In this document: positions 1 through 64,000 of the stretch, piece by piece
Layout of the letters: every line of letters begins with the position of its first letter
How positions within the stretch are numbered: position 1 is the first letter of the stretch
Assembly (NCBI GenBank): GCA_029258915.1
Contig: JAPDJU010000008.1
Coordinates: 1-64,000, forward strand
Source of the DNA: Thermoproteota archaeon
GTDB taxonomy: Archaea; Thermoproteota; Thermoprotei_A; EX4484-217-1
Direction: 5' to 3'
Length of the DNA: 64,000 bases
Made by a program: the position numbers and the translations under genes
The notes under the pieces: generated by a model
Seen by the model: the letters and a program-made list of their open reading frames with translations, nothing else
Database searches by the model: none
What the model was told of the DNA's origin: nothing

Positions 1-36
1 CTAACTATAAGTATACTATAATAGTGACGCAAACGA

Positions 37-114
37 GGCCGCCGTAGCTCAGTCCGGAAGAGCGCCGGACTGTGGATCCGGAGGTCCCGGGTTCAAATCC
101 CGGCGGCGGTCCCA
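37..114 (+). tRNA. tRNA-His (GTG)
   Basis: A complete cloverleaf can be drawn without an intron. The anticodon stem is 65-69/77-81 around the loop CTGTGGA, so the anticodon at 72-74 is GTG. The T loop is TTCAAAT at 92-98. The acceptor stem is GCCGCCG (38-44) with CGGCGGT (104-110). The extra base G at 37 can pair with C at 111, which is the G-1:C73 identity pair of tRNA-His encoded directly in the gene, and CCA (112-114) is also encoded. The first acceptor pair is G-U. It lies at the window edge upstream of a convergent secreted-protein gene. Confidence 0.96.
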
Positions 115-259
115 CCTTCCATATTTAACTCATTTTTACATTACATTGTTGATTACCTTAATCGACTGGAAAAATTCTTAACTCATCCTGGTTATTTAAT
201 TTGTTAGTAAAAAGAAATTGTTTTTGTTAAACTTATTTATTTGTTTATCACGGCATACT

Positions 260-1405
260 TTACTTGCGCTTTCCTACAAATAGCCCTATTATTAGCCCTA
301 TTATTAATCCTACTACTATTCCTCCGCCAAGATATGTTGTCTGAGCTCCTTTAGCTGCTTCTAGTTCTGTCTGCAGTTCACTTACTTGTCCTTCCAAATC
401 TGATATTGTACTTTTTGCTTTATCCAGTTCTGAAGCTAATGAATCTCTTTCGCTTTTAACGGATTTTAGCTCACTTTCTAATTCTGAAACTTTCTCTTTT
501 AATTTTAGCACAGAAGGTATTCTTTCACCGTATAGGCCGACACCCCATAGTACTATATTCTTGACAAATGCTGGGCCATCTAACCTAAATCCTTTGTATT
601 CTGTAACCCACATTCCTCTATAATGGTCAAATGGTGCTTCAACACTTAATATAACAATGTTATCATTATCCATGAACTCAGCAGCCATTAGTGTAAACGT
701 TCCTTCTTCTCCAACCTCGTAAGCATGCGGTAATGGTTCTACGAACTCAGCTATAGCACCACCCTCAGATGTTACCGCTATTCTGTAAACATTTTCTACA
801 GGCTTATCTCCAGTACCGTATAGTGGCTTCCATTCACCATTAACGTAGACAGCTACTACTCCTGGACCATGAAACAGTACTGGACTTCCTACACCAACGC
901 CTAAGAGTGCTAATTCAGGGTCAGGTTTCACTAATGCGGCAACTCTATATGATGCACCACAATTACTTACTCTATCAACAGCTTCTGTATGGTCGTTTCT
1001 TAAAACCGAGCCTACTGCTTCAAGAATTTTATTGGTGCTAGGTATTCTTAAGTAGTCCCCTCCCTTATAATCGCTATCTCCAGTAACCCATAGTGTTTTA
1101 CCTCCCTCATCAAACCACTTCTTAATTGCAGCAACTTCTTCATCTGTAATTTCTAACCCTGTATCTACTTGGACGTAAATTAACATATCAGCATCTTTAA
1201 TGTCATCGTAGGTTATAGTTTCCATTATAACTTTCCATTCAACTTCAGTAATGTTACCCATCATGTAAGTTAACTGAATGTCTTCCTCAAGCAGTCCATG
1301 TGCAACTACAACAACCAATGGCTTTTCCGCCTTTACCATGGGCACTGCAGATATTAGAAGTAATAGAAGAGATAATATTATGAAGCTTGTTAATATTTTT
1401 CTCAT
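260..1405 (-). CDS. Secreted, membrane-anchored protein of unknown function
   Basis: The product has an N-terminal signal peptide (MRKILTSF followed by about 15 hydrophobic residues), a globular part of about 280 residues that looks like a glutamine-amidotransferase-like or DUF4350-like fold (a strand-rich start with VVVAHGL and a WVTGDSD segment), a coiled coil of about 50 residues (LKEKVSELESELKSVKSE), and a C-terminal membrane helix closed by GKRK. It is therefore probably anchored outside the cell by its C-terminus. The ATG at 1405 follows a GGGGTTA ribosome-binding sequence; a TTG 15 bases further upstream is possible. It is divergent from the ABC importer at 1614. The fold assignment is a weak inference; the topology is directly visible. 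Confidence 0.8.
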   Translation of the reverse strand: MRKILTSFIILSLLLLLISAVPMVKAEKPLVVVVAHGLLEEDIQLTYMMGNITEVEWKVIMETITYDDIKDADMLIYVQVDTGLEITDEEVAAIKKWFDEGGKTLWVTGDSDYKGGDYLRIPSTNKILEAVGSVLRNDHTEAVDRVSNCGASYRVAALVKPDPELALLGVGVGSPVLFHGPGVVAVYVNGEWKPLYGTGDKPVENVYRIAVTSEGGAIAEFVEPLPHAYEVGEEGTFTLMAAEFMDNDNIVILSVEAPFDHYRGMWVTEYKGFRLDGPAFVKNIVLWGVGLYGERIPSVLKLKEKVSELESELKSVKSERDSLASELDKAKSTISDLEGQVSELQTELEAAKGAQTTYLGGGIVVGLIIGLIIGLFVGKRK

Positions 1406-1613
1406 AAACGCTAACCCCAAAATTAGTTCTATGTGTTATAGTTGATACTGACTGTTTTAACTTTTTCCATATGAGAACTCTCAAGAACTTCTTAATGTCC
1501 TATTACATGGCTTATTTTAACCTAAATGAATTTTTAAGTTGTAGGCAAATACCAGGTATTAACAGAAATCATTATATCAGTTTAGAATCTGTTATTTCTT
1601 GGGGGTAACTATA

Positions 1614-3167
1614 ATGAAAATAAACAAGGCTATTGCAACAAAAACGATAGTACTAATAATTGTAGCCCTAATAGCTATCGGCGTAGTGGTCTTCACGTTA
1701 ACTGTACCTATAAGCCCTCCTGCTCCATCGCCTTCTCCATCGCCGACTCCTAGTCCTACTCCGTCACCAACCCCAAGCCCAACACCCACACCAAGTCCCA
1801 GTCCATCTCCCAGTCCTTCGCCAACACCTAAGGGTATAGTACTTAGGGTAATTACTCGCCACCCATACGATATATTAGATGTTGCTAAGGAGAGATTTCT
1901 TAAAAGTGAATTAGCAAAGAAGTATAATATAGTTGATATTAAATGGTTGCCTATTGATCCAAGCCAGTGGATAGACACTATTAGGGCATTAGCCACTAAG
2001 CCTGGAAGAGAAGTTGATGTAGCATGGGGTGGAGGTCCAACATTATTTGATATGTTGATCATGGAGGGTTTGTTAGTTCCAATAACTAGTGAAGAAGTAA
2101 TGAAAGTTTTACCGGACATTCCAAAAGAAATCTCTGGTTCATCTATGATGAGAGTAGACAAGGAAGGCAATATATTATGGATTGCAGCTGCAATAGCATC
2201 TTTCGGATTCACCATAAACAAGCAAAGACTAGCAGACTATGGCCTACCAACACCCAATGCGTGGAAAGACCTAGCCAGCCCCGATTTTGCAATAACTTTA
2301 CCTACCCCTAGCGTTGGAGTTGCTGATGCAACTAAGAGCACAAGTAACACTAGAATGTACGAAATTATAGTTCAAGCATATGGTTGGGTTGAAGGATGGA
2401 AAATTATAACATTAATGGGTGCAAACGCTAGAATATACGATGAATCAGGCCTTGTAAGAGATGCAGCTATTAGAGGAGATGTTGCAGTAGGCATAACAAT
2501 AGACTTCTACGGTTACACGGCACAGCTTCAAAATCCTGAACAATGTGAGTACAGGCTACCAATGGATGGCACTATTGTTAATGGAGACCCCATAGCACTA
2601 GTATACTCAAGTAAACATCCTGAAGCTGCTCAAGCATTTATTGCATGGGTTTTAAGCCCTGAAGGACAGATAGTATGGATGCACCCTAATATAAATAGAA
2701 TGCCCGTTAATCCTAAGGTTTTCGAAACCCCTGAAGGGCATGAAAGACCTGATCTGAAGAGGGCATACGATGAAACTTTAAAGGCAGCAGTAATAGAGTT
2801 CAGCGATGAATTAGCTTTGAGCTATGAAGAAGCTTTAAGATGGTTCTTCTACGCAACAATAACAAGACCTCATGGGAAGCTTCAGGAAGTATGGAAGGAA
2901 CTAGCTTTAGCTTACCTTACAGGTAAAATAACTGAAGAACAGTTCAATAATTTAATAGATGACTTAGCTAATCCTGAAAAATTAAAGTTTAAAGATCCTG
3001 AAACAGGTGAAGAATTAGTGTTTAGCGAAGAAGTTGCTAAAAAAATAAACACTAAGATAATTAAAGATGTAAACTACAGAAATGCACTACTAAATGAATG
3101 GATGGTGTCAGCTGAAGAAAGATACGAAAACGTACTTAACGAGTTAAAAGCTTTAATAGGAGGATAA
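1614..3167 (+). CDS. ABC importer substrate-binding protein (Fe3+/polyamine-type, family 1)
   Basis: This is an extracytoplasmic solute-binding protein. It starts with one hydrophobic segment acting as signal anchor (residues about 8-32), followed by a low-complexity linker of Ser, Pro and Thr (about residues 34-71) typical of archaeal surface-anchored binding proteins, then a periplasmic-binding-protein domain with segments such as DVAWGGGPTLFDML and NPEQCEYRLPMDGT. The nearest families are the AfuA/FbpA iron- and thiamine-type binding proteins, but the ligand cannot be read from sequence. The ATG at 1614 follows GGGGGTAAC; an in-frame TTG at 1599 is less likely. It is the first gene of an importer operon with 3197 and 5089. 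Confidence 0.9.
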   Translation: MKINKAIATKTIVLIIVALIAIGVVVFTLTVPISPPAPSPSPSPTPSPTPSPTPSPTPTPSPSPSPSPSPTPKGIVLRVITRHPYDILDVAKERFLKSELAKKYNIVDIKWLPIDPSQWIDTIRALATKPGREVDVAWGGGPTLFDMLIMEGLLVPITSEEVMKVLPDIPKEISGSSMMRVDKEGNILWIAAAIASFGFTINKQRLADYGLPTPNAWKDLASPDFAITLPTPSVGVADATKSTSNTRMYEIIVQAYGWVEGWKIITLMGANARIYDESGLVRDAAIRGDVAVGITIDFYGYTAQLQNPEQCEYRLPMDGTIVNGDPIALVYSSKHPEAAQAFIAWVLSPEGQIVWMHPNINRMPVNPKVFETPEGHERPDLKRAYDETLKAAVIEFSDELALSYEEALRWFFYATITRPHGKLQEVWKELALAYLTGKITEEQFNNLIDDLANPEKLKFKDPETGEELVFSEEVAKKINTKIIKDVNYRNALLNEWMVSAEERYENVLNELKALIGG

Positions 3168-3196
3168 ATGGGTACGGATAATTAAGGGGTTAGCTG

Positions 3197-5086
3197 TTGC
3201 TTAGATTGCGCAGGGACGTTTTCAGAAAGTTAAGAAGAGAGCTAGATAAGCTAACATTCATACAGCTGGTCATTGCTTTAACTATTTTAACAATTTTTCT
3301 TATAATACCAATAATTTCGGTATTAGGTAAAGCATTCATATATAAAAACACATTGTCTTTAAAATATTTTGAAGAAGCATTTCTAAACCCTGGAATGGTT
3401 AAATTTCCACCTTCAGGTGCAATGATTGAAGTTCTTGAGAGATTTAGATTTGAAGTTCTACCTAACGGCACTAAGGTTCTTAGACCATTAAAAACACTTT
3501 ATATAGGCGGTAAAGGACCTAATTTTGGATACATTTTAAATTCAATATTTGTTTCCATATCTGTTATGGTTCTCGCATCGTTCCTAGGTTTAGTATCGGC
3601 ATTCATCATGGCACGCTACGAGTTTCCAGGCAAGAATATTTTTAGAGTTTTACTCATGATACCTTTACTAGCAACACCTTTTGTTAACGCCTACGTTATA
3701 GGTAAGGTTATAGGTCCTGGAGGGCTTCTAAACTATATTCTCAAAGATCTATTACACGTAACAGACTATACAGTAATTATCATAGGTTTGCCCGCTGTAA
3801 TTTTAGTTCAAACGCTAAGCTTCTTCCCAATAGTGTACTTAAACATGCTTTCAAGCTTCATTAACATCGATCCTTCTTTAGAAGAGCAAGCTGAAAACAT
3901 GGGTGCTCATGGCTTTAAACTCTTCAGAACAGTAACACTGCCTCTTGCTCTACCAGGCTTAGCTGCAGGAGCAACGTTAGTTTTCATTTTCAGCTTGGAG
4001 GATTTAGGAGCACCTATAGGCTTAAGCGGCGCTTTCGGAGATGGCTTACATAACCATTTAATGTCATTTTATGTTTATGAAGAATTCAGAAAAGCCATGA
4101 CCTTAGAACAGGTGCACCCTGTAACATATGCTGTCGCTGTTTTAATGCTAGGTTTAGCTTCAATAGCTTTCTTGTCCATTAAAAAATACGTTTCACTAAA
4201 ACAATATGCAATGTTAGCTAAGGGAGGCCGTTGGAGCCCAAGAGTAAGAAAACCTGGTATTAAAGGTTTAATAGCTATATACGCCTTCATAATACCTTTA
4301 GTTATTATAGCTTCATACCCTCAGCTTGGAGTTATCACATTATCTATAACCGATTGGGCTATTAGCGGCGCTTTGCCATCGAAACTAACTGGCGAATATT
4401 TAGCTGCATTAGTTACGAAATCGGATGTTGTTCAAGCAATTAAAAACAGTCTAACATATGCTAGCTTAGCCATAGTTGTTATTGTTCTTACGGGTACTAG
4501 TGCAGCATACATTGTTGCCAGAAGAGATATTCCAGGTAGAGATCTCATAGATTTACTTGCAACAATACCTATAGCTATACCTGGAATAATTGTTGCAATA
4601 GGTTATCTGCTATTTTTTGGCACAGTGTTCTCTAATACAACAATAGATCCATTCATAAATCCTGGACTTCTTCTCATATTCTCATATTCTGTCAGGCGGC
4701 TACCATTTACAACTAGAGCAGTTTTCGCTGGGTTGCAGCAAACACATGTTAGTCTTGAAGAAGCAGCTGAAACACTAGGTGCAAGTCGAGCACGTACATT
4801 TTTCACAATAGTTGTACCTTTGCTTGCTGCAAATGTTATAGGTGGAGCAATTCTGTCTTTCGTATATTCAATGAATGAGGTCAGTACTAGTGTTATTCTT
4901 GGAAGTAGAAATCCTTCGCAAGGACCTATAACGTTTCTTATGAGCCAAGTAATATATGCTAGTGCAGCAGTAGGTACCGTAAGTATAGCAGCTGCACTAG
5001 GTGTACTACTAATGGTACTACAGATAATAGCTATTACAACTTCAAATTACATACTTAAACAGAGAGTAGCGTTCCTAGGTGTTTAG
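3197..5086 (+). CDS. ABC importer permease, two permease domains fused
   Basis: A 629-residue membrane protein carrying two consecutive binding-protein-dependent permease domains, so it can form the whole transmembrane channel as a single chain. The two EAA loops that contact the ATPase are visible as EEQAENMGAHGFKLFRTVTL in the first half and EEAAETLGASRARTFFTIVV in the second. This fused arrangement is typical of FbpB/CysW-like iron and thiamine transporters. A long extracytoplasmic insertion lies between the first two membrane helices. The start is TTG at 3197, preceded by GGGGTTAG at a suitable distance. It sits 29 bases after the binding protein and 2 bases before the ATPase. Confidence 0.92.
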   Translation: MLRLRRDVFRKLRRELDKLTFIQLVIALTILTIFLIIPIISVLGKAFIYKNTLSLKYFEEAFLNPGMVKFPPSGAMIEVLERFRFEVLPNGTKVLRPLKTLYIGGKGPNFGYILNSIFVSISVMVLASFLGLVSAFIMARYEFPGKNIFRVLLMIPLLATPFVNAYVIGKVIGPGGLLNYILKDLLHVTDYTVIIIGLPAVILVQTLSFFPIVYLNMLSSFINIDPSLEEQAENMGAHGFKLFRTVTLPLALPGLAAGATLVFIFSLEDLGAPIGLSGAFGDGLHNHLMSFYVYEEFRKAMTLEQVHPVTYAVAVLMLGLASIAFLSIKKYVSLKQYAMLAKGGRWSPRVRKPGIKGLIAIYAFIIPLVIIASYPQLGVITLSITDWAISGALPSKLTGEYLAALVTKSDVVQAIKNSLTYASLAIVVIVLTGTSAAYIVARRDIPGRDLIDLLATIPIAIPGIIVAIGYLLFFGTVFSNTTIDPFINPGLLLIFSYSVRRLPFTTRAVFAGLQQTHVSLEEAAETLGASRARTFFTIVVPLLAANVIGGAILSFVYSMNEVSTSVILGSRNPSQGPITFLMSQVIYASAAVGTVSIAAALGVLLMVLQIIAITTSNYILKQRVAFLGV

Positions 5087-5088
5087 CT

Positions 5089-6192
5089 ATGGTTAGTGTT
5101 AAGCTTGAAAAAGTAACTAAAAAGTTTGGAGAAGTAATAGCAGCAGACAACATAACCTTAGAGATTAAACATGGAGAGTTTTTCACGTTTCTAGGACCTT
5201 CTGGTTGTGGTAAAACAACAACATTGAGGATTATTGCTGGTTTAGAAGTACCTGACTTTGGTAAAGTGTTTTTCAATGATAAAGATGTAACTAATGAGCC
5301 ACCATATAAGAGAAATACTGGTATGGTTTTCCAAAACTACGCACTATGGCCGCACATGACAGTCTATGACAACATAGCCTATGGCTTAAAAATAAGAAAG
5401 TTGCCTAAAGAGGAAATTAGAAGAAAGGTTTATGAAATCTTAGAATTAGTGAAGCTTAAAGGTTTAGAAAAACGCTATCCCACACAGCTTTCTGGAGGTC
5501 AGCAGCAAAGAGTAGCGCTAGCAAGAGCCTTAGTAATAGAACCTGCTGTTCTCCTCCTAGATGAGCCTCTTTCTAACCTGGATGCTAAACTTAGAATTGA
5601 AATGAGAGAAGAGATTAAAAGGATACAGAAAAAATTAGGGATTACAACAATTTATGTTACTCATGACCAAGAAGAAGCAATGGTCATATCAGATAGGCTT
5701 GCAGTCATGAATCAAGGTAGAATAATGCAAGTAGGTGTTCCTAAGGAACTCTATAAACACCCTAGAAACCTATTTGTAGCCTCATTTCTTGGAAGATGCA
5801 CTATTATTAGTGGAAAAGTGTTGGATGTAAGCTCTGAAGGTTATGTAACATTAGTCTTTAACAACACTAAGTTAGTAGGAGTTCTACCTGCAAAAGACAT
5901 AAAGATTATTGAAGGAGAAAAAGCTATAGTAGTTATGAGGCCTGAAGATTTTACCGTTGAAAAACCTAAAAAAGAAGCTAACATAGTTAAAGGCGTTGTT
6001 GACTGGATATCTTATGTAGGACCTTACATGGAACTACGAATAAACGCCGATGGTAAACTCTTCCTAGTAAACGTAGACTCCGACTACAGAGTGAATATTG
6101 GAGATGAATTAGAAATTTACATACCGTACGATGAAACAATAGTTTTCCCACCTAGGGAGGCGGAAGCGGCATATAAAGCAGAGATACAGTAA
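5089..6192 (+). CDS. ABC importer ATPase (MalK/PotA/FbpC type)
   Basis: The ATP-hydrolysing subunit of the importer encoded by the two preceding genes. Walker A is GPSGCGKTT (about residue 36), the signature is LSGGQQQR, Walker B is VLLLDEPLS and the switch histidine is in YVTHDQEEA. After residue 240 there is a C-terminal TOBE-like regulatory domain, as in the MalK/FbpC subfamily. The length of 367 residues is normal for this group. It begins two bases after the permease stop, so translation is probably coupled. The substrate remains unknown; iron, thiamine, polyamine or an organophosphorus compound are all compatible with this ATPase subgroup. Confidence 0.95.
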   Translation: MVSVKLEKVTKKFGEVIAADNITLEIKHGEFFTFLGPSGCGKTTTLRIIAGLEVPDFGKVFFNDKDVTNEPPYKRNTGMVFQNYALWPHMTVYDNIAYGLKIRKLPKEEIRRKVYEILELVKLKGLEKRYPTQLSGGQQQRVALARALVIEPAVLLLDEPLSNLDAKLRIEMREEIKRIQKKLGITTIYVTHDQEEAMVISDRLAVMNQGRIMQVGVPKELYKHPRNLFVASFLGRCTIISGKVLDVSSEGYVTLVFNNTKLVGVLPAKDIKIIEGEKAIVVMRPEDFTVEKPKKEANIVKGVVDWISYVGPYMELRINADGKLFLVNVDSDYRVNIGDELEIYIPYDETIVFPPREAEAAYKAEIQ

Positions 6193-6219
6193 AGAAAAAA
6201 TAATTATTGATATTTTACC

Positions 6220-8280
6220 TTACTTCCTTCTTAAAAGTAATAATATGGCACCAATAATCACTATAATTACTACTCCCCCAACAATTGCTGTAATATAGAA
6301 GGGCATTGCTGGTGCTGGCGTAGGCGTTGGTGTTGGTGTGGGTGTTGGGCTTGGGGTTGGTGACGGAGTAGGACTAGGAGTCGGCGATGGAGAAGGCGAT
6401 GGTGTAGGTGTTGGAGTTGGTGTGACCTTTATAGGCACTAGTCCCTTTTCTTCCAAGAAGATATAGCCTTTAGAAATGCTATTACCATAAAAGTCTTTCA
6501 CCTCTATTATAAACTCTGTACCGTCTTTAACATTTACTTTCTCGATCCAGAACTTAAATATTAATGTACCATTATCCAGGGACTCTACGAAATCGTAAAG
6601 TTCAGGTTCAATCGGGCATTCACCGCAGCTTATGCATTCCACACCATAGGTTACCTTTATTTCTTCAACACCCCATTCTAAATCAGTAACATGTAATTCA
6701 CCTATCCACCATTCGTCCTCACTGATCATCTTTACTGATTCTATAGTAGGTGGTTTAGTATCGTCCTCAGAAGCTATGGTAAACTTTACCACAGACTTAG
6801 CCGGTAAATCAACATCATAAATTAATACATAATAGTAGTTTCCAACATGCAAAACATCATATTTTTCAGGCTCAGGCACTATCCTATAATTTTCAAACGG
6901 TATATCCGCTGGTACTTTAAAGCATATGTAAATATCGTAGAAATCATGGTCTAATTCGTTTTTAGCTTTGAACGAAACAGCATGTTTAGAGCCATCGTTT
7001 GCTGGAGCGTAGTAGTACTCTATGTAGCCTATTTTATAGGGTTTAATAGCTTCACCTGTGTCTAAAGGTATACCATTTGGGTAGTCAGTCCAACTTTTAC
7101 CATTGTAAAACAAGGTTCTAACATCTATTGTTCCATTAGCATATATGTTTATTAACCTAAAGTTTCTTTGGTCGTATTCTCTAACATCGTAAGGTACACC
7201 TGTTGTGGTGATGAAGTAATATTCTTTGCCCTTGTACTTAACAACGTTTGTTATATCGGTATGTGTATGTGCTGTTAAAATAAGTCTAACATCATTTTCT
7301 AAAATCATTTTGAAAAGTTCTCTTGCTTCCTCTTTATGCTCCGACCAGCTTCCATAAATGTATCCTTCATCAAATAGTTTATCAAAATCATCAACAGTAT
7401 TTACTTCAACAACACCTATTTTTTCATCTTTAATCTTATAGCCAAAGAGCGGGTGATGCATAATAAGTATTTTAACCTTATCAGCGTTTTCCTCTAATAC
7501 TCTTTCAGCCCATTTAATTTGATCCATCTCCATCCATCCTTCCATGCCGGTATCCATAATTAAAAACAGAAAGTTACCGACAATTACCGTGTAGTTCCTA
7601 TAACCCATTATACGCTCCCATGTTCTGGCAACACCAGGACTGTCATATTCATGATTACCTATACCAGCATATGATGGTACTCTAAGCTTAAGCCAGTGTT
7701 TAAGGAATAAGGTCCAAGCAGATCTCATACTTGGTCTTTCAACTTCATCTCCATTAAAAATCATCATTGTTGGATTAAGTAAGTTAATTTCTCTTACAAG
7801 CTCTTTCCAATAGGGTTCGCCAGCCGGGGTTTTTGTATCGCCAACATAGAGTAGCTTTATCATATCAGGCCATTCAGGTAATATCCAGACGCTGTTAGGC
7901 ATTTCAATATCATACGTCTTCCCCGCTGCTGTAAACGATATTTTCATAGAGTATAGGTCTTCTTTACATTCGCTTGGAACTTTAAAGAAAGCTTGCCAAC
8001 TATTCCATTTCTCATTAAAATTCACTTTTACGAATTCTAGTTCGTATTCTTCAAGTTCATTATATATTTTTAAGGAGAAATCTACCGGGTTAGCATCAGG
8101 GCTTAATGCTAGTCTTACCTCTAACTCGCTGCCAACCAGCACGGGTTCAGGATACGCTAGTGTTGGATATTTAACTATTTCAGCATAAAATTCTAGTTGA
8201 GCAGCAGTGTTTACTGAGCTAAATGTAATAACTAATAGCGCTAAAATAATTAGATAGCTTATTATTTTCACTTTACTCAT
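6220..8280 (-). CDS. Secreted calcineurin-like metallophosphoesterase
   Basis: A 686-residue exported phosphoesterase. It has a signal peptide, an immunoglobulin-like N-terminal part, and a metallophosphoesterase domain whose metal-binding motifs are visible in order: GDEVERP (for GD), GNHEYD, MHHPLFG and TAHTHTD. A beta-rich region with a four-cysteine cluster (CISCGECP preceded by GVEC) follows, then a Thr/Pro/Ser linker (about residues 632-660) and a C-terminal membrane helix closed by RRK. It should act on phosphate esters outside the cell while held in the membrane. It is convergent with the ABC importer, and shares with the importer's binding protein the same kind of Pro-rich linker. 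The substrate is unknown. Confidence 0.9.
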
Positions 8281-8371
8281 AAGAACTCCACCACAGTAAT
8301 AATGATCTCAACATAGAACTTGTGTAGAGTAACTATTAAGTTTTAGCTATTATCAAAACTTGGAAGAAAAC

Positions 8372-9430
8372 TTATCTTCTAAAACGTAGAACAGCAGGTA
8401 CTTCGCCAAGAAATTCTGCAGCTGTAGCTATTTTCTTACCTAGCTTTTCTCCAAGCCTCCAAACTTTTTCTGTTCTTTCTTTAAACCTAGCTTCTCTAGT
8501 GAGATGATGATCATAGATTATAAGCTCTGTATTTGTTGTTTCAATTATTCTTAAAGCATTGGCCAAGGTTCTTCTAAAGTTTATCATGTTTAACATGTAT
8601 CCGAGCATATATGTTGCGGGTCCATCAAGTATGAGGATTCTTGGATTCTCCTTAATTATCCATTCTGCATAGTCTTCTATAATAGGGCCGTTAACATCCG
8701 ATGAGTAAAGTATCTTGTCGCCTTTATATTCTATAACTATACCAAGAACCCATCCAAGCCTGGAAAACTCTATGCCGTGGAAAAGAGGTTTTGAAAATCT
8801 AACTTTAGTACTATTAAAGGTGAATTCTTTAAAATCTGCGAAGTTGACTTCTACGTTATCTAGTTTAAGTTCTAATATTCTATTATATGTGTTCCACTTT
8901 TTCACTCTTTCTTTAAACCATTTTAATCCCTTATCGATTAGTTCTTTTCTTCTCTTACTGTAGTTTCCAAAATCTTTACTTAAAGCAATAGGTATTTCGC
9001 TTAAAGGTTTATGATATTCTTTAGGTAAGGGACTACCTAAGTACCTGTTTAAATCACCTACTCCGAAGAACTCGTATAGGTGTTTAAAAAATTCCTCTGC
9101 TCTCTTCCTCTGAGAATCGTTAATGTATTCATTAGGGTTTTTAGCTAGTATCCTCTTTTTTGCGTAAATTTCTCCGTCGAAATCTGTGAAATGATCATAG
9201 TGGTAATGTGTTATTACAATGATATCGGCTTTCTTAGATGCTTTAACTATTGCCTCATATCCTTCCTCATACCATTTAACTTTATACTCTCTAGGTGCTG
9301 GAAAACTCGGATGCATAATAGCTATTCCCGGATCTATGAGTATTTTAATGTCAGGTGTTTTGACAAGAACGCATGAGGATTTTGCACCTAGAGAATCAAA
9401 CCATACTATTTCGAAGTCTAAGTATCTCAT
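8372..9430 (-). CDS. Metallo-beta-lactamase-fold hydrolase, UPF0282 family
   Basis: The metal-binding motif HYHYDHF (THxHxDH type) is at about residue 75, and further histidines occur in KPLFHGIEF and YDHHLTREA, as in the UPF0282 family of archaeal metal-dependent hydrolases. The 352-residue length fits that family. No signal peptide is present, so it is cytoplasmic. It follows the metallophosphoesterase on the same strand, upstream of it by about 90 bases, and could be co-transcribed. The family's substrate is not established. Confidence 0.9.
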   Translation of the reverse strand: MRYLDFEIVWFDSLGAKSSCVLVKTPDIKILIDPGIAIMHPSFPAPREYKVKWYEEGYEAIVKASKKADIIVITHYHYDHFTDFDGEIYAKKRILAKNPNEYINDSQRKRAEEFFKHLYEFFGVGDLNRYLGSPLPKEYHKPLSEIPIALSKDFGNYSKRRKELIDKGLKWFKERVKKWNTYNRILELKLDNVEVNFADFKEFTFNSTKVRFSKPLFHGIEFSRLGWVLGIVIEYKGDKILYSSDVNGPIIEDYAEWIIKENPRILILDGPATYMLGYMLNMINFRRTLANALRIIETTNTELIIYDHHLTREARFKERTEKVWRLGEKLGKKIATAAEFLGEVPAVLRFRR

Positions 9431-9524
9431 TTGTTTCTTATCCTCAGCTTTTCTCTTAATTTGTTCGAAAGGTTAAAAATATATTTCTAACTAGCTAAGG
9501 AATGTCTTGAGGTTTAAATAGACA

Positions 9525-9869
9525 ATGCCAGTAGCCGTAGTATTGCTAGTATTAGATAGCAAGGTGTTAAAAAGGATAAATAGTATCTTAGATGAGGTTT
9601 CCTTATACTTTAAAGGTGTTGCAGAAGTAGTTACTGCTAAAAATAAACTTACTAAAGAGGACATTAAAAAACTTGTAGAGTGTGGTGTAAGAAAAATCGT
9701 AGTCCTACCTATAGTTGAAAATTTAAGAAAACATTTTGAGAAAACATACGTTGAAAAACTAAAGTTAGCTGATGGAAGAGTTAAAGTAGTGTATGCTAAG
9801 CCAATGTTAAGCAGCAAAATAACTACAAATAATGTGATTCTTGAAATAGAGAAGCTTTTAAAACCTTAG
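9525..9869 (+). CDS. Small protein of unknown function, possible degenerate CbiX-like fold
   Basis: A 114-residue cytoplasmic protein. The segment KKLVECGVRKIVVLPIVENL resembles the central part of short CbiX/sirohydrochlorin chelatase-like proteins, but the metal-binding histidine motif at the N-terminus (GHGS in true CbiX) is replaced by VLDSK. I therefore do not assign chelatase activity. It starts a possible operon with the Trm9-like methyltransferase, which begins a few bases after its stop, and Elp3. Confidence 0.65.
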   Translation: MPVAVVLLVLDSKVLKRINSILDEVSLYFKGVAEVVTAKNKLTKEDIKKLVECGVRKIVVLPIVENLRKHFEKTYVEKLKLADGRVKVVYAKPMLSSKITTNNVILEIEKLLKP

Positions 9870-9874
9870 TCTTG

Positions 9875-10594
9875 ATGAGCATGTTAGAGCATAAAGTTAA
9901 ACGAGATTTAAGAGAGATTTTTGACAAAATAGCGCAGAGTTATGCTTATACCAGGTTAAAACCGTGGAATATAGTTTTAAATGTCATTAGCAGTAAAACT
10001 TCGGTTTTAGGAGATATCGGTTGTGGACCTGGCCAAAACATTCAGTATGTTCTTGAAAACGCAACCTGGGTTAGAGTCATTGGCGTTGACATTTCTAGAC
10101 AGATGCTACTCATTACTGCAAAAAGGCTGAAAAGAAGAAAGCTTTATGAAAGAACAGATCTTATAGAAGCCGATTTAGAGTTTTTACCTTTTAGAAATAG
10201 CGTTTTCGACAGTTTAACATACATAGCATCTATACACCATTTACCTTCTAAAAAAGCCAGGTTAAATGCAATACTTGAAGCTAAGAGAGTATTGAAAAAG
10301 AGGGGTAAAGTTCTAATAACCGTTTGGTCTTTGCTTCAAAAAAGATTCATTAAAGCTCTTCTTAAGAACATGTTTCTTAAAATTCTAGGTAAAAGAAAAA
10401 GCTTAGGTGACGTTTTTATCCCTTGGAAACATAAGGGAGAAGCTTACCTTAGATATTATCACCTGTTTACACCTTGGGAACTTAAATCCTTAATTAGAAG
10501 TACAGGGTTAGTAATTTTAGGGTTTGGCGGGTTAAAAGTTAGGTCTAAACTGTTACCTGAAAACTATTTTGCTTTAGGGTGTAAGTGTAAGTAA
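9875..10594 (+). CDS. Trm9-like SAM-dependent tRNA methyltransferase
   Basis: A class I methyltransferase with the SAM-binding motif DIGCGPGQN, the acidic motif GVDIS, and the segment SIHHLPSKKARLNAILEAKRVLKKRGKVLITVW, closely following the Trm9/ABH8 methyltransferase pattern (family knowledge: these methylate the carboxymethyl group at wobble uridine 34). The N-terminal IFDKIAQSYAYTRLKPW also matches this group. Its TAA stop overlaps the Elp3 start by one base (TAATG), which couples it to the enzyme that makes the presumed substrate modification. The start could be TTG 9872, ATG 9875 or ATG 9881. The tRNA target is inferred from family and neighbour, not shown. Confidence 0.82.
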   Translation: MSMLEHKVKRDLREIFDKIAQSYAYTRLKPWNIVLNVISSKTSVLGDIGCGPGQNIQYVLENATWVRVIGVDISRQMLLITAKRLKRRKLYERTDLIEADLEFLPFRNSVFDSLTYIASIHHLPSKKARLNAILEAKRVLKKRGKVLITVWSLLQKRFIKALLKNMFLKILGKRKSLGDVFIPWKHKGEAYLRYYHLFTPWELKSLIRSTGLVILGFGGLKVRSKLLPENYFALGCKCK

Positions 10595-12054
10595 TGAGCT
10601 ATCGAACAAGAGCTCAAGAATTTTTAGCTAAAAGGAAAAGACCTGTTAGAACACTTTCAGGAGTAACAGTAGTTGCTATAATGAGCCATCCATATCCATG
10701 CCCTCATGGTAAGTGTTTATATTGTCCTGGAGGGCCCGAGTGTAATACTCCTCAAAGCTATATTGGCGAAGAACCAGCACTTATGAGAGCAATATATAAT
10801 AGATTTGACCCCTACTATCAGGTTAGAAACAGGCTTCAACAATATGTGGAAATAGGCCATAAACCAAGTAAGGTCGAATTAATAGTTATGGGCGGAACTT
10901 TTCCAGCAATGCCCCTTGATTATCAGGAATGGTTTGTAACTATGGCTCTTGAAGCAATGAATAGGTTTCCTAAGAAAAAACCAAGAAAATACATTAGCCT
11001 AGAAGAAGCCCAAGTAAGGAATGAACATGCAAAAATAAGATGCATAGGTATAACATTTGAAACAAGACCTGATTGGGCTAAGGAAAAACACGTAGACTTT
11101 ATGCTTAAACTGGGAGGTACAAGAGTAGAGCTAGGAGTTCAGACAATATATGATGATGTTTTAAAAACCGTAAAGAGAGGCCATGGGGTAAGGGAAACTA
11201 TTGAGGCAACAAGAATACTTAAGGATGCAGGCTTTAAAGTAGCATACCATATTATGCCAGGGCTTCCAGGAAGCAATTTAGACAGAGATTTAGAAATGGT
11301 AAAAACCATTTTTGAAGATCCAAGGTTTAAACCTGACATGCTTAAAATATATCCTACACTAGTTATTGAAGGTACAGGACTTTACAATTTATGGAAGCAG
11401 GGAAAATATAGTGCATTAACAGATGAAGAAGCTGTTGAGCTAATATCTGAAATGTATCGCTATATACCTAAATGGGTCCGTATAATGAGAATACAGAGAG
11501 ATGTTCCATCACAACTAATTATAGCTGGGCCTAAGAAAGGAAACTTAAGACAACTTGTTGAAAGGAGAGTTATTGAAAAGAAAATACCCTGTAGAGAGAT
11601 TAGATTTAGAGAAGTAGGTCTTAAAATGTGGAAAGAAGGAATAGAGCCTGATATTAAAGATATTAAGCTACTTAAAGAAGAGTATGAAGCAAGCGAAGGA
11701 TTCGAAATTTTCCTTTCAATAGAAGATACTGTTAAAGACATTCTTATAGCGTTTTTAAGACTAAGAATACCGTCGGAAAAAGCTCATAGACCTGAAGTTG
11801 ACAGTAAAACAGCTATTGTAAGAGAACTTCACGTTTACGGGCCTCAAGTCCCTATAGGCGAAGAACCACTATTTGAATGGCAGCATAAAAATTGGGGACG
11901 TATACTATTGCGTGAAGCAGAGAAAATAGCTGTAGAAAAATATGATGCTAAGAAGATAATTATTATCTCAGGTATCGGTGTTAGAGAATATTATAGAAGA
12001 CTAGGCTACTTTAGACCTTCATTAAGCCCCTACATGGTAAAGTATTGCATTTAG
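10594..12054 (+). CDS. elp3: Elp3, tRNA wobble-uridine carboxymethyl/acetyl-CoA radical SAM enzyme
   Basis: A 486-residue Elp3 orthologue. The radical SAM iron-sulfur cysteines are in CPHGKCLYC (C36, C41, C44), and the C-terminal acetyltransferase domain is visible (LREAEKIAVEKYDAKK and ISGIGVREYYRRLGY). The enzyme uses acetyl-CoA and SAM chemistry to begin carboxymethylation at C5 of uridine 34 in tRNA. Archaea lack the rest of the eukaryotic Elongator complex, so Elp3 acts alone. It overlaps the upstream Trm9-like methyltransferase by one base. Confidence 0.97.
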   Translation: MSYRTRAQEFLAKRKRPVRTLSGVTVVAIMSHPYPCPHGKCLYCPGGPECNTPQSYIGEEPALMRAIYNRFDPYYQVRNRLQQYVEIGHKPSKVELIVMGGTFPAMPLDYQEWFVTMALEAMNRFPKKKPRKYISLEEAQVRNEHAKIRCIGITFETRPDWAKEKHVDFMLKLGGTRVELGVQTIYDDVLKTVKRGHGVRETIEATRILKDAGFKVAYHIMPGLPGSNLDRDLEMVKTIFEDPRFKPDMLKIYPTLVIEGTGLYNLWKQGKYSALTDEEAVELISEMYRYIPKWVRIMRIQRDVPSQLIIAGPKKGNLRQLVERRVIEKKIPCREIRFREVGLKMWKEGIEPDIKDIKLLKEEYEASEGFEIFLSIEDTVKDILIAFLRLRIPSEKAHRPEVDSKTAIVRELHVYGPQVPIGEEPLFEWQHKNWGRILLREAEKIAVEKYDAKKIIIISGIGVREYYRRLGYFRPSLSPYMVKYCI

Positions 12055-12147
12055 ATGGAAAAAGTAATACTTAGTGTAAAGCCTTTTATTTAAAGTAATT
12101 GAAGGATTATGTTTTCGAGAGTGTATTGTAAGTGGTGATTATCGTCA

Positions 12148-13038
12148 TTGGATTTCGCTGCGGCATTAGTTAATGTAGGTGTAGTGGCTGCTTTAACAAT
12201 AGCAGTTATTGTTCTTTATAAGGCTAATAAGTTTGCTACAAAGTTTATAAAGGATAGAGTAGGTAAGAAGAAGCCAAGCTTAGCATCTATTATGATACTT
12301 CTTCTTAAAATTACCACGTCTATAACAATAATATTCATGGTTTACAGTATTTTTAAAACGTTTTACCCTGACATTGCACTTACATTAACGAATGTAACAG
12401 TAGCTGCAGGTATTTTAGGTATCATCTTCGGTTTAGCAGCACAAAGTAGCTTAGGAAACGCTATTGCAGGCATGATCCTTGTCTTCAGTCAGGCGGTTAA
12501 AGTAGGGGATATGGTAGAGTATAATGGAGAAGTAGCTGCTGTAGAAGATATTAAGTTAACACATACAATTTTGAAACTTAGAGACGGGAGGAAAATAGCA
12601 ATACCAAACGCTAACATGCTGAACTCTAACATAGTAAACTATAGTATGGTTGATGAGCTCGTAGCAGCATCTGTAACTGTAGGTATAAGCTATGAAAGTA
12701 ATTTAGATAGTGCAATAAAGGCTATGATAGAGGCTGCACGAGAACACCCTAAAGTTCTAGGAAAACCACCACCTCAAGTGATAATTACAGGTTTTGGAGA
12801 TTTCAGTATAAACCTGAAGCTTTTAGCATGGATTGATGATCCATGGATTAAACCCATCATAGAAAGCGATTTAACATGGACAATATATGAGAAATTCAAG
12901 AAATACAATGTAGAAATACCTTACCCAAGAAGGGTAATTATTGTTAAAAGCCCTGAAGAGCAAAGAAAAGTAACTGAAACTATTGGAAAAGAACTTTCAT
13001 CAACTGTGAGAGGTGAAGCAGTAAAAGAGGTCAGCTAA
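12148..13038 (+). CDS. mscS: Small-conductance mechanosensitive channel (MscS family)
   Basis: A membrane channel opened by membrane tension. Three N-terminal membrane helices are present, the third being the glycine/alanine-rich pore helix followed by QSSLGNAIAGMILVFSQAV, with KVGDMVEYNGEVAAVEDIKLTHT and the beta-domain IPNANMLNSNIVNYS typical of MscS. The start is probably TTG at 12148, with GGTGAT about ten bases upstream. The next gene, an ESCRT-III protein, starts one base after the stop codon, so the two are almost certainly co-transcribed. Confidence 0.95.
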   Translation: MDFAAALVNVGVVAALTIAVIVLYKANKFATKFIKDRVGKKKPSLASIMILLLKITTSITIIFMVYSIFKTFYPDIALTLTNVTVAAGILGIIFGLAAQSSLGNAIAGMILVFSQAVKVGDMVEYNGEVAAVEDIKLTHTILKLRDGRKIAIPNANMLNSNIVNYSMVDELVAASVTVGISYESNLDSAIKAMIEAAREHPKVLGKPPPQVIITGFGDFSINLKLLAWIDDPWIKPIIESDLTWTIYEKFKKYNVEIPYPRRVIIVKSPEEQRKVTETIGKELSSTVRGEAVKEVS

Positions 13039-13039
13039 A

Positions 13040-13615
13040 ATGGTATTATGGATTTTTGGTAGAAAGAAAAGAAGATTTGAAGACCTAAAAACTAAAAGAA
13101 TGACACTAGCACTTAGAAAATTAAGGATAGCATCAGCTGCAATAGCATCTCTAATAAATAACATAGATAAACACATACACTTTCTTAAAGCTAGAATAGT
13201 TAGGTTAAAACAAAGATCAAAAGACCTTGAAAAAGTAGGCATGTATAGTGAGGTAAGAATGATAAGGAATGAAATAGCAGAAATACAGAAAACGATTAAG
13301 AAATTAACTGTAACGAGAAATATACTGGAAAAAGTAAAGCTAAGACTGAATACGTTAAGAGATATGAGCGAAGCCCTAATAATACTTGCTCCAGCATTAA
13401 ATGTTTTAAGAAGGCTAATTAAAGATCTTATGAGAGTTAAGCCGGAAATAGCTTACCAAATAAATAGCATAAGAGAGCTAATTTATTCTTCACTCTTAGA
13501 CTTAGGCGAGTTTACTAGAGTTACCATTGAATACTATGTTGCAACAAGCCGCGAAGCAGAAGAAATACTTGAAGAAGCCATGAAAATAGCCGAGCAGAAG
13601 CTAAAAGAAACATAA
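13040..13615 (+). CDS. cdvB: ESCRT-III-like protein, CdvB family (short paralogue)
   Basis: A 191-residue, helix- and coiled-coil-rich protein. It matches the Sulfolobus CdvB1/CdvB2 pattern: the block LEKVKLRLNTLRDMSEALI followed by LAPALNVLRRL and then IRELIYSSLLDLGEF corresponds to conserved ESCRT-III core positions. The N-terminus is strongly basic (RKKRRFEDLKTKR), as expected for membrane contact, and the C-terminus is acidic (EAEEILEEAMKIAEQ). There is no C-terminal winged-helix domain like that of the main CdvB, so this is a short paralogue. ESCRT-III polymers act in membrane scission, cell division and vesicle release. It follows mscS by one base. Confidence 0.87.
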   Translation: MVLWIFGRKKRRFEDLKTKRMTLALRKLRIASAAIASLINNIDKHIHFLKARIVRLKQRSKDLEKVGMYSEVRMIRNEIAEIQKTIKKLTVTRNILEKVKLRLNTLRDMSEALIILAPALNVLRRLIKDLMRVKPEIAYQINSIRELIYSSLLDLGEFTRVTIEYYVATSREAEEILEEAMKIAEQKLKET

Positions 13616-13684
13616 TGACAATACTTCCCTCAGCCTAGAAAAGACCGGAGAGATAGTCAATAGGATATTTCATGGCTAACGCAT

Positions 13685-13957
13685 TTAATCGTTCTTCACT
13701 GAACCAGTTAAACAATGTCTTATTATCATAACGTGACTCAAATAAGAATCTCTTCCTGTTCTCTTTATAAACTGCCCTAGTGTTATAGGGTTGCCTTTAA
13801 ACACTTTATCGAAAAACTCTATTATTCTCTTAACTTCCAGAAAACTTGTTGTTAAAATCTTAACAAAGTAGTCTACTTGTTTTCGATGTCTTCTTTTAAT
13901 AATATACTTAGTACCATCACCATCCCAGAGACCTGCTAACCATGCTTCAAACCGCAT
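13685..13957 (-). pseudogene. LAGLIDADG homing-endonuclease remnant
   Basis: A 90-residue reading frame that starts with one intact LAGLIDADG motif (WLAGLWDGDGTK) and continues with a KRIIEFFDKVF segment usual in this family. Functional single-motif enzymes are usually 160-180 residues and two-motif enzymes about 200, so this is about half a protein. I find no continuation in the downstream sequence and it is not inside an rRNA or tRNA gene. It is most likely a decayed endonuclease left after intron or free-standing mobility. Confidence 0.6.
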
Positions 13958-14282
13958 TTGTGTTTATACCATTTATGAGAATGTATCTGAACTCCCTTTA
14001 TAAAGTTACGAACATGGTGTATGTAACCAAGGTAAACTATTTAATAAAGATGCATCCTATAAAAATTAGCTTAAAAACATTACAGAAAAAAAAGCATTAA
14101 CTGTGCATAGCTTACTCGCTAAAGAAGAGAATATTATTAAGGAGTATGATTACATTGAAGCGGAATATCCTACTGTTAGAGATGATATGGGAAGGGATAA
14201 ACCTATCAGTTTAGAATAATTTCTGTTTTGAAGGGATAAAAGCGAGAAATTAAAATATCTCATATTTTGAATTTATGAATGT
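13958..14282. other. AT-rich gap with a possible frameshifted small gene
   Basis: This 325-base stretch holds no intact gene. From ATG 14050 a short frame runs to TAA at 14098-14100, passing through a run of eight A (14086-14093). Adding one base in that run would join it to a second frame ending at 14219 and give a continuous product of about 56 residues (KKALTVHSLLAKEENIIKEY is part of it). This could be a decayed small gene, a sequencing slip, or chance. No family is recognised. Confidence 0.25.
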
Positions 14283-14413
14283 GCCGCCGTAGCTTAGCGG
14301 GTAGAACCCCTAAAACTCCCTTACGGGGGTTTAGGGGTACATGGCGCCGCCCTGGTAAGGGCTGAGCTCCGGTTAGGCGGAGGTCCCGGGTTCAAATCCC
14401 GGCGGCGGCTCCA
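14283..14413 (+). tRNA. tRNA-Thr (GGT) with two introns
   Basis: The mature tRNA is assembled from 14283-14305, 14344-14357 and 14375-14413, giving 76 bases including the encoded CCA. The acceptor stem GCCGCCG/CGGCGGC is perfect, the discriminator is T at 14410 (usual for archaeal tRNA-Thr), and the anticodon stem CCGCC/GGCGG encloses CTGGTA+A, with anticodon GGT at 14354-14356. Intron 1 (about 14306-14343, 38 bases) lies in the D arm around position 23/24 and folds into a strong hairpin (ACCCCTAAA with TTTAGGGGT). Intron 2 (about 14358-14374, 17 bases) is at the canonical 37/38 site. Intron ends are inferred from cloverleaf restoration and could shift by a base or two. Confidence 0.88.
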
Positions 14414-14444
14414 TAAACCATGTTATTGCATTGTTATGTTTAAT

Positions 14445-14819
14445 TTAAACACCTAACTCGACAATGTATTTTACCATGTCTTCTGCTTCTTTTTCAAGTA
14501 TAGCAATATCGCTAGCTAAAGGGGCACCATAGGTTTTAACATCATAATCGCATGTTACCAATACTTCACCTTCAGGTTTTAAAACTAAGGTAACTCTTAA
14601 AGTTGTTTTACATTTCTCAACTCTAGCACCGGTAAAAGAAGCCATTCCACTTCCACGTTCAAAGACTATTGTTTTCGGTATGAAAATGTTTTCAATATCA
14701 TAAGGGATTACTCTTCTAATTCTATAGGGAAATTTAAGCTTAAACGTAAAGTATTCAACAAGGTAATCAAAAATTTTCTCTGCATCTCCTTTGATGCTAA
14801 AAGTTTTTGTAATTTTCAA
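14445..14819 (-). CDS. Conserved-looking protein of unknown function
   Basis: A 124-residue cytoplasmic protein without a recognised motif. The alternating strand pattern and start (MKITKTFSIKGDAEKIFDYL) recall small SRPBCC/START-like or CoxG-like domains, but this is only an impression. The upstream sequence GGAGGCGGTTGTTTT gives a plausible ribosome-binding site a few bases before the ATG. It sits between tRNA-Thr and the RlmI-like methyltransferase on the same strand as the latter. Confidence 0.65.
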   Translation of the reverse strand: MKITKTFSIKGDAEKIFDYLVEYFTFKLKFPYRIRRVIPYDIENIFIPKTIVFERGSGMASFTGARVEKCKTTLRVTLVLKPEGEVLVTCDYDVKTYGAPLASDIAILEKEAEDMVKYIVELGV

Positions 14820-14889
14820 AACAACCGCCTCCTATAAACTACAACATTCCTCCGTAAATATATTATCGATTTTTAGTTTAAAAATGAGA

Positions 14890-16077
14890 CTATGCAATTG
14901 TAAGAAATATGGATTTAAGATAGTTTAAATAGCTTGCCATAACGTTGAACACATGGTCTTTAGCTTGTCCTCTAACAGAACCTAGAAACACATAATTCAC
15001 ACCTTGATTTTTAAACGCTTCATCTATAAGCCTTAAGAAATCCTCTACATGGAGAAAGTAGCTGCAGCTGCTTAGAAAAACCAAAGTGTATTCTTTTACA
15101 AGTTTAGCAATATAGCTGAAAAGTTTAAAGTAAGCTTTAACACCACGCCTATAATGTTCTTTAGAAGGTATGAAAGCCGGAGGGTCTGCAATGATTACAT
15201 CAAATTTTTCGCCCTTACCAATAAGCTTAGGTAAAGCATTCCAAACATTATCGGCATGTACTTTAAAGTTTCTAACACCATTTAATTCAACATTTCTCTT
15301 AAGAACTTCAATAGCCTTGTTATCTTCTTCCACAAAAACAACTTCTTTAGCGCCGGCATTAGCGGCATGTATGCCGAACCCCCCAGTATAGGAGAATAGG
15401 TCAAGAACTCTAATGTTGGGTTCTATGAACTTTTCAAGTTCTAACCTGTTTTCTCGTTGATCCAGGAAAAAACCCGTTTTCTGGCCATGAACAATGTTAA
15501 CTATGAAACTTGAGTTTCCCTCATGAATTATGGTTTCACTTTTACTTCCTCTTATGAATCTTCTTCTAAAAACCAATCCTATATTGCTCCTACTCTTTTG
15601 GTCGCTTTTCTCATAAATGCTAATGTGTTTACCTAAAATTTCAGTTATTACGTTAACTATGTCGTTTAATGCTAAATCTATGGCTTGACTTGAAGACTGA
15701 ATAACCACTATATCATTATATACGTCAACTATAAGCCCTGAAATATGGTCTCCATCACTATTAATTAGCCTGTAAAAGCCCGTATCGAAATATTTGATAG
15801 CTTTCCTTCTCTTAAGGGCCTTGTCGAAAAGTTTATGGAAAGCATCATAACGATTACCGTAGAAAGGTTTATTGAACATAACTCTAACAGCAATAGGCCC
15901 TACTGTTTCATAAAGGCCACAGCCCAGAAAAACGCCTTCTTCATCATATATTTCGACCAAATCTCCAGGCTTAGGCTTACCCTTAACCTTACGAACCCAT
16001 TTACTATATAGTATAGTAGCACAATTTCTAACTTTTTCAGCACCTTCACCAAAAACAGTAATTTCAGCTTTCCCCAT
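14890..16077 (-). CDS. Class I SAM-dependent RNA methyltransferase, RlmI/RlmK-like
   Basis: A 395-residue protein with an N-terminal PUA RNA-binding domain (about 1-75), a middle domain, and a Rossmann methyltransferase domain containing VLDLFSYTGGFGIHAANAGA, IIADPPAF and SSCSYFL. This order matches the COG1092 family that contains bacterial RlmI, a 23S rRNA m5C methyltransferase. The DPPAF motif and the cysteine in SCS are consistent with m5C chemistry. The exact RNA target in archaea is unknown. Confidence 0.9.
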   Translation of the reverse strand: MGKAEITVFGEGAEKVRNCATILYSKWVRKVKGKPKPGDLVEIYDEEGVFLGCGLYETVGPIAVRVMFNKPFYGNRYDAFHKLFDKALKRRKAIKYFDTGFYRLINSDGDHISGLIVDVYNDIVVIQSSSQAIDLALNDIVNVITEILGKHISIYEKSDQKSRSNIGLVFRRRFIRGSKSETIIHEGNSSFIVNIVHGQKTGFFLDQRENRLELEKFIEPNIRVLDLFSYTGGFGIHAANAGAKEVVFVEEDNKAIEVLKRNVELNGVRNFKVHADNVWNALPKLIGKGEKFDVIIADPPAFIPSKEHYRRGVKAYFKLFSYIAKLVKEYTLVFLSSCSYFLHVEDFLRLIDEAFKNQGVNYVFLGSVRGQAKDHVFNVMASYLNYLKSIFLTIA

Positions 16078-16158
16078 AGAGTAAGCACCTTAACATGCTT
16101 GAAACACTAAAAACATCTAACAGGTTAGAAGTATATTAAATATGTTAAGGTTTAAACC

Positions 16159-16488
16159 ATGTTCCACGTATCAATAACAATAATACCTTTAGGTGTAGGA
16201 ACAAGTATTTCACATTATGTAGCGAAAGCAGTAGAAATAATTGAAGAAGCAGGATACAAGCCTGTTATAGGGCCTGCTGAAACAAGTTTTGAAATCCCAA
16301 GCTTAGAAGAGTTAGGTAGAATTTTAAGGAAAATACATGACACCCTACATGCAATGGGTGTTCAAAGAATAGTAACAACAGTAATGATAGATGATAGAAG
16401 AGATAAATATCAGCCATTAAAAGCTAAAGTAGAGAAAGTAAGGTTTCTTAAAGAAACTATACCTAAACAACCAGTAGGGGTTATTTAA
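16159..16488 (+). CDS. Thiamine-binding-type small protein (MTH1187/YkoF-like)
   Basis: A 109-residue ferredoxin-like-fold protein of the COG0011 family, recognised from VSITIIPLGVGTSISHYVAKAVEIIEEAG, YKPVIGPAETSFE and VQRIVTTVMIDDRRDK. Members of this family form tetramers, and bacterial YkoF binds thiamine; the archaeal role is less clear. A TATA-like sequence (GTATATTAAATATG) lies just upstream with little leader. The end overlaps the convergent pilin-like gene by four bases. Confidence 0.88.
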   Translation: MFHVSITIIPLGVGTSISHYVAKAVEIIEEAGYKPVIGPAETSFEIPSLEELGRILRKIHDTLHAMGVQRIVTTVMIDDRRDKYQPLKAKVEKVRFLKETIPKQPVGVI

Positions 16489-17045
16489 GGTAAAATAAGG
16501 ACAATAGCAACCGTGGAACCGTCAGAAGCAAAGGATAATGTTAAAGCATCTCCATGTCTAAAAGCAGAACCGCCACCAGAATAGAAAACACCACTATGAC
16601 CACTATAAGCTTTAAAACCAGCACCAGGAATAAGAATCCTTAAAACAACCCTATCACCGGGTTCAAGAACAAGCTTACCTGGAAAAATAGATAACTTACC
16701 ATTATCTTCGTAAACAATATGGTACTTTGTAAGACAATCCCAATCATAATATGGAATACCATTAATATAAATACCATCAACAACGGCAGCAGCGGGACCC
16801 CTATTAACAAGGGTCAAATAAATTTCCCAATAATTAGAAGCATCCCACAAATAAACACTATAATTGTCACAAACAATAAACGTACTCCTAGAACTAATCC
16901 ATGAAACAGCCTTAGAATCTATCCCAGCAACACTAAGAGACCTATAAAGCATACCAGAAGCAGTAGACAACCATAAACCAATAGAAGCAGCTATAATAAC
17001 AGAAATACCTAACACCGTCAATACCGTAGCTTTACCTGAAAACAT
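16485..17045 (-). CDS. Pilin-like or secreted single-span protein
   Basis: A 186-residue protein with one N-terminal hydrophobic segment (LTVLGISVIIAASIGLWLS) directly after a short charged start, followed by a beta-rich extracellular part rich in Gly, Ser and Tyr. This layout resembles archaeal minor pilins, though a clear class III cleavage site is not seen. It lies 131 bases downstream of the frameshifted pilin at 17177-17693 on the same strand, which supports a surface-filament role. Function is inferred. Confidence 0.65.
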   Translation of the reverse strand: MFSGKATVLTVLGISVIIAASIGLWLSTASGMLYRSLSVAGIDSKAVSWISSRSTFIVCDNYSVYLWDASNYWEIYLTLVNRGPAAAVVDGIYINGIPYYDWDCLTKYHIVYEDNGKLSIFPGKLVLEPGDRVVLRILIPGAGFKAYSGHSGVFYSGGGSAFRHGDALTLSFASDGSTVAIVLILP

Positions 17046-17176
17046 TAAAATACACCGTAGAGTAATACCAAAGTAATACTTCAGATAATACTATACAGCA
17101 AAACAGATTATTAAAATTATGGGTTAATAATGCAAAACAAATATTGAAGAAAAAATATTTAAACTTTAAAACTCAT

Positions 17177-17693
17177 TTACGGTAGCTCTACAGACCTGGG
17201 ATATTCGTTACCTGCAGCAGTATGTAACTTAACCTCAATTATTTGACCATGTGTAAAATCATTAGGATTATCAGTTACAGAGCCAAGATCTATGCCTATC
17301 CATACTTCATCTCCTGGATCTAAGGAGTAACTTATCGATGCTGATGTTGTTCCTAAATCTGAGGAGGGATCGGTTATTGTAGGTACTCGTAGCTGCACCT
17401 ACACCTGTAAAGCTACTCATAGGTTTTGCATTAATGAATATATTATCAATAGTCGTTGACGTTGTACCTGTATTCTTTACATCTAATATTACGTAGAAAT
17501 GACCATCATCTACTACAGCATATGCTGATACTATTTCTAGTTTTTCATACCTTGTGAATAGTCCTGTTATGCCTGTCATCCAGAATGCTACTGCTACTGC
17601 TATTGCTATTGCTACCGATACGATAATTACTGTGGCTATTACGGGTGAAATAGCCTTGGTACTCATGTGTTTTTTACACCCTATGTTTTTCAT
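17177..17693 (-). pseudogene. Archaeal type IV pilin, frameshifted
   Basis: The N-terminal part (MSTKAISPVIATVIIVSVAI, about residue 10 onwards) is the canonical archaeal type IV pilin class III leader and hydrophobic helix. The reading frame then follows a beta-strand head (VVDDGHFYVILDVKNTGTTS) but loses coherence near 17390-17400, while another minus-strand frame continues the head as LRVPTITDPSSDLGTTSASI to the stop at 17177. One extra base (or two missing) near the GCAGCTACGAGT segment explains this. It is either a true pseudogene, a phase-variable gene or a sequence error. The start may be 17693 or the ATG at 17666. Confidence 0.72.
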
Positions 17694-17772
17694 TTCGCCT
17701 TATATTTTAAATTTTTTACTTCGGATAAGCATTATTAAATATTGGGGTATTTAAGGTTTATAGTAGAGGGTG

Positions 17773-18735
17773 ATGTGTTTGGGTGAAGTTGGTTTTGGTG
17801 TTATTGTTCCTCAGGGTTGGAGGCTTGACCTGGTCAGTGATGGTAGGGATTTTGAACGTATGGTTGGGGTTTTAAAGGCTGCTGAAAGTCTTGGTTTTAA
17901 CCATGTTTGGCTTTATGATCATTTTATAACATATCCTGAGGTAAGATATTATCCTGTTTTCGAATGTTGGTCAACTCTATCTGCTTTTGCAAGCTTAACT
18001 AAAAAGATAAGGTTGGGAACTATTGTTACATGTAATCTTTACCGATACCCTACTGTTCTAGCTAAAATGGCTTCTACATTGGACGTTATTTCGAATGGTA
18101 GGTTAGAGTTCGGTATTGGTGCTTGCTGGTATGAAGAAGATTTTAGAAGATTCGGTATACCGTTTCCAAGTCTAAGGCAGAGGCTTGAAATGCTTGATGA
18201 AGCACTTAGAATAATTAAGAGTATGTGGACTGATAAGGAAACGTGGTTTAATGGAAAATACTATAAGGTTGAAGGAGCTATAAACTATCCTAAACCTTTA
18301 CAGAAACCTCACCCACCAATTCTCATTGGTGGTTTTGGACCTAAAATAATGGCCAGAATTATTGCTAGACATGCTGATAAATGTAATTTCTTCGGAACAC
18401 CAAGCGAGTTTAAGTGGAAAGTAAATATTTTAGATAGGCATTGCAGGGTTATTGGTAGAGACTCTAGTGAAATAGTTAAAACATTAACCACAACAGTGGT
18501 TATCGCAGAATCTAGTGAAGAATTTAGAAAGTTTCTAAGCCAACTAAAACTTATGGGTGTTTCAGTTGAGGAGTTTTTACAGTATTCTCTCTCAGGAACG
18601 CCTGATAAAATAGTGGGGAAAATTAAGGAGTATTTGAAAGCTGGTGTTCAAGAATTCATAATGTACTTCTACAATGCTTTAGAAATTAAACCTTTAAAAC
18701 TATTTGCTGAAAAAGTTATGTTTAAATTTAAATGA
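17773..18735 (+). CDS. Luciferase-like (probably F420-dependent) oxidoreductase
   Basis: A 320-residue TIM-barrel protein of the LLM class. Visible family features are AESLGFNHVWLYDHF, LTKKIRLGTIVTCNLYRYP, the region VISNGRLEFGIGACWYEEDF and KPHPPILIGGFGPK. In archaea such proteins usually use coenzyme F420, for example methylene-tetrahydromethanopterin reductase relatives, but the substrate cannot be told. The start could be GTG 17770 or ATG 17773. Confidence 0.9.
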   Translation: MCLGEVGFGVIVPQGWRLDLVSDGRDFERMVGVLKAAESLGFNHVWLYDHFITYPEVRYYPVFECWSTLSAFASLTKKIRLGTIVTCNLYRYPTVLAKMASTLDVISNGRLEFGIGACWYEEDFRRFGIPFPSLRQRLEMLDEALRIIKSMWTDKETWFNGKYYKVEGAINYPKPLQKPHPPILIGGFGPKIMARIIARHADKCNFFGTPSEFKWKVNILDRHCRVIGRDSSEIVKTLTTTVVIAESSEEFRKFLSQLKLMGVSVEEFLQYSLSGTPDKIVGKIKEYLKAGVQEFIMYFYNALEIKPLKLFAEKVMFKFK

Positions 18736-18908
18736 TTTATTTTTACCTTAATAAATTATAGAATTTTCTTATTCTAAAACTCTGACTAGAATATGGTGCA
18801 GCTTTCCTACGTGTTAAGGTTTTTAGATATTTTTAAATATTTAAATCACTGTTTTCACATATAAGAAAGTAGAGAACTACAGGTTAAAAATAAGTATAAG
18901 GTTGCTTC

Positions 18909-19724
18909 ATGGGTTCAAAAAAGTTTATAGCTATTATAGTATCTATTCCTTTGGTTCTCGTTTTTTCCTATGTTTCTCTATGTAGCTATGGTTTTAATGG
19001 ATTAGCTAATTATGTTATTGAGGGTTTTATGGTTGCTTCGGCTTTTGCAGCGTTTATTTTATGGGTTCATGCCGTAATACCTTATGGTTTCCGCAGTGTT
19101 TTTGGAAAGATGTTTGTAGGGATAATGTTGTTTCTGGGTCTTGCGGCTTCAGGTTTATTATTACTTTACATATATTCCCTATTTCCTCTACTTGAATATT
19201 CAATGGTATTCTACATTATTGGCGGTGTTTTGTTTACCATAAGTTTCTTGCCTTTATGTGCTTCTCTTCTAACTTTTCTATGTGAGCAACGTGTTTTACT
19301 TAAAAAACCTATTGAAACAGCTAATGTTTATAGTTCAGTTATTTTTGTTGGCGGCTTAGCTTTATTCTGGATATACTTCATAATCTCTACTACTAGGATT
19401 ATCTTAGAATCTTTAAATGTTCAAGCCATTACCGTTTTAGCTTATACTTCATACGTTGTTTTCGATATTATAGTTTTAACACTTGTCATACCGTTAATTA
19501 CTGCTAGTTTTAAACACGGTATTTTACAGGGAGCTGTTCGTGAGCTGTTATTGGCTATAGTTATTTATGCTATAGCTAATATTCTCTACAATTACGTAGC
19601 TGTTTTAAACGTGGAAATATGGCTTATAGATGTTCTCCCAATAATAATGACTAGTGTTGCCTACGTTTTCATCGCTAAGCCTTCACTTACATTAGCTAAA
19701 CTCGGGAAAATAAGCACAATATAG
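18909..19724 (+). CDS. Seven-helix membrane protein of unknown function
   Basis: A 271-residue, very hydrophobic protein with about seven predicted membrane helices and short loops. I recognise no transporter or enzyme motif; the arrangement recalls sensory-type seven-helix modules seen at the N-terminus of some archaeal signalling proteins, but no kinase follows. The next gene starts 8 bases after its stop, so it probably acts with that cytosolic protein. Confidence 0.75.
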   Translation: MGSKKFIAIIVSIPLVLVFSYVSLCSYGFNGLANYVIEGFMVASAFAAFILWVHAVIPYGFRSVFGKMFVGIMLFLGLAASGLLLLYIYSLFPLLEYSMVFYIIGGVLFTISFLPLCASLLTFLCEQRVLLKKPIETANVYSSVIFVGGLALFWIYFIISTTRIILESLNVQAITVLAYTSYVVFDIIVLTLVIPLITASFKHGILQGAVRELLLAIVIYAIANILYNYVAVLNVEIWLIDVLPIIMTSVAYVFIAKPSLTLAKLGKISTI

Positions 19725-19732
19725 GTGTAAGT

Positions 19733-20350
19733 TTGAGCGAAACATATGATGTTACAGAAGTTGTTAGGAAGCTTAGTAAAATCCTCGGTAAAAAATGTTT
19801 AGCCATAATTAGGGATGCAGGTGTTCAAATAAGGGAAGTTTACTTTTTAAGCGGCGATGGTTTAGCTAAGCTTAGAACTGTTTTAGAAAGGATTTTAGGT
19901 GAAGATCTTGCTGAAGAAGTTCTTTCATTAGCTAAACCTATAGCTGCAACTTCGTCTACTCAAAAACCGATTACTGATGTTTTCCAGGTTAGTAGCGATT
20001 TAGAGTCTTTCGAAACTACAAGTAAGGTTCTTGCAGATCCTCTTTTCGCTTCAACGCTTTTTTTAAAATCTGAGATAATGGATGTTAAAAAGGTTAAGGT
20101 TCAAGGCCTTAGTTTAAAAAGTGTTTTAGGAGTATTTCCTATAAGTACTATTGGAACTTTTCTTTTAAAAATTACAGCTGAAGATTTTGAAGCAAAACTT
20201 CTTTTAAAAGATGGCCGTGTTAAAGCTGCTTTTGTTGAAAAGGGAACAGGTGAAAAACTGCTCGGTACTGAAGCTCTTAAATTTTTAAGCGAATATGTTG
20301 GATTTGTTAAAATAGTTCTTTCAAGGATTTTAAGTGAAAGAAGGAAATAG
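19733..20350 (+). CDS. Cytosolic protein of unknown function linked to the membrane protein at 18909
   Basis: A 205-residue soluble protein. The segment LLLKDGRVKAAFVEKGTGEKLLGTEAL resembles the ligand-sensing repeats found in DUF4388/DUF2226-type proteins, where a small molecule or filament state is read out. The start is TTG at 19733, 8 bases after the preceding stop, with GGTG upstream. Together the two genes look like a membrane module plus cytosolic partner; the role is unknown. Confidence 0.7.
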   Translation: MSETYDVTEVVRKLSKILGKKCLAIIRDAGVQIREVYFLSGDGLAKLRTVLERILGEDLAEEVLSLAKPIAATSSTQKPITDVFQVSSDLESFETTSKVLADPLFASTLFLKSEIMDVKKVKVQGLSLKSVLGVFPISTIGTFLLKITAEDFEAKLLLKDGRVKAAFVEKGTGEKLLGTEALKFLSEYVGFVKIVLSRILSERRK

Positions 20351-20418
20351 TTTTCTTAAAAAAGAAGCCGTTTTTTATACTTGTTTTTCTAGGAAGCAGT
20401 TAGATAGAGAAATGCGTC

Positions 20419-21261
20419 TTGTTAAGGGTGTTTAGAGTGAAGTATGCTACTTGGAGGGAGTTAAGGCAGGTAGTTGGTAGAGCAGATGCTGTTCTTGAAG
20501 TTGTTGATGCTAGGGTACCTGATATTACGAGGTCTAGGAAGGTTGAAAAATTGGTTGAAAGATTGGGTAGGAGCCTTATTATTGTTATTAATAAGTGTGA
20601 TCTTATACCTAAGCATGTTGCTGAGTCTTGGAGAAAGTTTTTTGAAACCCAGGGGTATTCTGCTGTTTACATTAGTGCTAGAGAACGTTTAGGTACTAGA
20701 ATTTTAAGATCCAAGATTAGGAAATCTACGAGTAGAAAACCTATTGTAGCTGCTATTGTAGGCTACCCTAAGGTTGGTAAGTCAACTATAATAAATGTTC
20801 TTAAAGGAAAACATTCAGCACCTACAAGCCCTATACCTGGTTCTCCAGGGTATACTACTCATGTTAGAACATACCGTACAGGTAAAAGCCTATACATTAT
20901 AGATACTCCAGGCGTTATTCCTCCTCTAGGTGAAAATGTTTTAGCTTTTCTTAGAGGCAAAGACCCTGAATCTTTTAAAGACCCTGTTAAACCTGTCGTA
21001 GAGTTTTTGAAAATATTGGTAGAAAGGTTTCCAAATATAGTAGAAGAGGTTTATGGTGTAGAATCTAAGGAACCATACAGAATACTTGAAGAAATAGCTT
21101 TGAAAAGAAAATGGATCTATAAGAAAACAAAAGAACCAATTATTGAGGAAGCTGCTAAACTTATTATGAGAGACTGGTTTAAGGAGAAAATAGTCGTATA
21201 TTCTACACCTGATAAACCTTTAATAAAATTAGAAAACTTTAGATTTAAATTTAAGTTTTGA
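20419..21261 (+). CDS. Circularly permuted ribosome-assembly GTPase (YlqF/Nog2-like)
   Basis: The G motifs appear in the order G4 (NKCD), G1 (GYPKVGKST), G3 (DTPGV), which is the hallmark of the circularly permuted YlqF/RbgA/NOG GTPases. Such proteins mature the large ribosomal subunit. The G2-like region TSPIPGSPGYTTH follows G1 as in this family. The 280-residue length is typical for the archaeal member. Start could be TTG 20419 or GTG 20428/20437. Confidence 0.92.
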   Translation: MLRVFRVKYATWRELRQVVGRADAVLEVVDARVPDITRSRKVEKLVERLGRSLIIVINKCDLIPKHVAESWRKFFETQGYSAVYISARERLGTRILRSKIRKSTSRKPIVAAIVGYPKVGKSTIINVLKGKHSAPTSPIPGSPGYTTHVRTYRTGKSLYIIDTPGVIPPLGENVLAFLRGKDPESFKDPVKPVVEFLKILVERFPNIVEEVYGVESKEPYRILEEIALKRKWIYKKTKEPIIEEAAKLIMRDWFKEKIVVYSTPDKPLIKLENFRFKFKF

Positions 21262-21414
21262 TAAACAAAATATATGTAAATATTTAATATTATTAAACAA
21301 TTATAGTTTTAGAAATATGAATATAAGAATTTATAAAATAAAGTGAAAAATTAAGATATATTAATCAAAAAACTTTTTAACAAAAGATTCCTTAAAAGTC
21401 AAGTTACCAAAGCT

Positions 21415-21618
21415 ATGCTAATGACCTACTATTATATTGAAATTCAAATAGTTTCTAGACTATTAGAAACGTATAATTCCAGGTTGAGAGCGTTTATACT
21501 AGCTATTCTGACAGGAACTCTATTTGGTACTTTATTTAGCGTATTATCAGTGATTATACTTTATGAAGTATATGATTTCATGGTATCTTATGTTAAATAT
21601 TCTATTCTTCTATATTAA
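21415..21618 (+). CDS. Possible small membrane protein
   Basis: A 67-residue frame with one long hydrophobic stretch (AFILAILTGTLFGTLFSVLS) after a polar N-terminus, inside a 463-base, strongly AT-rich gap (21262-21724) that otherwise shows no gene. Such sequence produces hydrophobic frames by chance, and no good ribosome-binding site is seen. I list it with low confidence as the only candidate in the gap. Confidence 0.28.
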   Translation: MLMTYYYIEIQIVSRLLETYNSRLRAFILAILTGTLFGTLFSVLSVIILYEVYDFMVSYVKYSILLY

Positions 21619-21724
21619 AATATTTTAAACATAAAAACAGAGAACTAATATTATGATTTAAAGATATTATTTTTAAAGAATAGTTTAAGCAACATGTAGA
21701 ATAAAAGCTGATACTATGTTTTTA

Positions 21725-21840
21725 TGGTGCGGGGGCGGGGATTTGAACCCCGGATGGGCCTACGCCCAGCGGATTTCTAACCCCGGGTTTTAGCCGAGGT
21801 CTTGAGTCCGCCCCCTTTGTCCTAGCTCGGGCACCCCCGC
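21725..21840 (-). tRNA. tRNA-Leu (CAA) with intron
   Basis: Read on the minus strand from 21840, the acceptor stem GCGGGGG pairs with CCCCCGC, followed by discriminator A (21728) and encoded CCA (21725-21727). The long variable arm (TGGGCGTAGGCCCA) marks a class II tRNA. The anticodon stem GCGGA/TCCGC encloses CTCAAG+A with anticodon CAA at 21802-21804. A 26-base intron (about 21775-21800) sits at the canonical 37/38 position. The first 29 bases are identical to tRNA-Leu(CAG) at 35452. Confidence 0.95.
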
Positions 21841-21883
21841 TTGTTTTCCTAGTAGAGGTTTCTGCTGTTTGGTTTAAGTGTTT

Positions 21884-22594
21884 TTACTTTGTTATTAGTG
21901 TTCCAAATATTTTTCCTTCGTAAACTAGTTTTTCTAAGTACTCTACTTTTCTACCGTTAAAAACTACTACGGGTGTTTTTGATCTTTCAATTATCTTTAT
22001 AGCTAAGGGGTCTAGTAGCTCATATCTTCCAGCTTTTATAGATTGTTTCTCCAGTATTTCTTTAAGCTTACCTATAGTGACTACATCCAGTTTTTTAGCA
22101 TCAGAAAATAGTTTAGGGTCTTTATCGTATACTGCATCCACTCTTGCAGCTAAAGCTAAAATGTCGGCGTTTATTGCTTCAGCAATAAGTGCTGCAACAG
22201 CTGCTGTTGACTGCCCTGGTTCGAAACCTCCGCAAACAACTACTTTCCCTGAAGAATATGCTTTTAAGAATTCCCCTAAACTTCTAGGCGGCTCGGGGAA
22301 AGCGGCATCGTAACCTATTGCTGAAATTAAAAGTAATGCATTAGCTCTCGTAACATGTATACCTAACATGTCGCAAAAAGCTTCTGAAACACCTATTTCT
22401 CTAACTGCTCCAATATATTTTCTAGCATAAACACCACCACCAACTACTACTGAGAGAGCTAACCCTTTCTCCAAAAACTCTCTTAGAAGCTTTCCATAAC
22501 GTATTACTAACCCTACATTATCTGGATTAAGTATGTGTCCACTAATCTTTACAACAAATCTTTTAGGAGGATTTATGGTTAAGTTAACCTCCAC
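21884..22594 (-). CDS. pyrH: UMP kinase (archaeal PyrH)
   Basis: A 236-residue amino-acid-kinase-family protein. The phosphate-binding start FVVKISGHIL, the VVVGGGVYARKYIG loop and the nucleotide region RVDAVYDKDPKLF match archaeal PyrH, which converts UMP to UDP in pyrimidine synthesis. Length is typical. It is divergent from the recombinase at 22768, sharing an intergenic region rich in TAGGGT motifs. Confidence 0.94.
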   Translation of the reverse strand: MEVNLTINPPKRFVVKISGHILNPDNVGLVIRYGKLLREFLEKGLALSVVVGGGVYARKYIGAVREIGVSEAFCDMLGIHVTRANALLLISAIGYDAAFPEPPRSLGEFLKAYSSGKVVVCGGFEPGQSTAAVAALIAEAINADILALAARVDAVYDKDPKLFSDAKKLDVVTIGKLKEILEKQSIKAGRYELLDPLAIKIIERSKTPVVVFNGRKVEYLEKLVYEGKIFGTLITK

Positions 22595-22623
22595 TTAACT
22601 CTCCTCTAGTTAATTTAACTTAA

Positions 22624-22759
22624 ACCCTATGTAGAACCTTAGGGTTCAAAGTATTTCTCGGAAGTTATATGGATATCTAGGGTTTAAAACAATTACCCTA
22701 CATGATGCGCCTAATTTCTTTTAAGTTAAAAACATTGAACAGTTGTTTACTGTAGGGTA
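22624..22759. promoter_or_regulatory. Intergenic region with repeated TAGGGT boxes
   Basis: Between pyrH and the recombinase gene the hexamer TAGGGT (or ACCCTA) occurs at 22624, 22640, 22678, 22695 and 22753. Two copies form a perfect nine-base inverted pair, TACCCTACA (22694-22702) and TGTAGGGTA (22751-22759), the latter ending nine bases before the recombinase ATG. This is operator-like or could be a recombination site for the adjacent enzyme. It is a pattern observation only. Confidence 0.3.
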
Positions 22760-22767
22760 GTAGTATC

Positions 22768-23787
22768 ATGGTTAGGTTTGAGCTTGACCCTCCACCTGAG
22801 AATGTTTTAGAGTACTCTAACGTTAAAATTGCTGAAATATTTTTAGATGTTTTAGCAGCTGCTGGGGCTAGTGAAAAAACTGTTAAATCATATAGAGCTG
22901 CTATTTACGATTTCTTAGGGTTTCTAGGAGACAAGCGTTTGAAAGATGTAAGCCCTATAGATGTTAATAAATGGAAGGTTGAAAGACTTCGAAAAGGCTT
23001 TAGAAGAGAAAAGAAAGGGAAAAGCCTTTATGAAAGTAAGCGTATGAGGCAAACAACCCTTCACTACTACAGTATTTTCGTTAGAAGATTTCTAAAATGG
23101 CTTAAACTACCTTTCAAAATAGGCGTTGTTAAAATGCCGCGTAGAAGAGAAATTCAAGCCTTATCGAGCGATGAAATCTCCAAACTACTTAATGCTTCAA
23201 GAGACCTACTCGACATAGTAATTGTCAGATTCCTTTTAGAAACAGGTCTTAGAGCTGAAGAAGCCTTAAACGTAAGGGTTAAGGACATAGATTTTGAAAG
23301 AGGAGAAGTTAAAGTTAGAAAGGGCAAGTACGGTGAGTTTAGGGTAGCGTTTTTCAGTAAAGAACTTGGAGAAATACTTAAACTATGGATTACAGTTAAG
23401 GTTTTAAGTAAAGATGATAAGCTAATTCCTTTAACATATGTTGGCCTTTGGAAAAGGCTTAAAAGCTTAGCTAAAAGAGCTGGTGTAGAATATTCTAAAG
23501 TTAGACCCCATGTTTTAAGACATACTTTTGCAACGGAAGCTTTGAGGAAGGGTATGGATCTTATTTCTTTAAAAAACATTCTAGGCCATAGTGATGTTAA
23601 AATAACTCAGATTTACACGCATCTAGTTAAGGAGGATTTAAGAGAAAAGTACTTTAAAACATTCTCTTCAACCATTACTATACCAAGGAAATGTTTAAGC
23701 TGTGGTAGAAGTGTTCCCTCATATGCGAGGTTCTGCCCTTACTGTGGTTCCCAACTAGGTAACGTTGCAGAAGCTAGTTTATCTTAA
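22768..23787 (+). CDS. xerA: Tyrosine recombinase (XerA-like) with C-terminal zinc ribbon
   Basis: A 339-residue integrase-family protein. An N-terminal SAM-like core-binding domain (about 20-115) precedes the catalytic domain with R162 (ETGLRAEE), a lysine in RKGKYGE, H248/R251 (RPHVLRH), H274 (ILGHSD) and the nucleophile Y283 (QIYTHL). Unusually, the C-terminus adds a CxxC...CxxC zinc ribbon (C309, C312, C323, C326). XerA resolves chromosome dimers in archaea; a viral or plasmid-type integrase is the alternative, but no attachment site or viral genes are seen nearby. Its 3' end overlaps aRF1 by nine bases, convergent. Confidence 0.9.
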   Translation: MVRFELDPPPENVLEYSNVKIAEIFLDVLAAAGASEKTVKSYRAAIYDFLGFLGDKRLKDVSPIDVNKWKVERLRKGFRREKKGKSLYESKRMRQTTLHYYSIFVRRFLKWLKLPFKIGVVKMPRRREIQALSSDEISKLLNASRDLLDIVIVRFLLETGLRAEEALNVRVKDIDFERGEVKVRKGKYGEFRVAFFSKELGEILKLWITVKVLSKDDKLIPLTYVGLWKRLKSLAKRAGVEYSKVRPHVLRHTFATEALRKGMDLISLKNILGHSDVKITQIYTHLVKEDLREKYFKTFSSTITIPRKCLSCGRSVPSYARFCPYCGSQLGNVAEASLS

Positions 23788-25041
23788 ACTCATTTTAAAC
23801 CTTAATATTGCAGCTAATCCTCCGAAAACATTTAGTAATTGGTTTCCCTCAACTGTTGCTGTAGATAATACTTCAACTTTAGCGCCTGTTTTTTCTGCTT
23901 TTTCAGCAATATAGTCGACTAGAGTTTTTGCTTCAACTATTTCTAGTATGCCTCCGCATTTGGGACATTTTAACGGTTCTTCTCTTGCAATAACCTTTTC
24001 ATCAACTATTTTCTCTATTTTCAACTTACATGCTTTACATCTTGCGATAACGTATGCTTTACCTATTTCTTCAGATATTAGAATTAAACCTGCTGCACCA
24101 TGTTTTAAAGCTTGAAGTACTTCGTTTATTCCGTAAGTTACCATTTCAGGGTTTTTAGCTAAGAGGTATAGGAATTTCTGCATTAGCCTTCTTTCTTCAG
24201 CATATCTTGACTCGCTTATTAGGTCTTGTGCTTTCCACATTAGCTCAAATACTCCTTCTTCACCTGTGTATCCTATGTCTACAAGCCCTAGGACTTTACG
24301 TTTAAGTCTGTAGTCTAAGTAGTCTCCTTTAGCGAAATCTTCTTTTGTTGGCCCGGGTCCCCCAATGATTACTCCTTTAAGGTTTTCTCCGAATTCTAGA
24401 AATGCTTTGTTTGCGTGTTCGCCTACTCTTTTGTAGAATTCGTGGGCAAGCTGTTCTATTATTCTTGCGAATCTTCTTTGGCTTTGCCCTCCTTTTTCAT
24501 GTTTTCCAGGTATACCTGATGTTAGTGTTTTAACTATTTCGATGTTTTTACCTTTAAGTAGGGCTACTGTTGCTTCGTTTCTATCTATAACTATTATTCC
24601 ATAGGTTTCTTTTTCTCTAATCATTTCTTTTAACGGTTCTAGGTAGAATTTGCTATCGCACCTGTAAAGGTAGAAGCTTACTGGTTCAGGTGGTACTATC
24701 ATGTAGCATTCTATTTTCTCCGTTCCAGGCCCTGCTCTCGGTATTGCTCCGCAGAAGACGATTAGCCCTGTTTCGGGTGCTTTTTTGAAGTATTTTAGTC
24801 TTTGCATTATGCTTTCAAGAGCGTCTTGTACGTTTTTTCTTGTTTGCTTAGATTTTATGTTTGCTGCTGTTCCATGTTCTTCTCTTAAAGCCGCTATAAC
24901 GTCGCTTATAGGTCTTCCAGGGGGAATATATAATGATATGAGTTCTGTTCCTCTACCTGTTTTCCTCTCCAGTTCCTCTATAAGCTTCTTTAATCTATAT
25001 TTTTCTACGCTTGTTCTCGGTTTTGAAAGTACTTCTGCCAT
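23779..25041 (-). CDS. prf1: Peptide chain release factor aRF1
   Basis: The archaeal class I release factor that recognises all three stop codons. The stop-codon recognition motif NIKS (in AANIKSKQT) is near residue 62, and the GGQ motif that triggers peptidyl-tRNA hydrolysis is in KHEKGGQSQRR. The C-terminal domain carries a zinc ribbon-like set of cysteines (CKACKLK and CPKCGG). The 420-residue length is normal. Confidence 0.98.
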   Translation of the reverse strand: MAEVLSKPRTSVEKYRLKKLIEELERKTGRGTELISLYIPPGRPISDVIAALREEHGTAANIKSKQTRKNVQDALESIMQRLKYFKKAPETGLIVFCGAIPRAGPGTEKIECYMIVPPEPVSFYLYRCDSKFYLEPLKEMIREKETYGIIVIDRNEATVALLKGKNIEIVKTLTSGIPGKHEKGGQSQRRFARIIEQLAHEFYKRVGEHANKAFLEFGENLKGVIIGGPGPTKEDFAKGDYLDYRLKRKVLGLVDIGYTGEEGVFELMWKAQDLISESRYAEERRLMQKFLYLLAKNPEMVTYGINEVLQALKHGAAGLILISEEIGKAYVIARCKACKLKIEKIVDEKVIAREEPLKCPKCGGILEIVEAKTLVDYIAEKAEKTGAKVEVLSTATVEGNQLLNVFGGLAAILRFKMSLR

Positions 25042-25137
25042 CGCTGCTACACCTTATTTTCGCTAAGCTAATTTTATGTTCAAAACGATAAAGTGTTTTC
25101 TGCTTTAAAAATTTTCGAGAAAACAGGTGTTTCACGA

Positions 25138-25183
25138 GGCGCCGCGTATAGGCTTAAATTTCGCCTAGGTTTAGGCTCGGCAG
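25138..25183 (-). other. 23S rRNA processing stem, 3' strand
   Basis: These 46 bases are complementary to 28906-28951 on the other side of 23S over almost their whole length. Pairing is interrupted only by three-base bulges at 25159-25161 here and 28924-28926 there, separated by four paired bases (CGCC). That is the canonical bulge-helix-bulge cut by the archaeal splicing endonuclease, releasing pre-23S rRNA. Confidence 0.9.
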
Positions 25184-25496
25184 CACCCTGGGCTACGGCC
25201 TCGGGCGATTGGGAGCGGCGGGCTCACCCCTCGGGAGCTAAGCTCCCTTGGGGCTTACACCCCCGCCCCATCAACCCCGTCTTCTACGGGAGCCCTCGTC
25301 CCCCTTTTCAGGGGGAACGGCCGCCTATTTTCGGGGAGGGTTTCCCGCTTAGATGCTTTCAGCGGTTACCCCTTACGGCGTGGCTGCCCGGCTGTGCCCT
25401 GTGGGACAACCGGTACACTAGAGGCCGCGATGCCCCGTTCCTCTCGTACTGAGGGCACCTTCCCCTCAGGCGGCCAACACCCCCCGTGGGTAGAGT

Positions 25497-25549
<53 letters not shown>

Positions 25550-25636
25550 GGCAGCCCCACCCTTGGGGGCTTGCAGGGAGGTATATTCTCTACCTCCTTG
25601 CTGCACCCCCAGGATGGGAAGAGCCGACATCGATGT

Positions 25637-25677
<41 letters not shown>

Positions 25678-26197
25678 TCTGTTATCCCCGGGGTAACTTT
25701 TCTGTCATGCCCGGCCCCCACCGATGGGGGCACGAGCGTTCGCTAGGCCACGGTTTCCCGGCCGGACCCCTTGCGTTCAGAGGTCCGGTCAGGCCGGCTT
25801 TTGCCCTTGCACTCTACGGCGGAGTTCTGACCCGCCTGAGCCGACCTTTGGGCTCCCGTGTTACCTTTTCGCGGGAGTGCCGCCCCAGCCAAACCGCCCA
25901 CCTGCCGCTGTCCCCGAGGTTCACCCTCGGGTTAGGGACACGGAGGTTAATGAGCGGTGTTTCATTGGCGGCTCCACAGCCCCCGGAGAGGCTGCTTCAC
26001 TGCCTCCCGCCTACGCTACGCACTAACCCCCGTATCCCAACGACAGGCTGCGGTAAAGCTCCACGGGGTCTTCTCTCCCTACGGGGGGTTGCCGGCCTGT
26101 GCACCGGCTCCGTGTGTTCACCAGGCCCCGGGCCGGGACAGTGGGGACCTCGTTGATCCATTCATGCGCGCCGGAACTTACCCGGCAAGGCATTTGG

Positions 26198-26707
26198 CTA
26201 CCTTTCTCCCGGGAGGTCTCGCCGCTTGGCAATGTGTGAGTTTACTATCTTGAATACTTCATTAATGCTCCTTCTTCTATGGGCTTTGGAGCTTAGGTTA
26301 GATAGTGTATAGGTTTTGGAGATAAGTTCTTTTAGTTTAGAGACGTTCTTGTGTAAACCCTTGTGTAATGTGAGGACTATATTTCTAAAGATTAGATATG
26401 CTTCTTTCTTAACATGTAGGAGGTTTTGATACTTGTCAAGGAATGGGATTAGTTTCTCTACAAGTTCGTTCATGTTATCTACTATATAGACATGTAAGTG
26501 TCTTTGACCAGGCTTCTCTATTATCCTTCCTGCACCTATAGCTCTTCTAATAAGCTCTAACACATCCCTTCTCGCTTGTGTAATGCTAAATACTGGGTCA
26601 AGCCTTACTCCGTAAGTAAGGTCTTTCTGTACCTTTATGCTTACTGAAAAGCATCCTTCAGCATCAATGAACCCTATTATGTAACCGGTAACTAACATGT
26701 ACTCCAA
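26198..26707 (-). CDS. LAGLIDADG homing endonuclease of the 23S intron
   Basis: A 169-residue protein with one clear LAGLIDADG motif (YIIGFIDAEGCFS), so it probably works as a homodimer. The ATG at 26707 or 26698 may serve as start. The frame runs past the intron's 3' end: the last arginine codon uses two exon bases and the stop TAG is the TAG inside the exon sequence GGTAGCC. The full product can therefore be made only from unspliced RNA. Confidence 0.87.
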   Translation of the reverse strand: MEYMLVTGYIIGFIDAEGCFSVSIKVQKDLTYGVRLDPVFSITQARRDVLELIRRAIGAGRIIEKPGQRHLHVYIVDNMNELVEKLIPFLDKYQNLLHVKKEAYLIFRNIVLTLHKGLHKNVSKLKELISKTYTLSNLSSKAHRRRSINEVFKIVNSHIAKRRDLPGER

Positions 26708-26778
26708 GTACCCACCTGACTATCTACTGGTAGTCAGAGATAATAAGTTTTATCATGCCAAGCGGCGGGACTCTCCCG
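26203..26778 (-). mobile_element. Archaeal intron in 23S rRNA with LAGLIDADG gene
   Basis: Removing these bases restores the universally conserved CTCTTAAGGTAGCCAAATG of domain IV. The intron ends pair through an 11-base helix, GCCGCTTGGCA with TGCCAAGCGGC, next to the splice sites, consistent with bulge-helix-bulge splicing. The insertion is at the same CTCTTAA/GGTAGC junction that is the known target of the unrelated eukaryotic endonuclease I-PpoI (about E. coli 1925-1931). Exact ends may shift by up to two bases because of flanking A residues. Confidence 0.88.
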
Positions 26779-26874
26779 TTAAGAGAGTCAGAGTTACTCC
26801 CGGCCTTCAGCGGCGCTTCGCCGGGTTGAACCCCGGTTTCACGGACCGCCAGTGGCCAGGATTCAGCCCCCGTA

Positions 26875-26907
<33 letters not shown>

Positions 26908-26979
26908 TTATTAAACAGTCAGGCCCCCCTAGGCACTGCGACCTGCGGTTCCAGGGTTTCACCCCCAAAACCGCAGGCA

Positions 26980-27012
<33 letters not shown>

Positions 27013-28339
27013 GAGTTCCCTGGCCCGGGGTGGACCCGAGACGCCTTGGGCTTCTCACCCAGGAGCACCTGTGTCGGTTCTCGGTACGGGCGCGGGGGAT
27101 CCTTCCCGGTCCCCTTTTCATGGGCCCCAGGGATCGGCCGAACCGCCCTAACGGGCGGCCATTCCCCCCTTCAGCCGGTTCTCGCCATTACGGCACTCCC
27201 CGGCCTTCGGGTAGTTAGATCGGTCGCAGGGCAAAACCCCTACGGCCGACTCGGCCTACCCTGAGACGTCGGAGACCGGGCTTGCGTTGCCGCGAACGTA
27301 CCCCCGCGGCACGGGAATATTAACCCGTTTCCCTTTCCCGGGGTCCGGGTTACGGCCCCGGTTAGGGCCGGCTAACCCTCGGCTGACGACCATTGCCGAG
27401 GAACCCTGGTCCTTTCTGGCGGAGGGGATTTCCACCCCTCTTCGCTGTTACTGCCGCCGGGATCCACGCTCGGACCGGGTCCACGGGACCTCACGGCCCC
27501 GCTTCTAACCCGGCCCGACGCCCTCCTACCGGATCACCACCGCATAACGGTGGTGCCCCGGGGTCTCGGCGGCCGGCTTAAGCCCCGACCAATCTTCGGG
27601 GCCCTCGGCCTCGGCGGGTGAGCTGTTACGCACTCTTTAAAGGGTGGCTGCTGTTAGGCCCACCTCCCCGCTGTCTAAGGCCGAGGACACCCTTTGGCTT
27701 GGCACTTAGCCGGCACTTAGGGGCCTTAACCCCGGTCTGGGTTGTTCCCCTTTCGGCTCCCGGGCTTACCCCGGGAAACCCCACTCCCGCCTTCTACGGC
27801 GGCTACGGGTTCGGAGTTTGATAGGGAGGCGGAGGCTATCCGCCCCTCACTCTCCCAATCAGTAACTCTACCCCGTAGCCTACCTCCGGCGGGGCTGCCC
27901 TACGAGGCACTTCGGAGGGAACCAGCTATCACCGGGCTAGATTGGTCTTTTGCCCCTAGACCGAGGTCATGGGAACGAATTGCACGTCAGAACCCTTTCG
28001 GGCCTCCACCGGGCTTTCGCCCGGCTTCACCCTGCCCCGGCCTAGATCGCCCGGTTTCTGGTCTCACGGCCGTGACTCCGGGCCCTGTTAGGACCCCGCC
28101 CCTTGCCGAGGATTAAACCCTCGGCTGCGGGCATGTCGGTTTCCCTACGCCTTCGGGGGTGAACCCCTTAGGCTTGCCACGGCCGTGAACTCCCCGGCCC
28201 GTGTTTCAAGACGGACGGTGCGACTCCGGTCCACCCTCTTCGTACTTCCCGGTTGCCCGGGTTTCCTTCAGAGGGTTTCACTCCTTAAGAGCCGCACCGT
28301 ATATCGCCGTCCGGTTTCAGGCTCTTTTCACCCCCCTCT

Positions 28340-28371
<32 letters not shown>

Positions 28372-28905
28372 AGTGCGCTATCGGTCTCGGGACGTATTTA
28401 GCCTTGGAGGTCGGTGACCCCCAACTTCCCACGGCAAAACCAAGCCGTGGTACTCTGGGACACCGGCCCTTCGCCCCCAGGGTTTAACCTACGGGGCTGT
28501 CACCCTCTACGGCCCCGGACTTCCACCGGAGTTCGGCTACCCTGGGTAGGCGGCGGCCGGGCCCCTTTAACCCTACATCTCCCTACAGTTATCCCGTAGG
28601 GATTTGGTTTGGGCTCTCCCCCTTTCGGTCGCCCCTACTCAGGGGATCCCTTATTGGTTTCTTTTCCTCCCCCTACTAAGATGTTTCCGTTCGGGGGGTT
28701 CCCGTTCGGTACTCCCCGTAGAGAATATTTTCTACGGGTTTCCCGAACGCTACGGACTATTCGCCCGTAGCGGGAAGTCCCATTCGGGGATCCCGGGTTC
28801 AACGGCTGCATGCGCCTACCCCGGGCATATCGCCGCTTGCCGCGCCCTTCGTCGGCGCCCGAGCCGAGCCATCCACCGGACGGCTTCGTGCCATAGCCCG
28901 GCATA

Positions 28906-28951
28906 CTGCCGAGCCTAAACCTAGTAGGCGTTTAAGCCTATACGCGGCGCC
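28906..28951 (-). other. 23S rRNA processing stem, 5' strand
   Basis: Partner of 25138-25183. The reverse complement of this stretch equals the other strand except for the two three-base bulges that make the bulge-helix-bulge motif. It lies directly upstream of mature 23S in the transcript. Confidence 0.9.
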
Positions 28952-29039
28952 CATTGTGGCGTAAGCGCCACTAGCGCCCTTCACCCAAGAGCCCATGGGC
29001 TCTTGGGTTGCATCCAAAACATATAACCGTAAGGTTAAT
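28952..29039 (-). other. 16S-23S spacer without tRNA, containing a perfect palindrome
   Basis: The spacer between the two processing stems is only 88 bases and holds no tRNA gene, unlike many archaeal spacers with tRNA-Ala. It contains a small hairpin TGGCG-TAAG-CGCCA (28957-28970) and a perfect 26-base palindrome at 28983-29008 with 13-base arms (ACCCAAGAGCCCA and its complement). Confidence 0.8.
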
Positions 29040-29085
29040 GGCCTCAGCTCTCTCTTGGAACTTCTGCTTTCCACCCTACTACTCC
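29040..29085 (-). other. 16S rRNA processing stem, 3' strand
   Basis: These 46 bases pair with 31317-31362 across 16S. Pairing of 20 bases and 18 bases flanks a five-base helix (TCTGC) between two three-base bulges, ACT here and the complement of ACA on the other strand. This is a bulge-helix-bulge-like motif with a slightly longer centre than the canonical four bases. Confidence 0.85.
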
Positions 29086-29092
29086 ACCTGAC

Positions 29093-29154
<62 letters not shown>

Positions 29155-29520
29155 GAGGTCAGGTTCGACCTAACCCCTTATCGGAGCTAGGCCTCACCTA
29201 ACCCCCGCTCGGGTGGAGCGACGGGCGGTGTGTACAAGGAGCAGGGACGTATTCACCGCGCGATGATGACGCGCGGTTACTAGGGATTCCGCGTTCACGA
29301 GGGCGAGTTGCAGCCCTCGATCCCAACTGAGGCGGGGTTTAAGGGATTGCCTTCCCCTTTCGGGGTCGGCTCCCGCTGTCCCCGCCATTGTAGCCCGCGT
29401 GTAGCCCGGGGGTTTCGGGGCATGCTGACCTGCCGTGGCCCCCTCCTTCCTCCGCCTTACACGGCGGCAGTCCCCCCAGTGTGCCCCGATCCCGTAGGAT
29501 CGGGTAGCAACTGGGGGCGG

Positions 29521-29552
<32 letters not shown>

Positions 29553-29560
29553 CCTCACGG

Positions 29561-29592
<32 letters not shown>

Positions 29593-29719
29593 AGCGCGTC
29601 GGGCAAGGCCTTTAGCCTGGCCGTCATCCTGCTGTCGCCCCCGGTAAGGTTCCCGGCGTTGACTCCAATTAAACCGCAGGCTCCACCCCTTGTGGTGCTC
29701 CCCCGTCAATTCCTTTAAG

Positions 29720-30411
29720 TCTGCCGGGCCAGGGCCGGGCGAATCTATTGAAGGAGTAATTGTTTTAACCTACGAAGCTTACATGGGTGCCTAAAACCTA
29801 TGATTTCGGCGAATCTGATTAGAGCTTCCTTTGACGACATCCTTAGCCTCCATACATTGTCATTACCGAGATATATTCCTGAGGACTTTATTCCTAGGTA
29901 TTCAAGAGTTTTCTTTATGAATTCTAATGGTTCTCTGATTCCCTGAGACATATCTATTTGGATGCCCTTATTCGACCTTATAATGCTACCCTCCGCGTCA
30001 ACGAACCCTCTTATATATTCCAACTGTAGATCTATTGGTGCGTTCTTAATGGGCTCTGGTGTTGGCCATGGTAGTCGCTTCTTTGAACCTTTTCCTAGTG
30101 GATGACCGAATTCGCTCACTATGATTTCATAGAGTTTCTTAGAGCTTATTCTTACCCTGTATTGCCTCGGCTTGTACATATACGGATTACATTTGGATAT
30201 GCCAAGCTTGTGTAGCTTTCGGCAGATCACTCTTTTTAGATATGCTTTATTGCTGGAATACCAGATAATATAATAGTTCCTCGTTTCCTCGTACTTGTAT
30301 ACTGAACCGTCTCTTAGAGCACCTATTAGATAATATAATGCTTTTTCGTATGTCACATGCTCCACCCATTAATATTTAAGATAAGCTTTAAAATTGCCCG
30401 ACCCGCTGGCC
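29720..30411 (-). mobile_element. Archaeal intron in 16S rRNA with LAGLIDADG gene
   Basis: Deleting these bases rejoins GGCTGAAA to CTTAAAGG and recreates the conserved sequence around E. coli position 908, a known intron site in hyperthermophilic Crenarchaeota. The intron ends pair (GGCCAG at the 5' end with CTGGCC near the 3' end), as required for bulge-helix-bulge splicing. The endonuclease gene occupies most of it. Ends may shift by one or two bases. Confidence 0.88.
29745..30365 (-). CDS. LAGLIDADG homing endonuclease of the 16S intron (I-DmoI-like)
   Basis: A 206-residue protein with two LAGLIDADG motifs, YLIGALRDGSV (about residue 12) and YIRGFVDAEGSI (about residue 113), so it should act as a monomer, as I-DmoI does. 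It cleaves intronless alleles to spread its intron (family knowledge). The frame is fully inside the intron. Base composition is AT-rich compared with the surrounding rRNA, as expected for an inserted element. Confidence 0.92.
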   Translation of the reverse strand: MEHVTYEKALYYLIGALRDGSVYKYEETRNYYIIWYSSNKAYLKRVICRKLHKLGISKCNPYMYKPRQYRVRISSKKLYEIIVSEFGHPLGKGSKKRLPWPTPEPIKNAPIDLQLEYIRGFVDAEGSIIRSNKGIQIDMSQGIREPLEFIKKTLEYLGIKSSGIYLGNDNVWRLRMSSKEALIRFAEIIGFRHPCKLRRLKQLLLQ

Positions 30412-30549
30412 TTTCAGCCTTGCGGCCGTACTCCCCAGGCGGCGGGCTTAACGGCTTCCCTGCGGCACTGGACGGGCTCAAGGCCCGTCCAACACCTAGC
30501 CCGCATCGTTTACAGCCGGGACTACCCGGGTATCTAATCCGGTTTGCTC

Positions 30550-30583
<34 letters not shown>

Positions 30584-30765
30584 CAGCCGAGCGCCTTCGC
30601 CACTGGCGGTCCTCCCGGGATTACAGGATTTCGCCCCTACCCCGGGAGTACCCTCGGCCTCTCCCGCCCCCTAGCCCAGCAGTATCCCCGCAGTTCCCCG
30701 GGTTAAGCCCGGGGCTTTACGCGGGGACTTGCTGGGCCGGCTACGGGCGCTTTAGGCCCAATAAA

Positions 30766-30813
<48 letters not shown>

Positions 30814-31316
30814 ACTTGCCCCCCGCTTATTCCCCCGCCTTTTTACAGCGGGGAAAAGCCTCCCTTATCGGGAGGCACTCGGGGTGACCCCGTCACGGTT
30901 TCCCGCATTGCGGAGGTTTCGCGCCTGGTGCGCCCCATAGGGCCTGGGCCCTTGTCTCAGTGCCCATCTCGGGGCTCCCGCTTTCACGGCCCCCACCCGT
31001 TATCGGCTTGGCGGGCCATTACCCCGCCAACTACCTGATGGGCCGCAGCCCCATCCTCGGGCGGGTGCAGCGGGGATGGCGCTACACCCTTTTTAGGGAG
31101 AAACCATTCCAGGCCTCCTCCCCTATCGGGGATTAGCCCCAGTTTCCCAGGGGTTATCCCCGTCCCGAGGGTAGGTTGGCCACGTGTTACTGAGCCGTCC
31201 GCCGCGCCCCGCCATACCCCGGGGCGCGCGACTCCCATGGCTTAGTCCCACCCCGATAGCGGTCGGGTCCGGCAGGATCAACCGGAGTTCGGCCGCAAAA
31301 AGGCCTTGACGGGGGC

Positions 31317-31362
31317 GGAGTAGTAGGGTGGAAATGTGCAGATCCAAGAGAGAGCTGAGGCC
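31317..31362 (-). other. 16S rRNA processing stem, 5' strand
   Basis: Partner of 29040-29085, located upstream of 16S in the transcript. Together they bring the 16S ends together for endonuclease cleavage. Confidence 0.85.
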
Positions 31363-31368
31363 TATGTC

Positions 31369-31413
31369 AGGCCTGAACTTCTCGGAGGTAGTTCCCCCGA
31401 GGTGTTCAGGCCT
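31369..31413 (-). other. rRNA leader hairpin
   Basis: An inverted repeat, AGGCCTGAAC (31369-31378) and GTTCAGGCCT (31404-31413), with an inner CTCGG/CCGAG pair, lies in the transcribed leader between the promoter and the 16S processing stem. It should fold into one long hairpin in the pre-rRNA. Its role is unknown; leader structures often assist processing. Confidence 0.6.
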
Positions 31414-31542
31414 CCACAGTGAAGTATTTATTATCCCCGCGATCGGAGGCGGAGCGCTCACACAGGGGCTAACGCCCCAGTCGCGTCCCAGCCGCCGCCG
31501 GGAAGACCGCGGGGTTTTCTAGCATTATTCTTAATGGATACT

Positions 31543-31554
31543 GTATATTTTAAG
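31543..31554 (-). promoter_or_regulatory. TATA box of the rRNA operon
   Basis: On the minus strand the sequence CTTAAAATATAC is a good archaeal TATA box in otherwise GC-rich surroundings. It lies between tRNA-Ile and 16S, so the rRNA operon would start near 31520 and the tRNA-Ile gene would be a separate upstream unit. Prediction by sequence only. Confidence 0.55.
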
Positions 31555-31603
31555 AGTTACTCTCAATCCGCCGTGTAAAACGAGGCATGCAGCATTAGTT
31601 TAA

Positions 31604-31768
31604 TGGTGGGCCCGGGGGGATTCGAACCCCCGACCTCCCGGTTTCTAAACCGGAAACATGCTTATCAGCTTCGCCTATCCGCGGAGCTAATGCTAGCTTA
31701 GCCCCTAAGTTATTTAAGTCTTTTCCCCGCGGACATCGGGCGCTCTAACCGTGCTGAGCTACGGGCCC
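31604..31768 (-). tRNA. tRNA-Ile (GAT) with two introns
   Basis: On the minus strand the acceptor stem GGGCCCG pairs with CGGGCCC, followed by discriminator A (31607) and encoded CCA (31604-31606). The mature tRNA is built from 31737-31768, 31663-31669 and 31604-31642. This restores the anticodon stem CCCGG/CCGGG and loop CTGATAA, with anticodon GAT at 31664-31666. Intron 1 (about 31670-31736, 67 bases) falls inside the 5' anticodon stem at position 30/31 and closes with TCCGCGG/CCGCGGA. Intron 2 (about 31643-31662, 20 bases) is at 37/38. Exact ends are inferred. Confidence 0.85.
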
Positions 31769-31906
31769 CTATTAGTTCACCTTAGTTTCCAAAATATGTA
31801 ATTTAAAGTTTTTCTTAAAAACACTACTCTACTTTAAACTAGGTTGTTAAAAATATATTTGCTACCTATAGAAGTTATTTTTCACAGAAAAATACTTCCA
31901 CAAAAT

Positions 31907-31983
<77 letters not shown>

Positions 31984-32035
31984 CAAAACAAATTCTCACA
32001 TGTTATACGCTCGTATAAGCGCTTTCCTATATTGT

Positions 32036-33121
32036 TTAACTTTCAATTATTTCATCTAATATTTCCTTCCATGCAATATCTTTCTCTATAACATCAACTA
32101 TCTCTTTTTCTCTTAACTTCAGAGATTCCGGTGTTATAATTCTTTGAACTTCCCTAAGTTTTTCAACAGTAGTATACGTATCATAAGGAACCAGTAGGAT
32201 TGGGACCTTAGCTTCCTTAGCCCTTATCAGTACTCCTATTGCAGGATACAAGCTACCGGTTAATATAACAACACTAGGCTTAGTCTCTATAGCCTGTATT
32301 ATTAAGTCTGTTCTATCGCCTCCCGTTACTATAGCTGCATTGGTTGCTCTTCTAAACCACCTTATAGCTGCTTCGGGGCTCATAGCTCCAATTAAAATAT
32401 CTTCAACAAAGCTGTCAAGATATTCCTCTCCCTCCAATACTTCAGCGCCCAAAGCCTCAGCAATATCTCTAACAGTCGGAGCTATAAGTTTAGGTTTCTC
32501 TCTCACTAACCCAAGAATTTTAACACCTAGCTCTTTAATAGAAGGAGCAAGGAACCCTTTAACCCTTTCAATGTATGGTAACGGTATAGCGTTCAATATT
32601 ACTCCATGAAGTTGTACACCAAATTTCTCTAAAAAACACTTGTACAAGGATACTCTATCAACCAACATGTCTATAGGGTCTTCAGTTTTACAGTTAACTA
32701 CGAAAATAACTTTAGAATTAAATTTTCTAGCTAATTCCGGTACACTACATCCAATAGTAGAAAGAACTTCAGGATACGTATAACTTTCAATAATCACTAC
32801 ATCACTGCCATTGCTTATTTGCTGGAAACTTTGCTCTATTTTCATCTTAATTTGTTCAGCTTTACTTTCTAATTCAAGATATCTCTCAGATAGAACAACT
32901 GGCGAAATAGTTTCTACAGATTCCTTTAGGTTTAATGATTTTTTTATAGCTAAGACGTCAGTATCAATGAATTTCCCTGAGGGTAATCTTCTTCTAGCAA
33001 TAGAGACAGGCTTAAAGTATGAAACTCTTAATCCATTGTTCTTAAATTTCCTTAATAGTCCATAAGCAATTACTGTTTTCCCGCAGCAACCAATTCCAGT
33101 TATGTATATTGATTTAACCAA
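32036..33121 (-). CDS. P-loop (BioD/AAA_26) protein with DRTGG domain
   Basis: A 361-residue protein with an N-terminal deviant P-loop (ITGIGCCGKTVIAYGL) of the dethiobiotin-synthetase-like type and a C-terminal DRTGG domain, the layout of the N-terminal part of bacterial phosphotransacetylases but without the catalytic transacetylase domain. It begins 13 bases after the stop codon of the acetyl-CoA synthetase gene, in the same operon. Archaeal members are thought to be regulatory or ligand-sensing; a role in acetyl-CoA metabolism is inferred from the neighbour. Confidence 0.85.
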   Translation of the reverse strand: MVKSIYITGIGCCGKTVIAYGLLRKFKNNGLRVSYFKPVSIARRRLPSGKFIDTDVLAIKKSLNLKESVETISPVVLSERYLELESKAEQIKMKIEQSFQQISNGSDVVIIESYTYPEVLSTIGCSVPELARKFNSKVIFVVNCKTEDPIDMLVDRVSLYKCFLEKFGVQLHGVILNAIPLPYIERVKGFLAPSIKELGVKILGLVREKPKLIAPTVRDIAEALGAEVLEGEEYLDSFVEDILIGAMSPEAAIRWFRRATNAAIVTGGDRTDLIIQAIETKPSVVILTGSLYPAIGVLIRAKEAKVPILLVPYDTYTTVEKLREVQRIITPESLKLREKEIVDVIEKDIAWKEILDEIIES

Positions 33122-33133
33122 ATCACTTCACCT

Positions 33134-35257
33134 TTAAGAAATAACTGTTTTTACGTCCAAAGCCAAACATCCCTCTCCTTCCTCATATACGAAAAGAGGA
33201 TTAATATCCATTTCCACTATTTCGGGTATATTTTGTATAAGCTGGTTTACCCGAAGTATAATATTAATTACTGAGGAAATATCTGCAGGAGGTTCACCTC
33301 TAATGCCTTTAAGTATAGCATAAGCCTTTGTTTCTCTAAGCATTTCTTTAACTTCTCCAAGAGTCACTGGTGCTAATCTGAAAGAGACGTCTCTAAATAA
33401 GTTTGCATAAATTCCTCCAGATCCAAACATTATCAAATAGCCAAATGTTGGATCCTTAGATACACCGATAATGACTTCTCTGCCTCTAGGTACCATTTTT
33501 TGCACGGTAATACCGTAAAGTACTGCTCTGGGTACGTATTTGCGTGCTCTATTTAGTATCGTTCTAAAAGCCTCACGGACTTCTCCATCGGAGTTTATGT
33601 TGAGAACTACGCCTCCTATGTCTGTTTTATGCAATATTTGCGGGGAGGACACTTTCAAAACTACAGGGTATCCTATCTTATTGGCTGCTTCAACTGCCTC
33701 GTCCTCTGTTCTAACAAGGACAGTTAATGGAGTAGGAATCCCGTAAGCTCTTATAAGCTCCTTTGCCTCAACTTCTAGAAGAACTTTCCTTCCTTCCTCT
33801 CTGACCTTTTCAATAATTCTCCTAGCTCTTGTTAAGTCAACGTCATAGAATCTAACGGTTCTCTCCGGTACTTTCTCAAGTAAGTCTAAGTATTTCCTGT
33901 ACATGCACAGACCCTTCATAGCGATAACGGCTCTTTCAGGCAGATCAAAACATGGAACACTATTTTCTATGAGAAGCTTAGCAGCTTCTTCTGCAGTTTC
34001 GCCTCCAATGAAGGCAGCGATAATTGGCTTATTAGGATACATGCTATGTGCCCTTAATATAGCCTTAGCCGTTTCAAGAGGCTCCGTCATAGCTTGGGGT
34101 GTCAGAATAACTATTAACCCGCTGACATTTTCGTCACTGAGCACAGTTTTTATTGCAAATTCGTATCGGTCTGCTTTAGCATCACCTAAAACATCAACAG
34201 GGTTATATATAGCTGCAGCAGGGGGAAGGTTCGATCTTAGCTTGTTAATGGTATTAATGTTAAAGCTTGATAGCCTTAGTCCATGTTTTACACTTAAGTC
34301 GGCTGTTATTATTCCAGGGCCTCCTGCATTAGTGACTATTGCAATATTATTACTTGCCGGTATTGGTTGATTGCTGAAAGCCAATGCGTAGTCAAATAAT
34401 TCATCTAAAGTGCTTGCTAGTAAGATACCTGATTTTTTAAAAGCAGCACTGTACGATGTGAAGCTTCCAGCCATAGCTCCTGTATGGCTCATTGCAGCCT
34501 TAGCTCCAGCTTCAGTTATACCGCCCTTTACAACGATTATGGGTTTTTCCGCAGAAACCTTACGGGAAACTTCAATGAATTTAAAACCATTTTCGATAGA
34601 TTCTATGTAGAGTAAAATAACGTTAGTATTTTCATCCCGACCTAATGCCCGTATAAAATCTGTTTCATCTAAATCAGCCTTATTTCCTAAACTAATTATC
34701 TTTGAAAAACCTATGCTTCTTCTAATAGACCAGTCTAAAATAGCAGTTATTAAAGCTCCGCTTTGAGAAATAAAAGCTATCTTACCTTTTCTAGGCATTA
34801 CAGCTGCAAAAGTAACGTTTAAAGGAGTGTAAGTATCTATAAAGCCAAGGCAGTTTGGACCTAAAATTCTCATACCGTATTTTTTTCCAATACTGATAAG
34901 CTTCCTTTCCCTATCAACACCTTCACCACCTATTTCCTTGAAACCTGCCGATATAACCACGAGATGTTTTACACCTTTTTCGCCGCATTCTTTAGCAACG
35001 TTTAAAACAGCAGGTGCGGGAACGGCTATTACGGCCAAATCTACTTCGCCAGGAACATTAAGTATAGATTTATAGCACTTAATTCCAAGGATTTCCTTGG
35101 CCTTAGGGTTTATAGGGTAAATTTTTCCTTTGTAGCCGCTTTTTACTGTATTTCTAAGTATTGTATAGCCTACTTTGGCAGGGTTCCTGGAAGCACCAAT
35201 AATGGCTACACTCCTTGGACTAAATAGGTCTTTAATCATACCCCTTACCTCCTCCAA
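33134..35257 (-). CDS. acd: ADP-forming acyl/acetyl-CoA synthetase, alpha and beta fused
   Basis: A 707-residue enzyme converting acyl-CoA, ADP and phosphate to the acid, CoA and ATP, the main energy-yielding step of peptide and sugar fermentation in archaea. The CoA-binding Rossmann domain starts at SVAIIGASRNPAKVG, the phosphohistidine is in AAMSHTGAMAGS, and the ATP-grasp beta part is at the C-terminus (YPVVLKVSSPQILHKTDIGG). Alpha and beta are separate proteins in Pyrococcus but fused here. It lies upstream of the DRTGG protein in one operon. Confidence 0.95.
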   Translation of the reverse strand: MEEVRGMIKDLFSPRSVAIIGASRNPAKVGYTILRNTVKSGYKGKIYPINPKAKEILGIKCYKSILNVPGEVDLAVIAVPAPAVLNVAKECGEKGVKHLVVISAGFKEIGGEGVDRERKLISIGKKYGMRILGPNCLGFIDTYTPLNVTFAAVMPRKGKIAFISQSGALITAILDWSIRRSIGFSKIISLGNKADLDETDFIRALGRDENTNVILLYIESIENGFKFIEVSRKVSAEKPIIVVKGGITEAGAKAAMSHTGAMAGSFTSYSAAFKKSGILLASTLDELFDYALAFSNQPIPASNNIAIVTNAGGPGIITADLSVKHGLRLSSFNINTINKLRSNLPPAAAIYNPVDVLGDAKADRYEFAIKTVLSDENVSGLIVILTPQAMTEPLETAKAILRAHSMYPNKPIIAAFIGGETAEEAAKLLIENSVPCFDLPERAVIAMKGLCMYRKYLDLLEKVPERTVRFYDVDLTRARRIIEKVREEGRKVLLEVEAKELIRAYGIPTPLTVLVRTEDEAVEAANKIGYPVVLKVSSPQILHKTDIGGVVLNINSDGEVREAFRTILNRARKYVPRAVLYGITVQKMVPRGREVIIGVSKDPTFGYLIMFGSGGIYANLFRDVSFRLAPVTLGEVKEMLRETKAYAILKGIRGEPPADISSVINIILRVNQLIQNIPEIVEMDINPLFVYEEGEGCLALDVKTVIS

Positions 35258-35451
35258 CCATGTCTTCTTAAACTATGTATTCGAAGTATTTGGTTTATTT
35301 TAATCTTAGCAGTTGCTCCTAAGCATAATATAGCGGTAGCAACTATTAACCTTCGCTACTTCAGCGGGACTAAGCACTTAAGAAAATAGAATCCTACGAA
35401 CAACCAAGCTTATAACGCAGCTTAACATTATTGAGAAGTTGAGAACCTGGT

Positions 35452-35539
35452 GCGGGGGTGCCCGAGCTAGGACAAAGGGGTCGGGCTCAGGCCCCGATGG
35501 CGTAGGCCTGCGTGGGTTCAAATCCCACCCCCCGCACCA
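35452..35539 (+). tRNA. tRNA-Leu (CAG)
   Basis: A class II tRNA without intron. The acceptor GCGGGGG pairs with CCCCCGC, the anticodon stem TCGGG/CCCGA encloses CTCAGGC with anticodon CAG at 35488-35490, a long variable arm follows, and discriminator A (35536) and CCA (35537-35539) are encoded. Two candidate guide RNAs follow within 20 and 105 bases on the same strand. Confidence 0.96.
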
Positions 35540-35557
35540 CTATTAGTCTCCTCGAAA

Positions 35558-35627
35558 GCACACTGCCTGACGATGGGCGGGCTTACCTGAAAGGGGATGA
35601 AGAACCATTGTAGCGAAGGCAGTGTGC
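35558..35627 (+). ncRNA. Candidate C/D-type guide RNA with long terminal stem, 16S-directed
   Basis: A perfect 10-base terminal stem, GCACACTGCC (35558-35567) and GGCAGTGTGC (35618-35627), encloses 50 bases with the order C-like TGACGA, D' CTGA (35587-35590), C'-like ATGAAGA and D-like CGAA. The ten bases ending one base before D' (35576-35585) are complementary to 16S rRNA (identical to plus-strand 30441-30450). The ten bases 35605-35614 in the second guide position are complementary to 16S at 29385-29394. Both guide matches sit next to D-type boxes, as required for 2'-O-methylation guides. Boxes C and D are degenerate and such a long stem is unusual. It follows tRNA-Leu by 18 bases. Confidence 0.6.
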
Positions 35628-35641
35628 CGGGAAGGAGAAGG

Positions 35642-35702
35642 TAAAAGTGATGAACAGCGGATAATATGAGCTAAGCTATGATTAGGTATAGAAGCTGATT
35701 TA
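35642..35702 (+). ncRNA. Candidate C/D box guide RNA
   Basis: In order: a short stem base TAAA, perfect C box GTGATGA (35647-35653), D'-like ATGA (35666-35669), C' ATGATTA (35678-35684), perfect D box CTGA (35695-35698) and the closing TTTA. Guide spaces are 12 and 10 bases. I found no convincing match to the rRNA in this window, so a target could be a tRNA elsewhere. It ends just before the convergent transglutaminase gene. Confidence 0.45.
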
Positions 35703-35703
35703 A

Positions 35704-36828
35704 CTATAATAACTCCCTTTTCCTACCCATATACCATATGTAAGATATTGAAATAACCTGTAAACATAAAAAGGTAGGTACAAAGTCGCTTAAGCAAACA
35801 TGTTCACTATAATGCCAAGAACCAAGTTTACGTGTTTCATCATATTCTTTTACAGTTACATTATATTCCTTAAGTTCTTTGATAAACTTATTAAACTCTC
35901 CAATATAATCTCCCATGACAATGTTACCCCAAATTATTGTTCTATTTAACATAACAGCACCACCAGCGTATTCTGGTAGGCTCTCTGATTTTATGTGAAG
36001 TGTCATATCTATAGGTATCCAGGCATCTATGTCTTCATCGTACGCTACAACCCATCCATGCCAACCGGTATTAACTAAGACATATTCATAAACATCATTC
36101 ACTGTTAAACTATAAGTATAGTTCTCGATATAAACAATACCATACTGTAAAAACGCAGGTATATTCATACCTCTAGCTATAGTGATAAACAAGTTTGCTT
36201 GCTCATCACAATCACCCTCACCTTTTTTCAAAACCTCCCATGGATAAAGCGGTGGCATGTGAGTTTTATATTTCAAAAGCCCTTTCTTTCTCAAATACTG
36301 AAACCATTCAACAATGCCCTTCAGACTTCTAAACTTTTCCTCTTTAATAACGCTACTTATTATCGGGTGCGAAAAGTTCCATAGTCTCGTGCTTTCGGTA
36401 AGGCTTACGGTTTCATTAATATACCGTGCTATGGTTCCATAGTCTGGGTATCTGCTTTCAGCGTTTATAACATCTATGATAAATACTAAGGTGTGGTTAA
36501 CATTAGACTGTTCATCTAAGATTATTGGAGGTACTTTAGCATATAACGTATCATTAATATTTACTTCATCTACCTTAACCTTGGTCCCATTAACATATGC
36601 TTCATATGAGATTTTTTGAGTAAAATTTAGAGGTATGGAAAACAAGTTTAACATAAGCTTTGAAGTATTGAATTTCTTATCACCATGGTATTCTATTATG
36701 TAAACCTGTTTCACCATGTATCTTACAACAGAATATTTTGCACAAAACCTGGTACTAGCTAGTGAAGCAATAGCTGCTATAGAGGAAATAAGTAAAAGAA
36801 GCATAACCGTTAGTGCTAGCTTCTTCAT
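35704..36828 (-). CDS. Secreted transglutaminase-like protein
   Basis: A 374-residue exported protein with signal peptide (MKKLALTVMLLLLISSIAA), a transglutaminase-like cysteine protease-fold domain showing the triad as GEGDCDEQ (Cys), GWHGWV (His) and PIDMTL (Asp), and a C-terminal hydrophobic helix ending in GRKREL. It may crosslink or cleave surface proteins. The chosen ATG overlaps the stop of the upstream hydrolase gene (TAATG); an ATG 15 bases further upstream lies inside that gene. Confidence 0.88.
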   Translation of the reverse strand: MKKLALTVMLLLLISSIAAIASLASTRFCAKYSVVRYMVKQVYIIEYHGDKKFNTSKLMLNLFSIPLNFTQKISYEAYVNGTKVKVDEVNINDTLYAKVPPIILDEQSNVNHTLVFIIDVINAESRYPDYGTIARYINETVSLTESTRLWNFSHPIISSVIKEEKFRSLKGIVEWFQYLRKKGLLKYKTHMPPLYPWEVLKKGEGDCDEQANLFITIARGMNIPAFLQYGIVYIENYTYSLTVNDVYEYVLVNTGWHGWVVAYDEDIDAWIPIDMTLHIKSESLPEYAGGAVMLNRTIIWGNIVMGDYIGEFNKFIKELKEYNVTVKEYDETRKLGSWHYSEHVCLSDFVPTFLCLQVISISYIWYMGRKRELL

Positions 36829-37709
36829 TACGTTTTCTTCCATACTAAACCCCTTTCAGTTGCTAAGAGTTTTACCTCACCCTGTTCTTCAAGCTTAGAA
36901 AGCAGGGATTTGAGAAACACATTAGATAGCATTAGTAAGGTATGGTTTGCTTCAACACTTAACCTATTAAGTATCTTTAACGCTAGCTCCATAGTGTTTT
37001 TAGGAGATTTACTTAGTTCCTCAAGTACCATGTTTACTATTTTTACTATTCTTTCACGGTTTTTACTAATAACCTCTTTACATTCGTCTTTACTTAAAAC
37101 TGGCCCATGGGAAATAATTATTGTTTCATAGTCTACGGCTATGTTTTCTTCTATGTAGTCTAAGGTCTGAAGAGCTAGAAATGGGTTAAAATAGTAGGGT
37201 ATGCCAACATTGCTCAATACTCTTTCTCCGAAAAACGAATCTGCTAAGTACGCTACACTATCGTCAGTTAATACGCCTACATGTCCTAAGGTATGTCCAG
37301 GTAAAGGAATGATATCTAGACCATTAATTCTATACGGCACTTTTAATTTACAATCTACTCTAATATCGGGAGCATTATAAAGTAAGTAATCTGCGCTTTT
37401 AAACGCATAGCCATAAGTCATATAGTTCCTTAAAACACTATCTTCTACGTATGGTGCATCTTTTTCAGAAACCCATATTTCTCTGGGTTTTATTTTTTCA
37501 GATATAGCAATATGGTCTGCATGATAGTGCGTTAATATGCAGATGACATAGTTTTTATTTAGCTTCCTTATTATCGACCTTATCTTCTTTGCTCTTTTAC
37601 TGCCTAAGCCGGGGTCTACAACGTATACTTTTTCATCTAAATATATTAGAGTTGAAGGGGACCCTCTAATATACATGGTCTTCTTACCTAATTTTTTCAC
37701 AGCTTCCAA
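36828..37709 (-). CDS. Metallo-beta-lactamase-fold hydrolase (GloB-like)
   Basis: A 293-residue hydrolase with the zinc motif LTHYHADHI, a later metal ligand in PLPGHTLGHVGV, Asp in AYLADSFFG and His in ISHGPV, in the order of the glyoxalase II-like branch. A helical C-terminal region (about residues 215-290) follows. Substrate unknown. It is translationally coupled to the transglutaminase-like gene downstream by a one-base overlap. Confidence 0.9.
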   Translation of the reverse strand: MEAVKKLGKKTMYIRGSPSTLIYLDEKVYVVDPGLGSKRAKKIRSIIRKLNKNYVICILTHYHADHIAISEKIKPREIWVSEKDAPYVEDSVLRNYMTYGYAFKSADYLLYNAPDIRVDCKLKVPYRINGLDIIPLPGHTLGHVGVLTDDSVAYLADSFFGERVLSNVGIPYYFNPFLALQTLDYIEENIAVDYETIIISHGPVLSKDECKEVISKNRERIVKIVNMVLEELSKSPKNTMELALKILNRLSVEANHTLLMLSNVFLKSLLSKLEEQGEVKLLATERGLVWKKT

Positions 37710-37837
37710 GAATAATCCCTATATAAGTATTTTCTCCTGTACTATTTCAAATATATCATGACAAAAATTTTATGTACTTAATTTCTATAACTATAATGCT
37801 AAATCGATTCCAACATTGTTTGGGCAGGGTTTAAACT

Positions 37838-38062
37838 ATGAAAAGTCGGAGAAAATATACAACAGTATCCATACCAATAACTCTTTACAATAGAATAAAG
37901 AATCTGATAGAAAACACGGGGTTTACAAGTGTTTCACAATATGTAACATATGTTTTAAGAGAAGTAGTTTCAGCTCATGAAGAGGCAAGATATAGGGAGC
38001 CTTTTACAGAAGAAGATAAGAAGAGAATATTAGAGAGACTAAGAAGACTAGGCTATCTTTAA
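37838..38062 (+). CDS. Ribbon-helix-helix (CopG-type) DNA-binding protein
   Basis: A 74-residue protein with N-terminal KYTTVSIPITLYNRIKNLI followed by GFTSVSQYVTYVLREVV, the classic ribbon-helix-helix dimer fold, and a charged C-terminal tail (EEDKKRILERLRRLGYL) that could bind a partner such as a toxin. No toxin gene is adjacent. It ends overlapping the convergent membrane glycosyltransferase gene by 15 bases. Confidence 0.85.
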   Translation: MKSRRKYTTVSIPITLYNRIKNLIENTGFTSVSQYVTYVLREVVSAHEEARYREPFTEEDKKRILERLRRLGYL

Positions 38063-39379
38063 TTCTTTAGTTTTAACCATAATCAATACTAGGGTTAAAA
38101 AGTAGATCACCGTTAGTCCTAAAGAGTAAATAATGTAAAGTATATGGTCACAATATATGTTTAAGGAAATTTTACTTAACCATCTTATAAGTATGATGTT
38201 AGGTTCAAACATGTGTGCATGAAACCAGAAGGTTGCAGGGAACATGAAAAACCATAGTGAGGGATAAATAATCGTTACTAGTATCAATGTTCTTAAAATC
38301 CCCACTTTAACCTTACCCAAGGCTAAGCATCCAAGACCAACTACTGGTACGAAGTATTGATAGTTAACTCTCCAATAAAATGTTGGGAATACAAGGTATA
38401 AGCAATAACATAAAACCCATGTTTCCACATTTCTCTTTAAAAGAAAAGCCGAACGATAAAGCATAACAATGCTTGCCGCAGCAAAAACCATGAACAGAAT
38501 TTTCAAAACATACATTGTTTCAACGCCAAAAACTTTGTGAATATAAGTTGCAAGACTTGAAACACCATTAAAACTATAGCAAATAGGTTCTGTATAATAA
38601 ATAGTAGCTGGCATGGTTAAGCATTTCACTATATTAGTCCAGCTTTCAGGGCAAAACAGTAAGAAAGGTCCTGTAATTACAACAAACGGTAATAGAAACA
38701 GCGAAGCATACTTGATAAGCTTAGTCTTCGATCCCTTAGTTAAAATCCATGTTTTCAAAAGTAAAGGTAGTGAAGCAAGCAGTATTGTCTGTTTTAAAGT
38801 TACGGCTAAGCCTGAAAACATCATGGACAGCTGTTTTCTTTTCCTAAAATAGTACAGCGAAATCAAGAGCAACATTAGCGCTACATTATCAAACATACCG
38901 TATATCGACGAGTTATAGATTGTTACGGGGTTCAGATAGTATAAAGCAGTATAGGATATTCTTTGGGACAGCTTATATATTATCAGTGCTACTATAACGT
39001 CACTAATGACTAAGACAGATTTTACAGCTATAATCCAACTTGTAGAAACCTTAACTATATGTAAGCTATTTGTATAGCTTGTTTTCACTGTTCCATTAGC
39101 TATCAACTTAAGTATGTACAGTAATGTAACCCAAAAAGGAGAATAGACGTAAGGCCAAGGATAAGACCATTGCTCTTCAACCCATTGCTCTCCTGTAGCA
39201 TACATGTAAAAACAGAAGCCATGCCTTGCCATAGTGTTTGCAAAGTTTAAAAACTGCGGTATATCTGAGCCTGTGGAAAAAGGCGTGAAAAACAATCTTA
39301 TGACAGTTCCTATAGTAAAAACTATAATTACTGCTAAGTGCTGCTTTTTCAGCCGATGTTTTTCCATGTTTTCTTTCAT
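38048..39379 (-). CDS. GT-C-type membrane glycosyltransferase
   Basis: A 443-residue integral membrane protein with about ten helices. The first extracytoplasmic loop (FFTPFSTGSDIPQFLNFANT) holds the acidic residue characteristic of dolichyl-phosphate-sugar-using GT-C enzymes, and the pattern of aromatic loops (EEQWSYPWPYVYSPFW) resembles archaeal PIG-M/ALG-like transferases. It would mannosylate or glycosylate lipids or surface proteins outside the membrane. Acceptor unknown. Confidence 0.8.
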   Translation of the reverse strand: MKENMEKHRLKKQHLAVIIVFTIGTVIRLFFTPFSTGSDIPQFLNFANTMARHGFCFYMYATGEQWVEEQWSYPWPYVYSPFWVTLLYILKLIANGTVKTSYTNSLHIVKVSTSWIIAVKSVLVISDVIVALIIYKLSQRISYTALYYLNPVTIYNSSIYGMFDNVALMLLLISLYYFRKRKQLSMMFSGLAVTLKQTILLASLPLLLKTWILTKGSKTKLIKYASLFLLPFVVITGPFLLFCPESWTNIVKCLTMPATIYYTEPICYSFNGVSSLATYIHKVFGVETMYVLKILFMVFAAASIVMLYRSAFLLKRNVETWVLCYCLYLVFPTFYWRVNYQYFVPVVGLGCLALGKVKVGILRTLILVTIIYPSLWFFMFPATFWFHAHMFEPNIILIRWLSKISLNIYCDHILYIIYSLGLTVIYFLTLVLIMVKTKELKIA

Positions 39380-39400
39380 ATTTATTACACTTTTTAATAC

Positions 39401-40096
39401 CTATATGAGATTATTACTAATTTCTAAAACTGTTAGGATATGTGATAGAATAGTCCATGTTTCTAAACTTTTAGTATACATAGAGTAAATTTCATCGCAG
39501 AGCTCGTATGTTTCTTTTTCAAAATCTCCATGCGGAAAGCCTCCAATAATAAACACGTCTCCTTTTCGAATTATTTTAGGCACATCGGTTAAGCGTATTT
39601 TTTCACCTTTTTCAGAAAGCAATATTACTTTTCTAGGGTTAATTTTGCTTATAAGATCTTTTAAACTCATTGTCTTAACATATAATAGTGGTTTTTCAGA
39701 TCTTGGCGGTACCTTACCGTGTTTTAAGAGCTGCTCCATTAAACCGACAAATCTATTATAGTTCTTAGGTATTCTAACTTCAGGATTAACTGTTATTACA
39801 TAGTTTTCTAAAGTATGAACATAAATGTTTAGCATACCTTCTTGGTTGAGGGGAGAATTTAGAGCAAGTAATAGAGAAACATGAACTATATCAGGTCTTC
39901 CTCTTTTCTCTCTCCCAGCTATATTTTTCATTGCATGATAATGTAAAGATTTATCCAATAGCATTTCTGCGGGCTTCTTTCTTCTCCGCTTAGCATTCTT
40001 AATTACTGAAGGATCATTCCAGAGTTCTTTAGGTATAAGCTCAAGACTTGACTCTGCTAATATTAAAGTGTATTTTCTTCTAGAGATAAATGACAC
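39401..40096 (-). CDS. nep1: rRNA pseudouridine N1-methyltransferase Nep1 (Emg1)
   Basis: A 231-residue SPOUT-class methyltransferase. Motifs include SLELIPKELW at the start, KRRRKKPAEMLLDKSLHYHAM, GRPDIVHVSLLLALNSPLN, and the C-terminal knot region FIIGGFPHGDFE. Nep1 methylates N1 of a hypermodified pseudouridine in 16S rRNA and is needed for small-subunit assembly. It is divergent from the rnp4 cluster. Confidence 0.95.
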   Translation of the reverse strand: MSFISRRKYTLILAESSLELIPKELWNDPSVIKNAKRRRKKPAEMLLDKSLHYHAMKNIAGREKRGRPDIVHVSLLLALNSPLNQEGMLNIYVHTLENYVITVNPEVRIPKNYNRFVGLMEQLLKHGKVPPRSEKPLLYVKTMSLKDLISKINPRKVILLSEKGEKIRLTDVPKIIRKGDVFIIGGFPHGDFEKETYELCDEIYSMYTKSLETWTILSHILTVLEISNNLI

Positions 40097-40163
40097 CCCC
40101 CGGTATTTGCATAAAAATGTTAAGAATAACTAAACTTATAATGTTAGTGTGGAACCGAAAACC

Positions 40164-40487
40164 ATGTCTAAAAAGGGAATAGTAAAAGACTTAGCAAGAC
40201 AGCGTATAAGATGGCTTTTCAATTTAGCTGCAGAAGAAACAAGGAAAGGAAGGTATGAAAGAGCAAGAAGATATACGGAGTTAATAATGAAAATAGCTGA
40301 AAAAGGCAACATAAAGATACCACGGCTAATAAAAAGAAGTATATGTTTAAATTGTGGCGTGGTATTAATACCGGGAATAACTTTAAGTATTAGGCTTAAA
40401 GGAGAAGGTAGAGGATCCCATATAACAGCTAAGTGCATGCTCTGCGGTTGGATTAAAAGATACTACATTAAGGTTAAACGGATATGA
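40164..40487 (+). CDS. rnp4: Ribonuclease P protein component 4 (Rpp21)
   Basis: A 107-residue zinc protein of the archaeal RNase P holoenzyme. The zinc ligands are in CLNCGVV and CMLCGWIKRYY. Upstream sequence contains a TATA-like AAACTTATA, and the ATG at 40164 would be nearly leaderless; a GTG at 40149 is possible. It begins a long plus-strand cluster, overlapping yhbY by four bases. Confidence 0.94.
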   Translation: MSKKGIVKDLARQRIRWLFNLAAEETRKGRYERARRYTELIMKIAEKGNIKIPRLIKRSICLNCGVVLIPGITLSIRLKGEGRGSHITAKCMLCGWIKRYYIKVKRI

Positions 40488-40786
40488 GAAAAATAAAGGA
40501 ACTTAAAAAGTACTGGCAGCAAAGAAAAGCAGAGATTAGAATAGGAAAAGCTGGACTTTCTGAGAACATACTAAGGGAAATCGATAGAAGACTTGAAGAA
40601 CAAGAAATAGTTAAAGTTAAGGTTCTACGATCAGCCTTCGCTATCGAGAAAAAGGATAGATTTCAAATAGCCCAAGAAGCCGCTAAAAAATTAAACGCCA
40701 TGCTGGTTGAAGTTAGAGGTAAAACCTTTATAGTGTACAGAAAACGCAGGAAAAACTTAAAGAAAAAACTTAAAACTAATACGTGA
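40484..40786 (+). CDS. YhbY/CRM-domain RNA-binding protein
   Basis: A 100-residue single CRM domain, recognised by IRIGKAGLSENILREIDRRLEEQEIVKVKVL and a basic C-terminal tail. Such proteins bind pre-ribosomal RNA. The ATGA overlap with rnp4 shows coupling. Confidence 0.92.
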   Translation: MRKIKELKKYWQQRKAEIRIGKAGLSENILREIDRRLEEQEIVKVKVLRSAFAIEKKDRFQIAQEAAKKLNAMLVEVRGKTFIVYRKRRKNLKKKLKTNT

Positions 40787-40817
40787 ATAAGCATATAGCA
40801 ACAAAGTGGTGAACATA

Positions 40818-41282
40818 ATGGTATCAGCAACCCAAGTACCTGCTGACAAACTAATATCTGAGCTAGCCAAATATTTGAAAGAAAAAATACCTCAAATAAA
40901 ACCTCCACATTGGGCCCCTTATGTGAAAACAGGCTCCCATAAGGAAAGGGTGCCTGACAGTCCGGACTGGTGGTATTATAGATGTGCCTCAATACTTAGA
41001 AAACTATATGTTAGTGGGGAACCTATCGGAGTAGAAAGCTTAAGAGTAGCTTATGGTGGCAGTAAAAACTATGGAGTATCTCCTGAACACTTTGTTAAAG
41101 GATCTGGAAGCATTATAAGGAAAGCTTTGCAGCAACTTGAAAAAGCAGGGCTTGTAATCAAAGTACCTAAGAAAGGCAGAACTTTATCTCCCAAAGGCAG
41201 ATCTCTTCTTGACAAACTGGCTAACAAAGTTATGAGAGAACTGGCTAAAGAAAATAAGGAACTAGAAAAGTATCTTAAATAG
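40818..41282 (+). CDS. rps19e: Ribosomal protein S19e
   Basis: A 154-residue S19e, with the family signatures [33 protein letters not shown] and [10 protein letters not shown]. The ATG at 40818 follows GGTGA by a few bases; an upstream GTG at 40806 overlaps that ribosome-binding site. Confidence 0.97.
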
Positions 41283-41325
41283 AGTAAACTTAACAAGTAT
41301 CTAAGAAAACATTTGGGCGATAATT

Positions 41326-41679
41326 ATGAGTTACGGAGATGTAAGCGAAGAAGAATTAGAAGAAATTAAAAGGAGAAAATTGCTTGAAATGCAAAGAAGA
41401 TTGTTAGAGGAGGAAAGAAGGAGAAGGCTAGAAAGAGAAATTGAAGCAAGAAAACAAGCTATTTTAAGAAGAATACTTACACCTAAAGCTCTTGAAAGAC
41501 TATATAATGTTAAGCTCATAAGACCTGATATTGCCACTTATGTTGAAGACCAATTAATAGCCTTGGCTCAAGCAGGGAGGATAAGAACCCCTATAGATGA
41601 TGAAACATTGAAAGCTATACTTGCAGAAATACATGCTCGAACACGGAGAGAATTTAAGATAAGAATTAAAGAAAAGTGA
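41326..41679 (+). CDS. PDCD5-family DNA/nucleic-acid-binding protein
   Basis: A 117-residue protein of the PDCD5/TFAR19 family. A charged N-terminal coiled coil ([19 protein letters not shown]) is followed by the conserved three-helix core ([18 protein letters not shown] and [14 protein letters not shown]). Its position between S19e and L39e is conserved in archaea. Function is poorly defined; family members bind DNA or chaperonin. Confidence 0.95.
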
Positions 41680-41690
41680 GGTTTTCAATT

Positions 41691-41846
41691 ATGACACGTT
41701 TCATACATTTAGCTAGAAAACTGAGGTTAGCTAGAGCATTAAAGTCTAGCTCTCCTGTACCATTGTGGGTTATAGGTAGAACCGGAGGAAAATTTAGAAG
41801 ACACCCCAAAATGAGGCATTGGAGAAGGGTTAAACTGAAAGTATAG
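41691..41846 (+). CDS. rpl39e: Ribosomal protein L39e
   Basis: A 51-residue basic protein that matches L39e: [20 protein letters not shown] followed by a final block HWRRVKLKV. It lies near the exit tunnel in the archaeal ribosome. It starts 11 bases after the PDCD5 stop and is followed 12 bases later by L31e. Confidence 0.96.
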
Positions 41847-41857
41847 AGGTGTGTTAA

Positions 41858-42130
41858 GTGTCCGAGAAAAAGAGCATTATCTTAGAAAGAGAGTACGTTA
41901 TACCTTTAAAGAGAGTTTACTTTCTTCAAAGAACCAAAAGAGCACCAAGAGCTATTAGGTTTATCAAGAGTTTTGTTAAAAGGCATGTTAAGGCAGAGAA
42001 GGTTATAATATCTAATAAGCTTAACGAATACATTTGGAGTAGAGGCATAGAGAAGCCTCCTAGAAGAGTAAAGGTAAGAGTTATAAAAACTGAGGATAAT
42101 GTTGCTAAAGTCTTTTTAATAGGAGAATAG
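41858..42130 (+). CDS. rpl31e: Ribosomal protein L31e
   Basis: A 90-residue L31e with a GTG start, recognised by the basic segment RAPRAIRFIKSFVKRHVKAE and by EYIWSRGIEKPPRRVKVRV. It precedes aIF6 by five bases. Confidence 0.96.
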   Translation: MSEKKSIILEREYVIPLKRVYFLQRTKRAPRAIRFIKSFVKRHVKAEKVIISNKLNEYIWSRGIEKPPRRVKVRVIKTEDNVAKVFLIGE

Positions 42131-42135
42131 TAGCA

Positions 42136-42816
42136 ATGCCCACATATAGAGTTTCTTTTAACGGGAACATATACATAGGAGCCTTTATTTTTACAAATGA
42201 TAAACATACTCTTACACCTTTAGATGCTTCTGAAAAGTTAATCAGCATTGCAAAAGAAATTTTAAAAACAGAAATTTTAAAAATCAAAATAATGGATTCT
42301 CCAATACTTGGAATACTTATAGTTGGAAACAACAAGGGCATTATTTTACCCTATCTTGTAAGGGATGAAGAACTTAAGCTAATCAAGGATTCCGTAGGAG
42401 ACGCATTAAACATAGGAGTGTTGCCTTCAAAGAAAACAGCGGTTGGAAACATAATTTTAGCTAACGACAAAGCTGCGCTCGTACACCCTGAGTTAGATTC
42501 TAAGTCAACTAAGCTAGTAGAGGATATTTTAGACGTACCTGTTGAAAAAGGTACCATAGCCGGCGTTCCAACAGTAGGCTCCGTAGCTGTAGTTACAAAT
42601 AAAGGCCTGCTTGTTCATCCTGAAACCTCGGAGGAAGAGTTAAAGTTTTTAGGGGAATTTTTCAAGGTAAAAGTAGATGTAGGCACAGTAAATTTCGGAG
42701 TATCCTTCATAAAAACAGGTATTGTAGTTAACTCTTATGGTGCATTAGTTGGTGAAAGAACTACAGGTCCCGAAATAATGAGAATTGAACAAGTATTTGA
42801 CATAGCAGGCGGTTAA
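42136..42816 (+). CDS. eif6: Translation initiation factor aIF6
   Basis: A 226-residue anti-association factor that binds the large subunit. The five-fold pentein repeat is visible from recurring segments such as VGNNKGIILP, LANDKAALVHPEL, VTNKGLLVHPETS and VVNSYGALVGERTTGPE. It is followed directly by LX. Confidence 0.97.
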   Translation: MPTYRVSFNGNIYIGAFIFTNDKHTLTPLDASEKLISIAKEILKTEILKIKIMDSPILGILIVGNNKGIILPYLVRDEELKLIKDSVGDALNIGVLPSKKTAVGNIILANDKAALVHPELDSKSTKLVEDILDVPVEKGTIAGVPTVGSVAVVTNKGLLVHPETSEEELKFLGEFFKVKVDVGTVNFGVSFIKTGIVVNSYGALVGERTTGPEIMRIEQVFDIAGG

Positions 42817-42817
42817 A

Positions 42818-43081
42818 ATGTCTAAGGTTAAGGTCTTTAGAGTTGAAGGTCAAATGCTTATAGGTCATGATGAGTTTCCTAGAGTGCAAAAATTCGTAAA
42901 GGATGTTAGAGCTGTTAAACCCGAAGATGCTATAGAAATAGTTTACTCAGAATTAGGAAGTAGACATAAAGTAAAAAGAAAACATATAAGAATACTAAAG
43001 GTATATGAAATAACCCCTGAAGAAAGTAAAGACCCTAACATCTATAAGCTAAGTCTGTTAGACAAAATAGTTCTAACATAG
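42818..43081 (+). CDS. rplX: Ribosomal protein LX (L20a/L18a)
   Basis: An 87-residue archaeal LX protein with FRVEGQMLIGHDEFPRVQKF and SELGSRHKVKRKHIRI. It starts one base after the aIF6 stop. Confidence 0.95.
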   Translation: MSKVKVFRVEGQMLIGHDEFPRVQKFVKDVRAVKPEDAIEIVYSELGSRHKVKRKHIRILKVYEITPEESKDPNIYKLSLLDKIVLT

Positions 43082-43107
43082 AATACATCGACTTATTGGT
43101 GCTTATC

Positions 43108-43563
43108 ATGTCTAAAAGCGCTAAGTTAGAGGCTAGACTAAGAGAAGACTTAGAAAGACATATTGTAGAGCTTCAAAACTTACAAGCACAGTATGATGCA
43201 TTTAAAGCAAGTTTTGATGCGTTACTATCGATGCTTAGCGAGGTAAAAGTTGTTAAGGAGGAGCTGAAAACACTATCTCAGCTTAGCAAAGGCGAGAAAA
43301 TCCTAATACCCTTAGGAAATAGGGTTTTTATAAAAGCCGAAATAGTTGATCCAACGAAAACTCTTTTCAATCTTGGAGGAGGAGTTTACGCTATCTTGAA
43401 ACCAAGAGAAGCTGAAGAGAAGCTAACAGAATATGAAAAAGATTTAAGTGAAAAACTAAACAGGATACAGAAAGAACTAACAGAGACTGCAAGAAAAATA
43501 GCAATAATACAAAATGCTATCAAGAGAATACAAGAGAAGATTGAGAAAAAGCAGAAGAAATAG
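43108..43563 (+). CDS. pfdA: Prefoldin subunit alpha
   Basis: A 151-residue coiled-coil chaperone subunit: two long helices (about 1-50 and 105-150) flank a beta segment with ILIPLGNRVFIKAEI. It pairs with prefoldin beta to carry unfolded proteins to the thermosome. The ATG at 43108 is preceded by GGTG; an upstream in-frame TTG is less likely. Confidence 0.94.
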   Translation: MSKSAKLEARLREDLERHIVELQNLQAQYDAFKASFDALLSMLSEVKVVKEELKTLSQLSKGEKILIPLGNRVFIKAEIVDPTKTLFNLGGGVYAILKPREAEEKLTEYEKDLSEKLNRIQKELTETARKIAIIQNAIKRIQEKIEKKQKK

Positions 43564-43596
43564 AAAAGATAATCTGCATTCTGAGGAGTAATTAGA

Positions 43597-44496
43597 TTGT
43601 TTGAAGGGCTAAGAAGAATATTTAGAGGTTTAACCGAAAAAATTTCAGGTAAAATTTCTAAGAAAACATTAACTGAAATACTTGACGAAATATTTTTAGA
43701 ACTTGTAGAGTGCGATGTAGCTTATGTTGTTGCTGAAAAAATTGTTGAAGAAATACGTTTAAGATACGAAGAGAGACCATTTAAAAACCACAATGAGGTA
43801 CTTAATGTTTTAAAAGAAATAATTCTAAACATATTAGAAAAAGCTAGTAACCAAAATTTCATAAATGAAATAACTAAACATGCTTCAAAGAAAAAACCCG
43901 TCACTATAGTTTTCTTAGGCATTAATGGTGTTGGAAAAACAACTACCATAGCAAAAATAGCTAAGAAGCTTAGAGACCATGGTTTTAAGGTGGTTCTTTC
44001 AGCAGCCGATACTTATAGAGCTGGAGCACAGGAGCAGATAGAATATCATGCTAAAAAACTAAATCTTCCAATAATTAAGCATAAGTACGGTAGTGACCCA
44101 GCCGCTGTCGCTTATGATACTGTACGTTACGCCGAGAATAGAGGGCTTGATGTAGTTCTTATAGACACTGCAGGTAGAATGCATACAGACATAGACCTGG
44201 TTAATGAGTTAAAGAAAATAGTCAGAGTTGTCGAACCTGATTTTAAAACGCTGGTTGTAGATGCTCTCACAGGAAATGATGCATTAGAACAGGCTAAAAT
44301 GTTTAATGAACAAGTAGGTGTAGATAACATAGTCATAGCTAAAATGGATGCTGATGTTAAAGGCGGTGTAGCTCTATCATTAGCTTACGTGATACAAAAA
44401 CCAATAGTCTTTATAGGTGTGGGACAAAAATACGATGACCTCGAAAAATTTGACCCGCAGAAAATAGTTTCTCTAATAATTAGTGAGGCTAAATAG
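43597..44496 (+). CDS. ftsY: Signal recognition particle receptor FtsY
   Basis: A 299-residue SRP GTPase. The NG domain shows GINGVGKTTTIAKIA (G1), DTYRAGAQEQI, IDTAGRMHTD (G3), AKMDADVKGG (G4 type) and FIGVGQKYDDLEKFDP. The acidic N-terminal A domain of bacteria is nearly absent, as usual for archaea. The start is TTG at 43597. Confidence 0.97.
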   Translation: MFEGLRRIFRGLTEKISGKISKKTLTEILDEIFLELVECDVAYVVAEKIVEEIRLRYEERPFKNHNEVLNVLKEIILNILEKASNQNFINEITKHASKKKPVTIVFLGINGVGKTTTIAKIAKKLRDHGFKVVLSAADTYRAGAQEQIEYHAKKLNLPIIKHKYGSDPAAVAYDTVRYAENRGLDVVLIDTAGRMHTDIDLVNELKKIVRVVEPDFKTLVVDALTGNDALEQAKMFNEQVGVDNIVIAKMDADVKGGVALSLAYVIQKPIVFIGVGQKYDDLEKFDPQKIVSLIISEAK

Positions 44497-44500
44497 CAGT

Positions 44501-45346
44501 ATGTTTGAAGCTAGGTATGCTCTAATATTTTCTATAAAAGACGATGCTGGAGTAAATATTGCTAAAAGAATATCTGAATTAGAGCATTGCGAAAAAGTAA
44601 GTATAAGTGGTGAAGCTATAGTCAGTTTACTTTACATCCCTAAATACGATGCTTACTTAGCCTCATTTAGAGACGACATAGTTTATGTAAACTATGTTGA
44701 TAAATACTTCAAAGTAAATTACTACATTTATCTTTCAAGACATAGTAGTATGAGACAAATAAAATCATTGACAGTGCATTATACGGGGAACGTAAGTAAA
44801 GAAAAAGCCTATGGTGCTAATCCTAGAGAGCTTTCAAAAACATATCCTCCTTTAGCGAAAACTATTATTTCAAACGTAAGAAAATTTGCTAGAGAACTAT
44901 GTGTAGATAATGTATATGAGGTAGTGTATGAAGCTACGCATCACGGTCCAACAAATCTTAGTAAACCTTTAATTTTTGTAGAAATAGGAAGTTCCCCCAG
45001 CGAATGGAAAAGCAAGAAAGCAGCGATAACCATAGCTAAAGCTGTATTACATTCTCTAAAAGATGTAGAAAATTACAGGAACTGTGTAGGCGTTATAGGT
45101 ATTGGTGGAGGTCATTACTCAAGAAAACATACAGAATATTGTTTAAAAACCGAAGTATGTTATAGCCATATTTTCTCAAAACATGTTCTAAGCATGGTTG
45201 ATAACGGAATTTTAAAGCAGGCACTTAGCAAAACCCTTCACCCGATAAACCAAGTAATTATAGAGAAGAAAGGTGCAAAGTCTTCGTTTAAAAAGCTAAT
45301 AGAGGCTTTTGCTCAAGAAGCAGGGTTAATGGTAAAATATATTTAA
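44501..45346 (+). CDS. dtdA: D-aminoacyl-tRNA deacylase (archaeal DtdA/GEK1)
   Basis: A 281-residue enzyme that hydrolyses D-aminoacyl-tRNAs. Family segments are THHGPTNLSKPLIFVEIGSS, EW at the following turn, and GIGGGHYSRKHTEY, which hold the zinc-binding histidines. The ATG at 44501 is four bases after the ftsY stop. Confidence 0.95.
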   Translation: MFEARYALIFSIKDDAGVNIAKRISELEHCEKVSISGEAIVSLLYIPKYDAYLASFRDDIVYVNYVDKYFKVNYYIYLSRHSSMRQIKSLTVHYTGNVSKEKAYGANPRELSKTYPPLAKTIISNVRKFARELCVDNVYEVVYEATHHGPTNLSKPLIFVEIGSSPSEWKSKKAAITIAKAVLHSLKDVENYRNCVGVIGIGGGHYSRKHTEYCLKTEVCYSHIFSKHVLSMVDNGILKQALSKTLHPINQVIIEKKGAKSSFKKLIEAFAQEAGLMVKYI

Positions 45347-45448
45347 ATACTATCTTCAATTAGGAGTGGAACAATAGTAGAATTTAAAAGTTAAATACCT
45401 TATATGCTATCCTACAGAGTGTCTAGATTAGGACTCGAGTTGGGGTAA

Positions 45449-45628
45449 ATGAAACTTTCAGAAATACTAACAATGTGGAAGAAAATAGTAATACTTTCAA
45501 GAAAGCCTGATAGGGAAGAGTACGTACTCTCAATGAAAATATCGCTATTAGCATTCTTTCTCATAGGAAGCATTGCTTATTTAGTAAAATTAGTTGCTTA
45601 TCTCTTATCAAGGCTCTTTGGGGCATAA
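45449..45628 (+). CDS. secE: Preprotein translocase subunit SecE (Sec61 gamma)
   Basis: A 59-residue single-span protein: an amphipathic N-terminal helix (LTMWKKIVILSRKPDREEYV) followed by one membrane helix (MKISLLAFFLIGSIAYLVKL). This is the archaeal SecE/Sec61-gamma layout. Its place directly before nusG and the L11 operon is conserved. Confidence 0.93.
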   Translation: MKLSEILTMWKKIVILSRKPDREEYVLSMKISLLAFFLIGSIAYLVKLVAYLLSRLFGA

Positions 45629-45632
45629 AGTT

Positions 45633-46112
45633 ATGAGTTCAAGAAAATTACCTTCAAGGTTTTATGCTGTAAGAACAACAGCAGGTCAAGAGATTAATGT
45701 AGCAATATTAGTCTATAATAGGGTCAGAAGCGGGAACATAGGTGTTAAATCTGTAATTGTTCCCCCTAATGCTAAAGGATACATTATAGTTGAAGCTCCT
45801 GGACCTAATGTAATATATAGTGCAATTCAAGACCTTAAACACGTAAAGGGATTGGTAGCTGGAATATTTAGTGACGACGACATTCAAAGAGTCCTTATAC
45901 CTAAATCACCGCTAATAGGGCTTAAGGAAGGAGATATCGTCGAAATAATTGCAGGTCCATTTAAAGGTATGAAGGCTAAGATAATAAGAATTGATATTAA
46001 TAAGAATGAAGCAGTATTGAACATTTTGGAGTCATCATACCCATTACAGATCATGGTTTCAGGAGACTATGTTAAGCCTGTCAGAAAAATGTCGCAGGAG
46101 GAATTAAGGTAG
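45633..46112 (+). CDS. spt5: Transcription elongation factor Spt5 (NusG)
   Basis: A 159-residue Spt5/NusG. The NGN domain begins at RFYAVRTTAGQE and a KOW motif is near the C-terminus (LKEGDIVEIIAGPFKGMKAK). It binds RNA polymerase with Spt4 to support elongation. The chosen ATG at 45633 is four bases after secE; an in-frame start further upstream overlaps secE. Confidence 0.96.
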   Translation: MSSRKLPSRFYAVRTTAGQEINVAILVYNRVRSGNIGVKSVIVPPNAKGYIIVEAPGPNVIYSAIQDLKHVKGLVAGIFSDDDIQRVLIPKSPLIGLKEGDIVEIIAGPFKGMKAKIIRIDINKNEAVLNILESSYPLQIMVSGDYVKPVRKMSQEELR

Positions 46113-46622
46113 ATGCCCAAGGAAAAAATAGTTAAATTCCTTATTGAAGGAGGTAAAGCCACTCCAGGCCCGCCCATAGGCCCTACATTAGGCCCCTTAG
46201 GGATAAACGTAGTAAAAGTGGTTAACAAAATAAACGAACTAACCGCTCAATATAAGGGATTAACGATTCCAGTAAGAGTGATAGTTGATACTGAAACTAA
46301 GAAGTTTAAAATTGAAGTAGGTGTACCGACGACCACGGCTCTACTTTTAAAGGCAGTTAATGCTTCGGAACCGTCCGGAGATCCGGCGCATAGGAAGATA
46401 GGTGATTTGCCTTTAGAAAAAATTGTTGAAATAGCATTAATGAAGAAGAAGCAGTTGCTAGCAAAAACGATAAAAGGAGCTGTAAAGACAATACTTGGCA
46501 CAGCGAGAGCCATAGGTATAACTGTAGAAGGTAAAGATCCTAAGATCATTAGCAGGGAAATAGATGAAGGAAAATATGACAACCTATTGGCTAAATATGA
46601 AAAAGATTACCTAAGCAACTGA
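46113..46622 (+). CDS. rpl11: Ribosomal protein L11
   Basis: A 169-residue L11 with the invariant [20 protein letters not shown] loop and a C-terminal rRNA-binding domain (TVEGKDPK). The start codon abuts the spt5 stop. It forms the base of the ribosomal stalk. Confidence 0.98.
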
Positions 46623-46641
46623 ACTTTAGGAGGTTTAATAC

Positions 46642-47298
46642 ATGTCCGAAGTTGTAAGTAAAGAAAAAATTAAAGAACTAATAGTTGAAGCTATAGGTAA
46701 GAGTAAGAAAAGAAAATTTAAACAATCAGTAGAGTTGGTTATTGTTCTTCGAGATGTAGACATTAAGAGCCCTGAAGGAAGGATTAGAGAAACAATTTTC
46801 CTACCTTACAAACCAAATAAGGATATTAAAATATGTGTTGTTGCCGAAGGAGACATGGCTATAAAGGCTAAAGAGGCAGGAGCTTATAGAGTAATAACAC
46901 GTGATGATCTCAAGGTACTTTCTGAAAATAGAAAAGCAGCTAAGAAATTAGCTAGAGAGTGTGAATGGGTACTAGTAAGAACAGATTTAATGGGCTTAGC
47001 TGGTAGAATTTTAGGACCTGCATTAGGTCCTAGAGGTAAAATCCCTGTCCCTGTACCAATAAATACCAACATAACTGCTCTCATAGAGACTTATAAGAAA
47101 GCAGTCTATGTTAGAACAAAAGACCAGCCTCAAATTATGGCAAGAATAGGAACAGAAGATATGGATGTTGAGCAGCTTACCGAAAATGCTTTAGCGATAA
47201 TCTCTACTATCTCAGCTAAACTTAAGAATCCCAAATACAACATAGCGAAAATAGTTGTTAAAACAACAATGGGCCCAGCAGTGGAATATAAGAGGTGA
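46642..47298 (+). CDS. rpl1: Ribosomal protein L1
   Basis: A 218-residue L1 with signatures LMGLAGRILGPALGPRGKIP and NYKIAKIVVKTTMGPA-like end (KYNIAKIVVKTTMGPAVE). In archaea and bacteria L1 often binds its own mRNA to regulate the operon. Its stop overlaps the L10 GTG start. Confidence 0.98.
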   Translation: MSEVVSKEKIKELIVEAIGKSKKRKFKQSVELVIVLRDVDIKSPEGRIRETIFLPYKPNKDIKICVVAEGDMAIKAKEAGAYRVITRDDLKVLSENRKAAKKLARECEWVLVRTDLMGLAGRILGPALGPRGKIPVPVPINTNITALIETYKKAVYVRTKDQPQIMARIGTEDMDVEQLTENALAIISTISAKLKNPKYNIAKIVVKTTMGPAVEYKR

Positions 47299-48302
47299 CA
47301 TTATTGGTAATAGTTAGAGGTAGAGTAAGGAAAATTCCTGAGTGGAAAAGAAAAGAAGTAGAGCTTCTAACAAGGCTTCTCAAAGAGCATAGAGTAGTAG
47401 CTGTAGCAGATCTAACTAAATTACCTTCGGCACAGCTTCAAGAGATACGAAAAACTCTTAGAAATAAAGTCTATATGCGAGTCGTCAAGAATACGTTAAT
47501 GTCTAAAGCAATAGATGAAGTATTAAATGTAAGAAAGAATATAGCTAAGTTAAAGGATTATCTTAAAGGTTCAAATGTATTCCTGTTTACAAACATGAAC
47601 CCGTTTGAACTATACATGCTACTTGAAAAATACAAGATACCAGCATACGCTAAACCAGGCGATGTAGCTGAAAAAGAAATAATTATACCTGCTGGAAATA
47701 CGGGCATACCTCCAGGACCAATATTTAGCGTTTTCGGGAAGCTAAAAATACCTACTAAAGTTCAAGAAGGAACAATATGGGTGACAAAGGATACAGTAGT
47801 TGCTAAACCCGGAGACAAAATCTCTACAGAACTTGCTTCTCTGCTTCAAAAGCTAGAAATAATGCCTATGGAAATAGGGTTAAGGCTTAAAGTAGTTTAT
47901 GAGGATGGCATCATACTTGAACCTAAGGATCTAAAAATAAACATCAAAGAATACAAGGAGAAAATAAGAGAAGCACTCATAAGTGCATATAAGCTAGGCG
48001 TTGAAGTTGCATTCCCCGAGAAAGAAATAATAGAGTTAACGCTGCTAAAAGCTCAGTTAAATGCCTTAGCTTTAGCTATAGAAACAGCGTTTATAACCCC
48101 TGAAACATTACCTTACATGCTATCTAAAGCAACATTATTAGCAAACATTTTAGCATCTAATATTGCATCTAAGGCGCCTGAACTTGAACTTGGAGTAGCA
48201 ACACCAAAGCCTAAAAAAGAAGAGGAAAAGGGTAAAGAGGAAAAAATAGAAAAAGAAGAAGAGGAAGAATTAGCTGCCGGTCTTGAAGCATTATTCGGAT
48301 AG
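47295..48302 (+). CDS. rpl10: Ribosomal protein L10 (P0)
   Basis: A 335-residue stalk base protein with the rRNA-binding domain at the N-terminus and an acidic tail ending in [10 protein letters not shown], the factor-binding tip shared with L12. The GTG start overlaps the L1 stop codon (GTGA). Confidence 0.97.
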   Translation: MTLLVIVRGRVRKIPEWKRKEVELLTRLLKEHRVVAVADLTKLPSAQLQEIRKTLRNKVYMRVVKNTLMSKAIDEVLNVRKNIAKLKDYLKGSNVFLFTNMNPFELYMLLEKYKIPAYAKPGDVAEKEIIIPAGNTGIPPGPIFSVFGKLKIPTKVQEGTIWVTKDTVVAKPGDKISTELASLLQKLEIMPMEIGLRLKVVYEDGIILEPKDLKINIKEYKEKIREALISAYKLGVEVAFPEKEIIELTLLKAQLNALALAIETAFITPETLPYMLSKATLLANILASNIASKAPELELGVATPKPKKEEEKGKEEKIEKEEEEELAAGLEALFG

Positions 48303-48321
48303 TAACATGTGAAATACTAAA

Positions 48322-48335
48322 CATTTAAATACTTA
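48322..48335 (+). promoter_or_regulatory. TATA box for L12
   Basis: The sequence CATTTAAATACTTA is a good archaeal TATA element in the L10-L12 gap. It would start a separate transcript with a short leader for L12, fitting the need for several L12 copies per ribosome. Confidence 0.5.
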
Positions 48336-48361
48336 AACAACTTCCTTACCTTTGACCTCTG

Positions 48362-48370
48362 GGAGGTGAT
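48362..48370 (+). promoter_or_regulatory. Strong Shine-Dalgarno that fixes the L12 start
   Basis: GGAGGTGAT is the full complement of the 16S 3' end ATCACCTCC seen in this window. It lies five bases before ATA 48376, and 38 bases before the first in-frame ATG of L12 at 48409. The spacing favours initiation at or near 48376. Confidence 0.8.
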
Positions 48371-48375
48371 GAGAA

Positions 48376-48696
48376 ATAGAATACATCTATGCCAGTTTAC
48401 TCTTACACATGGCTAAAAGAGAAATAAATGAGGAAAATGTTAAAAAAGTTCTTGAAGCAGCCGGAATAGAAGCTAATGACATAAAAGTAAAGGCACTAGT
48501 GGCTGCTTTAAAAGAAGTCGATATCGACGAGGTCATTAGAAGCGCAGCAGTACCAATGGCAGTCCCAGCAGCAGCACCTGCTGCTTCACTAGCTGAAGCG
48601 GAGAAAAAGGAGAAGAAAGAAGAGGAAAAGAAGGAGGAAAAGAAAGAAGTTTCTGAGGAAGAAATAGCGGCAGGTTTAGAGGCACTGTTCGGATAG
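48376..48696 (+). CDS. rpl12: Ribosomal protein L12 (P1), apparent AUA start
   Basis: A 106-residue stalk protein. The frame from ATA 48376 encodes (start)[10 protein letters not shown] before [19 protein letters not shown], which is the conserved N-terminal dimerisation sequence of archaeal P1. No ATG, GTG or TTG stands at that position and a TGA stop lies two codons further upstream. The strong ribosome-binding site is placed for the ATA. The protein has the alanine-rich hinge, a charged Lys/Glu segment and the tip AAGLEALFG. If translation started at ATG 48409 the protein would lack its first 11 conserved residues. Confidence 0.93.
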
Positions 48697-48793
48697 TTTT
48701 AAACAATAAAATTATTAACTTTAGGCTAAGCGGAAAGAGTTTATTTTAGTTCTTTTACATTTCTATTTGTAGTTTACTGTGGTGTAATATGGT

Positions 48794-51541
48794 ATGAAGG
48801 TTAGTGAGAAAGAATTTAAACTAAAATTTTTTGAAGAACAAGGGTTTATAAGAAAGCAGTGTCCTAAATGCGGTTCCTGGTTCTGGACTTTAGATAGGAA
48901 GCAGATTTATTGCAATGATGCTCCATGTATCGAGTACACATTTTATAATCTAGACTATAAAGCGCCATACTTAACAGTGCATGGTTCGAGAGAAACTTTC
49001 ATAAGGTTTTTCCAAAAACATGGACATACACCTATTGAGCCAAAACCCGTTGTGGCACGTTGGAGAGAAGACCTGTACTTAACCATAGCTAGTATTGTTG
49101 ATTTCCAGCCGTTTGTCACCGATGGTACTGTACCTCCTCCAGCAAATCCTCTAGTGGTTTCACAGCCATGTATAAGACTTGAAGACATAGATAATGTTGG
49201 AAAGACTGCGGGAAGACATTTGACATCCTTTGAAATGGGAGGACATCATGCTTTTAACTATCCTGATAAATACATTTATTGGAAAGACGAAACAGTAAGA
49301 TATGCCTTTAAATTCTTCACTAAAGAACTAGGCGTCAACCCTGAAGACTTAACGTTCAAAGAGTCTTGGTGGGAAGGAGGAGGAAATGCAGGACCGTGTT
49401 TTGAAGTAACTGTTGGAGGGCTCGAGCTAGCAACTCTTGTCTTTATGCAATATAAAGTACGTGGGAACGAGTATATACCTATGCCTATGAAAATTGTAGA
49501 TACAGGATATGGTATTGAAAGAATCGCATGGTTTGCTCAAAAAGCACCAACAGGATTTCATGCTGTTTACAGAGACTTAGTTAAGAAATTCTTTGATAGC
49601 ATAGGTATTGAAGAGCCTTCAAAAGATGAAATGTATGTTATTGGAAGACTAGCTTCTCTCATGAAACCAGAGATTCCAGAAACCATAGAAAAATACTACA
49701 AGAAAGTATCTGAAGCCTTAGGTTTAGAATATTCTAAGGTAAAGGGGATTTTAGTCAAGGTAGAGAAGGTCTTCGCAATATTAGACCATACAAGAACCTT
49801 ATGTTTAATGCTTGCCGATGGTATAGTGCCTTCAAATACCGGCGAAGGCTATCTGGCTAGATTAGTTGTTAGGAGAGCTTTAAGGGCTCTTGCCAAACTA
49901 GGTGCTTCAGTACCTTTAAGCGAACTAGTTAACTATCAAATAGAGTTTTGGAAGAACGACTTTCCAAGAGTAGGGAAAAGAGCAGATTACATATTAGAAG
50001 TTATTGATATCGAGGAGGAGAAATTTAAAAGAACATTAGAGAAAGGGCTAAGTTATGTTAGAAGATTAATTAGGAGGAAAGGTAGAAAATTAGCCTTAGA
50101 AGACCTTATAGAGCTATACGATTCTCATGGTATACCTCCAGGTATAGTTGACGAAGTAGCTAAGGAAAAAGGTATTTCGATAACTGTACCTGAAAACTTC
50201 TTCTCTATAGTAGCTAAAAGACATGCTCAGGCGGAAGTGGGAGAGGAAAAACCATTACCTGAAGATATCGTTGTAGAAATAAGTAAGCTTAAACCTACAG
50301 AACTCCTTTTCCATAAAGACCCTTACATGAGAGAATTTGTAGGATCAGTAGTATTCTCTAAACCTGGTCTTTTAGTATTAGATAGAACAGCGTTTTACGC
50401 TGAAGGTGGGGGACAACTTTCAGATGTGGGAAAAATAGTGTGGGAGAATGGGGCAGCGAACGTAGTACATGTAATAAAGGTAGGTGATGTAGTTGTTCAC
50501 AAACTCAAAGAAAACGTTACAGTACCTATAGGTACTGTAGTTAAAGGGCTTATAGATTGGAATAGAAGATCCATTCTTATGAAACATCATACATCAACAC
50601 ACATAATACTTGGTGCTGCACGTAGGGTTTTAGGAGAGCATGTATGGCAAGCGGGTGCAGAAAAAAGACCGGACAAAGCCAGGCTTGACATTACGCATCA
50701 TAAGCCGCTAACTAAAGAGGAAATAAGGAAGATTGAGGAGCTAGCTAACAATATAGTGTTCGAAGGTAGAAATGTAATAACAAAGTTTATGGATAGAAAT
50801 GAAGCAGAATCTAAGTATGGTTTAAGACTATATCAGGGAGGAGTGCCGCCTGGAAGAACAATACGCATAGTTGAAGTAGAAGACTGGGATGTAGAAGCAT
50901 GTTTTGGAACACATGTATCTAATACTAGGGAAATAGGTTTAATAAAAATAATTAATGTTGACAGAATACAGGATGGTGTCATACGGTTAGAATATGTTTC
51001 AGGAGAAAAAGCTTTAGAATACATGTGGAACCTTGAGGACACTTTAGGAGATATAGCTAATAAAATTAATGCTAGTATTAGAGATGTTAAATTGAAAGTA
51101 GAAAAGTTGATAAAGGAATATAATGAGCTGAAAAGGGAACTTAGCGAGTTCAAGAGGGAATGGGTCAGAAACGAAATAGCAAAATTAGCGTCTAAGAAAA
51201 CTAAAACAACCTGGGGCTTTCTTGTAGTTGGAAGGTATAAAAACAGAAAAGATGAAGATGTTTTAGAAATAGCTAGCAGAATTCAAGGTAAGCATCCAGA
51301 TTCCGTAGTGATAGTATATAATATGGTCGACGACAAGGTTAAAGTGTTAATACTTGTCGGTAAACAAGTCCAAGACAAAGGGATATCAGCAGTTAACGTA
51401 CTAAGTAAGGTGCTTGGAAAAATAGTTAAAGGGAAAGGTGGTGGAAGAAAAGATTATGCTGCCGCTTCAGGTAAACCTTTAGTAAACTTTAATGAAATAG
51501 TTTCAGCAACACAATCCATTATTTCTTCTTTTACACCATAA
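48794..51541 (+). CDS. alaS: Alanyl-tRNA synthetase
   Basis: A 915-residue class II synthetase of archaeal type. The N-terminal zinc-like segment CPKCGSWFWTLDRKQIYCND, the catalytic domain with RWREDLYLTIASIVDFQPFV, and the editing domain with HTSTHIILGAARRVLGEHV, plus CFGTHVSNT, are all present. The C-terminal GGGRKDYAAASGK is typical of the oligomerisation domain. It follows L12 by about 100 bases. Confidence 0.98.
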   Translation: MKVSEKEFKLKFFEEQGFIRKQCPKCGSWFWTLDRKQIYCNDAPCIEYTFYNLDYKAPYLTVHGSRETFIRFFQKHGHTPIEPKPVVARWREDLYLTIASIVDFQPFVTDGTVPPPANPLVVSQPCIRLEDIDNVGKTAGRHLTSFEMGGHHAFNYPDKYIYWKDETVRYAFKFFTKELGVNPEDLTFKESWWEGGGNAGPCFEVTVGGLELATLVFMQYKVRGNEYIPMPMKIVDTGYGIERIAWFAQKAPTGFHAVYRDLVKKFFDSIGIEEPSKDEMYVIGRLASLMKPEIPETIEKYYKKVSEALGLEYSKVKGILVKVEKVFAILDHTRTLCLMLADGIVPSNTGEGYLARLVVRRALRALAKLGASVPLSELVNYQIEFWKNDFPRVGKRADYILEVIDIEEEKFKRTLEKGLSYVRRLIRRKGRKLALEDLIELYDSHGIPPGIVDEVAKEKGISITVPENFFSIVAKRHAQAEVGEEKPLPEDIVVEISKLKPTELLFHKDPYMREFVGSVVFSKPGLLVLDRTAFYAEGGGQLSDVGKIVWENGAANVVHVIKVGDVVVHKLKENVTVPIGTVVKGLIDWNRRSILMKHHTSTHIILGAARRVLGEHVWQAGAEKRPDKARLDITHHKPLTKEEIRKIEELANNIVFEGRNVITKFMDRNEAESKYGLRLYQGGVPPGRTIRIVEVEDWDVEACFGTHVSNTREIGLIKIINVDRIQDGVIRLEYVSGEKALEYMWNLEDTLGDIANKINASIRDVKLKVEKLIKEYNELKRELSEFKREWVRNEIAKLASKKTKTTWGFLVVGRYKNRKDEDVLEIASRIQGKHPDSVVIVYNMVDDKVKVLILVGKQVQDKGISAVNVLSKVLGKIVKGKGGGRKDYAAASGKPLVNFNEIVSATQSIISSFTP

Positions 51542-51563
51542 TCTGACTTTAGGTATAAAAGTA

Positions 51564-52262
51564 TTGCTTAAAGGACTTAAAATTAAGATAAGGAGGGAGC
51601 TTGTAGAGGCAATTAAAGACTATAAGTATCTTCTCAACAGGAGTTATTCTATGAAAAACAGCTTAGAAATTGTTGTTAAACGTTATTTCCTAAATAATAT
51701 CGAGCGAATGATACTTTATAGATGCATCCACTCCGAAGATATTGTAAAACAGGTTGTAAAGAAAATAGTGAATCCATGCAATATAAAAGGAGAAATGCTG
51801 CTTATAGATGGGTTTAATGTACTTATAACGGTAGATACCGCTTTCAGCGGGGGTCATGTATTTTTAAGCGATGATAGCTTATTGAGAGATGTGAGTAAGT
51901 CCATTAGGAAGTTTAGCTTTAGTAAAGATAAACATGGAGAAGAACTAGAATTAATAATTAGAGAAGCCCATGCTTTACAGCCTTCCAAAATAATTTTCTT
52001 TTATGATAAACAGGTAAGTTATAGTGGTGAAATAGCTTCTTTAACTAGAAAGCTTGGAGAAAAAATAGGTTGCAATATAGAAACCATAGTAAGTGACAGA
52101 AACGATAAAACACTTATTACATATTCTGAAAAGGGAGTAGTTTCATCAAGTGACATAGTGATATTATTAAAAGCAAAGAAGGTATTTGACCTAGCAAAAC
52201 ATATAATAGCCAAGTGGAAGCCTGAAAATATAATAGACATCATAAGTCTAAGTAAGAATTGA
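51564..52262 (+). CDS. DUF434-family protein (PIN-like)
   Basis: A 232-residue archaeal protein of the COG2454/DUF434 family, recognised from ERMILYRCIHS, LLIDGFNVLITVDTAFSG and FLSDDSLLRDVSKS. The later IIFFYDKQVSYSG and DRNDKTLI are compatible with a PIN-like nuclease core carrying several aspartates. Its role is unknown. It starts with TTG 22 bases after alaS, likely the last gene of that unit. Confidence 0.85.
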   Translation: MLKGLKIKIRRELVEAIKDYKYLLNRSYSMKNSLEIVVKRYFLNNIERMILYRCIHSEDIVKQVVKKIVNPCNIKGEMLLIDGFNVLITVDTAFSGGHVFLSDDSLLRDVSKSIRKFSFSKDKHGEELELIIREAHALQPSKIIFFYDKQVSYSGEIASLTRKLGEKIGCNIETIVSDRNDKTLITYSEKGVVSSSDIVILLKAKKVFDLAKHIIAKWKPENIIDIISLSKN

Positions 52263-52315
52263 AAAATGTAAAATAAAGTTTAAAACTATAACTTTAGAAA
52301 CTAAAAGGTGAACAG

Positions 52316-52393
52316 GGGCCCGTGGCCTAGCCTGGATAGGGCACCGGCCTTCTAAGCCGGGGGTCCGGGGTTCGAATCCCCGCGGGCCCGCCA
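52316..52393 (+). tRNA. tRNA-Arg (TCT)
   Basis: An intronless cloverleaf. The acceptor GGGCCCG pairs with CGGGCCC, the anticodon stem CCGGC/GCCGG encloses CTTCTAA with anticodon TCT at 52351-52353, discriminator G is 52390 and CCA is encoded at 52391-52393. Confidence 0.96.
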
Positions 52394-52531
52394 ACTGTTT
52401 TAACATACCTTACATAAATGCATGTTTTTCTTAAGCTAATAAGACTCTGTCCAATAACTGGTCTTTTTAATTAATTTCTTAAAACTAAGAAACATCATTC
52501 TCTAGTTTTGTTTTAGAGAAATCTTTAAAAT

Positions 52532-52589
52532 GGGATCAACCGGTCCGTGAACTCATCACTTATCAGAGCCGAATCCGCTATCATCTCCC
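52532..52589 (-). ncRNA. C/D box guide RNA directed at 23S rRNA
   Basis: On the minus strand the order is a GGGA/TCCC terminal stem, C box AGATGATA (52579-52586), a 12-base guide, D' box CTGA (52563-52566), perfect C' box GTGATGA (52553-52559), a 13-base guide and D box TTGA (52536-52539). Spacing is that of a typical archaeal dual-guide RNA. The guide next to D (52541-52551) is perfectly complementary over 11 bases to 23S rRNA; it equals plus-strand 26838-26848. The fifth guide base from D pairs with the 23S U encoded opposite 26845, the predicted 2'-O-methylation site. No clear target for the D' guide was found here. Confidence 0.82.
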
Positions 52590-52601
52590 TATTATAACAT
52601 T

Positions 52602-53054
52602 TTATTCTTCTAGTTCTAATAGTTCTTCTTCTGTAATTCCAAGTCTAGCTGTTTCTCCGCGAGTAGTTTCTATAACAAGTTTTTTAAGGTCTTCTTTTAC
52701 TTCGTCGTTAACATAAACACTCACTAGGTATACTTTTCTATCTATATAATCGCTTTCAACCCATATACTATCGTAAGATATTATGTAAACAGGTATGTTG
52801 AATTTAGCATAACCGTCTGGACTTCTCCTTATGCCATATTTCATAAATCTCCGTACTTGGTCTTTAGTGAGAGGAAGTTTTAAAGAAACCTCGTATTGAT
52901 CTTTAATTATTATGAAATCTGCAAATTCTGGTTCCCAAAGGTTCAATGCCTTACTAGCTAATTCTTTAACCTTGCTGAATATGTCTTCTGTTTCATCTAT
53001 TCTCTCTTCCACAATGTTTCCATGCTCGCCACGAATTATGAGTATTTTTTCCAC
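52602..53054 (-). CDS. Archaeal protein of unknown function (possibly DUF2286)
   Basis: A 150-residue cytoplasmic protein. The start MEKILIIRGEHGNIVEERID and segments RFMKYGIRRSPDGYAKFNIP and TRGETARLGITEEELLELEE recall a protein family restricted to Thermoproteota (DUF2286), though I cannot confirm the assignment. It is 46 bases downstream of another unknown small gene on the same strand and just downstream of a guide RNA on the same strand would follow. Confidence 0.75.
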   Translation of the reverse strand: MEKILIIRGEHGNIVEERIDETEDIFSKVKELASKALNLWEPEFADFIIIKDQYEVSLKLPLTKDQVRRFMKYGIRRSPDGYAKFNIPVYIISYDSIWVESDYIDRKVYLVSVYVNDEVKEDLKKLVIETTRGETARLGITEEELLELEE

Positions 53055-53100
53055 TTCTAACTAAACCCCATACATTATCTATATCTATGCTTCTAGGTTT

Positions 53101-53409
53101 TCAGGCTATTTTCTCCAAAATATTTTTCTTAGCTTTCTCTAAGTCAGGCTTAAGCCTTTCATTTAAAGGTATTTCACTTAAGACCAGTTTTATGTTTCCA
53201 TCATCGTATTGTACAAAGATTTGCGGTAGGAAAGCGAATCCATACTCATCTTTAGCACCATGTTCTGTTAGGAAAATATAGTCTTCAAGCTTCATCTCAT
53301 ATGGTATGTTAAGTTCGGCTGATAAACTCTTACATAGCTTCTCTATAAACTTATGTAAGGGATGCGCAGTGCTGGATACAGCTATTATTTTAGCAATGTT
53401 TTTACTCAT
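53101..53409 (-). CDS. Small conserved-looking protein of unknown function
   Basis: A 102-residue cytoplasmic protein beginning MSKNIAKIIAVSSTAHPLHK, with alternating helices and strands similar to a thioredoxin-like or ferredoxin-like fold (LPQIFVQYDDGNIKLVLSEI). I do not recognise a family. It is followed by the 52602 gene in the same orientation. Confidence 0.65.
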   Translation of the reverse strand: MSKNIAKIIAVSSTAHPLHKFIEKLCKSLSAELNIPYEMKLEDYIFLTEHGAKDEYGFAFLPQIFVQYDDGNIKLVLSEIPLNERLKPDLEKAKKNILEKIA

Positions 53410-53667
53410 ATTTTATCCCACGGAAGATAGCATTTGCTTTACAAGTATAAAAATATTAAGGAGGAGATTAAGAGGGTTCAGAAGCCAATTACTAATCATT
53501 AAATCATATCCCGGATTCTTCATCAGCACCCTTCACTCATCAACTATTAAGAAACCCGTATTTAAACGAACCGAAAAATAAGATGTTCACTTCACTACCT
53601 GAGGATAAGCTAAAATTTTAAACTATGCAGAAACCACTTATACCTATGAAGTAGGTTTTTAGGTGAC

Positions 53668-54531
53668 ATGGATTTGGTTAGAATAAGATTTGGACCTGCT
53701 GGTAAACCTATAAGTTTTAAAGGCCCTATAGTTAAAGTCCCCCAGTTCTTAAAAAGTATAGGCTTAGATGCTTTTGAATATGAAGCTGTAAGAGGAGTAC
53801 GAATAAGCAAAGAGCAAGCAGAAATTTTAGGAAAGGAAGCAGAAAAAAATGATATAGCAATGTCTCTTCATGCACCCTATTTCATAAACCTATCTTCAAA
53901 TAAGGAGCAAACCATTGAGAAAAGTAAACAACGGCTCATAGAAGCTGCTAAAGCAGCATACTATATGAAAGCTAGGGTCGTAGTGTTTCATCCAGGGTAT
54001 TATCTTAAATATACTCCTGAAGAAGCATACATTAAGGCGTTAAACGCTCTTAAACAGGTCTCAGAGGAAATAAAAGACTCAGGTATAAGAAATGTATGGT
54101 TAGGTGCAGAAACTACAGGCAAAAAATCTGAGTTAGGTAGTTTAGATGAGGTAATTAGGTTTTCTCAAGAAGTAGACCTTGTAGTACCAGTTATTGATTG
54201 GGCGCATATTTATGCTAGAAGCGGAGGAACCATGATTACTTCCGTAGACAGTGTGTTAGGAATTATTGAGAGAATAGAAAACGAGGTCGGAGAAAAGGCG
54301 TTAAAACCATTACATACCCATTTCTCGAAAATAATATTCAGAGATTATGGAGAAAAAGAACATGTTATCTTATCTAGCAAAGAACATGGCCCAGAATTTG
54401 AAATAGTATGCAAAGCCCTTTTAGAAGCCTGTATAAATGCTGTTGTAATCTCGGAAAGCCCTATATTGGAACAGGATGCTTTAGTGATGAAAAAAATATA
54501 TGAGAAACTTAAAGGGGAAATGGGGAAGTAA
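53668..54531 (+). CDS. nfo: Endonuclease IV-like TIM-barrel protein
   Basis: A 287-residue AP-endonuclease-family-2 protein. The start VRIRFGPAGKPISFKG and segments SLHAPYFINLSS, VFHPGYY, GAETTGKKSELGS, VIDWAHIYARSGG and PLHTHFSKI supply the metal-binding His, Glu and Asp residues of endonuclease IV in order. It should cut DNA at abasic sites, important at high temperature. A non-DNA sugar isomerase role in the same fold is the alternative. Confidence 0.88.
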   Translation: MDLVRIRFGPAGKPISFKGPIVKVPQFLKSIGLDAFEYEAVRGVRISKEQAEILGKEAEKNDIAMSLHAPYFINLSSNKEQTIEKSKQRLIEAAKAAYYMKARVVVFHPGYYLKYTPEEAYIKALNALKQVSEEIKDSGIRNVWLGAETTGKKSELGSLDEVIRFSQEVDLVVPVIDWAHIYARSGGTMITSVDSVLGIIERIENEVGEKALKPLHTHFSKIIFRDYGEKEHVILSSKEHGPEFEIVCKALLEACINAVVISESPILEQDALVMKKIYEKLKGEMGK

Positions 54532-54537
54532 CGTATC

Positions 54538-55110
54538 TTGCTTTCAAAATTTAGGCAACATATTTCTAAAATTATAAATCCTTTAGCAAGAACTATTGCG
54601 AAGACTGGTATAAGTCCAAATACACTAACATTGTTAGGGTTGTTTTCGTCTATAGCTTATCTCATATTTATTCTATACAAAGTGTACATTATATCATTAG
54701 CCATGATTATTCTTGCCGGTTTCTTTGATGTTATAGATGGAGCTGTCGCTAAACTTACAGGTAAAGTAACTAAGATAGGAGAGTTTCTGGACTCCACTTT
54801 GGATAGGTTAAGCGATGCAATTCTGATAATAGGTCTTATTTTTATGGGGTTTAATATGTTCGTTATAATTTTACTTTTAATTTTCTCTTTCCTCATAAGC
54901 TATGTTAGAGCCAAGGGAGAGCTTTTAGGATTAAAAATTGAAGGTAGAGGATTAATAGAACGAGCAGAGAGAATAATATTTATCGTGGCTATAATCGTAG
55001 CTTACATGGTTAACTTTGAAATAGCAAATATTATAGTTTTAATATTTCTCGTCTTAACCATAGTTACGTTCATCGATAGAACAATATTTATACTAAGGGC
55101 ACTTACATGA
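54538..55110 (+). CDS. CDP-alcohol phosphatidyltransferase (archaetidylinositol-phosphate synthase-like)
   Basis: A 190-residue membrane enzyme with the family motif DGAVAKLTGKVTKIGEFLDS continuing TLDRLSD, which holds the catalytic aspartates. The C-terminal part YVRAKGELLGLKIEGRG is typical for the archaetidylinositol-phosphate synthase group, making inositol-headed membrane lipids. TTG start, seven bases after the nfo-like gene. Confidence 0.88.
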   Translation: MLSKFRQHISKIINPLARTIAKTGISPNTLTLLGLFSSIAYLIFILYKVYIISLAMIILAGFFDVIDGAVAKLTGKVTKIGEFLDSTLDRLSDAILIIGLIFMGFNMFVIILLLIFSFLISYVRAKGELLGLKIEGRGLIERAERIIFIVAIIVAYMVNFEIANIIVLIFLVLTIVTFIDRTIFILRALT

Positions 55111-55222
55111 ATCTATAACGCATTTTCTTTTAAACAGGGATATTGTAAGATTTAATCTGGCGAAATATATCACTTACAAGAACGTATAACTCAATAATTT
55201 CTTAACGAGAAGCATATGTTAG

Positions 55223-55510
55223 TTACGTGGTTATAGGTCTTCTTTTACGCTCTTCCCTAGCTCTTACTTTAACTATTCCTAGGTATATAGCGCATGATAT
55301 GCAATATCGTTTTGTAACAGGGTATCGCATTATTATTGCTCCCTTTTTCTCAAGTTCCCTAGCTAGCTGAGGGTCTACTGGACTATACCATCTAGTAACT
55401 ACTATGGCTTTATCCTCAGGCACCCATGCTCCACATCCATCACATTGAACTACGGCAGACTTACCTTTTGCTCCTTTAGCTCGTCCCCTGTTTTTTCTCT
55501 TTTTAGGCAT
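55223..55510 (-). CDS. rps26e: Ribosomal protein S26e
   Basis: A 95-residue S26e with the basic start MPKKRKNRGRAKGAKGKS and the zinc ligands in VQCDGCGAWVP and YCISCAIYLGIVK. S26e is found in TACK archaea and eukaryotes and is absent from most Euryarchaeota, which helps place the organism. Confidence 0.96.
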   Translation of the reverse strand: MPKKRKNRGRAKGAKGKSAVVQCDGCGAWVPEDKAIVVTRWYSPVDPQLARELEKKGAIIMRYPVTKRYCISCAIYLGIVKVRAREERKRRPITT

Positions 55511-55569
55511 AAAACCTAACCTCGGTAGATAATAGACTCTACAGTTTTTATATTTTTGCGCTTTAACTG

Positions 55570-57021
55570 TCAGTACTGCTTAGCAAGCCTTACTATAGTT
55601 AATGCCTTATCACCGCAGATAGGGCACTTTAAGTTTTCAACTTTAACTTCTTCCAAAGTTGGTAATGGTGAACCTAAAACTTTAGCCTCCAATATTTCCT
55701 CAAATTTGTAACCGCACTCTTCCTTACCACACCAAGGTAATTCCACTATTCCCTTTATTTTCTTAAGCATTTTTTGTGCTTCACTTATATTCCTAGCTCT
55801 AAACCTCTTAGCTTTAAACCATTCTTTAGCTCTTTCCTTTATTTTTTCTTCTATTTTCTCTAATTCCACCTTAACCTGTTTTACAATATTATCTACAGCT
55901 ATTTGCTTACGTTTTCTTTCAAGTCTATCAGCTAAAGTTACGGTGCCTGTTTTAACCTCCTTAGAGCCTATTTCTATTCTTAAAGGTACTCCTTTTAATT
56001 CCCAATCATAAAACTTGTATCCTGGAGAAAACTCTATCCTATCATCAACATCGGCTCTTATACCGTGAGATCTAAGTTCATTACATACTTTTCTAGTCAT
56101 TTCCAATATTTTGTCCCATAATTCTTTAGCTGGTATAGGTATTATTATAACCTGTATAGGGGCAAATTTTGGAGGCAGAATTAAGCCTAAATCATCACCA
56201 TGCACTGATACTAATGCTGCTATAACTCTTTCTGAAATCCCATAGGAGGTCTGCCAGGCATAATCTATGGTTTCATCAGCTAATTGTATCCTTACCTCGA
56301 AGACCTTTGTAAAGTTTTGTCCGAGATTATGCACGGTACCTATCTGTAGTGTCCTACCATCAGGCATTACCGTGTCAAAGGCTATGGTATAAAGAGCTCC
56401 TGCAAATTTATCCCAATCGGGTCTTTTGGAAATAATGTAAGGTATACCTAGTTCGTCAAAGAATTTTCTATATATATTTATTGCTTCGAGAACTTGCCTT
56501 TCAGCATCCTTATATGATTCATGAACAGTGTGAGCTTCCTTAAACGTTGTAACTTCTCTAACTCTAATCATAGGTCTTGTAGCTTTGGTTTCATATCTAA
56601 AAATACTCGCTATTTGATAGTATTTCCTGGGTAATTGTTTATACGATTTTAACCAGAAGCTTTCATAAAGAGAAATAACTGTTTCACTTGTAGGTCTTAA
56701 AGCCAGTTTAACATCTAAATTTTCATCGCCGCCTTTAGTAACCCAATACACTTCTCCTCTAAATCCTTCAATGTGTTCCTTTTCCTTTGACAAAAGATCT
56801 TCAGGTATTAGCAAGGGCATAAGTATCTCTTCATGACTTGAAGTGTTTAGCAGATTTCTCATGAAATTTAAAACAAGCTGTCTCATTTTAAAACCGTAAG
56901 GTAGCCAGATACCACAGCCCTTAACAGGGTAACGTCCGTAATCATACAATTCAGCTTTTTCAAGTATGTTATCGAACCACTTGGTAAATGTTGGACCTTC
57001 TTTAGGTATTCTTTCAAACAT
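55570..57021 (-). CDS. proS: Prolyl-tRNA synthetase (archaeal/eukaryotic type)
   Basis: A 483-residue class IIa synthetase. Visible features are [60 protein letters not shown] and a C-terminal zinc domain ([13 protein letters not shown] and [18 protein letters not shown]). The C-terminal tyrosine is typical for this type. Confidence 0.97.
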
Positions 57022-57127
57022 TGTTCATACCTATGCTAAAGCATTATGTTTTAAATAATGGTCTCGGGAATTAACATACTTTCTCTTCAGTACTTAGCTT
57101 TATTCTTTAAAAACATTTTTAGTTTGT

Positions 57128-57958
57128 TTAAATAAGTATTTTCCTAGCAAATACCATATATCCTGTATGTGAAACAGCCCAGGTCATAGGTCTTACTTCG
57201 CCCGGTATGGTCTTATATCGTCTTAACATAATATCATATGCCTCAATATTTATAAAGCCCTTATGTTCTCTTAGTGCTGAAATTGTTTTAAGCAACTGTT
57301 CCATGGTTGGTATAAATACTGCTAAAACACCTGATTTTTTAAGTGCATCATAAGCTACATCTATAAGTTTCCAGGGTGTAGGAAGATCATAAAATACTGC
57401 ATCAACATTCTTCTCATCTATTCCTGATTCTATGTTTTTATTTTTAAATACAACATAGTTCTCTAAGCCTGCCATTTTAATGTTACTTCTCGCTATAGCT
57501 ATGAACTCTTTTCTAACTTCATACGTGTAAACCCTCCCTGAGGGCTTAACATAGTATGCTAAAGCCGCTGTTAGAACCCCGCTCCCTGTACCAGCTTCGA
57601 CAACTATTGATCCTGAGGAAACCCCGGATTTAAAAACAATAAACGCTAGGTCTTTAGGATAAATAACCTGTGTTACTCTCCTGAATTTTTCGATGAAATC
57701 ACTTAACATAGGTTTCAGTAGATATGCTTTTACACCTAAAGTTGTTTCAACATAGTCGCCGTATTTTTTACCAATGATATTTTCTAAATCTATTATTCCC
57801 CTGTCTGTTTCTAACCTCCTTTTCATATGTGGCTTTACAAGGAATTTTCTATGCTCATCAATGTAAATAAGCACTTTAGAATTCTCACTAATTACCTCTA
57901 TTATTTGGTTCTCCGGTTTAAAGGCTCGGCCCTGGTGTCTTTCTTCATCACTCAGCAA
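57128..57958 (-). CDS. trmI: tRNA (adenine-N1)-methyltransferase TrmI
   Basis: A 276-residue tetrameric methyltransferase that makes m1A at positions 57/58 of tRNAs, important for tRNA stability in heat. Motifs: VVEAGTGSGVLTAALAYYV, YTYEVRKEF, NVDAVFYDLPTPW and LAVFIPTMEQ. A small beta-rich N-terminal domain precedes the Rossmann domain, as in the family. Confidence 0.93.
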   Translation of the reverse strand: MLSDEERHQGRAFKPENQIIEVISENSKVLIYIDEHRKFLVKPHMKRRLETDRGIIDLENIIGKKYGDYVETTLGVKAYLLKPMLSDFIEKFRRVTQVIYPKDLAFIVFKSGVSSGSIVVEAGTGSGVLTAALAYYVKPSGRVYTYEVRKEFIAIARSNIKMAGLENYVVFKNKNIESGIDEKNVDAVFYDLPTPWKLIDVAYDALKKSGVLAVFIPTMEQLLKTISALREHKGFINIEAYDIMLRRYKTIPGEVRPMTWAVSHTGYMVFARKILI

Positions 57959-58051
57959 TACCAGCCTTCCTCATAGCCATTCTTAAATATTCAGAAATAC
58001 CCTATATAAGTTGACATTAAGCATTAAACCGAAAATACACGGGAAATATTT

Positions 58052-58495
58052 ATGGCCAAAGAAATGTACCTGATGTCTATTAAACCTAAATTCGCCTACC
58101 AGATATTTACAGGCAAAAAGAAATATGAGTTAAGAAGACACATAGGCATCAATATAGAAGAACATTCAACAATAATACTTTACGTATCCGGCAAAGTGAA
58201 AGCAGTAATGGGAGAGTTCTTAGCAGGGAAAGTGCTTATAGGTAGTCCAGTGTATGTTTGGGAAAAAACAACTCGTTTACCTGATTCTGGTCTTGACGAA
58301 GATGATTGGCCTTATATAGAAGGCTCTCGATTGGCAATGGCAATTGAAGTGTTAAAGCCTAAAATATATAGGAGACCTATTAGTTTAGCTGAACTAAGAA
58401 ATATTATACCTAGTTTTATGCCTCCACTAAGTTACAGAAAATTAAGTAGCTACGAACCATTATACTTCATAGTTAAGAAGTTAAGAAAACTATGA
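58052..58495 (+). CDS. ASCH/PUA-like domain protein
   Basis: A 147-residue protein with the ASCH-type start YLMSIKPKFAYQIFTGKKKYELRRH, then a small beta-barrel (STIILYVSGKVKAVMGEFLA) and a helical tail with EPLYFIVKKL. Archaeal members (DUF365-like) are predicted RNA- or nucleotide-binding proteins, function unproven. Confidence 0.85.
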   Translation: MAKEMYLMSIKPKFAYQIFTGKKKYELRRHIGINIEEHSTIILYVSGKVKAVMGEFLAGKVLIGSPVYVWEKTTRLPDSGLDEDDWPYIEGSRLAMAIEVLKPKIYRRPISLAELRNIIPSFMPPLSYRKLSSYEPLYFIVKKLRKL

Positions 58496-58514
58496 ACTTA
58501 GCTAAAATACAGTA

Positions 58515-58721
58515 CTAAATAGGTATTTTGCTTCTTCTACCTTGGAAGCCCGGAAAAACATACTCATTACCTCTAAGCCAAAGCTCCTTTCTCAGCAAGT
58601 CTCTGACCGCTATTCTAATAACCTCGCTTCTAGAGGAATATCTGCCTATCTTTACTAATTCATCTAAACCTTCAATGTACGTTTCAGGCATTTTTACCGT
58701 TACAAGCTTCATACTTTGCAC
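58515..58721 (-). CDS. Ribbon-helix-helix transcriptional regulator
   Basis: A 68-residue CopG/NikR-type DNA-binding protein: [20 protein letters not shown] then [21 protein letters not shown] tail rich in aromatic and basic residues follows ([18 protein letters not shown]). It is similar in kind to the protein at 37838 but not closely in sequence. Confidence 0.88.
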
Positions 58722-58860
58722 CCTTAGCTAAGCTTAATCTCTTTTTATTTTTAAAACCTAACTAGTAGTAATACGTAAGAGTATTATCGACGTAAAGATA
58801 GCCTTATATAGCTCTAGAAATAAATAGTGCAAGGTAACTAATCTCTCTTAGGCTGAGATC

Positions 58861-59184
58861 ATGGGTGGAGTACATAAAAAACCAATTTCAGTAATGGAAA
58901 AGAGAACCAAAAAAATGTTCGAAGGAAAGTCGTCTAAAAAAGAAAAGAAACCGCTTACGGAAACAGAAAAAAGAGAAAGATCTGTTATTGTAACACCTGG
59001 TCTTTTAAGAGCCATAGAACGCGAAATTAGAGCATTTAAAGTTATAACACCTTACTTAATAATGACAAAGTACGATATAACATATGGTAATGCAAAAAGA
59101 GTATTAGCTATTCTCTCCAAAAAGGGAATAATAAGAGAAATTTCAAGGAACAGAAGAGTTAGAGTATACGTCTTAGCCTCATAA
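58861..59184 (+). CDS. rps25e: Ribosomal protein S25e
   Basis: A 107-residue S25e, recognised by the lysine-rich start (KKPISVMEKRTKKMF) and a winged-helix core (VIVTPGLLRAIEREIRAFKV, LIMTKYDITYGNAKRVLAIL). S25e is a TACK and eukaryote marker. Confidence 0.93.
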   Translation: MGGVHKKPISVMEKRTKKMFEGKSSKKEKKPLTETEKRERSVIVTPGLLRAIEREIRAFKVITPYLIMTKYDITYGNAKRVLAILSKKGIIREISRNRRVRVYVLAS

Positions 59185-59190
59185 TATTTA

Positions 59191-59565
59191 TTACTCAACG
59201 TCTATGTCTAAAAATTTAGGAACAATTTTAAGCTCCATAATAGGTATTGCTATCCACCCAGGTCTAGTTCCTTCGGCGAACTCTATTTTTTCACCTGTTT
59301 CATTGCTTTTAACAAGAATGTAGTGTTTATCTTTTACATCTTCTTGTTCTCTAGCAACATAATAGTAGAGAAGAGGTAGACCGTAAAATTTGTAGTAGTC
59401 TCTAAAGACCGCGAGTAGTCCATATATTATTTTATCGTTTTTCCTAAACTTTATAACATAAGGTGCTTGACCTAAACTAGCTAACGATACAGCAAAACGA
59501 GCGATATCCCTTATTGAGACTACACGCATACCTATTACTTTACTTATTTTCTCTTTTTCACTCAT
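59191..59565 (-). CDS. Archaeal protein of unknown function
   Basis: A 124-residue protein with no recognised motif (KVIGMRVVSIRDIARFAVSL, then YGLLAVFRDYYKFYGLPLLY). The second part is rich in aromatic residues. It is 18 bases downstream of the nitrilase-like gene and probably in the same operon as that gene and reverse gyrase. Confidence 0.7.
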   Translation of the reverse strand: MSEKEKISKVIGMRVVSIRDIARFAVSLASLGQAPYVIKFRKNDKIIYGLLAVFRDYYKFYGLPLLYYYVAREQEDVKDKHYILVKSNETGEKIEFAEGTRPGWIAIPIMELKIVPKFLDIDVE

Positions 59566-59583
59566 AGTTCTCTCCTAAGCTAC

Positions 59584-60441
59584 TTAACGATATTTAAGAA
59601 GTTTTGATAATTCCTTACATGCGTCTGATAGTGAACTGTAACTTATGGGACATAAACGTAACGCATTAAGATTGTTATTATTTAACTCTGCTAAATCCCA
59701 GTAAAGTAGTTTCTCTTCACTAACAACTTCGTTTTCAATACCGTTTGGTGTAACAATCATTGATGGAGCACTATAGAGCACTTCTCCATGATGTTCAACA
59801 ATACCTCCACACAATAGTACAGGCGTAGATGTTTCTAAAGCTCTAGCTAAAGCCAGCGATTTAACTATAGTTCTTATGTTTCCTTTTCTAAGTCTTCTCT
59901 TGAAGAATGCAACAAAGAACTGTGCTCCTAAAATCTTTTGTAACCTAGCATATTCTGGTGCAAACAAATCTGTATCGACTAAAACTCCTAGACTGTATTT
60001 GCGTACAATTATCTTGCTTGTATATATTTTCCCAGGCGAAAGACCTAATGATAATTCTTCCCTAGAAATAGTTATTTTTCTCATTTTACCTTTAATTCTT
60101 CCATCAGGTGTTATGAGAAGAGACGTCATGAAAAGCTTAGGGCCTGCTCTCTCCAAAACTCCTCCGACCATTATATATAATGAGTGTTCCTCAGCGACCT
60201 TAATTATAGGTTCTATTGCAGATGAAGGTATTCTTCCAGCATAGCTTCTAATTATTGCTTTGATTCTATTAAGCTGGTAAATTCCTATTAAATCTGAAAT
60301 GTTCATTAAAGGAGATATGCACATAAGAGATACATCTTTTCGTCTCGCTTCATCAGCTGCTCTATTCACCTTTTCACTATTATATCTCCTTGAAAGAAGT
60401 TTGTTCCGGTAATGATATATCGCTACTTTCACTGCTACCAC
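59584..60441 (-). CDS. Nitrilase-superfamily protein lacking catalytic residues
   Basis: A 285-residue protein with the carbon-nitrogen hydrolase fold, seen from the repeating strands and segments SLYIMVGGVLERAG, TPDGRIKGKMRKI and LGVLVDTDLFAPEYARL. In active members the triad is Glu (PE), Lys and Cys (GVxxCYD). Here the Glu position is Leu (CISPLMN, L45) and the Cys position is Asp (GVLVDTD, D156); only Lys122 is kept. It cannot use the normal thioester chemistry. It begins two bases after the stop of reverse gyrase. Confidence 0.82.
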   Translation of the reverse strand: MVAVKVAIYHYRNKLLSRRYNSEKVNRAADEARRKDVSLMCISPLMNISDLIGIYQLNRIKAIIRSYAGRIPSSAIEPIIKVAEEHSLYIMVGGVLERAGPKLFMTSLLITPDGRIKGKMRKITISREELSLGLSPGKIYTSKIIVRKYSLGVLVDTDLFAPEYARLQKILGAQFFVAFFKRRLRKGNIRTIVKSLALARALETSTPVLLCGGIVEHHGEVLYSAPSMIVTPNGIENEVVSEEKLLYWDLAELNNNNLNALRLCPISYSSLSDACKELSKLLKYR

Positions 60442-60443
60442 CT

Positions 60444-63400
60444 TTAAGGCAGAGAAGTTATTTCATCATAAAGTTCATCTAAAACATCTAAATAGTTTTT
60501 CTCACCACGTTCTATTTCATCCATTAATTTCTCAAGCATTGCTGTTCTTTCCTCAGAGACTAGTCTGGAATAATTTTGTAAAAGATAAGTATAAACTTTA
60601 ATTCCCAAATCAGTTGGAATTAATCTTCTCTTTTTCTCAATAACATATCTTCTCTGAAGTAGCGTATTTATTATTTTGGCATATGTTGAAGGTCTTCCTA
60701 TACCCTTTTCTTTCATTTGCTCCACTAAATCCCCATGCGTGAATGGGTAAGTTAGAGGTCTTTTTTCAATTTTAATTTCTTCAGATATATACTTTCTCTT
60801 TTCAATTTTGGGTTCAATACGTACTACATTATAAAATTCTAAGAAGCCTTTATCCTTTATTGCAATTACTCGTTCAAGTTCTTTTACTACACCCATAACT
60901 TTTATTTTAAGCTTCTGTTTCAATACTTTTGCTTCCCTCATCTGGCTTGCAATAAATCTCCTGAATATTAAATCATAGAGTAGTATGTGATCTTTTGTTA
61001 ATGGCTTAATAGGGGCTATAATGCCCTCATTTATTAATTTAACTAATCTGTCCGCGTCTATGGGCCTCGTAGGCCTAATACATTCATGAGCTCCTCCAAC
61101 AGCCCATCCTCTAGGTTTAAAATAGTCTTTTGCTTTTTCACCATAAACATCTGTTAGATACGTCCTTGCAATATTTTGTCCGTATAGTGAGACTCTAGGA
61201 GAGTCCGTTCTATGGTAAGTTATGAAGCCTAGTTCAAAAAGGTCTTGCGCCAATTCCATGGTCTTACTCGCGCTTAATCTTAACATTTTAGAAGCTTCTG
61301 TTAGCAGAGTATCTGTAGTAAAAGGTGGTAACGGCAGTAGGCTTTCCTCTAAAGTTTTCTCTTCTAAAACATTGATTTCTGTTTTTCCTTCAGAAATCCT
61401 ATACTCCTTAGGTATTTCATCTTCAAAAATTTCTACTGTAAGTAAATCCTTTATCCGAATTATATATACTGTCTTTCTTTCCCTTGACCACTTAACGTAC
61501 CTATCTATGATCCATCCTAGTACCGGTGTTTGTACTCTTCCAGCTGAAAGCCAATGCATACCGAAAACATTCCACAGCCTTCTTGATAGCTCAAATCCTA
61601 TCCATCTATCTTCAATTCTCCTAACAATCTGAGCTTTAATGAGATTTGCATTGAACTCCCTTGGGCTATCCAGTGCTTCAGCTATAGCCCTCTTTGTAAC
61701 TTCATGAAACTCTATTCTCAGAAGCTTTTTAGCATGAGGTCTTAAGTGAACAGCTATATCCCAACCTATTTTCTCCCCTTCAGTATCAGGATCTGTGCCT
61801 ATTAAAACTAGGTCTACTTCTTCAGCTAATTCCTTAATGAAATTAATTACATTTAATGAGTCTCTAATATTAGAACTTCCACATTTAGGGCATGCCTTTT
61901 TTCTTTCTGTAACATACTCAGTGAACTGATATCCGCAGTTTAAGCATCTCTTTAACGTATCATATACTGGTAAATATTTGTTCACATAATTATCCTTCGG
62001 TGTTAAAATACCATGAAAGCCTTGTGATGTCGTTAGGTCAAAAACATGTCCTCCGGTAGCCGTCACCATGAGTAAGTATTTCCCTGTAGTTACTTCATAA
62101 ACCTTAAGTCCATTTCTTCTTCTAATCATGGGTTTTCCGAAGAAATTAGCTATTGTTCTAGCTTTATTAGGCGACTCAACGACTAATAGTATTGTTTTAA
62201 ACCATTCTTTAACTCTTTCAAGTTTTACCTTGCCCTCCCTAACAGCTTTTACTAGCTCTCTGTCTTCATCTACTTCCTTCATCACGGCCTTTAGATCTAC
62301 TGTTTTAAAATCCATCCATGCCATGTCTTCAACGAACCATTTAGTTCTCTTTAGAAGACCATAAAGTAATCTTTCATCATCAACTATTACTATAGATAAT
62401 CCTTTAGTTATTCCGCCAACGAACATCCTTGATGTTCTGCCGCTTGCCTGAATATACGTCATAATATCCGGTATTAGAATATACATTCTACCGTTTTCTT
62501 CCACGATAGCTACTTCTTTTAGTTCTTTTAGTTTTCTCTTAATCTCAGTTTTCTCGAGTAAAAGTCTTGCTAGCGATAAGGCTTCATAAAATATTTTTTC
62601 AGCTACAGTTTCAGGCGGTACATTTTCTTTTAGCTTCTTAGCTATCTCAGATAAAGCTGCTGCAGGAGCTATGGTAAGGTATTTTTTCATCTTTGCTACG
62701 AGTTTATCTATTTTCTTTTTTTCCTCGTCTCTTTCTAAAATTTCTCTTAAAATAACTAAAGCTCTCATGATGTTTAATGGATGAGGTTCATCAAGTTTAG
62801 TACTAAATTTAAAACGGGGTATTCCAGCAAAAATCGCATAGCGGATTATTTCGGGTAAATCTAAGCCTCTAACCATGACACCATAGTATGTTGCAACACC
62901 TACAAGAACGTCGACCTCGCCATTAATGAATTCTTCTAAAGCTTTAATTTCCTTTGATATAAGCATCTTAGCCTTAATACCTTTTTTCTGTAGAAACTCT
63001 ACTAGAGTTTTAGCGTATTCCACACCTTTATCTATAGGAACAAAAATTAATCCTCCTTTACCCAAAAGGTTAACCAATTTTGCGACTTCTTCTTCTATGG
63101 AATTTTCAGGCTTAAGATAGGTGTCGATTATTGCCCTTAAGTACTCTGATCTAGCGCCTACTTCAAAGCCTAGAAGTTCACGGAAAAGTTTAACTCTAAG
63201 GCCTTTAGGCCTGCCTGTAGCACTTGATACAATGAGTACACCTTTAATTCTTCTTGAAAACTGTTCTATGAGCTTTTGTCTCTTCATAATATTCTTTAAG
63301 AGCATGCCACGTTCTCTTTCAGATAAACTTGGCTGAGCCAGTTTTCTTTTAAGTTTTATAAACTCATAAGCTATTTGAATTTCTTCTTCAGTGAACCCTA

Positions 63401-64000
63401 AAAGCGTTAAAACATAGTCTATGTTCTTAGAGCTTTTAAGTATAGCATCTACATCATCTACAAAAATAAAGTAAAATCTATTATTCTTTAAAATATCAAA
63501 CCGCGTTGATAAAAACTTAGACGTAGTTACAAGAATATGAAAGTTACCATTGGCTATATCTTCAAGGGTTTTCTTTTTCTCTTTAGAACTTAATTTAGCA
63601 TGATATGCTACAACGCTTACTGGCTTATCAAGTTTTTTAACAAATTTTACGAGTTTACCATGAACTTGCAGTACTAAGGGTGTTGTAGGAACTATTATAT
63701 ATGATTTTAAATTTTTTCTAGCAAAGTATATGGATGCTATGATGCCAAATGCTGTTTTCCCTACGCCCGTAGGAGCAACAATAGAAAAACTTTCCTTCTT
63801 TAAAACCCTTTTAGCCCATGTTTCTTGAGCACTCCACATTTTATTTCCGATAAGTTTCTCAAAAAGTCTATGGAACTCATTTACTTCACTAATGATATAC
63901 TTAAGCTTTCTAAGTTTTTTTAATGTACCTAATTTTTCAGTAAGTTTTATTATATCTGCATGCGTTGGTGAAGGCATAGTTTTTATTAGGTCTTCAACAT
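60444..64000 (-). CDS. rgy: Reverse gyrase, 5' end beyond the window
   Basis: The hallmark enzyme of hyperthermophiles: an SF2 helicase fused to a type IA topoisomerase that introduces positive supercoils. Visible parts in order: helicase motif VAPTGVGKTAFG, DDVDAI, SATGRPKG, and RMFVGGIT; topoisomerase start LLVVESPNKARTIANFFG; a zinc finger CLNCGYQF with CPKCGSSN; metal site GTDPDTEGEKIGWD; and the catalytic tyrosine in FITYHRTDSPR. The frame stays open beyond the ATG at 63977 to the window edge, and the usual N-terminal zinc finger is not in the visible part, so the true start lies outside. Confidence 0.98.
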   Translation of the reverse strand, partial: VEDLIKTMPSPTHADIIKLTEKLGTLKKLRKLKYIISEVNEFHRLFEKLIGNKMWSAQETWAKRVLKKESFSIVAPTGVGKTAFGIIASIYFARKNLKSYIIVPTTPLVLQVHGKLVKFVKKLDKPVSVVAYHAKLSSKEKKKTLEDIANGNFHILVTTSKFLSTRFDILKNNRFYFIFVDDVDAILKSSKNIDYVLTLLGFTEEEIQIAYEFIKLKRKLAQPSLSERERGMLLKNIMKRQKLIEQFSRRIKGVLIVSSATGRPKGLRVKLFRELLGFEVGARSEYLRAIIDTYLKPENSIEEEVAKLVNLLGKGGLIFVPIDKGVEYAKTLVEFLQKKGIKAKMLISKEIKALEEFINGEVDVLVGVATYYGVMVRGLDLPEIIRYAIFAGIPRFKFSTKLDEPHPLNIMRALVILREILERDEEKKKIDKLVAKMKKYLTIAPAAALSEIAKKLKENVPPETVAEKIFYEALSLARLLLEKTEIKRKLKELKEVAIVEENGRMYILIPDIMTYIQASGRTSRMFVGGITKGLSIVIVDDERLLYGLLKRTKWFVEDMAWMDFKTVDLKAVMKEVDEDRELVKAVREGKVKLERVKEWFKTILLVVESPNKARTIANFFGKPMIRRRNGLKVYEVTTGKYLLMVTATGGHVFDLTTSQGFHGILTPKDNYVNKYLPVYDTLKRCLNCGYQFTEYVTERKKACPKCGSSNIRDSLNVINFIKELAEEVDLVLIGTDPDTEGEKIGWDIAVHLRPHAKKLLRIEFHEVTKRAIAEALDSPREFNANLIKAQIVRRIEDRWIGFELSRRLWNVFGMHWLSAGRVQTPVLGWIIDRYVKWSRERKTVYIIRIKDLLTVEIFEDEIPKEYRISEGKTEINVLEEKTLEESLLPLPPFTTDTLLTEASKMLRLSASKTMELAQDLFELGFITYHRTDSPRVSLYGQNIARTYLTDVYGEKAKDYFKPRGWAVGGAHECIRPTRPIDADRLVKLINEGIIAPIKPLTKDHILLYDLIFRRFIASQMREAKVLKQKLKIKVMGVVKELERVIAIKDKGFLEFYNVVRIEPKIEKRKYISEEIKIEKRPLTYPFTHGDLVEQMKEKGIGRPSTYAKIINTLLQRRYVIEKKRRLIPTDLGIKVYTYLLQNYSRLVSEERTAMLEKLMDEIERGEKNYLDVLDELYDEITSLP

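Follow-up and report, generated by a model that had tools for sequence, protein, structure and literature searches.

The stretch of DNA analysed here, referred to as the window, comprises 64,000 nucleotides of a heat-loving Thermoproteota archaeon, and it carries, on the forward strand, a gene for an MscS-type mechanosensitive channel (12148-13038, TTG start, 296 aa) and a gene for an ESCRT-III protein consisting of the core domain only, with neither the MIM2 motif nor the winged helix (13040-13615, ATG start, 191 aa), with a gap of one base between the stop of the former and the start of the latter. An earlier note on this DNA had described exactly this arrangement, an MscS gene followed after one base by a short ESCRT-III gene, and both frames are found precisely where it had placed them. 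By eye, Shine-Dalgarno-like motifs can be recognized 5' of the channel gene (12134-12139, +) and, for the ESCRT-III gene, within the end of the channel gene (13027-13031, +), while a TATA-like element (12084-12094, +) is a candidate for the likely promoter of the two-gene unit. The first codons of the ESCRT-III gene (13040-13075, +) specify a hydrophobic-then-basic N-terminus, a possible membrane anchor. Just downstream of the pair, a 90-aa frame on the reverse strand (13685-13957), with no Pfam match, contains a LAGL-DGDG stretch that we take to resemble the LAGLIDADG motif of homing endonucleases, and is probably a remnant. Elsewhere in the window, matches to the 23S rRNA (25189-28900, -) and the 16S rRNA (29093-31288, -) span approximately 3.7 and 2.2 kb, versus 2987 and 1478 positions in the respective models, and thus introns or insertions are likely in both.

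As to the channel, it matches the Pfam models PF00924 (58.8 bits versus a cut-off of 20.2) and PF21082 (53.1 bits versus a cut-off of 21), as well as solved MscS channels (7dlu, E 1.2e-25), with three hydrophobic segments located ahead of the beta domain; the beta and C-terminal domains and the three membrane helices by which MscS channels are defined are all present. It belongs to a subfamily of its own, with identities of 48-54% across five genomes of the class, and of 28-38% to the next relatives among the matches listed. The C-terminal tails of the channels from the two genomes that possess the pair (see below) are not conserved.

As to the 191-aa protein, no Pfam model is matched above its cut-off, the Snf7 model included. 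The NCBIfam models for CdvB1/B2 (NF041005; E 8.8e-24, 84.1 bits) and for CdvB (E 1.6e-14) are matched, in each case below the equivalog cut-off, which for NF041005 is 350, a value that the genome's own CdvB1 (267.6 bits) does not reach either. In phmmer comparisons with PDB sequences, solved CdvB2 (E 6.2e-19) and solved CdvB (E 5.3e-11) are matched. A structure model based on a 26-sequence alignment consists of five helices (mean pLDDT 79.7, pTM 0.65, the N-terminal residues being of low confidence, with a block mean of 49), and CdvB2 filaments and CdvB rank first for it (Foldseek, top ten at E values from 1.6e-6 to 6.1e-4); a model from two sequences only returns the same top family. CdvB is also at the top in the VIA structure comparison (Z 16.2), in which unrelated helical bundles score high too, and the claim for the fold thus rests on CdvB ranking first along with the sequence matches. 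The long alpha1-alpha2 hairpin and the further helices match those of solved ESCRT-III proteins, placing the protein within this superfamily. The earlier note had staked its proposal on the second gene possessing the ESCRT-III fold, and this part is borne out, CdvB2 and CdvB being first in both structure comparisons. The possibility of a mere coiled coil was considered and rejected, as spectrin-like and other Pfam matches are weak (best E 0.0097) and far outscored by the CdvB models and structures. PspA_IM30 is absent from the Pfam matches at E up to 1, and the bacterial PspA/Vipp1 proteins are therefore compared below by their mode of action only.

The earlier note had named confinement of the pair to one genome as fatal to its idea, and such confinement is not observed. 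The pair recurs in Desulfurococcales archaeon SZUA-1508 (G006, locus L048), a representative of another family, with gene order and strand identical, with an overlap of 20 bases between channel and ESCRT-III gene, and with a Shine-Dalgarno-like motif at the equivalent place inside the channel gene. The end of that contig (L048, 7246-7462) is an inverted copy of the end of the ESCRT-III gene, which probably arose in assembly and hides whatever follows the pair. On contig C34 of SZUA-1508 (L060, 3863-4282), a 139-aa ESCRT-III-like frame is located directly 3' of CdvB1. Across the 229 genomes of the class, MscS proteins are found in 186 (E up to 1e-6), while close relatives of the window channel (50-54% identity in this search) are found in four other genomes and the pair in two genomes in all (among the matches listed). 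None of the flanks of the channel relatives in the three genomes of family f15 (L045-L047) contains an ESCRT-III gene. The channel is matched at E up to 1e-42 in 25 of the 398 genomes of the phylum; 12 of these loci were fetched (two of them known already, the other 13 matches being outside this count), and none of the ten new loci, all from outside the class, has an ESCRT-III neighbor within flanks of at most about 1.5 kb. When a profile built from the pair's two ESCRT-III proteins is searched against the 229 genomes, its own members score 336 and 304 bits, as expected by construction, and the next protein scores 88 (among the matches listed). Two of the genomes, G001 and G002, are incomplete (67 and 59%, respectively), and absence from these weighs little. 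The possibility of a common TACK feature was considered and is ruled out by the rarity of the pair in the class together with the partnerless channels elsewhere.

Rare as it is, the pairing exceeds chance. Sixty genomes contain 140 ESCRT-III and 119 MscS matches, and two pairs are found within 1 kb, versus approximately 0.34 expected for any arrangement under uniform placement in an assumed genome of 1.7 Mb; this count of all channel subfamilies covers the 60 genomes, and pairs involving other subfamilies could be missed in the remaining 169. The two pairs are those of the window and of SZUA-1508, in both of which the channel gene comes first, the strand is shared and the genes abut or overlap. 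As far as searched, nothing points to a virus or plasmid as the source of the pair: viral contigs contain no relative of either ESCRT-III partner, and plasmids none of the window protein.

The two ESCRT-III partners share 34% identity over 116 residues, including a common VTIEYY stretch. The best match of the SZUA-1508 partner is the window protein (66.6 bits, the next match scoring 62.4), and the window protein is matched best by CdvB1/B2 proteins (up to 98.6 bits). The two form a clade in a 48-row tree (support 97/93) and in a 47-row tree (98/98; begun with 62 rows, with 16 names dropped), and this clade is not recovered in a 35-row tree, with 13 long rows dropped. As both partners evolve fast, long-branch effects in this clade are possible. 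Most of the neighbors of the pair differ between the two genomes, and the pair therefore appears to hold together through changing surroundings, with some shared neighborhood possible: a metallohydrolase relative is located upstream in both (36% identity), and a methyltransferase shows weak similarity. Upstream of the pair (window 9872-12054), a methyltransferase gene overlaps an Elp3-like radical SAM gene, as also in L050 and L051; this gene duo is kept in the window, in SZUA-1508, where it is on a different contig from the channel, and in G003. The Elp3-like protein of the window matches that of SZUA-1508 at 76%, and that of G003, a genome of the same order, at 66%.

As classified in the accessible portion of PMC8970359, CdvB is composed of the core, MIM2 and a winged helix, CdvB1/2 of the core and MIM2, and CdvB3 of the core only. 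When 62 sequences are scanned with the core MIM2 pattern given there, strictly or with any middle residue allowed (relaxed), the strict motif is present in 40, and the relaxed motif is present in 43 of the 44 division-type proteins (division-type, B1, cdvB, 3rd, and short are our own labels, from length and place). The window protein and its counterpart in SZUA-1508 carry neither form of the motif. In alignment, both also end before the winged helix, the extra domain that the genome's own CdvB does possess. The window protein accordingly has neither the CdvA-binding winged helix that follows MIM2 in CdvB, nor the MIM2 that follows the core in CdvB1/2, and its architecture is that of CdvB3. However, it does not match the NCBIfam CdvB3 model (NF041009) at E up to 1, even though the three other ESCRT-III proteins of the genome do. 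The assignment to the CdvB family made in the earlier note thus stands insofar as the protein is an ESCRT-III relative nearest to CdvB1/B2, but not insofar as CdvB itself is meant, the protein belonging to a side branch devoid of MIM2 and winged helix. Compared with 61 other ESCRT-III proteins, both paired proteins and several MIM2-less paralogues possess the hydrophobic-then-basic start, unlike most of the division CdvB1/B2. Both paired genes are open, with positions invariant across 26 ESCRT-III proteins kept. Disruption of cdvB3 in Sulfolobus islandicus caused no growth defect, according to the portion of PMC6249222 available; hence a core-only paralogue is not necessarily essential for division.

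The genome in question (1.6 Mb, 99.7% complete) encodes four ESCRT-III proteins, and its division locus is complete: contig C4 carries cdvA, cdvB and cdvC (with the MIT, AAA, and Vps4_C domains), along with a divergent cdvB1. The pair was thus correctly described as distinct from the usual cdvABC locus, and the idea of a piece moved out of the latter is ruled out. The fourth paralogue (203 aa) is encoded on contig C7 (L053, 681-1292), directly before a gene for formylmethanofuran-tetrahydromethanopterin formyltransferase; no McrA is found in the genome. Contig C4 also carries a TrkA-type gene directly followed by a different MscS-family gene (L052, 9183-10661), as do L056 and L057; in all three genomes of family f1 searched, approximately 2.7-2.8 kb, including the enolase gene, separate this duo from the cdv locus.

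Crenarchaeal ESCRT-III proteins are known chiefly from cell division and vesicle release. In the literature searched, exclusive of supplements and subscription papers, we found no description of a CdvB/ESCRT-III gene paired with a gene for MscS or another mechanosensitive channel, and one paper that names both ESCRT-III and mechanosensitive channels treats them separately. Neither term, MscS or mechanosensitive, occurs in the main text, in the portions available, of a survey of archaeal ESCRT neighborhoods (PMC10936438) or of a survey of PSP/Snf7 neighborhoods (PMC11237479). Overall, judging from the sequences of two genomes, the gene pair is real, tight, and kept twice, and it involves a side-branch ESCRT-III protein; the parts are known, and their combination is unexpected. 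That the pair is kept in a second archaeal lineage suggests a membrane-stress device separate from division, in which the two proteins would function jointly.

The reading we tentatively prefer, while holding it to be somewhat short of probable, is by analogy with bacterial PspA: a two-gene module of tension relief and membrane scaffolding, rather than a part of the division machinery. The earlier note had likewise proposed a membrane-stress response, in which pressure would be relieved and membrane mended or budded, a proposal that is supported in part. The two genes would form one translationally coupled unit and would be co-expressed. With membrane tension rising, the channel would open, solutes would leave and turgor would be relieved. 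The ESCRT-III protein, made alongside, may bind the inner face of the membrane via its hydrophobic-basic N-terminus and polymerize into a scaffold that, close to the channel, would support or curve away membrane that is stretched or leaky, as the N-terminal helix of PspA, an ESCRT-III relative, enters and bends the membrane under stress (PMC12358876, in the portion available). It would thus act outside the division ring and cycle, possibly in contact with the channel and in response to membrane stress. With MIM2 missing, the usual disassembly by Vps4/CdvC is not expected, and with the winged helix missing, neither is recruitment by CdvA. In favor of such a module are the tight gene junction in both genomes, with a Shine-Dalgarno-like motif inside the channel gene, the recurrence of the pair amid mostly different neighbors, the clade of the two partners in the larger trees, their lack of MIM2 and winged helix, their hydrophobic-then-basic starts, and a division system that is complete elsewhere in the genome. 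Against it speaks the presence of the pair in only two genomes (among the matches listed). Moreover, the channel does not need a partner, as none accompanies its relatives in family f15 (3 of 3) or those fetched from outside the class (10 of 10). Also to be set against the module are the 35-row tree, in which the clade of the two partners is not recovered, the CdvB1/B2 proteins as best matches of the window protein, and the low confidence of the N-terminal residues in the model. A more far-reaching version, of a dedicated ESCRT-III polymer recruited to, or tuning, a mechanosensitive channel as a Vps4-independent membrane-tension module of the TACK archaea, we regard as rather doubtful.

Three other explanations need to be weighed against the scaffold module, each of them unlikely in our view. 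The ESCRT-III protein may be a partner subunit of the channel, binding its cytosolic cage, clustering channels or tuning their gating, with no membrane remodeling of its own. The tight gene coupling in both lineages, suggesting matched amounts, and the single channel subfamily in both genomes would fit such a subunit, but channels of this subfamily also occur without a partner, and with the C-terminal tails not conserved, no common docking segment is visible there; we give this explanation little credence. Just as improbable is an accessory role in division, with the protein as a paralogue of the CdvB3 type and the channel managing turgor in division: while the core-only architecture agrees with the CdvB3 class (as defined in the portion of PMC8970359 cited) and the sequence is nearest to CdvB1/B2, the CdvB3 model fails to detect this protein and detects the three other ESCRT-III proteins of the same genome, the pair is located away from the cdv locus, and in S. 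islandicus, cdvB3 is dispensable, with growth normal (PMC6249222, same portion).

The adjacency may also carry no function: in an ancestor, a fast-evolving spare ESCRT-III copy would have landed behind a channel gene, to persist as a passenger in two lineages that are related or in exchange. The higher Elp3 similarity to SZUA-1508 (76%) than to G003 (66%) indeed suggests that the two may be more closely related than their labels imply, and the metallohydrolase relative upstream of the pair in both genomes (36% identity), the fast evolution of the partner and the occurrence of the pair in only 2 of the 229 genomes (among the matches listed) point in the same direction. However, both ESCRT-III genes have remained open and have kept the positions invariant across the 26 proteins, and the pair has stayed while most of the flanking genes differ, so that this explanation, too, has a low probability in our estimate.

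The more far-reaching version, of a polymer dedicated to the channel, would, if true, tie tension sensing genetically and directly to ESCRT-III beyond cell division. With a MIM2-less paralogue tied to a tension-gated channel, membrane protection by archaeal ESCRT-III could be put to the test, in a role that would fall between that of PspA in bacteria and membrane repair in eukaryotes, and two separate lineages could be compared. As to known systems, the window channel resembles the small-conductance mechanosensitive channels of the MscS type in domain make-up and in the three hydrophobic segments, but it belongs to a subfamily of its own, with an ESCRT-III gene behind it in two of five genomes of the class. 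The window ESCRT-III protein is nearest, in sequence and structure, to CdvB1/CdvB2 of the Sulfolobales and relatives, from which it differs in having no FPxLP-type MIM2, in forming its own branch, in its basic N-terminus and in its place behind a channel gene. With the CdvB3 class it shares the core-only architecture without MIM2 and, as in several members, the hydrophobic-basic start, but the CdvB3 model does not match it, and in the 47-row tree, whose deep forks are weak, it does not group with core-only paralogues from other families. With PspA/Vipp1, the stress-response ESCRT-III relatives of bacteria, it would share the mode of action proposed here, a stress scaffold with an N-terminal membrane anchor (PMC12358876; PMC11237479; both in the portions available), whereas its sequence sides with archaeal CdvB, not with PspA_IM30, and its partner is an MscS channel.

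Follow-up and report, generated by a model that had tools for sequence, protein, structure and literature searches.

Archaeal box C/D sRNAs, such as the sR families of Sulfolobus, are the closest described relatives of the RNA reported here, and their N+5 rule, box consensus and terminal stem role have been set out previously (PMC7994747). The nucleotide at the center of this analysis, C1402 of 16S rRNA, is listed as ribose methylated in bacteria, eukaryotes, and Pyrococcus abyssi, the modification depending on the protein RsmI in bacteria and on a C/D snoRNP in eukaryotes (PMC11542601). RsmI (m4Cm1402) acts on the same nucleotide as that predicted below but is a protein enzyme, whereas the U43-type snoRNAs (Cm1639 in yeast, Cm1703 in human, and Cm1645 in Arabidopsis) are C/D RNAs whose target is the equivalent 18S nucleotide. 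Cm1369 of P. abyssi, the C1402 equivalent, provides a likeness in the methylated site (PMC11542601).

The locus lies in a 64,000-nt stretch of a Thermoproteota archaeon genome (hereafter the window), where a conserved hairpin spans positions 35551 to 35631 of the forward strand, as delimited by a covariance model. It shares with archaeal box C/D sRNAs the guide-D'-C'-guide order, N+5 placement, and 16S targets, and its relatives include canonical examples. In contrast to those RNAs, the hairpin has no terminal C/D kink-turn, being closed by a 4-bp helix that a 3-nt bulge separates from a long helix; its D' box is degenerate, and it matches no Rfam family, the nearest model being sR3 (RF01133). 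Scanning the full window against Rfam returned only rRNAs and tRNAs, and a low-threshold scan of the locus gave no C/D-family match to 35551 to 35631 even at an E value of 10, with a weak C/D match to the hairpin's neighbor. The hairpin-closed form is thus not in Rfam and is a variant of known box C/D guides, while canonical members of the family may already have been described under sR names. We propose, with a probability of about 0.72, that the hairpin is a box C/D-derived 16S guide RNA whose D'/C' motif directs methylation of C1402 and whose second guide makes a second contact with 16S rRNA.

The hairpin is a real feature. It begins with a basal helix (5' arm CTCG, 35551 to 35554; 3' arm CGGG, 35628 to 35631), followed by a 5' bulge, AAA (35555 to 35557), and a main closing stem of 11 bp with the arms GCACACTGCCT (35558 to 35568) and AGGCAGTGTGC (35617 to 35627), the latter sitting where relatives carry box D. 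The perfect 10-bp stem reported in the initial annotation is therefore borne out, reaching 11 bp once the adjacent U-A pair is counted, with four further pairs beyond the bulge. The predicted fold has a minimum free energy of -31.0 kcal/mol (z = -4.6), equaled by none of 200 shuffled sequences. Across ten hairpin-type genomes, 13 of 15 stem pairs were altered on both sides with 98.5% of cells paired, compared to at most 49.5% pairing in slid controls; within the basal helix, three of the four pairs had changed on both sides and all cells (100%) were paired. The closing stem is evolutionarily maintained through compensatory changes.

A DNA search showed that the upstream tRNA-Leu, the hairpin, and a second small RNA are all conserved in one genome of the same genus (G001) and one of the same family (G002). 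More distant copies were retrieved with a covariance model built from three sequences (G000 to G002), and a pattern of the conserved core, run against 229 genomes of the class, found the RNA in 59 of them; it also occurs in Bathyarchaeota. Family loci occur in Desulfurococcales, Sulfolobales, Ignisphaera, Marsarchaeota, and Bathyarchaeota. In relatives, guide 1 is followed by D', which reads CTGA in 37 of the 45 members compared, and then by C' (RTGANGA) and guide 2; those from Sulfolobaceae-like genomes are ordinary box C/D sRNAs. One of these, G210, reads C UGAUGA, CCGAUGGGCGGC, UUGA, AUA, AUGAUGA, UCCAUUGUAGCA, and CUGA, and matches Rfam sR3 (RF01133) at 27.4 bits (E = 4e-4), which is under the gathering threshold. 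The hairpin shares its guides, their order, and their spacing with G210, with G026, and with members of families f4, f12, f13, and f14, demonstrating common descent.

Families f1, f2, f3, f5, and f6 are of the hairpin type: above a 4-bp helix and a 3-nt bulge on the 5' side, usually AAA, 7 to 12 bp lead directly into the guides. In f4 the stems are long, for the most part lack the bulge, and come with a GAUG motif, and members of f12 and f16 have the bulge together, in most cases, with the GAUG motif. Given these stem lengths across the hairpin types, f4, f12, and f16, long stems characterize a large part of the family. The initial annotation had seen in the long stem a possible variant architecture; the stem is indeed long, but this is not peculiar to the locus. 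As a separate observation, the bulge between the 4-bp and the longer helix reads AAA, AGA, ATA, AAT, or TGA in f1, f2, f3, f5, f6, f12, and f16.

Guide 1, CGAUGGGCGG (that is, CGATGGGCGG; 35571 to 35580), forms 10 pairs, one of them U-G, with 16S positions 1399 to 1408 (CCGCCCGUCG; 29219 to 29228 on the reverse strand), numbered by mapping to E. coli 16S rRNA. G35577 lies opposite C1402 (window position 29225) and is the fifth base upstream of the degenerate D' box CTTA (35582 to 35585). The search pattern fixed GGGCGG, C', and CYATTGYAG but constrained neither what precedes GGGCGG nor where D' falls; even so, GAY preceding GGGCGG pairs with 16S 1405 to 1407 in all 45 members compared, in which D' begins exactly one base past GGGCGG. 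The GAY pairing and the D' spacing together place C1402 at N+5. Moreover, a GAU-to-GAC change in guide 1 breaks self-pairing (C-A) yet keeps pairing with G1405, indicating rRNA as the partner. Two 10-nt matches to 23S rRNA inside the element (25543 and 27761) were discounted, as the conserved core of the guide fits 16S 1399 to 1408 with N+5 placement in all members. The genome encodes fibrillarin, and RsmI was not found in it, since its sole TP_methylase is a diphthine synthase. Judged from these pairings and spacings, the RNA likely directs methylation of C1402.

Guide 2, CCATTGTAGC (35605 to 35614), forms 10 pairs with 16S 1233 to 1242 (GCUACAAUGG; 29385 to 29394 on the reverse strand), with T35611 opposite A1236 (window position 29391). 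Three Marsarchaeota genomes and one Bathyarchaeote have 16S GCUGCAAU (G1236), matched by a U-to-C change in guide 2 (CCAUUGCAG), and 16S GCUACAAU (A1236) is matched by CCAUUGUAG, the U/A combination, in 19 of 22 genomes. The comparison does not extend to families f5 and f6 or to genomes G001 and G002, in whose assemblies no 16S was found. The change at 1236 occurs in two separate lineages, implying at least two changes, with counts that ignore shared descent. Because the covarying position lies outside the CGAYGG/CCAUUG self-pairing, the covariation is with rRNA, and on this comparative evidence guide 2 does pair with 16S 1233 to 1242. The N+5 rule as applied to box D fits A1236 only in relatives possessing a canonical box D, and methylation of A1236 in the window's lineage is doubtful.

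In the three genomes of genus g72 (family f13), guide 2 has a C against A1236 of 16S rRNA. Two of their loci (L135 and L136, in G182 and G184) keep CCAUUGCAG although the 16S carries A1236, and their D box is otherwise canonical; the mismatch falls exactly on the base predicted for modification.

The C' box ATGAAGA (35597 to 35603) is retained, conforming to the RTGANGA found family-wide as the search pattern demanded, and the D' box, although degenerate (CTTA in the window and CTAG in G002), stands at the exact family position. Neither box C nor box D of a terminal kink-turn was found in f1, f2, f3, f5, or f6, where helix occupies their place. On the sequence comparison, the terminal C and D boxes are lost in the window's lineage, not merely degenerate. 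With the terminal boxes gone and D' degenerate, the window RNA is best described as a remodeled box C/D guide. In several members with a D' other than CUGA (in f1, f2, f5, and f16), the spacer from D' to C' contains CC and GG runs complementary to each other, which, from their sequence, could form a kink-turn with its own stem instead of a kink-loop.

The initial annotation had proposed a long-stemmed, two-target 16S guide with degenerate boxes in C/D-like order, an idea that holds up against the relatives except for one target and the assignment of the boxes. Both exact 10-mers antisense to 16S rRNA are present. The second (35605 to 35614 against 29385 to 29394) is the conserved guide 2 described above, but the first (35576 to 35585 against 30441 to 30450, E. 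coli 871 to 880) is not shared outside the genus and was rejected, its would-be D' box CTGA (35587 to 35590) being absent from G001 and G002. The decoding-site nucleotide C1402 takes the place of this site near E. coli position 874. Likewise, the sequences suggested as boxes C (TGACGA) and D (CGAA) are not kept as such in relatives, and the covariance search then suggested recovered conservation of the stem and guide 2 but not of a guide at 35576 to 35585.

Several other readings were weighed. That the stem and the matches to a GC-rich rRNA arose by chance and have no function can be practically dismissed. A single 10-nt 16S match occurs in approximately 8% of shuffles, and the 30441 match is of that kind; with single matches so common, sequence alone could not tell the real ones, and the argument that two matches are improbable by chance holds for the pair (two nonoverlapping 16S-antisense 10-mers per 70-mer in 0.24% of dinucleotide shuffles and in 13 of 3,288 background 70-mers) but not for a single match (8 to 9%). 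The compensated stem pairs refute the chance reading, against which the conservation of the RNA in many families and the guide-target covariation also stand. It is very improbable that the hairpin is a box H/ACA pseudouridine guide, in which the long stem would contain a GA/GA kink-turn and the AAA bulge would provide the pocket. The internal loop GA/UAGCGA of G000 to G002 could give tandem G-A pairs between two helices, and archaeal H/ACA RNAs resemble the element in being hairpins with an internal G-A motif; however, no rRNA uridine fits the pocket in a scan against 16S and 23S rRNA, the GA/GA motif is not shared with f2, f5, and f6, and the homologues are C/D RNAs; the two are not related by descent.

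We also regard as improbable, if less so, a fully working double-guide C/D sRNA with very degenerate terminal boxes that methylates both C1402 and A1236. Many f4 relatives do have degenerate terminal motifs (GAUG.../...UAA or ACAA) on long stems, but in the window most of the stretch corresponding to box D (AAGG, 35616 to 35619) is within helix, and of a GAUG box C there remains only GA ahead of CGAU. A more serious, though still unlikely, alternative is that a former methylation guide is now purely an rRNA chaperone, which would pair with 16S 1233 to 1242 and 1399 to 1408 at once and help to fold or join the head and the decoding region without methylating either. In G000, G001, and G002, where D' and the two terminal boxes have decayed, both guides are kept to the letter, and guide 2 still covaries with 16S rRNA in Marsarchaeota family f3, which is without box D. 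A pure chaperone, however, would not need the retained C' and exact spacing from guide 1 to D', nor the perfect D' CUGA with C' RUGAUGA that the related f3 and f6 hairpins keep, all of which counts against it.

Under the preferred reading, methylation of C1402 guided from D'/C', we infer transcription, RNP assembly, and methylation as follows. A tRNA-Leu/sRNA precursor would probably be processed to an RNA of approximately 80 nt, in which the closing helix would enclose both antisense segments, with one D'/C' kink motif between them. This motif would be the binding site of L7Ae, Nop5, and fibrillarin; guide 1 would pair with 16S 1399 to 1408, bringing C1402 opposite the fifth base from D', and fibrillarin would methylate its ribose. 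Guide 2, pairing with 16S 1233 to 1242, would direct methylation of A1236 in relatives having box D, and since box D is gone in the window's lineage, it is there probably a second anchor or an rRNA-folding contact. Opposing this reading are the g72 guides, in which CAG against A1236 leaves a mismatch at the base for modification. In addition, with D' as CTTA or CTAG and no terminal boxes, the RNP may fail to assemble or be inactive. A bolder version, which we hold tentatively and as somewhat less than an even bet, is an inside-out class of guide in which a lone internal D'/C' motif, in a hairpin with a conserved bulged helix and no terminal C/D kink-turn, directs fibrillarin to C1402 and guide 2 anchors a distant 16S segment. 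If true, it would contradict the rule by which a terminal motif is required in archaeal C/D RNPs.

A tRNA-Leu(CAG) gene (35452 to 35539, forward strand) lies 11 nt upstream of the hairpin and is probably cotranscribed with it, an arrangement shared with archaeal C/D dicistrons (PMC7994747); G001, G002, and G006 likewise have a tRNA-Leu ahead of the hairpin. Just downstream is the second small RNA (35645 to 35699, forward strand), with a C box, GTGATGA (35647 to 35653), and a D box, CTGA (35695 to 35698). Its guide, CAGCGGATAA, is conserved beside the hairpin in many relatives; in G006 it is on the other strand. This guide yielded no convincing rRNA target, its sole other exact genomic match falls in a stretch without tRNA genes, and the RNA is an orphan guide. 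The rRNA genes of the window have features of their own. The 16S gene has an insertion of approximately 650 nt after E. coli position 900 (29720 to 30421, reverse strand) with a 206-amino-acid open reading frame (29745 to 30365) that shows weak similarity to intein-containing proteins; a second, smaller insertion (approximately 43 nt) follows position 908. The 23S gene contains a 169-amino-acid open reading frame (26198 to 26707, reverse strand), probably of the intron homing-endonuclease type.

In sum, this family is a candidate RNA-guided route to C1402 across Thermoproteota and some Bathyarchaeota. In its hairpin-closed members, the terminal protein-binding motif has been lost while selection still maintains the guides and a long stem, and whether one internal motif is sufficient for guided methylation thereby becomes testable.
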